Assembly (NCBI RefSeq): GCF_003318165.1
Contig: NZ_QOCB01000070.1
Location: forward strand, 1 to 33,620
Length of the DNA stretch: 33,620 bases
DNA from: Psychromonas sp. B3M02
GTDB taxonomy: Bacteria > Pseudomonadota > Gammaproteobacteria > Enterobacterales > Psychromonadaceae
Direction of reading: 5' to 3'
The notes beneath the pieces are model-generated. The model was not told the DNA's origin. It did not search any database and saw only the letters and a list, made by a program, of their open reading frames with translations. Made by a program: the position numbers and the translations under genes. Below, piece by piece: positions 1-33,620 of this stretch. Position 1 is the stretch's first letter. The number at the start of each line of letters is the position of its first letter.

Positions 1-17
1 TACTATGATTGGTATTA
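1..17 (+). repeat. Right end of a MITE-like repeat, cut by the window edge
   Basis: The first 17 bases are identical to 33461-33477, the right terminus of the complete repeat copy near the other end of the window (inverted repeat ending ATTGGTA, followed by the TTA that flanks that copy). The rest of the element would lie to the left of the window. On so short a stretch the assignment rests on exact identity with a terminus of a family that has two fuller copies here. Confidence 0.7.
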
Positions 18-29
18 GATGTAAACAAA

Positions 30-61
30 AGCGCGCCAACTCATTACTGAATTGGCGCGCT
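30..61 (-). terminator. Rho-independent terminator after cvfB-like gene
   Basis: A perfect 10-bp GC-rich stem, AGCGCGCCAA pairing with TTGGCGCGCT around a 12-nt loop, lies about 20 bp beyond the stop codon of the minus-strand S1-domain gene. Read on the minus strand it is followed by TTTTGTTT. This is a typical intrinsic terminator for the minus-strand genes. Confidence 0.9.
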
Positions 62-84
62 ATCTTTTCTATACTGAAACCGGC

Positions 85-924
85 TTATTTACTGATAACA
101 GTAATACCTTTATCTTCAATTACAATATGCCCTTGTTTATATAATTGGCCAATTGCTTTTTTGAAATTACCTTTACTCATTTTTAAAATCTTAGCGATTT
201 TATCTGGGCTACTTTTATCTGATAAAGGTAAGAAACCATCGTGTTGCTTTAAAGTTAATAGAATACGGTCAGCTAAACCATCCATCTTCGCGTAACCCGT
301 TTGCGTTAAGCTTAAATCGATTTTACCATCTTCACGAATACGACGAATGTAACCTTTACATTTTTTGCCAATACCTAAATCACCAAACACATCATTTTCA
401 AAAATAACGCCCCAGTGTTGATGGTTTATAATCGCTTTAAAACCAATATCAGTGCGCTCTGCGATCAGTAGGTCAACTTTATCACCCGCTTTATACGTGG
501 CAGGCACTTTATCTAAGAAACGATCTAGCTTTGACGACGCTAATAAACGCTCGCTGATATCATCTTGATACACATAAACCACATAACCAAAGCCGGTTTT
601 CATGGCCACTTTCTGTTGGTTAAATGGAACGAGTAAGTCTTTAGGTAAGCCCCAATCCAAAAATGCACCAGCACGGTTAGTATCTACTACTTTTAATGAA
701 GCAAATTCGCCAGCGACTGCTTTTACATGTTGCGTTGTTGCGATTAAACGATCTTCTGAATCGTAATACAAAAATACAGAGATACTCTGTCCAATGCGCA
801 TTTCATCTGTAATGTAGCGTTTTGGTAAAAGGATTTCACCATAGTCATAGCCGCCATCTAAGTACAACCCAAAATCTACTTCTTTAACGATTTTAAGGTC
901 GTTATAAGTACCTACTTTAATCAT
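85..924 (-). CDS. CvfB/YitL-family S1-like RNA-binding protein
   Basis: 279-aa protein of the CvfB/YitL family (tandem S1-like OB folds plus a C-terminal winged helix), cytoplasmic; known members bind RNA and affect gene expression post-transcriptionally, but the precise role in this genus is unknown. OB-fold segments are visible near residues 5-60, 60-130 and 145-215 (GDKVDLLIAERTDIGFKAII; CKGYIRRIREDGKIDLSL), and the last 60 residues look like a winged helix (KIAKILKMSKGNFKKAIGQL). I start it at the ATG at 924, encoding MIKVGTYNDL and preceded by AGAGAAA. A longer frame to 981 would overlap menI and adds residues with no family resemblance. It is probably co-transcribed with menI 37 bp upstream and ends at the terminator at 30-61. 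Confidence 0.88.
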   Translation of the reverse strand: MIKVGTYNDLKIVKEVDFGLYLDGGYDYGEILLPKRYITDEMRIGQSISVFLYYDSEDRLIATTQHVKAVAGEFASLKVVDTNRAGAFLDWGLPKDLLVPFNQQKVAMKTGFGYVVYVYQDDISERLLASSKLDRFLDKVPATYKAGDKVDLLIAERTDIGFKAIINHQHWGVIFENDVFGDLGIGKKCKGYIRRIREDGKIDLSLTQTGYAKMDGLADRILLTLKQHDGFLPLSDKSSPDKIAKILKMSKGNFKKAIGQLYKQGHIVIEDKGITVISK

Positions 925-961
925 AATTTCTCTTTTTAAATAACCTTCAACAGTGAAGGTC

Positions 962-1402
962 TTATTGTGTTGGTTTATCAATCACCGCCACAGTCAAACG
1001 TGATGTACACACTAACTGTTGGCGCTCATTGCAAATTTCTATCTGCCAAACTTGAGTACTGTAACCAATATGAAGCGCAGTTGCTGTGCCGGTTACGACT
1101 CCTTTCTTAACGCTACGAAGGTGGTTTGCATTCACTTCTAAGCCAACACAAACCTTATCATCTCCGACCACTAAATTAGCAGCCACACTACCAATAGTTT
1201 CCGCTAATACAACCGATGCTCCACCATGTAATAAACCATGGGGCTGATGAGTTCGCTCATCAACTGGCATAATCGCCTGTAAATAGTTATTGCCGATTTC
1301 AGTGTATTGAATGCCTAATAAGGCGATGATTGTATTTTCACTCAGCGCATTTAAGCGGCGTAAATCTGTACTCTTTTTCCAAATATCTTCCGCGTTTTTC
1401 AT
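962..1402 (-). CDS. menI: MenI/YdiI-type hotdog thioesterase
   Basis: 146-aa hotdog-fold acyl-CoA thioesterase. The segment HGLLHGGASVVLAETIGS (about residues 54-71) is close to E. coli YdiI/MenI, with the catalytic Glu of the E-[TS]-IGS helix present. MenI hydrolyses 1,4-dihydroxy-2-naphthoyl-CoA in menaquinone/phylloquinone biosynthesis, in the cytoplasm. The full hotdog domain is present and the length matches the family. It lies 23 bp downstream of ydiJ on the same strand, the same pairing as ydiI-ydiJ in E. coli, which supports the orthology. Substrate is inferred from the family; paralogues such as EntH/YbdB have related sequences, so a broader acyl-CoA specificity is possible. Confidence 0.88.
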   Translation of the reverse strand: MKNAEDIWKKSTDLRRLNALSENTIIALLGIQYTEIGNNYLQAIMPVDERTHQPHGLLHGGASVVLAETIGSVAANLVVGDDKVCVGLEVNANHLRSVKKGVVTGTATALHIGYSTQVWQIEICNERQQLVCTSRLTVAVIDKPTQ

Positions 1403-1425
1403 ATTATTGTTAACCTTTTCTAGGA

Positions 1426-4400
1426 TTACAATAGACTTAATAAAGCCTGTACTGGGTGTTTTAAAGTTTCACCTTCAATACGTTTAACTTGGCTTCGACA
1501 AGAGTAGCCTGTTGCTAAGCATTGAGACCTTTCATGCTTGGCAATCTCAGCTTCCCAACTTAAGCTGTAAATAGCTTTCGAGTCTGCCAGTTTACCTGCA
1601 TCGTGACCATAAGTCCCAGCCATCCCACAACAACCCACAGCAACATTCGATAAAGCACCACCAAAATGTTTAAAGATAGTAGCCCAATCATTGCCAGAAG
1701 TAGGTTCAGCGGTTTTTTCGGTACAATGCCCTAATAAATAGAACTGTTTGCCCTGCTCAGCTTTAGCTTGCTCAGGTAATCGTTTGATTAACCATTCTTG
1801 GAATAACTGAACATTAAACTCACCACGTTGCTCACCTAGGGCTTGTTTATACTCATCACGGTAACACAACACCATTGCAGGATCTGTTCCCACCATGGCA
1901 ATATCTAATGCAGCCATTTCATTTAAAAAGGCAGCAGAATCCGCAGCCGTTTTTGCAAACTTAGTTAAAAAACCTTTAATATGCTGAGGTTTACCATTTG
2001 GTTTAAACGGTAATAACACAGGTTTGTAACCTAATTTTTTAATGGTTAAAAGTAGGTCGCGTACAACATCTGCATCATAAAAAGTAGTAAATGGGTCTTG
2101 AACAATTAACACATACTTTTCACGCTCTTTTGCACTTAACGCCTGTAATTTCGCTAAGTCAAACTCACTGATATCATTGTTGTGTAAAGCTGTTTTTAAA
2201 GTAGGAGAAGAAAGCTGAGGGATGTCTACCATACCAACTACTTTTTCAGTTAATGCCGAAGTGACTTTCAAACCAGTAAAGAAGTTAAAGAAACCAGGCA
2301 TTTTCCCCATTAACGGTGCATATTGCTCAACATAGGCAACAAAATAGTCTTTAACTGGACGTAAATAGCGATCGTGATACAAGTGTATAAAGCGCGATCT
2401 AAAGGTCGGTACATCCACTTGAATTGGACATTGGCTACTACACGCTTTACAGGCTAAACAACCTTGCATCGCTTCCATTACTTCATGTGAGAAGTCATAT
2501 TCACCACCACGTTTTGCTAGTGTATTTTTAAATTTAGTAAAGATACTGGCATTTTTACCTGCATATAAGTCACTTTCTAACTGCAGAATATCAATATCAT
2601 TGTTCGCCAATTGACGTAACCATTCACGCATTAAACCAGCACGGCCTTTAGGTGAATGAACGCGGTCACGGGTTACTTTAACCGACGGACACATAGGTGA
2701 TTTAGTATCATAGTTAAAACATAAACCATTACCATTACAATCCAAGGCTTGCGCATAGCTTTCACGTACTTGAATCGGGATTTGGCGATCAAAGCTGCCA
2801 CGCTTAGCCGCATCAACACTCACTAATTCATCTGTTGAATCAATCGGCGTACAGATTTTCCCAGGGTTAACACGGTTATGTGGATCAAAGGCTGTTTTTA
2901 TTTTTCTTAATTCAGTAAATAGTTCATCGCCGAAGAAGTCTGGTCCATATTCACTACGGAAGCCTTTACCATGCTCGCCCCACATTAAGCCTTTATATTT
3001 TGCCGTTAGGGCAACCACCTTATCAGAGATTTCACGCAACAGTTTCTCTTGCTCAGGGTCACACAGGTCTAATGCGGGACGCACGTGTAATACACCTGCA
3101 TCAACATGCCCGAACATGCCGTAATGTAGCCCTTTATCATCCAATAATTGACGGAACTCAATAATATAATCTGCTAAATTTTCTGGAGGTACACAGGTAT
3201 CTTCAGCAAAAGCAATCGGTTTTGCTCTGCTATCTGCTTTACCCAATAAACCTACTGCTTTTTTACGCATACCATAGATACGGTTAATATCAGCAAGGTC
3301 ACTACAGATTTGATAACCAATTACACCAGCTTGTTTATTTTCAATCAGGCCATCAAGCATAACAATTAATGCATCAATTTTTTCCTGTTGAATCCTTTGA
3401 TCTGCCTCTGCAAACTCTACGATATTGATACCATCTAACACTTGCCCTGGTACATCACTGATCAAATCTTTTACGCTGTGCCAAACAATATCTTGTTTTG
3501 CTAAATTCAGTACTTTTGAATCAACGGTTTCAACGGATAATGCCTTCGCTTTGACTAGGAAAGGAGCATTTTGTAATGCCGACTGGAAACTATCGTATTT
3601 GATATTGAATAAAGTACGGTAAGTAGGGATCGGCTGTACGTGTAACGTTGCTTCGGTGATAAAGGCTAAAGAGCCTTCCGCACCACATAAAATACGTGTT
3701 AAATCGACTGTGCCCGTTTCATGGTCGTAAACATGTTTTAAGTCATACCCCGTTAAGAAACGGTTTAATTTAGGGAAAGTATCTTCAATGTTTTGCTGTT
3801 GTGTTTCGCAAGTATCAATAACCTGGCGGTAAATCGCCCCCACAGAGTCTTGGCGCTCTACTTGGCTAATTAAATCAACAGCTGTTAATGGTTTGCTGTC
3901 TAGTACACTACCGTCAATTAATACCGAAGTCAGACCTAAAACATGGTCACTGGTTTTGCCATAAATTAATGAGCCTTGTCCTGATGCATCATTACTGATC
4001 ATGCCACCAATGGTCGCGCGGTTACTGGTTGATAAATCAGGCGAGAAGAATAAACCATGTGGTTTAAGGTATTCGTTTAATTGGTCTTTAACCACCCCAG
4101 TTTGAACACGTACCCAGCCCTCTTCAGCATTTATCTCTAATATATTATTCATATACTTAGATAAATCTAACACTATATCATTGGTTAAGGATTGGCCATT
4201 TGTCCCAGTACCACCACCACGAGGAGAAAAACGAATATCTTCAAACTCAGCAGATTGTGCAAGTTGACAAACCGCCACAATATCCTGCGTTGATTTCGGG
4301 AAGATAACCGCTTGAGGTAAACATTGATAAACACTATTGTCCGTTGCTGCAGCTAAACGACTAGCATAACTTTTCGCTATTTCACCGGAGTAATCGCTTT

Positions 4401-4470
4401 CTGATAACGCTTGGATAAAAGAAAAAGTATCTTGTTTAATATTTTCTTGGTGGTTTAAATTTGGGATCAT
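1426..4470 (-). CDS. ydiJ: YdiJ-type FAD-linked, Fe-S D-2-hydroxyacid dehydrogenase
   Basis: 1014-aa fusion of a PCMH-type FAD domain and a GlpC-like Fe-S region, full length for YdiJ. FAD contacts: PRGGGTGTNGQS (about 83-94) and ATIGGMISNDASGQGS (about 152-167). FAD-oxidase C-terminal domain with FGHVDAGVLHVRP (about 450) and HGKGFRSEYGP (about 503). A 4Fe-4S motif CLACKACSSQCP lies near 669-680, and a CCG-type cysteine domain includes GCCGMAGTYGHD near 943. The family oxidises D-2-hydroxyacids (D-lactate- or D-2-hydroxyglutarate-type substrates) and passes electrons to a carrier; the substrate here cannot be read from sequence. Probably membrane-associated, with no transmembrane helix. First gene of ydiJ-menI-cvfB; the ribosome-binding site before the ATG is weak. 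The exact start is less certain than the identity. Confidence 0.93.
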   Translation of the reverse strand: MIPNLNHQENIKQDTFSFIQALSESDYSGEIAKSYASRLAAATDNSVYQCLPQAVIFPKSTQDIVAVCQLAQSAEFEDIRFSPRGGGTGTNGQSLTNDIVLDLSKYMNNILEINAEEGWVRVQTGVVKDQLNEYLKPHGLFFSPDLSTSNRATIGGMISNDASGQGSLIYGKTSDHVLGLTSVLIDGSVLDSKPLTAVDLISQVERQDSVGAIYRQVIDTCETQQQNIEDTFPKLNRFLTGYDLKHVYDHETGTVDLTRILCGAEGSLAFITEATLHVQPIPTYRTLFNIKYDSFQSALQNAPFLVKAKALSVETVDSKVLNLAKQDIVWHSVKDLISDVPGQVLDGINIVEFAEADQRIQQEKIDALIVMLDGLIENKQAGVIGYQICSDLADINRIYGMRKKAVGLLGKADSRAKPIAFAEDTCVPPENLADYIIEFRQLLDDKGLHYGMFGHVDAGVLHVRPALDLCDPEQEKLLREISDKVVALTAKYKGLMWGEHGKGFRSEYGPDFFGDELFTELRKIKTAFDPHNRVNPGKICTPIDSTDELVSVDAAKRGSFDRQIPIQVRESYAQALDCNGNGLCFNYDTKSPMCPSVKVTRDRVHSPKGRAGLMREWLRQLANNDIDILQLESDLYAGKNASIFTKFKNTLAKRGGEYDFSHEVMEAMQGCLACKACSSQCPIQVDVPTFRSRFIHLYHDRYLRPVKDYFVAYVEQYAPLMGKMPGFFNFFTGLKVTSALTEKVVGMVDIPQLSSPTLKTALHNNDISEFDLAKLQALSAKEREKYVLIVQDPFTTFYDADVVRDLLLTIKKLGYKPVLLPFKPNGKPQHIKGFLTKFAKTAADSAAFLNEMAALDIAMVGTDPAMVLCYRDEYKQALGEQRGEFNVQLFQEWLIKRLPEQAKAEQGKQFYLLGHCTEKTAEPTSGNDWATIFKHFGGALSNVAVGCCGMAGTYGHDAGKLADSKAIYSLSWEAEIAKHERSQCLATGYSCRSQVKRIEGETLKHPVQALLSLL

Positions 4471-4703
4471 GTAAAAAACGCTCTAGTCCAGTAATGATAT
4501 TTTAGAAGATAAAATAGACACTGATAATAGCATAATTAACCAACAATTAAGCACTTTAAAAAACAGGGGTATTGTCTTAATGACCTGCTATTTCATTTAG
4601 TGTATTGCTGTTAATGGTGTAATGATAAGGGCTGCACAACCTCAAATCATTCATCGCTTTCAAGCCTTTTATCTACGGGGGTTACACAGGTTATATTGTT
4701 TAT

Positions 4704-4747
4704 ATAAGCTGATTAGAGGGTGACTCAGGGTAATCTAAACAGCTTAT
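4704..4747 (-). terminator. Stem-loop downstream of the small lipoprotein gene
   Basis: Two 14-base arms (4704-4717 and 4734-4747, beginning ATAAGCTG and ending CAGCTTAT) pair with a single mismatch around a 16-nt loop, about 20 bp past the stop of the minus-strand lipoprotein gene. No U-run follows on the minus strand, so it may be a weak or Rho-assisted terminator or a processing/stability hairpin. The remainder of the gap 4471-4768 shows no gene or repeat I can identify; it must contain the ydiJ promoter. Confidence 0.55.
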
Positions 4748-4768
4748 GTTTTATCGCTTATTTATATT

Positions 4769-5197
4769 TTAGAAAGCGTAATTAGTTAATTTGTTTTTAG
4801 GTGGAAAACTCGGCTCTTCGACTACTGGCTCTGGTGTAGCCGGAACGGGTTTCACTTCTGGTGTTGGCGCAGCTATCACTACCGGCGCTAATTGCTCATA
4901 ATTTTTTTGTTTTTCGCTTAAACATGAAAACATTAAAGTGGTTTTTGTCTCATTGCCAAAAAAGCCAGAATATTCATTTAAATGTTTCACTTCCATATAG
5001 CGTTGTTGTTCAACACAATATTCATTTGCCTGTGAAAGAATTGAAGATAACAATTGATCTTCTTCACTTGAAAAAGCAGAGATCTCTTTGCTGATGATAT
5101 AGCTATCGGGACCGGCTGGAATAGGCCCTACAGAGACAGTTGAACAACCGCCTAATAACGCAAAACCAGATATAATTATGAGTGCTTTGATAACCAT
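4769..5197 (-). CDS. Small putative lipoprotein, function unknown
   Basis: 142-aa protein with a lipoprotein signal: MVIKALIIISGFALLGGC, with the lipobox LGGC placing the lipidated cysteine at residue 18. Residue 19 is Ser, so outer-membrane sorting would be expected. The middle contains conserved-looking cysteines (YCVEQQ, FSCLSEK) that could form a disulfide. The C-terminal third is Pro/Val/Glu-rich (PTPEVKPVPATPEPVVEEP), a likely extended, wall-spanning linker. I do not recognise the family. It stands alone between ydiJ and pepB, with hairpins on both sides. Confidence 0.75.
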   Translation of the reverse strand: MVIKALIIISGFALLGGCSTVSVGPIPAGPDSYIISKEISAFSSEEDQLLSSILSQANEYCVEQQRYMEVKHLNEYSGFFGNETKTTLMFSCLSEKQKNYEQLAPVVIAAPTPEVKPVPATPEPVVEEPSFPPKNKLTNYAF

Positions 5198-5417
5198 TGC
5201 GACTTTCTCTATTTATTCTAATTTAAAACAGGGCATAACATGCCTACATAAGGCGAGATTCTACGTTATTTAAATATAAATTTCACGTTTTACCCAAAGT
5301 TCAATAATTTTAATGAATAAAAGTTTGACCTCACTATATCAGCATTGAAAGGCAAGTCTACATTTTGAAAAGATCTTCATCATTAACCGATCATTAACGG
5401 GGATTTTAAACATAAAA

Positions 5418-5449
5418 AAGCCAATATTATCATCTTATAATATTGGCTT
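5418..5449 (-). terminator. Rho-independent terminator of pepB
   Basis: A perfect 13-bp stem (AAGCCAATATTAT / ATAATATTGGCTT) with a 6-nt loop lies about 30 bp beyond the pepB stop. On the minus strand it is followed by a run of six T. The rest of 5198-5480 contains no recognisable gene. Confidence 0.92.
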
Positions 5450-5480
5450 AATAGGGTTGCTCTAATCTGTTGTATTGTTG

Positions 5481-6776
5481 TTACTTAAGCAATAAATCGC
5501 AAATAGTTTGTACGCCATGACCTTTACCACCAGCAGCCCAAAGACCATTAGCAGATAATTGGTAACTGCCAGATAAATCAAAGTGCAGCCAGTTTTGCTC
5601 TGGATGTTTCACAAATTTAGCTAAAAAGGCTGCCGCTGTAGATGCCCCAGCCATGCTCTCACCACCACTGTGAATATTCGCAATATCAGCAAATGACGAA
5701 CCAATCTGTTGAAGATGGAAAGACTCTAATGGTAAACGCCATAGTTTTTCGTTGGTCTCTTTTGCTGACGCTAACGCTGCTTCCACAAATTCATCATCCA
5801 TGCTTAACACACAGTTGTAATCACGACCCACGGCAACTTTCGCAGCACCTGTTAATGTTGCTGCATCAATAATGCGCTGTGCTTCATCTTCTTGCGCTGC
5901 AATTAAACCATCGGCTAACACTAAACGCCCTTCCGCATCAGTATTTAATACTTCAACAGTCACTCCGTTTTTATAGGTAATGACATCACCTAATTTGAAA
6001 GCTTTATCACTGATCATATTTTCTGCACAACACAGGTATAACTTAACACGCTTTTGTAAGCCATTAGCAATTGCTAAGGCTAATGCACCCGTTACTGTCG
6101 CTGCGCCGCCCATATCACTTTTCATCGCAGCCATTGACGCACTTGGCTTCAAGCTATAACCACCCGAGTCGAAGGTAATACCTTTGCCGACTAAAGCAAT
6201 CTCAATCGGTGCGTCACTATCACCCGTTGGATTATAGTCAACTTGCAGCATACAAGGTGCATGAATACTACCCTTACCCACATTATGAATACCCACAAAA
6301 CCATGCTCAAGTAACGCTTCCCCAGCGATCTCATTGGTTGTGATCCAGCTTTTATCAGGACATATATCAGTTAACAAGGTCGCCGCTTTTTCACTTAACA
6401 CTGTTGGAGCAAGTGCATCTGGTCCTAAGTTAATGGTTTCTCTCACCCATTCGCTGATACGCTTTTTATTGTGTAGTGTGGTCATTGATTCTTCATCTAA
6501 TTCCGGGAACGTCACCGTTGCACCGCTTTTAGCGTTATAAAAACCTTGACTGAAAGCCCAACATAAATCTGAGTTCCACTGTTCACCAACCAGTTCAATA
6601 CTAGGTAACGACATTCCATCTAGCTTACGTGCAGCACTTTGTACCTGTGATAAAACATCATTAACATAGTTGATATGGATGGTCGCTTGTTGCTGATCAA
6701 AAGATAATAACGCATGCTCACCCCATACTGGGCTGGCTTTTTGATCCGATAGATTAACTAAAAATGGCTGGCTCAT
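5481..6776 (-). CDS. pepB: Peptidase B (M17 leucyl aminopeptidase family)
   Basis: 431-aa cytosolic M17 aminopeptidase, close to the 427 aa of E. coli PepB. The two-metal active site is visible: GKGITFDSGGYS with the metal-binding Lys/Asp (about 193-204), MKSDMGGAA (about 214-222) and the family signature NTDAEGRLVLADGL (about 275-288). It removes N-terminal residues from peptides. The start ATG at 6776 is preceded by AGGAA. In enterobacteria pepB closes the isc operon after iscX; here it follows iscS on the same strand with 223 bp and a strong hairpin between, and it has its own terminator. The intervening isc genes are missing. Confidence 0.95.
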   Translation of the reverse strand: MSQPFLVNLSDQKASPVWGEHALLSFDQQQATIHINYVNDVLSQVQSAARKLDGMSLPSIELVGEQWNSDLCWAFSQGFYNAKSGATVTFPELDEESMTTLHNKKRISEWVRETINLGPDALAPTVLSEKAATLLTDICPDKSWITTNEIAGEALLEHGFVGIHNVGKGSIHAPCMLQVDYNPTGDSDAPIEIALVGKGITFDSGGYSLKPSASMAAMKSDMGGAATVTGALALAIANGLQKRVKLYLCCAENMISDKAFKLGDVITYKNGVTVEVLNTDAEGRLVLADGLIAAQEDEAQRIIDAATLTGAAKVAVGRDYNCVLSMDDEFVEAALASAKETNEKLWRLPLESFHLQQIGSSFADIANIHSGGESMAGASTAAAFLAKFVKHPEQNWLHFDLSGSYQLSANGLWAAGGKGHGVQTICDLLLK

Positions 6777-6905
6777 AATATTCCTAGATTGAAAGTGATT
6801 TACACTTATATTAACTGCCTCATTGCTTTTTTAGCAAAGGAAATTGTATTAAAAAAGAAATTACAATGGGATTAATAAAGAGATGGAGTTTAATTTTAGA
6901 AAATA

Positions 6906-6949
6906 GTCTTGTAACGTGATAACCATGGTAGAACATCACGCTACAAGAC
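6906..6949 (-). terminator. Long hairpin between iscS and pepB
   Basis: Arms 6906-6920 (GTCTTGTAACGTGAT) and 6935-6949 (ATCACGCTACAAGAC) pair over 15 positions with one mismatch, around a 14-nt loop. On the minus strand a moderately U-rich stretch (TATTTTC) follows. It probably ends or attenuates the iscRS transcript before pepB, and it occupies the place where iscU would be expected. No fragment of iscU, iscA, hscBA, fdx or iscX is recognisable in 6777-6999. Confidence 0.7.
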
Positions 6950-6999
6950 ACTGATAATTGAATCGTTATGTCAACGACAACCGATCCATTAACAATAGG

Positions 7000-8193
7000 T
7001 TATAGGCTTTTAGCACCTTGCTTAAAGCTTTCCCATAAAGGAGACATATCACGTAAACGGCCTACGTTTTCACGAATAACTTTAATGGCATAATCTATTT
7101 CGGCTTCCGTGGTGAAACGGCCAATACTAAAACGGATAGAACTATGTGCTAGCTCGTCTTCACGTCCGATTGCACGTAATACGTATGAAGATTCAAGGCT
7201 TGCAGAGGTACACGCACTGCCAGAAGACACCGCTAAATCTTTTAATGCCATCACTAATGACTCACCTTCAACATAGTTGAAGCTGATATTAATATTGCCT
7301 GCTACACGATTGTCTAATGAACCATTAATGTAGATCTCTTGCATACTCTTAACACCCTCTAATAGGCGTTGACGTAATGCTAAAATACGTTGATTTTCAC
7401 TTTCCATCTCTTCTTTTGCAATACGGAAAGCTTCACCCATTGCGACAATTTGATGTGTTGGTAATGTGCCACTACGCATACCACGCTCATGACCACCACC
7501 ATGCATTTGTTCCTCTAAACGAATGCGTGGTTTACGGCTAACGTATAATGCACCAATGCCTTTAGGGCCATAGGCTTTATGTGCAGAGAAAGAGATAAGA
7601 TCCACCTTCATCGCTTGTACATCTATCTCAACCTTACCCGCACTTTGCGCCGCATCTACATGTAACACTGTGTTATTAGCGCGGCATAATTCACCAAATG
7701 CAGCGATATCTTGAATAACCCCAATTTCATTATTCACATGCATTAGGCTCACTAAAATAGTGTCTTCACGCATTGCTTGCTGTAGTTGTTTTGGAGTAAT
7801 AATACCGTCTTCTGGTGGTGTTAAATAAGTCACTTCAAAGCCTTCATGCTCTAATTGGCGACAGGTATCTAATACCGCTTTATGCTCTGTTTTAGCCGTA
7901 ATAATGTGTTTACCTTTATTTTGATAAAAGTGCGCGGCACCTTTAATCGCAAGATTATCTGATTCAGTTGCACCAGAAGTAAACACAATTTCACGTGAAT
8001 CAGCGTTAATTAATTCAGCCACTTGTTCGCGTGCGATATCAACGGCTTCTTCAGCTTGCCAACCAAAACGATGTGAACGCGAGGCTGGGTTACCGAAGTC
8101 ACCATCCACTGATAAGTATTTAACCATTATGTCAACAACGCGCTGATCAACGGGGGTCGTTGCTGAATAATCAAGGTAAATTGGTAGTTTCAT
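7000..8193 (-). CDS. iscS: Cysteine desulfurase IscS
   Basis: 397-aa PLP enzyme that releases sulfur from cysteine as an enzyme persulfide for Fe-S assembly, tRNA thiolation and thiamine synthesis. PLP lysine in [12 protein letters not shown] (about 206) and the catalytic loop cysteine in [11 protein letters not shown] at about 328, both at the E. coli IscS positions. Start ATG with GGAG upstream; the gene begins 16 bp after the iscR stop. After SPLWE the protein ends with SFKQGAKSL, about seven residues shorter than E. coli IscS (404 aa), whose C-terminus helps bind the scaffold IscU. iscU does not follow. The desulfurase itself looks intact; which sulfur acceptor it serves here is open. Confidence 0.97.
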
Positions 8194-8209
8194 TTTTTCT
8201 CCACTGCTG

Positions 8210-8686
8210 TTATTTGGCTATAATATTCAGCAGTTCACTATTGATAAACTTATTATTTTGTTGCTCAGAGACATTTTGCACATGCTCACTTGCCATTAAC
8301 TCTTGTAATGTAATTCCGTCCAGAAAAGAGCTAATACGCATACTTAATTGCTCCCATAAAGCGTGCGTTAAACACTCCACACCATCTTCTTGGCAGCCAC
8401 CTTTACCAGCACATTTACGCACATCAACACTTTCATTGACCGCGTCAATGATCATGGACACTGATATTTCTGATTTACTTTTGCCTAATTTATAGCCCCC
8501 ACCAGGGCCTCGGACACTACTAACTAACTGCTTTTGTCTGAGTTTAGAGAATAATTGCTCTAAATATGAAAGTGAAATTCCTTGGCGCTCTGAAATGTCA
8601 GCGAGTGGCACGGGTCCTGTATGCTCTTTTATTGCAACGTCTAACATTGCAGTGACCGCATAACGGCCTTTGGAAGTTAATTTCAT
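8210..8686 (-). CDS. iscR: Rrf2-family Fe-S cluster regulator IscR
   Basis: 158-aa transcription factor with an N-terminal winged helix (recognition region about 28-60, [20 protein letters not shown]) and the 2Fe-2S ligand set C92, C98, C105 and H108 in [18 protein letters not shown]. One extra residue lies before the third cysteine compared with E. coli (C92, C98, C104, H107). With its cluster, IscR represses the isc promoter through type-1 sites; cluster-free it can act on type-2 sites. A near-consensus type-1 site overlaps its own promoter at 8759-8783, so autoregulation is predicted. The Shine-Dalgarno sequence is weak. First gene of the iscR-iscS unit. Confidence 0.96.
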
Positions 8687-8751
8687 AATAGAGTTCGCTA
8701 TAATAAGAGTTGATGATTCAACCAGTGCAAGACTGGTGATATAACACTCTC

Positions 8752-8779
8752 AGTATAAATACCCGACAGTTTTAGTCAA
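8752..8779 (-). promoter_or_regulatory. Sigma70 promoter of iscR-iscS
   Basis: On the minus strand, TTGACT (8774-8779) and TATACT (8752-8757) are separated by 16 bp, each one base from consensus. The start site would fall around 8744, leaving a leader of about 55-60 nt before the iscR ATG. The -35 hexamer lies inside the IscR operator, as expected for repression. Confidence 0.82.
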
Positions 8780-8783
8780 GTAT
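8759..8783 (-). promoter_or_regulatory. IscR type-1 operator
   Basis: The minus strand reads ATACTTGACT-AAAAC-TGTCGGGTAT. Against the 25-bp type-1 consensus ATASYYGACTRWWWYAGTCRRSTAT it matches at 24 positions, differing only by T for A in the right half (YAGTC). It covers the -35 hexamer of the iscR promoter. This is the classical autoregulatory arrangement and shows that Fe-S-dependent control has been kept although most of the operon has gone. Confidence 0.9.
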
Positions 8784-8806
8784 CAAACTCTATACCTTAA
8801 TTGGTC

Positions 8807-9565
8807 TTATTTTTTGCTATCGTTTTTGTTATTTCTTGGATTTTCTTCAAGACTTTCTACCGACTTTTGCATGCTACTAAAAATACCACGTAACATTTTT
8901 AACTCATTAATTTCAGGTCTTGCTCTATTAAATAGACGACGTAATTTATCCATTACTAAACCAGGATGAGCTGGCACAATAAAGCCAATTTGGAATAAGG
9001 TTTTTTGAAGATGTTCAAGCATACCTTCAAATTCAGAAGCTCGAGGGTACTCTTCCACTACTTCAGGAAAAGATTCAGAAGCTAAATAAGCCATACGCAC
9101 TTCATAGCTTAATGTTTGTACTGCCATCGCAAGATTCAATGAACTATAGTCAGGGTTTGCTGGAATAAACACGTGGAAATGACACTTTTGAAGTTCATCA
9201 TTAGTTAACCCACTGTTTTCACGACCAAATACTAATGCTACTTTATGTTTTTTACCTTCTGCAGCTGCTTTTTCACCCATTTCTCTAGGGTCAAGCATAG
9301 GCCAGTTAAGGGTTCTAGGGCGAGCACTTGCTCCAACCACTAAACCACAATCAGCAATCCCTTCATCGAGTGTTTTATATACTTTATGATTTTTAAGTAC
9401 ATCACTTGCACCTGCAGAAAGGGCAACAGACTTACCATCCACTTCACATTCAGGGTCAATCAACACCAAATCGGTCAAACCCATCGTTTTCATAGCTCGA
9501 GCAGCACTGCCAATATTGCCTGGGTGAGAGGTACCAATTAATATAATACGCACATTGTCTAGCAT
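8807..9565 (-). CDS. trmJ: tRNA (cytidine/uridine-2'-O-)-methyltransferase TrmJ
   Basis: 252-aa SPOUT methyltransferase that 2'-O-methylates position 32 of certain tRNAs. N-terminal [20 protein letters not shown] and the knot motifs [16 protein letters not shown] and [17 protein letters not shown] are typical of TrmJ. I start it at ATG 9565 (AAAGGA upstream, aligned with the E. coli N-terminus); an in-frame start at 9604 would add 13 charged residues of no family character. It lies upstream of iscR on the same strand and divergent from suhB, as in enterobacteria. The C-terminal tail is Asn/Lys/Ser-rich. Confidence 0.95.
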
Positions 9566-9699
9566 TGTTTTTCCTTTGTGATCCTGTGATTTTTTTGAGC
9601 GCAAAGTTTAGCACTATTCAATTAACAACTAAACTAGTGCAAAGGTGCATTTATCATATAATGCTTAATAAACAGGCTAAATTTTGAACAATTAAATTA

Positions 9700-9727
9700 T
9701 TGCACAATAGTGTGACCTGTGTATAAT
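9700..9727 (+). promoter_or_regulatory. Likely suhB promoter
   Basis: A perfect -10 hexamer TATAAT at 9722-9727 is followed by a GC-rich discriminator (TCGCGGCC). The best -35, TTGCAC at 9700-9705 with a 16-bp spacer, is poor. The leader would be about 45 nt and holds a small GAAGG/CCTTC hairpin just before the coding region. Confidence 0.6.
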
Positions 9728-9780
9728 TCGCGGCCGAAGGAATTTCCCTTCATGTTCTTTTAAAATCTAATGGTGATCCA

Positions 9781-10569
9781 ATGCATCCAATGTTAAATAT
9801 TGCGATTCGTGCTGCGCGTAATGCGGGTAAAGTAATTGTTAAAGGTTATGAAAATTTAGAGTCAGTTGAAGTGGAAGAAAAATCCCTTAATGACTATGTA
9901 AGCAGCGTAGATAAAGAAGCTGAATTAGCAATTATTGGTACGTTACGTAAATCTTACCCAGACCACAGCTTTGTTGCTGAAGAGTCAGGTATCGATAATG
10001 GTAAAGATACAGATCACCAATGGATTATCGACCCACTAGATGGGACAACAAACTTCATTCGCGGCATACCTCACTTTGCTGTATCAATTGCATTAAAAAT
10101 TAAAGGCCGTACTGAAGTCGGTATCGTATTCGATCCTATCCGCAATGAATTATTCTCTGCTGTTCGTGGTCAAAGCGCTCAAATCAACGGTTACCGTACT
10201 CGTACAAGTTCAGTGCCTAAACTAACTGGTACATTATTAGCGACTGGTTTCCCGTTTAAGCAAAAATACAACCTTGAAGCTTACTTAAACATCTTCCAAG
10301 ATTTCTTTAACGATGTTGCTGATATGCGTCGCGGCGGTAGTGCAGCCCTTGACCTAGCTTACGTTGCAGCAGGCCGTATGGACGGTTTCTGGGAATTTGG
10401 TCTAAAACCATGGGATATTGCAGCAGGCGAATTATTGTTAAAAGAATCTGGTGCCATGATGACTGATTTTAACGGTGGTAATGATTACTTCAAATCTGGT
10501 GATGTTGTTGCCGCTAACCCGAAACTATTAAAAGAGATGTTAACCGTTATTCGTAAGCACAATGCTTAA
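9781..10569 (+). CDS. suhB: Inositol-1-monophosphatase family protein SuhB
   Basis: 262-aa cytosolic Mg-dependent phosphatase of the inositol monophosphatase family (E. coli SuhB is 267 aa). Metal-binding residues are visible: E67/E68 in AEESG, DPLDGTTNF at 84-92 and WDIAAGELLLKESGA near 212-226. In E. coli SuhB also associates with NusA/NusB/NusE/NusG in rRNA antitermination complexes; the same role here is inferred from orthology. Divergent from trmJ, the conserved gammaproteobacterial arrangement. Ends at a clear terminator. Confidence 0.96.
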   Translation: MHPMLNIAIRAARNAGKVIVKGYENLESVEVEEKSLNDYVSSVDKEAELAIIGTLRKSYPDHSFVAEESGIDNGKDTDHQWIIDPLDGTTNFIRGIPHFAVSIALKIKGRTEVGIVFDPIRNELFSAVRGQSAQINGYRTRTSSVPKLTGTLLATGFPFKQKYNLEAYLNIFQDFFNDVADMRRGGSAALDLAYVAAGRMDGFWEFGLKPWDIAAGELLLKESGAMMTDFNGGNDYFKSGDVVAANPKLLKEMLTVIRKHNA

Positions 10570-10601
10570 TTGAATATAGTGACAAACTAACCATTAGATA
10601 T

Positions 10602-10630
10602 AAGCCAGGACTTTTGTTCTGGCTTTTTTT
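10602..10630 (+). terminator. Rho-independent terminator of suhB
   Basis: AAGCCAG pairs with CTGGCTT, the stem continuing with a G-U pair to a TTTT loop, followed by a run of eight to nine T. It lies about 30 bp past the suhB stop. Confidence 0.93.
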
Positions 10631-10746
10631 TACCTATTTTTAGCCACTACATAATTCCCCTACATTTCCTCACTATACTTCAAATAGCAGTCCTTATTTA
10701 AGGATTATGTAACCCTCTATTATCGACGTTAATCGGATTGTAACTT

Positions 10747-12243
10747 ATGAATAAAATTTGGCTAAGTGCACTGACTTTACTGTGTGGTACAGTACTTGGT
10801 GCTTGTAATGATAATACATCGCCGTATCCATCAAACTTCACTATTAGTAGCACAGTTATGCAGGACGGTGGCACGCTTCCTAAAATTTACACGTGCGATG
10901 GTGAGAGTATTAATCCACCAATTAGTTGGCAAGGTGCGCCCGAAGGCACACAATCTTATGCCGTTATTATGCATCACAATGCCCCTGAAGGAATTCATTG
11001 GTACTTAACTTTATATAATCTAGCGGTAAATATTACCCATTTAGACAGTGGCTTTTCCTTCAATAAAGAACAAGGACAACAAGGTACCAATAGTGTTAAT
11101 CAACAAACTGAGTATGCACCACCTTGTTCGAAAGGCCCTGGTGAAAAAGCGTATATTTTTACTGTTTACGCACTCTCTGAAAAAGTATCATTGTTAAATA
11201 ATACACAGGTTGATCGAGCCACTTTATTAACGGCAATTGAAAATGTCACCTTAGCATCTGCCAACATGAAAGTTACCTACCAACGAAGTGAAACGGATCA
11301 GCCGCCTACACCTAAACCTCCAATCGAAAAGAAACATACAACAACGCAACCATTGGAGTCAGCAAGGTGCACTCGTATTGAGAACTCAATTAAACAAGCT
11401 GGATTTGCAAATAGTGTTCAAGTCACTTGTGATCAAGAATATGCTTATGTAGCTTCGTCAACTTATCCAGATCATCAAATGATGACAGGTATTACTAGCA
11501 CTAATGAGCAAGTACCTGTACCCGCTTTAGATTATTCAGCCCCCATTAAATTACAGCCTAAGAAAGCAGATCAGATAACAACCATTGATGCAGCCGTTGG
11601 TGTTGCTGTTAATGGAGTTCCTATTTACGACTACTCATCTCAAGGTGAACTCTCCATTGAACAATATGATGCTGCACACGATACATTAGCACTTGGCCAG
11701 TTAGATATTTGTGGCGGTCATTCAGGAAGAGGTGATGATTACCACTACCATGTTTCCCCCACTTGTATGATAAACACAATGAGCAACCAAGGTAGCGATG
11801 CGATTATTGGTTGGGGTTACGATGGTTACCCTTTATATGGAAATAAAAACCCTGGCGGCACGACTATCTCTGAAAATACGTTAGATGTATGTAATGGACA
11901 ATCGGATCCAGAATTTGGCTACCGTTACCACACCTCTATAAAGCCGCCTTATATTATTCAATGTTTAGTCGGAGAGGTAGATACAAATCAATTACCAAGA
12001 GTAGCTCCACTGAGTGGTGATACCCAAGGAATACGCGCAGACCTAAGACCACCACAGGGTAGTGTTGAGAACTTACAATATATCACTGAAAAAGACGGCA
12101 GTCGTAGCATGCGCTATAGCTACCAAGGTAAAGAATACTTCACAACCTATCGTCCTAGCGACCAAGGTGAGCAGTGTTATGACTTCCAACAAAAAACCAT
12201 TAGTAATGGCGGTAAGCTAGAAAGCGGGACTTTCTGTCGATAA
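10747..12243 (+). CDS. PEBP-YHYH fusion lipoprotein
   Basis: 498-aa predicted lipoprotein. The signal MNKIWLSALTLLCGTVLGAC has its lipobox LGAC at 17-20. Residues about 28-180 resemble a PEBP/Raf-kinase-inhibitor (YbhB/YbcL) domain: LPKIYTCDGESINPPISW and the later GIHWYLTLYNL. A low-complexity Pro/Thr linker follows. Residues about 205-430 form a YHYH-type domain: GGHSGRGDDYHYHVSPTC (about 323-340), IIGWGYDGYPLYG, then FGYRYHTS. The His/Tyr/Asp-rich core suggests metal binding, which is inference. At least eight cysteines after the lipid cysteine point to disulfides outside the cytoplasm. It precedes a small exported protein and a BaeSR-like two-component system on the same strand. The function of the fusion is not known to me. 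Confidence 0.85.
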   Translation: MNKIWLSALTLLCGTVLGACNDNTSPYPSNFTISSTVMQDGGTLPKIYTCDGESINPPISWQGAPEGTQSYAVIMHHNAPEGIHWYLTLYNLAVNITHLDSGFSFNKEQGQQGTNSVNQQTEYAPPCSKGPGEKAYIFTVYALSEKVSLLNNTQVDRATLLTAIENVTLASANMKVTYQRSETDQPPTPKPPIEKKHTTTQPLESARCTRIENSIKQAGFANSVQVTCDQEYAYVASSTYPDHQMMTGITSTNEQVPVPALDYSAPIKLQPKKADQITTIDAAVGVAVNGVPIYDYSSQGELSIEQYDAAHDTLALGQLDICGGHSGRGDDYHYHVSPTCMINTMSNQGSDAIIGWGYDGYPLYGNKNPGGTTISENTLDVCNGQSDPEFGYRYHTSIKPPYIIQCLVGEVDTNQLPRVAPLSGDTQGIRADLRPPQGSVENLQYITEKDGSRSMRYSYQGKEYFTTYRPSDQGEQCYDFQQKTISNGGKLESGTFCR

Positions 12244-12279
12244 AAATTATCTGCTAAACCATTAATACAAAGGTAAATA

Positions 12280-12777
12280 ATGCATCAAATAACATTCCGA
12301 CTATACATATATCTACTATGTTTACTCTGTTTCAGTGCATCAGTAAGTGCACACACATTAAAAGAGAGCACGGCTCAGGTTATCTTACGTGATGGGCAAG
12401 TAGAGATAACGATTATTACCCAGCAAGATCATTTAATTATTGCCATGCAAAATGATCTTGCTTGGTTAATGGGCGACTTACAGGAGGTTATGCCAGATAA
12501 TTTAAGTGCAGCAAAACAACAAGCATTTATCGCACATAGCTTACAAGAATCCACTCAACTAACAGTTAATAATAAAAGTATTGATATACAAATAGCCAAA
12601 CTTGTTGCTCATGAGAAAGGAGAAATCGAAATAACCTTACAATCGAAACATCAGTTTGAAATGGTTAAAGATATCTCAGTCAGTTTCTCTAAAACACTGG
12701 GCGTGGTACACGTTAGCTTTGTAAAACCTCAATATGCTTTGGTTAAAGCTGGTCAAGCAGCCAGCGCTAGCTTTTAA
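12280..12777 (+). CDS. Small exported protein, function unknown
   Basis: 165-aa protein with a cleavable signal peptide (hydrophobic about 8-20, likely cleavage ASVSA|HTL), so the mature protein would begin with histidine. The rest is a beta-rich sequence without cysteines or membrane segments (VILRDGQVEITIITQ; GEIEITLQSKHQFE). The opening AHTLKES..VILRDGQVEI loosely resembles the extracytoplasmic N-terminal part of HupE/UreJ-type proteins, too weakly for a name. It has a good ribosome-binding site (AAAGGT), starts 36 bp after the PEBP-YHYH gene and precedes the sensor kinase by about 75 bp, so it is probably in the same operon. Confidence 0.78.
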   Translation: MHQITFRLYIYLLCLLCFSASVSAHTLKESTAQVILRDGQVEITIITQQDHLIIAMQNDLAWLMGDLQEVMPDNLSAAKQQAFIAHSLQESTQLTVNNKSIDIQIAKLVAHEKGEIEITLQSKHQFEMVKDISVSFSKTLGVVHVSFVKPQYALVKAGQAASASF

Positions 12778-12852
12778 ATTGTTTGGTGATAATCATTATG
12801 CAATACTACTTTAATGCGTTAAATCAAATTGCCTATTAATACTAGAGAACCT

Positions 12853-14277
12853 GTGAAACTAATACATAAGTTTTTTCTTGCTTTTTTTATCACCAATATC
12901 ACCTTAGTCGGCGTGATGTTGGTTTTTATTTATATTAATTTCACCAAAGACTTTAATCATTTCATTGACCAACAAGAGCAAAAGCACTTTAGTGAAGTTA
13001 AACAGCAGCTCATAGATATCTACAAAAAAACCAAAAATTGGGATGCAGTGGTAGATAATAGTCAACAATGGCGCGCTATTGTTGACCCTCAAGAAAAACC
13101 ACAAAATGATAAGCAAGCGATAACAGAGCGCCCTACTCTTCCTTCTCTATTATGGTTTGAACTCCCTAATAACCTATTAAAAACAGGTCGCCGTATTAGC
13201 CTGTATGACCAACAAAAAAAGGTCTTAGTCGGTCGGGAAGATATTAATGAAAACCCTCTGATTAAACCAATTTTAATAAATAATAAAGCGGTTGCCTGGC
13301 TTGGTCTGGTCCCATCTCGATTGTCTGCCAGTAGTCCTGCTAAAGCCTTTTTAAATGCACAACTTCATAACTATTTAATGATTGCTTTATTGGTAATAAT
13401 ACTGGCCTTTGTGATGGCCATTTTGTTATCAAAACACCTCACTAAACCTATTCAACAAATTGTCAACGCAACAACCGCACTTAATGAAGGTGACTTTGAT
13501 AAAAGAATCCCCTCACTCTCTCTAGATGAATTAGGCACCTTGTCCCAAAACGTTAACCATTTAGCCAGCACCCTACAAGATAACCAACAAATGCGCTTTC
13601 AGTGGATGTCCGATACCTCTCATGAATTAAAAACACCATTAACCGTATTACGATCACATTTGATTGCACTACAAGACGGTATATTTACCGCCGATCAACA
13701 TCGTATTAGCTTGTTAATCAATCAAGTAGATAATTTAAATTACATTGTTGATGATTTATCACAACTCGCCCACAGTGATACCGCACATTTAACCTATGAG
13801 TTTCAAACATTGAATATGGCCGAGTTAATACAACAAACGATAGACAGTTGCCGAGCTCGGTTTCAACAACGTCAGCTCCATGTGGCTCCTCTACATTTAG
13901 ATAAAGCACACCATTATCAAGTGAATGGCGATCCAGAACGTCTTAAGCAATTATTGATGAACTTGATGGAAAACAGTTGTCGCTATACAGATCCCGGTGG
14001 GCAAATTGCAATCTCCCTTAAACCAGTAAAACAGCAGCTTCAATTAACGATTTCAGACTCTGCTCCTGGGGTGAGTAAACAGGAACGAGATAAATTATTT
14101 GAGCGATTTTATCGTGTTGAAAAATCACGCAGTCGAGAGTATGGCGGTTCAGGGCTTGGCTTAGCACTTTGCCAACAAATCACTACTGCACATAAAGGTG
14201 AGATTTCATTGCAAGACTCATCTTTAGGTGGATTACAAGTGACATTAACACTACCGAAAATAGGTACATTTAGATGA
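12853..14277 (+). CDS. BaeS-like sensor histidine kinase (first system)
   Basis: About 474-aa inner-membrane kinase: TM1 about 6-28, a periplasmic domain of about 140 residues, TM2 about 170-192, HAMP, then a HisKA domain with the phosphoacceptor H257 in DTSHELKTPL. HATPase_c motifs: N-box LMNLMENSCRYTD, SDSAPGV, and GGSGLGLALCQQI. The catalytic half closely resembles BaeS. I start at GTG 12853 (TAGAG five bases upstream); an in-frame TTG at 12829 would add eight residues. The stop overlaps the regulator start by four bases (ATGA), so the two are translationally coupled. The periplasmic domain is not similar enough to a known sensor to name the signal. Confidence 0.9.
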   Translation: MKLIHKFFLAFFITNITLVGVMLVFIYINFTKDFNHFIDQQEQKHFSEVKQQLIDIYKKTKNWDAVVDNSQQWRAIVDPQEKPQNDKQAITERPTLPSLLWFELPNNLLKTGRRISLYDQQKKVLVGREDINENPLIKPILINNKAVAWLGLVPSRLSASSPAKAFLNAQLHNYLMIALLVIILAFVMAILLSKHLTKPIQQIVNATTALNEGDFDKRIPSLSLDELGTLSQNVNHLASTLQDNQQMRFQWMSDTSHELKTPLTVLRSHLIALQDGIFTADQHRISLLINQVDNLNYIVDDLSQLAHSDTAHLTYEFQTLNMAELIQQTIDSCRARFQQRQLHVAPLHLDKAHHYQVNGDPERLKQLLMNLMENSCRYTDPGGQIAISLKPVKQQLQLTISDSAPGVSKQERDKLFERFYRVEKSRSREYGGSGLGLALCQQITTAHKGEISLQDSSLGGLQVTLTLPKIGTFR

Positions 14278-14966
14278 AGCACCCTACTATTTTGATTGTT
14301 GAAGATGAACGGCATATCGCAGAGGTATTAATCGCCTATTGTTTGCAACAAGGTTATCACGCTCATCATCTTGATAACGGCGCATTAGTTGTCGACTATA
14401 TTAAACAGAATCCTATTGATTTGGTTTTATTAGATCTAATGTTACCGGAAGTTGATGGAATAACGCTATGTAAACAGATCAGAGTTTTTTCTAACCTCCC
14501 AATAATCATGGTAACAGCCAAACAACAAGAGCAAGACCGATTAATAGGACTAGAAACGGGAGCCGATGATTATATTGTTAAACCTTTCAGTCCTAAAGAG
14601 GTGATCGCAAGAATTAAAGCCGTACTGCGCAGAACTAATCACACTAGCTTGGATACAATCAATTACGCCGGATTTCAGCTTTATGCAGACGGTTACGTGG
14701 CCTTATTGGAACAACAAAAAATCGACTTCACTGCCGTAGAGTTTAAAATTTTCCTGTTGTTTATCACTCATCTTGGAAGAGTGTTCACCCGCGAAGATAT
14801 TATTCAACATATCTACAAAGATGATGCATTAGAGGTATCAGACCGAAATATTGATACTCATATTAAAAATATTCGAAAAAAAGTGGCTGCAATTAAAAGC
14901 GACTGTAACCCTATCAGAGCGATTTATGGTGTAGGTTATAAGTTTGCGCAGGAACAGGAATACTAA
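14274..14966 (+). CDS. BaeR-like OmpR-family response regulator (first system)
   Basis: 230-aa regulator: receiver domain 1-120 with acidic pocket E10/D11, phosphoacceptor D54 in LVLLDLMLPEVDG and K103 in MVTAK; winged-helix OmpR/PhoB DNA-binding domain about 130-228 with the ending IRAIYGVGYKFA. Closest in character to BaeR. Paired with the kinase ending at 14277. The neighbouring PEBP-YHYH and small exported proteins are natural candidates for its targets, which is inference. A second, paralogous regulator lies at 31060-31728. Confidence 0.93.
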   Translation: MKHPTILIVEDERHIAEVLIAYCLQQGYHAHHLDNGALVVDYIKQNPIDLVLLDLMLPEVDGITLCKQIRVFSNLPIIMVTAKQQEQDRLIGLETGADDYIVKPFSPKEVIARIKAVLRRTNHTSLDTINYAGFQLYADGYVALLEQQKIDFTAVEFKIFLLFITHLGRVFTREDIIQHIYKDDALEVSDRNIDTHIKNIRKKVAAIKSDCNPIRAIYGVGYKFAQEQEY

Positions 14967-14978
14967 GGATAAGGCGAA

Positions 14979-15013
14979 TACCATGAAGTAAAATAATTTA
15001 TTAGCTCATGGTA
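14979..15013. terminator. Hairpin between convergent genes
   Basis: TACCATGA (14979-14986) and TCATGGTA (15006-15013) form a perfect 8-bp stem with a 19-nt AT-rich loop, between the plus-strand response regulator and the minus-strand phosphatase-fold gene. No strong U-run on either strand, so a weak bidirectional terminator at best. Confidence 0.5.
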
Positions 15014-15036
15014 AGCAGCTTAAAAAGAGCAAGAAC

Positions 15037-16074
15037 TTACGCTCTTAGCCTTAAACAAATACTAACGACCGCATGGTCGGTACTTTCACCATCAATATCA
15101 AAGATTGGGTTTATTAAGTGTTTATCGGTATTAATGTAATTACTTACTTCATAAAAGTTAGACTGCGCTTTGGTATCAAATTCACTAGATAGCAAAATAT
15201 AATCCAGCACTGAGCTACTTTGACCGAAATAATGAGTCGCTGCTCGCTTTAGCTGCTCCTCTGATAAAACGGCTTGATTCGTTTCGTATAATGTCCAGGC
15301 ATCACGCAAGGTATAAAACTGCATTAACTGCTGTTGCTGCTGATCATTATTAAATAACAAATTTGCAGTCGTTAAATGCGCTAAAATGCCATCCTGCAAT
15401 GGGTTATTAAAATCCCCCATTAAGATCATTGCATTCCCTGTTTTGGCACGCCTTTCAACCATATGCATCATCAATAAAGTCGCTTCACTACCACGCTGAA
15501 TAGAAGAAGCCCAACCACCAGCAACTTGCGCTTTAAACTGTTCAATCACTTTTCCTTCTAATGAAGTAAGCGGATCAAGCTCAGCCTGCCATGTGGCCCG
15601 CTTGGATTTAAAGTGCACGACATAACAATCACATAGCCCTAAATGCGGTATATCAACCGTTGCTCTCACCACTTGCCGACTAAAATCAAACTCAGCACTT
15701 AACCCTAACTGAATAACAAGATCTTTATCAACAGGCACAGATGCAACATCAACAATAGGAAATTTACTGGCTAAAGCGACAACAGGGTCTCGATAAATAA
15801 AATCATCAATGACAGTCGGTTGGTCAACCACAGCAAAGTGTTGGTAGCCGGAATCAGCCACTAAGCTTTGTAAAGATTCAATACTAAACACTTCTTGAAA
15901 GCCAATAATGTCAGGCTGATGTTCAGTTAAGTAGGTTGTTATCCAGCGCTGTTTTTTTTGCCATTGCTCCGCTGAGTAGATGCGATCAAAATCATAAAAA
16001 GCATCGGGCGGAGCTAGGTAATTGAACAGGTTAAAGGTCGCGACTTTAAACGCAGTTTGTGTACTATTTGGCAC
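15037..16074 (-). CDS. Endonuclease/exonuclease/phosphatase-family protein
   Basis: 345-aa protein of the Mg-dependent EEP superfamily (DNase I/ExoIII/phosphoesterase fold). Active-site motifs in order: VATFNLFNYL (11-20), GFQEVF with metal-binding E61, GDFNNP with D221/N223, LDYILLSSEF, and the terminal STDHAVVS with D333/H334. No signal peptide is apparent, so it is probably cytoplasmic. The substrate (DNA, nucleotide or phospholipid head group) cannot be read from sequence. Start GTG at 16074 with GAGG eight bases upstream. Divergent from the AsmA-family gene; about 200 bp separate them, including an AAGGGT/ACCCTT inverted repeat. Confidence 0.88.
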   Translation of the reverse strand: MPNSTQTAFKVATFNLFNYLAPPDAFYDFDRIYSAEQWQKKQRWITTYLTEHQPDIIGFQEVFSIESLQSLVADSGYQHFAVVDQPTVIDDFIYRDPVVALASKFPIVDVASVPVDKDLVIQLGLSAEFDFSRQVVRATVDIPHLGLCDCYVVHFKSKRATWQAELDPLTSLEGKVIEQFKAQVAGGWASSIQRGSEATLLMMHMVERRAKTGNAMILMGDFNNPLQDGILAHLTTANLLFNNDQQQQQLMQFYTLRDAWTLYETNQAVLSEEQLKRAATHYFGQSSSVLDYILLSSEFDTKAQSNFYEVSNYINTDKHLINPIFDIDGESTDHAVVSICLRLRA

Positions 16075-16213
16075 ATCAGATACCTCACCCTGCTTCAGTG
16101 AAGGGCCAGAAGAATTAACTGCAGTAATATGATTAATGATGGAAAGTCCTTATAAATTGGATAGATACTCTCAATGCCTTAAATAATAACACACAACACA
16201 CACTTCAAAACAA

Positions 16214-16233
16214 AAGGGTGATCATGAACCCTT
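16214..16233. promoter_or_regulatory. Inverted repeat in the divergent EEP/asmA-like control region
   Basis: AAGGGT and ACCCTT flank GATCATGA in a 20-bp dyad, 54 bp before the plus-strand start. It could be an operator or a short leader hairpin. There is no other support. Confidence 0.3.
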
Positions 16234-16286
16234 AAGCTATTACACTGTCTATCATCAATACATCTTTTCTTTATAAGGACATGTTA

Positions 16287-18653
16287 ATGAAATTGTTTCT
16301 GAAACTCGCATTAGCCCTATTGCTTTTATTAGTTGTCGCAGTCGTTGTTGTTGTCGCAACAGTGGATCCCAATGACTATAAACAGCAAATTCAAGATCAA
16401 GCAAAAAACGCCATTGACCGAGACTTAGTGATCACTGGTGACCTAGGTTGGAGTTTGTATCCACTACTCGGTTTCAAGAGTGGTCAAGTAACACTACAAA
16501 ATAGCCCTGAATTCGAAGAAAAAACGTTACTAAATGTACAAGAAGCAGCGGTATCAATTAATATATTGCCATTATTCTCAGGCAATATCGAAATTGGAGA
16601 GATTGTGCTTGATGGTGTTGAATTTAATTTAATTACCAATAAAGACGGTACGACTAACCTCGATGATCTTACTGCTGAAAGCACTGATGAAACAGCCACT
16701 GATACTGCAGAACAAGAAACAACAGACACAGAGGAAGAAACCTCGAGTTCACTAGACCTCTCTAAATTTATATTATCAGGTATCAATATTACCAATGCCA
16801 CTTTAAAAGTGATTGATCATCAAACCGATGAAACCCAAGAAGTGGCGATCAATAGCCTACAACTTGAAGAGTTTGCATTTGGGCAAGTTGCTCACTTTAG
16901 CTTAAATAGCTCAGTTAAAAATAGCCAAGTAGAAGCGGATATTGATGTTAATGCAGATATCTTTGTTGATGCTGACTTAACCACGGTAGAACTGACTAAC
17001 CTAACCATTGAAAGTGATATTTTAAGTGATGCCCTATCAGGCAGTAAACTTAATACAGTGTTCACTAGTGGTTTAAAATACCAACCAGAAACACAAGAGT
17101 TAGATATTCAAGCAATCACTATTAACAATACATTTACTGGTGAATTCTTAGATGGCACCATTTATATTAACAGCAGTGATATCAATGTTGTTGAGCATAA
17201 CCAAGTGAACCTAGGTAAATTAACTTTAACGAGTAGCTTAAACGGTTCTGCATTACAAAATAACCAAGTAAATAGCACATTAGAAACTAATCTTGCTCTA
17301 GATATCGCCAAACAAACAGCAAAAATTGATACCTTTAAAGTAAACAATACCGTTAAGGGTGATGATGTTGAAGGCGAAATGAACTTCTCGTTACAAGAAC
17401 TAACCGTCAGTGACTTCCAAAAAATCCTTATTAAACAATTCACCATCGACAGTGAAGTCACGGTTGCCGCTATCGGTGAAAACAAAATCAATAGTGATAT
17501 CTCTACTGACATCAGTTACGACCTGGACCAGCAAAAACTGAGTTTAACGTCACTTAAAACCAAAGTGGATGATATTGAATTAAATGGTAAAGTGAGCTTT
17601 GTGCAACAAACTGTGCCAGTAATTCGTTACACGCTAAACGGTAATGTTTGGAACCTTAACCCTTATTTACCTGAAGCAACTGAGAGTACTGAGTCAGCAG
17701 AAAGTACAACTACAAGCACAGAAACAAGCGAAGAAGTTGAACCAGATTTAAGTATTCTTAACGACTTAGATATCAAAGGGACGTTAACGATTGCCGGCGT
17801 GTTATACCAAGATATTACCATAGGTAAAATCACCAATGGTTTAACCGTTAAAGATGGTAAAGCCACTATTAACCCATTGACTGCAAACCTATATGACGGT
17901 TCAGTTAGTGTGAATGCTTCAGTTGATGAAAATGGCGGTAAAAATAGTTACCAAGCAACCACGGCACTTAAAAATGTTGCCTTGCTGCCTCTATTAACAG
18001 ATGCTGCACAAGTTGATCTGTTAAGTGGTACAGCAAACTTTAACCTAGCAGCTAGCGGACAAGGTCTAACCAGCACTAAAATCCAGCAAGGTGTCAATGC
18101 TAAAGGTGATTTTAAAGTAGTAGATGGTGAGTTATATGGAATCAACTTACCTTATGAAATCCGTGTATTTAAAGCCAAACTAACAGGTAAAACCATTGAA
18201 GAAGATAAACTAGTTAAAAAGACAGACTTTGCTTCTTTGACCGGCGAGTTTACCGTAGATGAAGGTATTGCGGATAATCAGAAACTAACCATGACATCCC
18301 CAGTTATTCGTTTAGATGGTGCAGGGACAGCAGATACTATCAAGCAAACTATCGATTACAAGTTGGGAGTCACACCTTTATCTAAAACTGATGAAAGTAC
18401 TAGCTATGGAGACTTAAGTGGAGTTTCTATTCCACTGCGAATCCAAGGGTCATTCTCTGACCCAAGCTTTAGCCTAGATACTGAAGGTGCATTAAAAGAG
18501 CAACTTGAAGCCGCTAAAACAGCTGTGAAAGATACCGCTAAAGAAGCATTAAAAGACACTGCTAAAGATATACTATCTGGTGAAAAAGTCTCTAAGGATG
18601 ACTTAAAAGAGGAAGCAAAAGACCTAAAAGACAAGTTAAAAGGATTATTTTAA
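16287..18653 (+). CDS. AsmA-family protein
   Basis: 788-aa inner-membrane-anchored protein of the AsmA family, whose members are thought to take part in outer-membrane assembly or lipid transport. One N-terminal TM (about 4-24), then the signature KNAIDRDLVITGDLGWSLYP and LGFKSGQVTL; the C-terminal AsmA region includes the segment after DFKVVDGELYGINLPYEIR. Two acidic Ser/Thr/Glu-rich linkers (about 129-155 and 462-487) divide the periplasmic part. The last 55 residues (about 735-788) are Lys/Ala/Asp-rich with heptad/11-mer-like repeats (AAKTAVKDTAKEALKDTAKD), an amphipathic tail not typical of E. coli AsmA. Start ATG 16287 is chosen because AAGGA is well spaced; an ATG at 16281 is too close. 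Confidence 0.9.
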   Translation: MKLFLKLALALLLLLVVAVVVVVATVDPNDYKQQIQDQAKNAIDRDLVITGDLGWSLYPLLGFKSGQVTLQNSPEFEEKTLLNVQEAAVSINILPLFSGNIEIGEIVLDGVEFNLITNKDGTTNLDDLTAESTDETATDTAEQETTDTEEETSSSLDLSKFILSGINITNATLKVIDHQTDETQEVAINSLQLEEFAFGQVAHFSLNSSVKNSQVEADIDVNADIFVDADLTTVELTNLTIESDILSDALSGSKLNTVFTSGLKYQPETQELDIQAITINNTFTGEFLDGTIYINSSDINVVEHNQVNLGKLTLTSSLNGSALQNNQVNSTLETNLALDIAKQTAKIDTFKVNNTVKGDDVEGEMNFSLQELTVSDFQKILIKQFTIDSEVTVAAIGENKINSDISTDISYDLDQQKLSLTSLKTKVDDIELNGKVSFVQQTVPVIRYTLNGNVWNLNPYLPEATESTESAESTTTSTETSEEVEPDLSILNDLDIKGTLTIAGVLYQDITIGKITNGLTVKDGKATINPLTANLYDGSVSVNASVDENGGKNSYQATTALKNVALLPLLTDAAQVDLLSGTANFNLAASGQGLTSTKIQQGVNAKGDFKVVDGELYGINLPYEIRVFKAKLTGKTIEEDKLVKKTDFASLTGEFTVDEGIADNQKLTMTSPVIRLDGAGTADTIKQTIDYKLGVTPLSKTDESTSYGDLSGVSIPLRIQGSFSDPSFSLDTEGALKEQLEAAKTAVKDTAKEALKDTAKDILSGEKVSKDDLKEEAKDLKDKLKGLF

Positions 18654-18685
18654 TCGATAATATTTAACATCTTTTATTGTTTTAT

Positions 18686-18720
18686 AAAAAGCTGATTCAG
18701 GAAACTGGATCAGCTTTTTT
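18686..18720. terminator. Rho-independent terminator after the AsmA-family gene
   Basis: GCTGATTCAG pairs with CTGGATCAGC (one G-U) around a GAAA tetraloop, with five A before and six T after. A strong intrinsic terminator, symmetrical enough to work in either direction. Confidence 0.93.
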
Positions 18721-18759
18721 AATAGAATGTATATCTGAAACATAATACCTATACACTAT

Positions 18760-18810
18760 TACCAATCAAACTCATTAACCAATCTATTTTACTTGTTAAA
18801 ATAATTGGTA
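18760..18810 (-). repeat. Short, internally deleted copy of the MITE-like repeat
   Basis: 51-bp element bounded by TACCAAT and ATTGGTA. It shares an exact 18-base stretch (18784-18801, CTATTTTACTTGTTAAAA) with the complement of 33433-33450 in the full-length copy, and its left end matches that copy's right terminus in inverted orientation. It ends 26 bp before the HAD-IIA start codon, so it forms part of that gene's 5' region. Confidence 0.75.
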
Positions 18811-18836
18811 TTACTTTTTTAAGAGGAATTAACTCT

Positions 18837-19664
18837 GTGAAAATGATCAACGGTTTAACAGATATTATTGATAAATTTGACACCTTCATTCTTGATCAAT
18901 GGGGAGTGTTACATAATGGTGGAAAGGCTTTCCCTGAAGCAATACAAGCATTAAACTTTTTAAAATCACACAACAAAAAAGTCGTTATCTTATCCAACAG
19001 CGGCAAAAATAGTTCATTTTCCTATGCCCGACTCACTGAATCAGGCATCAGCCGTGACCTTTATCTAGATGTGTTAACTTCTGGCGATCACATGCGTCAT
19101 AACTTCAAATCAGGAAAGTTCAAAAGCCTAGGGCAACAAGCTCTACATTTTAAGTGGGAAGAGGACGATACAGTACTCGAAGACTGTGCTGTACAATCAG
19201 TTGCAACAGCAGAACAAGCCTCCTTTGTATTATGTTGTGGTGTAGACAGAGGTAGTGTTGAAGCTTATATGGATGATTTAACCATTGCCTACCGTAATAA
19301 CCTAGAATTAGTCGTAAGTAACCCTGATCTGGTTGCCATGACCCCAGAAGGTAGCTTAAAAACCTGCCCAGGTGCCATTGCTATTGCTTACCAAGAAATG
19401 GGCGGAAAAGTACATTGGCATGGTAAACCACAAAAAAAGATCTACGACATGTGTAAAACACTGGTCGGCGGTTGGGATAATGCGATTGCGGTAGGCGATA
19501 GCTTAGAACACGATATAGCAGGGGCAAATGGTGCTGGTATCAGTAGTTTGTTTATTACCAGCGGTATTCATGCCGATAAGATTTCAGATAAAGCGAGTAT
19601 CGAAGTAATTTCCAAGCAATACGAAGTATCTCCTGACTTTTATGTCGACTGGTTTAAACACTAA
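18837..19664 (+). CDS. HAD-superfamily subfamily IIA hydrolase
   Basis: 275-aa cytosolic HAD hydrolase of the NagD-like IIA group, of the type with a DxWGVLHxG motif. The nucleophile is D20 in FILDQWGVLHNGG; Trp occupies the position that holds the second Asp in classical DxD motifs, which is usual for this subgroup. Later motifs: ILSNSGKNSS (motif II), HGKPQKKIYDMC (Lys, motif III) and AVGDSLEHDIAGA (motif IV). A phosphatase on a small phosphorylated metabolite is likely, but the substrate is unknown. I use the GTG at 18837 (AGAGG ten bases upstream); an ATG two codons on is possible. A short repeat copy sits directly upstream. Confidence 0.88.
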   Translation: MKMINGLTDIIDKFDTFILDQWGVLHNGGKAFPEAIQALNFLKSHNKKVVILSNSGKNSSFSYARLTESGISRDLYLDVLTSGDHMRHNFKSGKFKSLGQQALHFKWEEDDTVLEDCAVQSVATAEQASFVLCCGVDRGSVEAYMDDLTIAYRNNLELVVSNPDLVAMTPEGSLKTCPGAIAIAYQEMGGKVHWHGKPQKKIYDMCKTLVGGWDNAIAVGDSLEHDIAGANGAGISSLFITSGIHADKISDKASIEVISKQYEVSPDFYVDWFKH

Positions 19665-19716
19665 GATTTACCTTCACTATCACATTACAAGTCCCTTAAA
19701 CACGGATTTTTATCAT

Positions 19717-19754
19717 AGTAAAGGCACTATATTTAAATAAATGGAGCCTTTACT
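19717..19754 (+). terminator. Hairpin downstream of the HAD-IIA gene
   Basis: AGTAAAGGC (19717-19725) and GCCTTTACT (19746-19754) form a perfect 9-bp stem with a 20-nt AT-rich loop, about 50 bp after the stop. No U-run follows, so it is a candidate Rho-assisted terminator or 3'-end stabilising hairpin. Confidence 0.5.
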
Positions 19755-20062
19755 TCCTATTAGTTATATAAATAACAAAAAGTCACGCCTAGCAGCCCCA
19801 CGTATCAGAAATAAGTCTGTGTTAAGTCATCTTAAAAAGACAATAGATTGATTGTTTAGCTTGTTACACCTCAACCACTTTCTTAACAAAAATTTTTTTT
19901 TATTGTTACTTCCCAGGCTCTGGCGTGATTAAAAAACAAACAAAAAAGGTTTGATCGATTAAATAGTAATAAACAACTGAGTGAAAAATCATAATAAACT
20001 AAATGATATTGACTATCACGTAGACCATTTTTTAAAAAATAAAAATTTTCAACCAGGAGAAA

Positions 20063-20078
20063 TGTGACGTAAGTCACC
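20063..20078 (+). promoter_or_regulatory. CRP-like binding site upstream of the porin
   Basis: TGTGA-CGTAAG-TCACC matches nine of the ten conserved positions of the CRP core TGTGA-N6-TCACA. It lies upstream of a plausible promoter at 20089-20118, at a distance suited to activation. Confidence 0.65.
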
Positions 20079-20088
20079 AAATTAAACT

Positions 20089-20118
20089 TTGCTTATTACT
20101 TTTTTGTGAAGTTATGAT
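20089..20118 (+). promoter_or_regulatory. Possible porin promoter
   Basis: TTGCTT at 20089-20094 and TATGAT at 20113-20118 are separated by 18 bp. The start would be near 20125, giving a leader of about 145 nt with a hairpin in it. Other AT-rich -10-like hexamers lie nearby, so the assignment is tentative. Confidence 0.45.
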
Positions 20119-20175
20119 GAAAGTTATATAGATTGTCAGGTGTGATTTAAAGGAACACGGAAAGTCTAAGTTTTT

Positions 20176-20203
20176 GCAGGAAGCATCTAACACATCTTCC
20201 TGC
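20176..20203 (+). promoter_or_regulatory. Leader hairpin of the porin mRNA
   Basis: GCAGGAAG (20176-20183) and CTTCCTGC (20196-20203) form a perfect 8-bp stem with a 12-nt loop, about 70 nt before the start codon. There is no U-run after it, so it is more likely an mRNA leader structure (stability or small-RNA target) than a terminator. Confidence 0.5.
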
Positions 20204-20271
20204 TTACCTTAAAAATAACATTTAAATATGACATTTTTTAAATGATTCTTATAATAAACAGGAAAATGAAT

Positions 20272-21207
20272 ATGACATTCAATAAATATCTACTAGCTAT
20301 CGCATCAAGCGCTGTTATCGCTTCTCCTCTTTACGCTGCAACAATTTACAAAACGGATACCCAAGAATTTAACATTGATGGTCGAGCTGAAGTTCGTGGA
20401 TACCGAGCTGACGGCAGTTACGACGATACATCTCGCGTTCGCTTAAACCTTGCTGGTTCAAATGCATTAAGCGACGATTTAACAGTGTTTGGTCGTTATG
20501 AGTTTGAAATTAAAGAAAATGACGAAACAGGTGACACAGACATTAGTAGCACTCGTCATCTTTATGTTGGTGCTGACACTAATTACGGTACTGTAATTTA
20601 CGGTCACCAAAATAATGCTGTAACTTACCTTACAGACTTTTCAGACCAAGCAGAGACATTTAGTGGATACATTAATGAATTTAATGATGTAACCGCAGAC
20701 CGTTCAAGAAACACACTACGTTACTCAGTTCAAAGCGATGGTCTAACGTTCCAAGTATCTGGTACGAAAATAGATGCAACTAGCACACAAGGTTTTGGTG
20801 CTGTTGTAGGTTACAAAGTATCACCTGCTGTAGAAGTAGCAGCTGGTTTTACTTCTGCTGAAGTATCTGACGATACTACAAACACTTATTTACTAGGTGC
20901 TAAATACTCTAAAGACAGTGTTTACTTAGCAGCAACTGGTTTGATGGGTGATGAAGAAGGTGATGATTTTGAAGGTGTTGATGCATTTGCAGCTTATTAC
21001 TTCGGTGAAAACGCAGTAAACATGAGCTACAGCTACTACTCAAAAGATGATTCTGATGATGATAAATTAAACTTTATCGGTTTAGAGTACGCTCGTTACA
21101 TTGACAACTTTGCCGTATACGGCAGCTACAAAATTGCATTAAGCGGTGATACTGCTGACGGCGATGAAGAAGATGCAATCCAAGTTGGTGCTCGTTACAA
21201 ATTCTAA
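20272..21207 (+). CDS. Outer-membrane general porin
   Basis: 311-aa Gram-negative porin resembling the OmpU-like/Porin_4 group. Signal peptide MTFNKYLLAIASSAVIASPLYA is about 22 residues (cleavage SPLYA|ATIY), followed by alternating beta-strand sequence with Asp/Gly/Thr turns (GRAEVRGYRADGS, LTVFGRYEFEIKEND, HLYVGADTNYGTVIYG) and the terminal VGARYKF, ending in the Phe recognised by the BAM complex. Many acidic loops suggest a cation-leaning pore in a salt-water organism; that is inference. Start ATG 20272 is chosen for its spacing from AGG at 20260-20262; ATG 20266 and an upstream start at 20242 are less likely. Codon use is regular, fitting a highly expressed gene. Confidence 0.93.
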   Translation: MTFNKYLLAIASSAVIASPLYAATIYKTDTQEFNIDGRAEVRGYRADGSYDDTSRVRLNLAGSNALSDDLTVFGRYEFEIKENDETGDTDISSTRHLYVGADTNYGTVIYGHQNNAVTYLTDFSDQAETFSGYINEFNDVTADRSRNTLRYSVQSDGLTFQVSGTKIDATSTQGFGAVVGYKVSPAVEVAAGFTSAEVSDDTTNTYLLGAKYSKDSVYLAATGLMGDEEGDDFEGVDAFAAYYFGENAVNMSYSYYSKDDSDDDKLNFIGLEYARYIDNFAVYGSYKIALSGDTADGDEEDAIQVGARYKF

Positions 21208-21232
21208 ATCTCTATTATGTTAATAGAAATAT

Positions 21233-21263
21233 AAAAAGCACTCTCTTTTGAGTGCTTTTTTTA
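21233..21263 (+). terminator. Rho-independent terminator of the porin
   Basis: AAAAAGCACTC pairs with GAGTGCTTTTT around TCTTTT, with a run of seven T at the end. It lies about 25 bp after the porin stop. Confidence 0.94.
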
Positions 21264-21330
21264 TGGCACACTGGTAGTGTATTTTCTTCTCTTCGCTTAC
21301 AGCGTTTAACTATTTAAATGAGCATCATCT

Positions 21331-21930
21331 ATGAAATTATGGAACCTTTTTACCTTTGCAATAGCCAGTATGATAAGCACACAAGCACTAGCAGATATAA
21401 ATCTGACATTCCCTCCACAACTAAAACTTCAATTAGTTAATGAAAAAATTTCAAATTCAGAAAACGCTTTACAATTAAAAAACGGTCAAAACCAAATTGC
21501 CTTCCAATATAAAACTCATTACCGTTCAGACGGAGAGCGTCTATTATTTACATCAGAAATGATATTAATATCGTTTAAAGGTCATGACCAAAATTACACT
21601 ATTACTCTACCTGAACTAAATTCAGAAGAAGAGTTTGAGCAGTTCAATAAAAAACCACAAATAGCACTAAAAGACGATAGTGGTAAACCGGTAAAATTTG
21701 AACAAGGAAAATTAATAAAAGAGGGTTTTCAACTTAACAGAGATTTAGTCTCAGAAGTGAGTGCTTATAATCGAACAGACAAACCCGCTTCATTACACCA
21801 ACCTGCCACTATTATTGTTCCTGCCAATGGGCAAACTGAAGGTGATGTGGCAGGTCAGATGCTAGATTACTGGTACAAAAAAGCAGATGAGAAGACCCGT
21901 GCGCAATTCAAAGCACGTATTAACCAATAA
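21331..21930 (+). CDS. UPF0319 (YccT/DUF2057) family periplasmic protein
   Basis: 199-aa exported protein with signal peptide MKLWNLFTFAIASMISTQALA (cleavage about residue 21). The pattern is that of UPF0319: LTFPPQLKLQLVNEK at the mature N-terminus, an internal NGQNQIAFQYKTHYRSDGERL and the closing MLDYWYKKADEKTRAQF, matching the C-terminal YWFKLADPQTR region of E. coli YccT. YccT has been linked to control of curli assembly in E. coli; no curli genes are visible here, so the role is open. A single gene between the porin terminator and the thiamine operon. Confidence 0.88.
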   Translation: MKLWNLFTFAIASMISTQALADINLTFPPQLKLQLVNEKISNSENALQLKNGQNQIAFQYKTHYRSDGERLLFTSEMILISFKGHDQNYTITLPELNSEEEFEQFNKKPQIALKDDSGKPVKFEQGKLIKEGFQLNRDLVSEVSAYNRTDKPASLHQPATIIVPANGQTEGDVAGQMLDYWYKKADEKTRAQFKARINQ

Positions 21931-21946
21931 TTTATTTTTATCTCTT

Positions 21947-21979
21947 GTTTGCGCTTTGCTTGACTCAGCAAGCGCAAAC
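21947..21979 (+). terminator. Hairpin after the UPF0319 gene
   Basis: GTTTGCGCTT (21947-21956) and AAGCGCAAAC (21970-21979) form a perfect 10-bp stem about 16 bp after the stop. The following bases are pyrimidine-rich (TCTGCCTCCCCTTTTCC) rather than a pure U-run, so this is a probable but imperfect terminator. Confidence 0.65.
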
Positions 21980-22047
21980 GTCTGCCTCCCCTTTTCCTTT
22001 TCTTCATCAATTTATGCCTCACAGATAACAAAGCGCTATATGTTGCA

Positions 22048-22075
22048 TTGCACTTTCATCTAAACTTGTTATGAT
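22048..22075 (+). promoter_or_regulatory. Promoter of the thiamine operon
   Basis: TTGCAC (22048-22053) and TATGAT (22070-22075) lie 16 bp apart, and the -10 has the extended TGT immediately before it. The transcript would begin about 22082, just where the riboswitch P1 stem starts. Confidence 0.7.
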
Positions 22076-22086
22076 TCAAAACACTT

Positions 22087-22186
22087 ATAGTCGGGGAGCC
22101 GAAGGCTGAGAACGAATGCGATACCTTTTAGGGTTGCATCGATACCCGTTGAACCTGATACAGTTAGCACTGACGCAGGGAACTAT
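22087..22186 (+). promoter_or_regulatory. TPP riboswitch (THI element) aptamer
   Basis: All conserved blocks are present in order: CGGGGAGCC, GGCTGAGA, ATACCC-GTTGAACCTGAT and ACAGTTAGCACTGACGCAGG, closed by a P1 stem ATAGT (22087-22091)/ACTAT (22182-22186). The P3 arm is formed by the bases around 22115-22145. Thiamine pyrophosphate binding lowers expression of downstream genes in this class. The next gene, thiD, starts 79 bp later, and the following leader contains the switching elements described in the next entry. Confidence 0.97.
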
Positions 22187-22260
22187 GTAAACACCTACCA
22201 TAGTGCATCTTTGCGCGTATTGGGTTTTCTCATATAGTTCCGAGGCGTTGTAATCGGAGC
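22179..22260 (+). promoter_or_regulatory. Expression platform of the TPP riboswitch (translational)
   Basis: Bases 22237-22243 (GTTCCGA) can pair with 22254-22260 (TCGGAGC), hiding the GGAG ribosome-binding site of thiD. The same region as part of 22234-22241 (ATAGTTCC) can pair with 22179-22186 (GGAACTAT), which contains the 3' strand of P1. With TPP bound, P1 forms, the anti-sequester partner is occupied and the ribosome-binding site is sequestered; without TPP the 8-bp anti-sequester helix frees it. A third alternative, ACTATG (22182-22187) with CATAGT (22199-22204), may tune the switch. No U-run follows, which argues against a terminator mechanism. Confidence 0.78.
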
Positions 22261-22264
22261 AATG

Positions 22265-23155
22265 ATGGCCAATAACAACCTTAAAACTCAAATAGCAGAT
22301 TCAATGACAACCTCTTCAGCTCAGGCGGAGGTGCCGATCGTATTGACCATCGCAGGTTCCGATAGTGGCGGTGGTGCAGGTATTCAAGCGGATATTAAGG
22401 CTATTTCAGCCACAGGCAGTTATGCTTGCTCAGCAATTACCGCGATCACAGCCCAAAATACCTTAGGTGTTTCTGGTATTTTCCCCATTCCACTAGAGCA
22501 TGTTGAAAAGCAATTAGACGCCGTTTTCAGTGATTTAAATATCGTGGCGGTAAAAGTAGGTATGCTAGCTGATAGTGATATTATCAGCTTGGTGACCAAA
22601 AAATTAAAACAATACCAGCCTCAATTTATCGTCATTGACCCGGTAATGGTCACCACCAATGGTGACTTATTATTAGAAAAATCAGCCATCCAAACATTAA
22701 AATCTGAGCTGTTCCCTTTAGCAAATATTATTACTCCAAACCTACCTGAAGCCGCGGCATTAATCGGCGACAGTACATCACAGAACCTTCCTGAAACAAC
22801 CCAACAAATGCAGTCGATGGTCAAAGGGTTACGTCAATTAGGAGCTAAAGCCGTGTTATTGAAAGGGGGATATTTACAACAAGATAAGCACAGTACCGAT
22901 CTGTTAATTTTATCTCATGTTATTCAAGAGTTAACAGCTGATCGAGTTTACACCAATAATAACCATGGGACAGGTTGTACACTTTCTTCGGCTATTGCTT
23001 CCTATTTAGCACAAGGTTATCTATTGGCAGAGGCAGTACAAGCAGCAAAAAATTATATTACGCACGCGTTAATGCATGCTGACCAACTCACTATCGGTAA
23101 AGGACGAGGCCCGGTACATCACTTTTACCAACAACACAACGACAGTGATTGCTAA
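22265..23155 (+). CDS. thiD: Hydroxymethylpyrimidine / phosphomethylpyrimidine kinase ThiD
   Basis: 296-aa ribokinase-fold enzyme converting HMP to HMP-P and HMP-PP for thiamine synthesis, cytoplasmic. Signature TIAGSDSGGGAGIQADIK (about 29-46), substrate region SAITAITAQNT, VMVTTNGD, and the anion-hole/base motif NNHGTGCTLSSAIASYLA (about 238-255). About 25 residues precede the usual N-terminus. Two consecutive ATGs (22262, 22265) are available; the second is five bases from GGAG and is preferred. First gene of the operon, controlled by the TPP riboswitch. No ThiE fusion is present, since thiE is separate downstream. Confidence 0.95.
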   Translation: MANNNLKTQIADSMTTSSAQAEVPIVLTIAGSDSGGGAGIQADIKAISATGSYACSAITAITAQNTLGVSGIFPIPLEHVEKQLDAVFSDLNIVAVKVGMLADSDIISLVTKKLKQYQPQFIVIDPVMVTTNGDLLLEKSAIQTLKSELFPLANIITPNLPEAAALIGDSTSQNLPETTQQMQSMVKGLRQLGAKAVLLKGGYLQQDKHSTDLLILSHVIQELTADRVYTNNNHGTGCTLSSAIASYLAQGYLLAEAVQAAKNYITHALMHADQLTIGKGRGPVHHFYQQHNDSDC

Positions 23156-23156
23156 C

Positions 23157-23948
23157 ATGGCCTTAACCATTACAAAAACAAAGATGCTACATTCACCAGC
23201 CATTACTATTGAACAAGGCGTTATACGCTATCAACAAGATACTCAACCTGTATTATCTGGGCTGGACATGCAGATGCCTGCACAAGGATGGAGCTGTATT
23301 TTAGGTCGCAGTGGTTGTGGCAAAACGACCCTATTACGATACCTTGCGAATTTACTAACGGACAAGGTGCAGTGGTCTGGCGAGTTATCTACTAGCAATC
23401 AAATAGCACTTAAAGAGCAAGTCGCTTATATGGCTCAACAAGACTTATTAATGCCTTGGTTAAACGTATTAGATAATGTATTACTTAGCGAAAAGTTTAC
23501 CCCCAAAACACCATCTTCCCCTTCAAAAACACAGCAATATCATAAAGCATTAACATTGTTAGCTGAGGTCGGCTTAGCTGATAAGGTCCAAGCATTACCA
23601 CAAAATTTATCAGGGGGAATGCGCCAACGTGTCGCCTTAGCCAGAACCTTGATGCAAGATAAACCTGTAGTATTAATGGATGAACCCTTCTCGGCTTTAG
23701 ATGCAGTAACGCGCTATAAACTACAAAACCTAGCACACCAATTATTAAAAGATAAAACGGTTTTATTAATCACTCATGACCCATTAGAGGCCGTTCGCTT
23801 AGCTGACCAATTATATATCTTGCATGGAAAGCCCGCCTTTGCGAGTGCACTTTCATTGCCAAATTCCGCCCCTCCCAGAGCATTGAATGCAGAAAGTGCG
23901 ATATTACAGCAACAAATTATTCAACAATTAGAGCAAGATTATGAATAA
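23157..23948 (+). CDS. thiZ: ABC transporter ATPase of the pyrimidine-precursor uptake system (ThiZ)
   Basis: 263-aa ABC ATPase of the nitrate/sulfonate/taurine-like group: Walker A GRSGCGKTT (about 51-59), Q-loop AYMAQQDLLMP, signature LSGGMRQRVALARTL, Walker B VVLMDEPFSALD and H-loop ITHDPLEA. It energises import of a pyrimidine precursor (HMP or a formylaminopyrimidine) with ThiX and ThiY. The ATG at 23157 lies one base after the thiD stop, so translation is probably coupled; no Shine-Dalgarno stands out. An open frame reaching back to 23076 would overlap thiD and is unlikely. The function is assigned from operon context as much as from sequence. Confidence 0.9.
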   Translation: MALTITKTKMLHSPAITIEQGVIRYQQDTQPVLSGLDMQMPAQGWSCILGRSGCGKTTLLRYLANLLTDKVQWSGELSTSNQIALKEQVAYMAQQDLLMPWLNVLDNVLLSEKFTPKTPSSPSKTQQYHKALTLLAEVGLADKVQALPQNLSGGMRQRVALARTLMQDKPVVLMDEPFSALDAVTRYKLQNLAHQLLKDKTVLLITHDPLEAVRLADQLYILHGKPAFASALSLPNSAPPRALNAESAILQQQIIQQLEQDYE

Positions 23949-24738
23949 ATTTCCTAATATTAACGTCTTAACTCAGCGTATTAACAACCCTGAAAAAGTG
24001 TTGCAAAACAGCCTACGAATAATATTCACGTTATTGATGCTTTTGGTGTTTTGGCAAGCCAGTGTATTAATATTTAAGTTACCTAGTTTTATTTTACCAG
24101 AGCCTTTATCGGTATTTGAACGTTTAATAAGTCGTCTCGACATTTTACTTAAGCATAGCTGGGTAACAACACAAGAGATTGTTTTAGGTCTATTGTTAGG
24201 CTTATCCATGGGACTATTTTTTGCCTTACAGATGCTCCTATTTAAACCGGTAAGACGTTGGTTACTGCCCATTTTGATCGCCAGTCAAGCTATTCCCGTA
24301 TTTGCTATCGCCCCTATTTTGATGATCTGGTTAGGTTACGGTATTGCCTCAAAAATAGTGATGGCGGCGATTATTATTTTCTTCCCTGTAGTGACCTGTT
24401 GTTACGACGGGTTAAAGAACACACCTACTGGCTATCTCGACTTAGCCAAGACAATGCAAGCCACTAAATGGCAACTATTACGCCATATTCAATTACCAGC
24501 CTCTTTACCTACACTCGCTTCAGGGATACGTGTCGCTGTGGTGATAGCGCCTATTGGTGCAGTTGCTGGCGAATGGGTTGGGTCAAGTCAAGGCTTGGGA
24601 TATTTGATGTTACAAGCCAACGCCCGCATGTTAATTGATGAAATGTTTGCCGCGCTATTTATCTTATCGGCTATTTCCGTTGGGCTTTATTTCATCACGG
24701 ACAAACTTTTAAACAAATTAATACCCTGGCAACTTTAG
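23941..24738 (+). CDS. thiX: ABC transporter permease of the pyrimidine-precursor uptake system (ThiX)
   Basis: 265-aa inner-membrane permease of the SsuC/TauC (BPD_transp_1) type with about six membrane segments. The EAA-type cytoplasmic loop is visible around residues 150-185 (LDLAKTMQATKWQLLRHIQLPASLP), typical of ABC importers. It overlaps the thiZ end by eight bases, showing translational coupling. Specificity is inferred from position between thiZ and thiY under a TPP riboswitch. Confidence 0.92.
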   Translation: MNKFPNINVLTQRINNPEKVLQNSLRIIFTLLMLLVFWQASVLIFKLPSFILPEPLSVFERLISRLDILLKHSWVTTQEIVLGLLLGLSMGLFFALQMLLFKPVRRWLLPILIASQAIPVFAIAPILMIWLGYGIASKIVMAAIIIFFPVVTCCYDGLKNTPTGYLDLAKTMQATKWQLLRHIQLPASLPTLASGIRVAVVIAPIGAVAGEWVGSSQGLGYLMLQANARMLIDEMFAALFILSAISVGLYFITDKLLNKLIPWQL

Positions 24739-24801
24739 TTATTTACACACAACACTGTCCATTGAATGGACTAATATTGGAATAATAAGGAAATACCTGC
24801 A

Positions 24802-25752
24802 ATGAAAAAGCACTTTTTACTGACATCACTGACATTACTTTTCACTCTGTTTACACAGTCGACAATGGCACAGGAAAAGAAAGTCACCTTGATGTTAGAT
24901 TGGTTTGTTAACCCAAACCATGGCCCAATTGTGATAGCACAACAACGAGGCTACTTTAAGCAACAAGGTTTAAGCATTGATATTCAAGAGCCAGCCGATC
25001 CAAGTCTTCCTCCTAAACTAGTGGCGGCAGGTAACCTAGATTTAGCAATAACCTACCAACCAAACCTAATTATTGATGTCGCAGAAGGGCTGCCGTTAGT
25101 ACGTTCTGCAACCCTCATTGCCACACCATTAAATACCTTAATGGTATTGGATAACGGCAAAATTAATAACCTAAGTGACTTAAAAGATAAAAAAGTCGGT
25201 ATTGCTATCTCAGGTAGTGAAGAAGCGATTATCGGCAAAATGTTAGAGACAGTAAATCTAACTTATAATGATGTTGAAATCATTAATGTGGGTTGGGCTT
25301 TATCTGCTTCTTTAGCATCAGGCAAAGTGGATGCCATTTGGGGTGGATTACGTAACTTTGAAAGTAACCAATTAGCTTTAGAAGGTTTTGAATCAAAAGC
25401 TTACTTCCCTGAAGAGCACGGCGTACCTGCTTATGATGAATTAATCTTTGTTGCCAATGCTAACAACTATGATGCAGCGATGATCAAAGCCTTTAACAAA
25501 GCCTTAGAACAAGCCACTATTTACATCACTAATCACCCTCAAGCGGCCTGGAAAGAGTTTGTTAGTTATGCACCAGATACCTTAGACAATGAGCTTAATA
25601 AACGCGCTTGGAAAGATACTCTGTCACGCTTTGCACTGCGCCCTTCAGCAGTCGATTTAACACGTTACGACGATTACGCTCAGTTTATGTTTGACAATAA
25701 ACTGATTAAAAAACTACCACAGGCAAAAGACTACATGCCAAGCTTCAAATAA
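24802..25752 (+). CDS. thiY: Periplasmic pyrimidine-precursor binding protein ThiY (NMT1/THI5-like)
   Basis: 316-aa binding protein with signal peptide MKKHFLLTSLTLLFTLFTQSTMA (about 23 residues). The mature start VTLMLDWFVNPNHGPIVIAQ and RGYFKQQGLSIDIQEP are characteristic of the NMT1/THI5-like family; the fungal homologue makes HMP, but bacterial ThiY is a transport receptor for pyrimidine precursors. No cysteine cluster like that of fungal THI5 is present, which agrees with a binding role. Strong ribosome-binding site (AAGGAA), 63 bp after thiX. Together with thiZ and thiX it completes the importer. Confidence 0.93.
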   Translation: MKKHFLLTSLTLLFTLFTQSTMAQEKKVTLMLDWFVNPNHGPIVIAQQRGYFKQQGLSIDIQEPADPSLPPKLVAAGNLDLAITYQPNLIIDVAEGLPLVRSATLIATPLNTLMVLDNGKINNLSDLKDKKVGIAISGSEEAIIGKMLETVNLTYNDVEIINVGWALSASLASGKVDAIWGGLRNFESNQLALEGFESKAYFPEEHGVPAYDELIFVANANNYDAAMIKAFNKALEQATIYITNHPQAAWKEFVSYAPDTLDNELNKRAWKDTLSRFALRPSAVDLTRYDDYAQFMFDNKLIKKLPQAKDYMPSFK

Positions 25753-25787
25753 TATAGTGATTAGCCTACTGATTAAGCGAGATAACC

Positions 25788-26465
25788 ATGAATCATCAAG
25801 ATTTAATTAACGCTTGCCAAGCTGATTGGCAAGCCTACACAAAACACCCTTTTGTATTGCAGCTTGGCAATGGCAGCCTAACACAGCCATGCTTTTTACA
25901 TTATTTAAAGCAAGACTTTCTATTTTTAAAACAGTACGCCCGTGCTTATGCTCTCGCCATTTATAAAGCAAATACATTGGCTGATATGCGTAAAGCCTTA
26001 CCGAGTGTGCATGCATTATTGGACTTTGAAATTAATCACCATATTACCTACTGTAAAAACTGGGGATTAAACGAAGCTGATTTAGAAGCAGAAGATGAAG
26101 ATGTGGGCACTGTGGCTTATACACGTTACGTGTTAGATGCTGGGATGACAGGCGATCTCGTAGATTTATATGCAGCGCTTGCGCCTTGCTCTATAGGTTA
26201 TGCTGAAATAGGTCGATTTTTAGCTGAAGACAAAAATACCTTATTTGAAGGCAATGAATTTGCTAGTTGGATCGAACTCTATAGTGGAGAAGAGTTCCAA
26301 CAAAGCATCATTGAAAGCACACAACACCTTGACCAGTTGTTAGCTGATATTGATATCAATAGCCCACGTGGCCAGCAGCTTATTAAAGTGTTCAAAACAG
26401 CCACACGAATGGAAGTGGCTTTTTGGCAACAAGGGTTAGATGCACTCAATCAAGGAGCTAAATAA
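25788..26465 (+). CDS. tenA: TenA-family aminopyrimidine aminohydrolase / thiaminase II
   Basis: 225-aa all-helical TenA protein, full length. Features: [19 protein letters not shown] (about 40-58), [12 protein letters not shown] with the presumed catalytic cysteine near 136, and the C-terminal [10 protein letters not shown] (about 164-173). TenA hydrolyses aminomethyl-HMP to HMP in salvage of degraded thiamine. The partner deformylase YlmB found with it in some bacteria is not in this operon, so the imported substrate may be HMP or an aminopyrimidine directly. 35 bp after thiY; the stop overlaps the thiM start by one base (TAATG). Confidence 0.95.
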
Positions 26466-27271
26466 TGACTACAATCCAAGACAAACAACAATTGATCACA
26501 GAGGCACTACTTAGCTTACGTGAGCAAAAACCACTGGTGGTCAACATCACTAATTATGTGGTAATGAATAATACCGCTAATGCATTACTAGCCATTGGAG
26601 CTTCACCTATAATGGCGCACTCCCGACAAGAGTTAGCGGAAATGATGTCCTTTAGCGGTGCTTTAGTGATTAATATTGGCACCTTAGACAGCCAATGGAT
26701 CCCACGTATGCTATATGCTGTGGAGCAGGCTAATGCCAATAATAAACCTGTGGTATTAGACCCTGTGGGATGTGGTGCGAGTAGCATACGCACAGAGACT
26801 TCACGTCAAATTGCAGAACTCGCCAAGCACCTGATTATTCGTGCTAACGCCTCTGAAATCATCGCTTTAGCCGGAGAGCAAGCGACCAGTAAAGGTGTGG
26901 ATGCGCTAGACAGTAGTGAATCGGCGGTCAATGCAGCACGTTATTTAGTTAAAACTTACCAAGCTAATGTAGTTATTTCTGGGGAAGTGGATTACATCAT
27001 CACAGCACAGTCTGAAATACAGTTATATAACGGGCATGCCATGATGCCATATATTACTGGTATGGGTTGTAGTTTAAGTGCCCTAACCGGTGCCTTTGCT
27101 GCGATTGGTGAAGATACAGGTTTAGCCGCAGCCGCCATTTTAGGTATTGCCGGTGAACTGGCAGAGAAAAAGTCAGCTGGACCAGGCAGTTTGCAAATGA
27201 ATCTCTTAGATTTGCTATACCAAGTTGATTCTGAAATGATTGTTCAACACCTAAAACTGACCATTAATTAA
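26465..27271 (+). CDS. thiM: Hydroxyethylthiazole kinase ThiM
   Basis: 268-aa ribokinase-like enzyme that phosphorylates 4-methyl-5-(2-hydroxyethyl)thiazole, allowing salvage of the thiazole half. N-terminal [20 protein letters not shown], the [14 protein letters not shown] segment and the ATP/catalytic [15 protein letters not shown] (about 198-212) are diagnostic. Coupled to tenA by a 1-bp overlap. Thiazole synthesis genes (thiG, thiS, thiH, thiF) are absent from the operon, marking it as a salvage unit. Confidence 0.96.
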
Positions 27272-27288
27272 ATTATCAAGGAATATAC

Positions 27289-27921
27289 ATGAACCCGTAT
27301 TGTTTATATTTAGTCACTGACGACCAGCAAGATTTAACAACTCTGTTAAAAGTGGTTAAAGAAGCCGTTGCGGGTGGTGTAACCATGGTACAAGTGCGTG
27401 AGAAAGGCGATAATATTCGGTCTTATATTAAGCGCGCTCAAGCCGTGAAAAAGGTATTACAAGGAACTCAAGTCGCACTTGTTATTAATGACCGTGTAGA
27501 TGTCGCTTTAGCCGTTGATGCTGATGGTGTGCACCTTGGACAAACAGATATGCCAGTCCAACTAGCCCGCAAACTAATTGGTCCAAATAAATTATTAGGG
27601 TTATCCATAGAGAATGAGCAACAACTGCTTGAAGCAAATGATTTACCGTTGGACTACATTGGCTTAAGTGCAATTTTTGCAACACCAACCAAAACCAATA
27701 TCAAAAAACAGTGGGGAATACAGGGGCTAATAAAAGCACTACAACTTAGCCAGTTCCCAATTGTTGCTATTGGTGGGATCAATCACACTAATTTAGATTC
27801 AATTATCGAGACAGGTGTGGACGGTGTCGCCTTAGTATCAGCCATTTGTCATGCAGAATCGCCACAACAAGCAGCTGCGGATTTATTAAAGCAGATACAA
27901 GCAGCCACACCTCACCATTAA
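27289..27921 (+). CDS. thiE: Thiamine-phosphate synthase ThiE
   Basis: 210-aa TIM-barrel enzyme joining HMP-PP and thiazole phosphate to thiamine phosphate. Motifs in order: VREKGD (about 37-42), LVINDRVDVALAVDADGVHLGQTDMP (Mg and diphosphate contacts), LSIENEQQLLEA, IGLSAIFATPTKTN and VAIGGIN near the C-terminus. Good ribosome-binding site (AAGGAA). Last gene of the thiamine operon; no strong hairpin terminator is seen in the 112 bp before the LysR gene. Confidence 0.96.
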   Translation: MNPYCLYLVTDDQQDLTTLLKVVKEAVAGGVTMVQVREKGDNIRSYIKRAQAVKKVLQGTQVALVINDRVDVALAVDADGVHLGQTDMPVQLARKLIGPNKLLGLSIENEQQLLEANDLPLDYIGLSAIFATPTKTNIKKQWGIQGLIKALQLSQFPIVAIGGINHTNLDSIIETGVDGVALVSAICHAESPQQAAADLLKQIQAATPHH

Positions 27922-28033
27922 CTCTATTTTTAGGGCAGGTTAACGCTAACGATTAATCTGTCACTGGAAAACTATTAAGAATAATTTACACTGTAGCTCA
28001 TATCGTTAAGCTAATCATAACAATGAGCGCATT

Positions 28034-28915
28034 ATGAATATCACCTTAAAACAACTGCATATTTTTATCACCATCACTCAAGAAAAAACCTTAACCACAG
28101 CGGCGGATAAACTGTTTTTAAGCAAACCAGCGGTTAGTATGGCGTTAGCGGAGTTAGAAAAGCAGCTAGGGCATAAATTGTTTGAACGTAAAAATAACCG
28201 TTTATTGATTAATGAAATGGGTAAGGCTTTACTGCCTTTAGCCGATGAACAATTAGAGCGTAGCAAAGCGATTATTACCCTCTTTGACAGTCATAACTTT
28301 CAAGGCAAATTACGTATAGGATCGAGTAATACCGTAGGTAATCACCTGCTGCCTATTTTACTGTCTCAATTCAGGCAAGTGAGCACTCATCAAGATCAAT
28401 TTATGTGCATCGATAACAGTACCAGTATTGGTAACCAACTGATCGACTACGAGCTAGATATTGCATTGGTTGAAGGTTTACTCATTGATAAACAATTACA
28501 CGTTGAACGATGGTTAAAAGATGAGATGGTGATTGTTGTACATCCTGAACATCCATTAATGAAGCATAAAGTAGTGACGATAAATGATTTACATAATCAA
28601 CATTGGATATTACGAGAGAAAGGCTCTGGCTCACGACACTTTTTTATTGACCATATTGGGCAACATTTAACAGATCTGGATATCGCCTTTGAATTAACCA
28701 GTACCGAAGCGATCATCAATTGTTGTGCATCGGGATTAGGGATGGCTTGTATGTCTAAAACTGCAGCGCGTCATGCATTAAACGATAAACGCGTAGTCAC
28801 CTTACCTATTGATATTGATATGTCGCGAGATTTATACCTGGTCTGGCATAAGGAAAAATACCAAAGCCCAATTTTACAAGAGTTTATTAATTATTGCCGT
28901 CAATGGACTTTATAA
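28034..28915 (+). CDS. YeiE-like LysR-family transcription regulator
   Basis: 293-aa LTTR: N-terminal winged helix (TLKQLHIFITITQEKTLTTA; recognition helix KPAVSMALAELEKQLG) and a periplasmic-binding-like effector domain from about residue 92 (GKLRIGSSNTVGNHLLP; LREKGSGSR; STEAIINCCASGLGMACMSK). The pattern is like YeiE. It lies on the same strand 112 bp after thiE, with its own intergenic region, so it need not belong to the thiamine operon; a role in regulating it is not shown. Its TAA stop (28913-28915) is exactly the left target repeat of the MITE-like element that follows. Confidence 0.88.
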   Translation: MNITLKQLHIFITITQEKTLTTAADKLFLSKPAVSMALAELEKQLGHKLFERKNNRLLINEMGKALLPLADEQLERSKAIITLFDSHNFQGKLRIGSSNTVGNHLLPILLSQFRQVSTHQDQFMCIDNSTSIGNQLIDYELDIALVEGLLIDKQLHVERWLKDEMVIVVHPEHPLMKHKVVTINDLHNQHWILREKGSGSRHFFIDHIGQHLTDLDIAFELTSTEAIINCCASGLGMACMSKTAARHALNDKRVVTLPIDIDMSRDLYLVWHKEKYQSPILQEFINYCRQWTL

Positions 28916-29132
28916 TACTGATTAGATTAAATAAGTGATCTAAATTTTGCGTAGGAAAAATGACTTAGTTTAAGGCGTTAATTGAGCCTATCGGTGATTA
29001 ACTTCGTTAATCATCTGTCGGAGAATGAACGAAAAGATATTCATTCTTTAATGGCTGTTCCCTTACGAAATTCACAACAAAGAAATAAGTTATTTTCAAG
29101 TAAAATAGATCAGTTAATTAGTATGATTAGTA
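28916..29132 (+). mobile_element. MITE-like repeat, 217-bp copy
   Basis: Non-coding element with 27-bp imperfect terminal inverted repeats (28916-28942 and 29106-29132, 21 of 27 paired), flanked by direct TAA repeats (28913-28915 and 29133-29135). It shares blocks such as GATCTAAATTTTGCG and AAAATAGATCAGTTA with the 160-bp copy at 33315-33474 and carries about 57 additional internal bases, which include hairpin-forming arms (GGTGATTAAC-TTC-GTTAATCATC, and GAATGA...TCATTC). A short open frame across it (28982-29209) follows the repeat and has no protein-like features. No transposase is present. Confidence 0.8.
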
Positions 29133-29150
29133 TAATCCTTAAACGAAATG

Positions 29151-29216
29151 CCCCTATACAAAAATGCCCGATAAGCGAACTTTTCAGGCATTTTAAGATT
29201 AGCTGGTGAATAGGGG
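29151..29216 (-). terminator. Nested inverted repeat ending the EF-hand gene transcript
   Basis: Outer arms CCCCTAT (29151-29157) and ATAGGGG (29210-29216) enclose an inner stem AAAATGCC (29161-29168) / GGCATTTT (29187-29194). On the minus strand the inner hairpin is followed by TTTTTG, so it acts as the terminator about 30 bp past the EF-hand stop. With the repeat copy at 28916-29132 it fills the gap between the LysR and EF-hand genes. Confidence 0.8.
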
Positions 29217-29226
29217 AAATACCCGT

Positions 29227-30873
29227 TTATTTAGCTTTTTTCATCTCACCTTTATGTTGTAAAAAGTTATTAAATTCAACATTTGTAACTTTACCATCGC
29301 CATTTGCATCTAACATGTCGAATGTAGGACGTTTTTGACCTTTATGCTTCATGATAACTTTTGCATCAATCTCTTGTTGTGTAATTTTACCATCAGCATT
29401 ACTATCTAACTTATCAAAACCTTTTAATAAACGCCCTTTTGCTTCATCTTTAGTGATTGCACCGTCGTTATTTGTATCGAATTTCTCAAAGTTTGCTTTT
29501 GGGTGACCTTTACCTTTATGCATTTTTTTCACTAACTCAAACTCAGCAGAAGTAATTTTACCATCTGAGTCTGTATCAACTTTATCGAAGCCTTTTAGTA
29601 AACGCCCTTTTGCTTCATCTTTAGTGATTGCACCATCGTTATTCGCATCGATTTTATCAAAGCTTGGTTTTTTATGGCCTTTACCTTTGTGCATTTTTGA
29701 GGCTGCTTTTAGCTCTTGCTTAGTAATATCGCCACTGTTGTCTGCATCAATTTTATCAAAGTTATCTGCTAAACGCCCTTTTGCTTCGTCTTTACTGATC
29801 ACACCATCATCATTGCTATCCATTTTCTTAAAGTTAGCTTTTTTATGGGCTTTACCTTTGTGCATATCAAACGCAGCTTTTAACTCTTGTTTAGTAAGGT
29901 CACCACTTTTATCTGCATCGATTTTATCGAAGTTTTCAGCCAAGCGACCTTTTGCTTCGTCTTTGCTGATCACACCATCATCATTGCTATCCATTTTCTT
30001 AAAGTTAGCTTTTTTATGGCCTTGACCTTTGTGCATATCAAACGCAGCTTTTAACTCTTGTTTAGTAAGGTCACCACTTTTATCTGCATCGATTTTATCG
30101 AAGTTTTCAGCCAAGCGACCTTTTGCTTCGTCTTTGCTGATCACACCATCACTGTTGCTATCAATTTTCTCAAAGCTTGGTTTTTTATGACCTCTGCCTT
30201 TACCTTTATGCATCTCTTGAATTTTTGCGAATTCAGCTTCAGAGATTGTACCATCATCATTGCTATCTACTTTATCAAAATGCTTTAACAACATGCCTTT
30301 AGCTTCACTCTTAGAGATAGCTTTATCAGCGTTTGTGTCCACATCAGAGAAGTCTAATTTATGGTTTCCACCTTTACGCATGTTTTCCATTGCGTTGTAT
30401 TCAGTCGTTGATAATGAACCGTTTGCGTCACTATCAATTTTATCAAAGTGCTTCGCTAAACCACCTTTTGCCTCATCTTTAGTGATAGCGCCATCTTTGT
30501 TTGTATCTACTTGTGCAAACTCAGGCTTCTTAGATTGCTTACCTTTATGCATTGGTTTTGCAGCATCAAATTCAGCTTTAGTAATTTCACCATCATTATT
30601 AGTATCAAAATCAGCAAACTTAGGTTGTTTACGATCTTTCTTCATTTGTTTGATGTTCTCAAACTCTGCTTTTGAAATTGAACCGTTTGCATCCGCATCC
30701 ACTTTATCAAAACGCTTAGCTAATTTACCCGTTGCTTCTTCTTGGCTAATTTCACCATTGTTGTTGCTATCAAAACTTGCGAAGTCGTTATTTGCAACTT
30801 TATTCACTGCAGCCATTGTTAGAGAGCTAGAAACGATTAATGCAACACTGCTTAACATAAATAACTTTTTCAT
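29227..30873 (-). CDS. Exported protein with 18 EF-hand calcium-binding loops
   Basis: 548-aa protein with signal peptide MKKLFMLSSVALIVSSSLTMA (about 21 residues), so periplasmic or released. The mature part is a chain of about 18 EF-hand loops of the DxNxDGxIxxxE type (for example FDSNNNGEISQEE near 34, FDTNNDGAITKDE, LDANGDGKVTNVE near the end), arranged in pairs of about 57 residues joined by basic linkers (MHKGKGHKK). One loop, VDTNADKAISKSE, has Lys where Gly is usual. Adjacent pairs are nearly identical in DNA because of a 171-bp tandem duplication. Start ATG with AGAGG. It lies 186 bp downstream of a BaeSR-like pair on the same strand. High-capacity calcium binding is likely; the cellular role is unknown. 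Confidence 0.92.
   Translation of the reverse strand: MKKLFMLSSVALIVSSSLTMAAVNKVANNDFASFDSNNNGEISQEEATGKLAKRFDKVDADANGSISKAEFENIKQMKKDRKQPKFADFDTNNDGEITKAEFDAAKPMHKGKQSKKPEFAQVDTNKDGAITKDEAKGGLAKHFDKIDSDANGSLSTTEYNAMENMRKGGNHKLDFSDVDTNADKAISKSEAKGMLLKHFDKVDSNDDGTISEAEFAKIQEMHKGKGRGHKKPSFEKIDSNSDGVISKDEAKGRLAENFDKIDADKSGDLTKQELKAAFDMHKGQGHKKANFKKMDSNDDGVISKDEAKGRLAENFDKIDADKSGDLTKQELKAAFDMHKGKAHKKANFKKMDSNDDGVISKDEAKGRLADNFDKIDADNSGDITKQELKAASKMHKGKGHKKPSFDKIDANNDGAITKDEAKGRLLKGFDKVDTDSDGKITSAEFELVKKMHKGKGHPKANFEKFDTNNDGAITKDEAKGRLLKGFDKLDSNADGKITQQEIDAKVIMKHKGQKRPTFDMLDANGDGKVTNVEFNNFLQHKGEMKKAK
29861..30160 (-). repeat. 171-bp tandem repeat within the EF-hand gene
   Basis: The stretch beginning TGCATATCAAACGCAGCTTT at 29861 recurs at 30032, an offset of 171 bp (57 codons, two EF-hands). 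The copies stay nearly identical for about 120 bp or more before diverging near 30153. More diverged units of the same length continue on both sides. The repeat stays in frame. Confidence 0.9.
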
Positions 30874-31020
30874 ATAAACCTCTTTTTACTTTAGTAATAA
30901 TGGCTCTGTTCTAAGCCGATGTAGAGATAATAGAGAAGCAATGTGCAGGAAATATGGATAAATTAAGGAGTTAGCGTTTTTATGCTATTTTTTAAGAGAT
31001 ATTGATCACTGAATGTTGAT

Positions 31021-31047
31021 GTGTATCGCCTCATTGAGGCGATACAC
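31021..31047 (-). terminator. Near-perfect palindrome between response regulator and EF-hand gene
   Basis: GTGTATCGCCTCA and TGAGGCGATACAC form a 13-bp palindrome with one central base, 12 bp after the regulator stop. No U-run follows on either strand, so it may be a transcription-attenuating or mRNA-processing hairpin, or an operator for the EF-hand gene 150 bp downstream. Confidence 0.55.
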
Positions 31048-31059
31048 TGAATAGTGGCT

Positions 31060-31728
31060 TTATAGTGCGAACTTATAACCCACACCATAAATTGATTGAA
31101 TACAATCAACCTCGGCATCGACATTTTGTATCTTACGACGTAGGTTTTTAATATGGCTATCAATGGTTCTATCTGTTACTACTCGGTTATCAGAATAGAT
31201 TTGCGACATTAATTGCTCCCGGCTAAATACTTGGTCTTTGTGTTGATGAAAGTGGGCAAGAAGACGGAATTCTGCACGTGTTAAGCTAACCTCTTGCCCT
31301 TTCACTAATACTTGCATAGTTGACTCATTAATACTTAAAATTTGCTCAAAGGCTTTTGTATCGTCACTAGCACGCCTTAATATATTCTTTACACGTACCA
31401 CTACTTCACGTGGACTATAAGGCTTACAAATATAATCGTCAGCACCTAGCTCTAAACCAATAAGGCGATCGATTTCATCTACACGAGCGGTTGCCATCAC
31501 CACAGGAACCTCACTAAAGGTACGTAGTTCTCGGTAGATATCTAAACCATTTTTCCCTGGTAACATAAGATCTAAGATTAACAGATCAATAGGATTGTTT
31601 TTTAACCAGTCAATGGCTTGACTGCCATCATTAATCACATCGGTAACAAAACCCGATAAACTAAGATACTCGCTTAGCACTTGTGCTAAGGACTCTTCAT
31701 CTTCCACAATTAAGATACGTTGTGACAT
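31060..31728 (-). CDS. BaeR-like OmpR-family response regulator (second system)
   Basis: 222-aa regulator: receiver with E9/D10, phosphoacceptor D53 (LLILDLMLPGKNG) and the segment GLELGADDYICKPYSPREVV, nearly the same as in E. coli BaeR; winged-helix domain with TDRTIDSHIKNLRRKI and the ending IQSIYGVGYKFAL. Start ATG 31728 has AAGGAAG upstream; an ATG six codons earlier lacks one. It follows its kinase by 18 bp. BaeR controls envelope-stress genes such as efflux systems and spy in E. coli; here the immediate downstream gene encodes the EF-hand protein. Confidence 0.93.
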   Translation of the reverse strand: MSQRILIVEDEESLAQVLSEYLSLSGFVTDVINDGSQAIDWLKNNPIDLLILDLMLPGKNGLDIYRELRTFSEVPVVMATARVDEIDRLIGLELGADDYICKPYSPREVVVRVKNILRRASDDTKAFEQILSINESTMQVLVKGQEVSLTRAEFRLLAHFHQHKDQVFSREQLMSQIYSDNRVVTDRTIDSHIKNLRRKIQNVDAEVDCIQSIYGVGYKFAL

Positions 31729-31746
31729 AACACTTCCTTTAAACAA

Positions 31747-33141
31747 TTATTTTGATGAGATAGGCAGGTTAATAGTGATCGCTAAACCACCTAGCTCTGA
31801 ATGGCTTGCTAACATTTTGCCATGGTGTGCTTTGACAATCGTTTGGCAAATAGATAAACCTAAACCTGAACCACCACTTAAACGACTTCGTGATTCATCA
31901 ACCCTAAACAAACGTTCGAATAGTTTAGGTAATGCAGCATCTGGCACACCAGGCGCACTATCTTCAATACGAATTTGCATGATCTTTTTATCTTGGGTGA
32001 CTTGCACATTTAAAATACCAGGACCATCGGTATAACGTAAACTGTTCTCGAATAAATTAGAGAAGAGTTGAGTCAAAGCCTTACTGTCTCCGGTAATTGT
32101 ATTAACTGCACTTTCTTGAAAATAATGTTGTAACTGAATTTTTTTCTCTTGAAAACGTAATTGATATTGTAAGCAATTATTTTCAATTAGTTTCTTAATG
32201 TTAACCGACTCAGTTAAATCAAATTGCATGCCCGCATCGGATAAGGATAACTGATATAAATCATTCACCAGTTTATTCAAGTTTTGTACTTGGTAATGCA
32301 AAGAGTCAATATACTTAGGCTCTGGTTTGCGGATACCATCCTGTAATGCTTCAATTTCGCTTTTTAACACGGAAATAGGGGTGCGTAATTCATGTGAGAT
32401 ATCAGCCAACCATTGTTCTCTGGTCTCTTTTTGCACTAATAAGCTTTGGCTTAATTCATTAAAACGCATTGATAACGCAGCTAACTCATCTTCACCATCT
32501 ATTTGTATTTTAGTTTGGTAATCGCCTTCTTGTATTGAACTAGTTGCATCTTCCAAGCGTTTCAAAGGCGTTAATAAGTGACGCACTAACAACCATGACA
32601 GCACAAAGGAGATTAATGTCACCCACAATACAATCCACATTAAATTGTACTTTTGTTGCTGATGAAAACTACTTTCTAAAGCGCCAGGTGTAATGTCTCG
32701 CTTCTTAGTCGCTACCCAGCCCACCAGTTTATGGTTATATCTGATTGGCACTTTAATTATCTCATCATTGCCTAGTGTGATGTCTTTATTCCATAGCGGC
32801 CTCCAGTTATTATCAAATACAGTAATACGTCTCAGTAATCGAGCCACATAACGTGATCGAGCTTTTTGTGGTTCACTACTATTTTCTGATGGTCGCGCAA
32901 AAATACGCCCGAGAATAAATTCTGCTACTTCAGGTGTTAACTCATCCCACCCTTTATCTTCAGAATAATAGGAGGAAAGGTTTTCTGACACTAGGCGTAG
33001 TTTCCGCTCTTCTCCATGGTTTAAATAACGCTGTAACCCTTGTTGAAAGCTATCATCAATTAAACTGGCGATACCGATCACCATCAAGGAACTGATCAGT
33101 AACATAGAAAATAGAATTTTTTTAAACAAGGTAAGACGCAT
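31747..33141 (-). CDS. BaeS-like sensor histidine kinase (second system)
   Basis: 464-aa inner-membrane kinase: TM1 about 8-28, periplasmic domain about 30-165, TM2 about 167-187, HAMP, HisKA with H250 in ADISHELRTPISVL, N-box LFSNLFENSLRYTD, EDSAPGVP and GGSGLGLSICQTIV. The catalytic half is very like BaeS. The start is ATG 33141 (AAGGG upstream); a TTG directly before it is not needed. First gene of the kinase-regulator pair. Its sensor domain differs from that of the kinase at 12853-14277, although the catalytic parts are clearly paralogous. Confidence 0.92.
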   Translation of the reverse strand: MRLTLFKKILFSMLLISSLMVIGIASLIDDSFQQGLQRYLNHGEERKLRLVSENLSSYYSEDKGWDELTPEVAEFILGRIFARPSENSSEPQKARSRYVARLLRRITVFDNNWRPLWNKDITLGNDEIIKVPIRYNHKLVGWVATKKRDITPGALESSFHQQQKYNLMWIVLWVTLISFVLSWLLVRHLLTPLKRLEDATSSIQEGDYQTKIQIDGEDELAALSMRFNELSQSLLVQKETREQWLADISHELRTPISVLKSEIEALQDGIRKPEPKYIDSLHYQVQNLNKLVNDLYQLSLSDAGMQFDLTESVNIKKLIENNCLQYQLRFQEKKIQLQHYFQESAVNTITGDSKALTQLFSNLFENSLRYTDGPGILNVQVTQDKKIMQIRIEDSAPGVPDAALPKLFERLFRVDESRSRLSGGSGLGLSICQTIVKAHHGKMLASHSELGGLAITINLPISSK

Positions 33142-33314
33142 CAAGCACCCTTAAACAGTAAAAGTAAACAAAGTATAAGATAGGCATAGCTTATAACCGA
33201 AAGTACATAATATCATTTTTATCGTAATAACAGACAACTGCACCAAAAATGAACATTATTTTTTCTATGACATAGTTTAATGAGTAAAAGTTCGCCCTTT
33301 CCAATAGCCCGTTA
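33142..33314. other. Upstream region of the second kinase gene
   Basis: No gene is visible between the kinase start and the repeat copy at 33315. The stretch is AT-rich and must hold the promoter of the minus-strand kinase-regulator pair. The only dyad noted is TATAAG (33174-33179) / CTTATA (33190-33195). Confidence 0.4.
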
Positions 33315-33474
33315 TACCAATTGTATTAAATAACTGATCTAAATTTTGCGCCGGAAAAATGGCTTAGTTTGAGGCGTAAGTTGATGTAAATGGTTGTTCC
33401 CTATACGAAACTTACAACGAAAAAATAAGTTGTTTTAACAAGTAAAATAGATCAGTTACTTACTATGATTGGTA
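33315..33474 (+). mobile_element. MITE-like repeat, 160-bp copy
   Basis: 27-bp terminal inverted repeats (33315-33341 starting TACCAATTG; 33448-33474 ending GATTGGTA) pair at 23 of 27 positions. Direct TTA repeats flank it at 33312-33314 and 33475-33477. An internal GTAAGTT/AACTTAC stem could extend the hairpin. It shares sequence with the copies at 28916-29132 and 18760-18810 and with the first 17 bases of the window. No coding capacity. Confidence 0.85.
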
Positions 33475-33544
33475 TTATGCCTTTATGTAAAGATGGTAGC
33501 CGTTATGTCATCAATATGACTATCATATAGCGAATATCATATAC

Positions 33545-33571
33545 AAAAAAACTCACCGAAGTGAGCTTTTT
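33545..33571. terminator. Likely bidirectional terminator near the right edge
   Basis: CTCAC-CGAA-GTGAG, with six to seven A before and five T after. It could serve a gene entering from the right on the minus strand or stop plus-strand read-through. Confidence 0.75.
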
Positions 33572-33603
33572 ATTTAATGCGACGAATATGTCGCATATTA
33601 AAT
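33572..33603. repeat. Second hairpin at the right edge
   Basis: ATTTAATGCGAC pairs with GTCGCATATTAAAT (2-base bulge) around GAATAT, immediately after the terminator hairpin. Function unknown; it may belong to the 3' region of a gene outside the window. Confidence 0.5.
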
Positions 33604-33620
33604 GTTAATTAGGATTATTT

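Follow-up and report, generated by a model that had tools for sequence, protein, structure and literature searches.

The 33,620-nucleotide stretch analysed here (the window) comes from the 3.86-Mb draft genome of the marine bacterium Psychromonas sp. B3M02 (G000; 156 contigs, 99.99% complete). Genes were identified from open reading frames and NCBIfam equivalogs, which bore out the original prediction of trmJ, iscR, iscS and pepB lying contiguously on one strand and placed suhB divergently. The following features were assigned (window coordinates).

5481–6776, minus strand: pepB, downstream border gene (NF003450, 632.9 bits, cut-off 437)
6777–6999, no strand: scar in which iscU-iscA-hscB-hscA-fdx-iscX is missing, remnants not above shuffles
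6906–6949, minus strand: 16-bp hairpin inside the scar (−26.2 kcal/mol, z −6.6)
7000–8193, minus strand: iscS, retained, 397 aa (TIGR02006, 711.3 bits, cut-off 643.2)
7003–7014, minus strand: IscS C-terminal tail, degenerate and shortened after Gly393, with D395, W401 and H403 lost
7846–7848, minus strand: IscS codon 116, His for Arg, a parallel change in G020
8210–8686, minus strand: iscR, retained (TIGR02010, 209.3 bits, cut-off 207.55)
8759–8783, minus strand: predicted IscR type-1-like operator upstream of iscR
8807–9604, minus strand: trmJ, upstream border gene (NF011694, 344 bits, cut-off 280)
9781–10569, plus strand: suhB, divergent border gene of the conserved block (NF008027, 391.3 bits)

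Of 25 other loci, 24 had suhB adjoining trmJ; in the remaining one (G017) a contig end truncates the locus. IscR retained its Cys/Cys/Cys/His cluster ligands, scored 228.2 against the stricter NF008110 cut-off of 275, and contained a one-residue insertion present throughout the genus members compared. The predicted operator differed at one position from what we take to be the E. coli type-1 consensus (0 in 100 shuffles) and was overlapped by a promoter-like TTGACT-16-TATACT. The hairpin noticed earlier between iscS and pepB proved real; it did not appear in the terminator-scan output and is possibly the end of the iscRS transcript.

In intact Psychromonas, iscU-iscA-hscB-hscA-fdx-iscX occupies the place of the 223 bp that separate iscS and pepB in G000. 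The conserved order that had been assumed was found as a whole run from iscR to iscX with pepB in the fetched stretch of 13 of the 20 other IscU-bearing genus members; of the remainder, two (G010, G014) had fdx and pepB 2.7 and 3.1 kb apart, with iscX uncalled in the 800 bp examined, two (G004, G011) had iscX, with pepB not within the fetched stretch, and three (G001, G016, G017) were cut by contig or stretch ends. The 223-bp gap was compared with the intact region of four sisters, and Smith-Waterman scores never rose above those of 40 dinucleotide shuffles, in agreement with the earlier reading that no recognisable remnant is left. G018 showed the same iscR-iscS-pepB architecture on a 400-kb contig, likewise without a recognisable remnant in the scar (a reverse-strand Fdx match, E 0.004, was taken as chance), so that deletion in these two genomes is read from synteny. 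In G020 the 978-bp gap aligned with the intact region of its sister G009 (Smith-Waterman 480, against at most 37 in 40 shuffles; blastn 494 bp at 80%, E 4.7e-118), and pieces of iscU (1.5e-9), hscB (1.8e-4) and iscX (2.4e-12) were found in place. A seven-gene tree separated the loss in G020 from that in G000 and G018; one loss in a common ancestor of the three was rejected (one-clade AU p 6.6e-61).

The draft is in 156 contigs, and the isc middle might in principle exist in the organism and be missing through an assembly or binning artefact, but this is extremely improbable, since the scar lies inside one contig with both borders present, G020 carries a different scar with decayed genes, cyaY at its unlinked position has decayed in all three IscU-less genomes and the IscS protein is itself altered. 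A collapsed segment at 6777–6999, raised originally as a possible source of error, is contradicted by the same architecture on the 400-kb contig of G018.

Genome-wide searches for the ISC parts gave a consistent result. IscU (PF01592) had zero matches in the G000 assembly and none in G018 or G020, and was matched in the other 38 of 41 genomes. The best HscA match in G000 was DnaK-like and below cut-off (610.2 against 708.55 bits), and the only match to the Isc-type [2Fe-2S] ferredoxin was one of 25.7 bits inside a 421-aa frame (cut-off 132.1); HscA passed its cut-off in 34 and the ferredoxin in 35 of 41 genomes, G000, G018 and G020 not among them. HscB, searched in six genomes, was matched in G009 and G012 and had zero matches in G000, G018 and G020, and a locus-only search for IscX found no significant match in the G000 scar. 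The suggestion that the genes had moved elsewhere and still work would account for the intact borders, but it is hardly credible given these absences and sub-threshold scores across the 3.86-Mb assembly and the decay in place in G020.

CyaY was matched in 34 of 41 genomes and in none of the three without IscU. The gene is not linked to the isc locus, and synteny comparison showed it decayed in all three, with traces at the syntenic place in G020 (1e-13), G018 (7e-5) and G000 (0.004); the G000 trace, which runs into an in-frame stop 14 codons on, is the weakest and rests on its position. In G004, cyaY was missing between lysA and coaD although ISC is intact, so that frataxin loss is not unique to IscU-less genomes. 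G017 was also without a CyaY match, and its lysA was likewise not found. All CyaY-bearing prokaryotes examined in PMC4440780 also have IscU, and cyaY is described there as lacking a neighbouring Fe-S biogenesis gene; in Psychromonas, by comparison, cyaY decays in place in IscU-less genomes of two lineages. Its loss in 3/3 such genomes argues against an indispensable role of frataxin outside ISC here.

G000 carries a complete suf operon, iscR2-sufB-sufC-sufD-sufS-sufA-sufT-sufE. The SufB and SufD core gave two SUFBD matches (265.4 and 224.5 bits), and the SufC ATPase, SufS and SufE adjoin it with their frames in operon order, these three names being based on frame reading and cross-blast within the genus rather than on the family library. 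SUF was found in 9 of 41 genomes, G000, G018 and G020 included. Within the genus there were three operon types. G012 retains ISC beside the same kind of operon as G000, which shows that SUF is not sufficient to cause ISC loss. Among the four carriers of the G000-type operon, neighbours were common to G000 and G018 only; an exception elsewhere was a distant ABC-ATPase likeness. Between G012 and G020, dS was 0.15–0.75 for suf genes against 0.34–1.57 for nine other genes, with overlapping ranges; between G000 and G018 it was 0.38–0.84 against 0.13–1.31, the suf genes being not less diverged than the others, as vertical descent would give. Inheritance of SUF from the genus ancestor is disfavoured by the operon types, the neighbours and the G012–G020 dS, and the operon probably came by horizontal transfer. 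The donor was not found, and carriage on plasmids, where the best SufB match had 75% identity, was without support. IscR type-1-like sites resembling those before the native iscR also lie upstream of iscR2-suf, which suggests possible IscR-based regulation of suf.

With the ISC absences and a complete suf operon both found, the originally suggested loss of ISC in favour of SUF is supported. We put a probability of roughly 0.86 on the reading that an acquired SUF system has taken over from a lost ISC pathway, here and independently in a second Psychromonas lineage, with SUF presumably making the Fe-S clusters in G000. The likely order of events would begin with horizontal entry of the operon together with its own IscR paralogue; preceded by IscR type-1-like sites, suf could join the existing iron-sulfur feedback. 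Once SUF was in operation, the cell could dispense with the ISC scaffold, chaperones and ferredoxin, with IscX and with the unlinked frataxin, and these would then decay, while iscS and iscR would be retained. IscS would turn into a dedicated sulfur donor for acceptors outside the service of SufS, and its surfaces for IscU, CyaY and IscX would be released, the tail being cut, R116 replaced and evolution accelerated under purifying selection.

Fe-S assembly is essential, and swaps of its machinery are mostly inferred from deep phylogeny. SUF-only bacteria, with a suf operon including SufS and SufE or SufU and no ISC, are known and likewise leave Fe-S assembly to SUF; their state is mostly old and clean, whereas in Psychromonas the loss occurred on two separate occasions in a genus that also has ISC-bearing sisters, a dual-system sister and wreckage in place. 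Laboratory E. coli lacking the isc scaffold genes also lives on SUF with IscU and its partners removed and IscS kept; the Psychromonas replacement differs in being natural, repeated and accompanied by frataxin loss and IscS remodelling. This case was not recognised in titles and abstract openings among the matches listed by literature searches on ISC replaced by SUF, loss of ISC in connection with frataxin or pseudogenes, and SUF with retained IscS, and matches for Psychromonas with iscU concerned, by their titles, only frataxin or another genus's genome. The SUF-only state itself is known; what is new is a twice-repeated replacement of ISC by SUF within one genus, caught mid-decay. The genus spans ISC only, both systems (G012), SUF only with fresh wreckage (G020) and SUF only with clean scars (G000, G018), and makes testable the role of the poorly ordered yet conserved IscS tail and any role of frataxin outside ISC.

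The retained IscS keeps the catalytic K206 and C328, all seven TusA-contact residues examined and 9 of 10 ThiI-contact residues, the exception being R116. Since these contacts are retained, IscS probably supplies sulfur for the thiolation of tRNA (through TusA and ThiI), for thiazole and for molybdopterin, as judged from sequence. An alternative is that IscS is no separate donor: it may supply SUF, or be a redundant second desulfurase that persists by chance or through a transcript shared with iscR. The head-to-tail arrangement of iscR and iscS behind an IscR-like site would suit this, and the faster evolution of IscS could mark the onset of decay. We nevertheless regard it as unlikely, because SufS and SufE are encoded within the suf operon itself, IscS is under purifying selection (omega ~0.05, G000 against G018) with active site and TusA contacts kept, and in G039, which belongs to another family and lacks an IscU-grade match, the IscS frame remains open over 380 aa, with 63% identity. 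Omega in IscU-less pairs (0.049–0.055) was no higher than in the IscU-bearing control pair G006–G021 (0.054).

IscS in the IscU-less lineages has 3 to 12 times as many unique changes as in relatives. Relative rates for iscS were 25:2 (G020:G009) and 36:6 (G000:G003), against 21:27 and 57:63 for the other genes summed, the largest departure in these lineages among the genes compared. Of 235 columns invariant among 24 IscU-bearing sequences, 9 were changed in G000, 8 in G018 and 4 in G020; the 13 invariant columns within 376–404 accounted for 5, 4 and 3 of these (P 2.5e-5, 3.6e-4 and 5.2e-4, for a region chosen after inspection). The C-terminal tail was kept in 23/23 IscU-bearing relatives and lost in 3/3 IscU-less genomes, with three different endings. 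R116, D395, W401 and H403 were unchanged in all 24 IscU-bearing sequences, and R116H was present in all three IscU-less ones. One private change inside 376–404 (G378E) was seen in the IscS of the IscU-bearing G017.

In E. coli, the docking site of IscU lies close to the C-terminus of IscS, and deletion of 374/376–404 abolishes or lowers IscU binding; TusA binds at W45/E49/D52, R116E weakens the binding of CyaY, IscX and ThiI, and L386R and M389R singly are described as not stopping IscU binding (PMC2854127). Against this template, the IscU-less Psychromonas IscS lacks the tail (394–404) and R116 and retains the TusA face. A counterpart of the lost tail may exist in the human NFS1-ISCU-frataxin complex (PMC8199681), a correspondence that we infer from a eukaryotic system. 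The tail (~394–404) and R116 may together be a docking site that serves the ISC assembly complex alone (IscU with frataxin or IscX) and is repeatedly removed once that complex is lost; we hold this tentatively, as something short of probable. Residues 394–404 are absent from the E. coli IscS-IscU crystal model, so that direct contact of the tail with IscU is putative, and R116, mapped as a CyaY/IscX/ThiI contact (PMC2854127, Table 3), also matters for ThiI, so that its loss is not cleanly ISC-specific.

Ordinary drift, unconnected to the loss of IscU and CyaY, could also have produced the tail loss and R116H: the tail columns were chosen post hoc, the genus offers two independent events only, IscS without a tail occurs commonly among distant subfamilies in the class, and the distant IscU-bearing outgroup G032 equals G000 in the number of private changes at conserved columns (9). 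This is quite unlikely, however, in view of the strict partition of tails in the genus, the invariance of the four residues in IscU-bearing IscS (14 of 24 of which have no private change at otherwise invariant columns), the iscS rate and the class-wide association given below. IscS in the IscU-less genomes resembles a natural separation-of-function allele. If the dock reading is true, IscS becomes a specialised sulfur-relay enzyme partly via the same substitution, R116H and the truncations would be more than decay, being adaptive in that the desulfurase escapes a regulatory site, and the tail together with R116 would be a sequence mark by which, across proteobacterial genomes, IscS that serves ISC could be told from IscS that only relays sulfur.

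The survey of the class covered 187 genomes, of which 27 lacked a NifU_N match (7 of these inferred from absence in the list) and many more had only weaker, SufU-grade ones. An IscU-grade match was found in 87 of 90 genomes whose IscS match reached the tail and in 1 of 35 among the others, a tally made by hand from printed tables and confounded by IscS subfamilies. There were three apparent exceptions with the tail reached and no IscU-grade match: in G119 and G215 the IscS ending proved different, and G183 has iscR-iscS-iscA-hscB-hscA-fdx with recognisable iscU absent. iscU was not convincingly matched anywhere in loci L062 and L095, and L089 was too short to show it; iscU lay within 3 kb downstream of iscS in 77 of 80 named loci.

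In the window, trmJ, iscR, iscS and pepB (minus strand) and the divergent suhB were each identified by a curated NCBIfam equivalog. The 223 bp between iscS and pepB (6777-6999) contain one strong hairpin and, aligned to the corresponding intact region in four sisters, gave no match above dinucleotide shuffles; equivalogs and shuffle-tested alignment agree with the original prediction of a reduced trmJ-iscR-iscS-pepB locus with a hairpin and no remnants. The named relatives nearest to the window IscS were Psychromonas (88, 88 and 82% identity).

ISC components were searched in 41 genomes (G000, the genome of the window, 23 of the genus and 17 of the order). NifU_N/IscU matches were obtained in 38, some of them not IscU (G039, 30.6 bits; G013, a genome 51% complete, with no more than a NifU-size frame); those without were G000 (99.99% complete), G018 and G020, all of one genus, in which IscU was present in 20 genomes and absent from these three, G013 being counted on neither side. 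HscA above cut-off was found in 34/41 genomes and Isc-ferredoxin in 35/41, neither of them in the three; HscB, searched in six genomes, matched in G009 (intact ISC) and G012 (ISC and SUF) and not in G000, G018, G020 or G039. The original prediction had asked whether ISC genes lay elsewhere, and profile searches left G000 without IscU, HscB and above-cut-off HscA. It had also called for comparison of the locus within Psychromonas: the complete run trmJ-iscR-iscS-iscU-iscA-hscB-hscA-fdx-iscX-pepB lay within the fetched stretch in 13 of the 20 IscU-bearing genus genomes; of the other seven, three are cut where the contig or stretch ends, two lack pepB in the stretch and two have a long fdx-pepB gap in which no iscX was called. 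The A-type family occurred at three places in G000, as the suf operon copy, a 116-aa frame (ErpA-like by size) and a 196-aa frame that reads as NfuA-like; the isc-internal copy was missing.

ISC was lost independently twice within the genus. A tree of YdiJ, PepB, TrmJ, SuhB, GrpE, DnaK and DnaJ (27 genomes, 3157 columns; YdiJ from 9 genomes) grouped G000 with G018 (100/100) and put G020 beside the ISC-bearing G009 and G019 (100/100). A single loss common to the three was rejected by this tree and the AU test, since constraining them as one clade cost 185.6 log-likelihood units (AU p 6.6e-61). Of the 978-bp iscS-pepB gap of G020, 494 bp aligned at 80% with the intact G009 region (E 4.7e-118), and further pieces aligned where iscU and hscB would lie. 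The translated gap held IscU, HscB and IscX pieces in correct order, interrupted by stops and frame breaks, and translated matching for iscA, hscA and fdx pieces gave none that was convincing. The scars of G000 and G018 held no recognisable isc remnant; G018 gave a match to Fdx on the reverse strand (E 0.004), which was regarded as chance.

In all 23 IscU-bearing genomes of the set, IscS ran to 403-404 residues and kept a conserved tail; in the IscU-less genomes it had 397 (G000), 397 (G018) and 400 residues (G020), with three different endings. Across 24 IscU-bearing IscS (20 from the genus, 3 from the order and one from Citrobacter), 235 columns were invariant, and 9 of these were changed in G000, 8 in G018 and 4 in G020: R116, D395, W401 and H403 in all three, K92N, E285Q and P335S in G000 and G018, I377V and M389S in G000, and L386V in G018. 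In a leave-one-out control, 14 of the 24 had no private change at such columns and ten had 1 to 9 (maximum in the distant G032), one change falling within 376-404 (G378E, G017) and none touching R116, D395, W401 or H403. In the IscU-less proteins, changes were concentrated in 376-404 (P 2.5e-5, 3.6e-4, 5.2e-4; region picked post hoc). Mutation of E. coli R116 reduces CyaY, IscX and ThiI binding according to Table 3 of PMC2854127. Catalytic K206 and C328, the TusA-contact residues and the remaining listed CyaY/IscX and ThiI contacts were unchanged. Omega for residues 1-390 was 0.049-0.055 in the IscU-less pairs; four pairs with IscU gave 0.006, 0.009, 0.019 and 0.054. Relative rates, as counts of unique changes in iscS and in the other genes summed, were 25:2 and 21:27 (G020:G009), 25:0 and 27:29 (G020:G019), 36:6 and 57:63 (G000:G003, YdiJ missing) and 33:11 and 48:57 (G018:G003, YdiJ missing); the control pair G009:G019 gave 2:0 for iscS, and the sole uneven comparison among other genes was dnaJ, 11:2 (G018 vs G002). 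From kept residues, omega and rate counts, the retained IscS apparently works, freed of part of its constraint.

The human NFS1 C-terminus wraps around ISCU, held by frataxin, as described in PMC8199681; the bacterial tail is absent from the model of the IscS-IscU crystal in PMC2854127. Conservation of the tail with IscU and its loss without IscU suggest, by analogy, that it has a similar job and may be the counterpart of the embracing NFS1 C-terminus. IscS of IscU-less genomes would then be a record of which surface served ISC.

In a class survey of 187 genomes (tallied by hand), 125 had an IscS-like match at E up to 1e-90. Where it extended to residue 402-404 (90 genomes), an IscU-grade match, taken at E up to 1e-36, was also present in 87; where it ended early (35 genomes), in one, a NifU; most of the 35 are distant IscS subfamilies, so that the tally backs the tail-IscU link as support, not proof. 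A second two-gene locus of this kind (L157) comes from G039 (91% complete), which belongs to another family in the order: a different gene stands downstream of iscR-iscS, and suf genes lie elsewhere. The G039 IscS (380 residues) lacks the C-terminal helix and tail and has Gln at 112 and Ser at 116, and CyaY was not found. Locus L173 (G183) reads iscR-iscS-iscA-hscB-hscA-fdx with an intact IscS tail and no recognisable iscU, by loss or assembly fault. Within one family, full ISC with an intact IscS tail in L170 (G108) contrasts with L169 (G208), where IscS is shortened, the IscU-like protein (131 aa) is strongly diverged and the fetched stretch shows no hscBA.

CyaY was found in 34/41 genomes and not in G000, G018, G020, G004, G017, G025 and G039. 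Its site, between lppL-lysA and coaD and unlinked to isc, holds an intact gene in G012, G009, G019, G003 and G002, broken cyaY pieces in G020 (E 1e-13), a remnant of codons 1-18 in G018 (E 7e-5) and, in G000, a start that meets an in-frame stop 14 codons on, together with a deletion (E 0.004). In G004 (L168), cyaY and an adjacent small ORF were undetectable between lysA and coaD, yet ISC is intact, which counts against a strict cyaY-ISC rule. All CyaY-bearing prokaryotes examined in PMC4440780 had IscU; in the class survey CyaY occurred in 30/187 genomes; 29 of these also had an IscU-domain match, and G138, contrary to the usual rule, had CyaY without any.

SUFBD core proteins were present in 9/41 genomes, including G000, G018 and G020, so that the proposed search for Suf genes was positive in G000, with the operon iscR2-sufB-sufC-sufD-sufS-sufA-sufT-sufE. 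This type also occurs in G018, G020 and G012; other types were found in G006 and G021 (with a SufU-like gene) and in G011 and G040 (sufABCDSE). Flanking ORFs of the four carriers matched only between G000 and G018, save for a distant ABC-ATPase likeness. Silent divergence between G012 and G020 was 0.15-0.75 in seven suf genes vs 0.34-1.57 in nine others, including iscS and iscR (ranges overlap), with iscR2 the exception (1.08); between G000 and G018, suf genes were no less diverged than others. Flanks and silent divergence together point to, and do not prove, horizontal spread of suf among the lineages. The sufB, sufD and sufS proteins of G020 and G012 (L111/L112) are 96-99% identical and iscR2 only 81%, as if exchanged or differently selected. 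G012, with ISC and SUF together, may be a living intermediate and at the least proves that the two can coexist. SUF-only life is already known; in the literature listings covered on ISC loss, SUF replacement, retained IscS and Psychromonas iscU, no account of this repeated, unfinished replacement was recognised. Adjoining the G000 suf operon, a gene run with HNH-like, ATPase-like and NERD-like sequences (L109, 86-6197) looks like a defence or mobile island.

IscR type-1-like sites precede the iscR of the reduced locus and, in G000 and G020, iscR2-suf (0 in shuffles), with similar sites in the relatives examined. IscR retains its cluster ligands; that of the window (8210-8686) and of 22 other genus members is one residue longer between cluster cysteines 2 and 3 than three outgroup IscR and IscR2, which share their spacing. 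Both regulators would read both site sets. Elsewhere in the window, the ORFs at 22262-27921 read as a thiamin-salvage-like cluster (ThiD-like, pyrimidine-precursor ABC transporter, TenA-like, ThiM-like, ThiE-like), and 29227-30873 as a 548-aa, apparently secreted protein of repeated EF-hand-like units.
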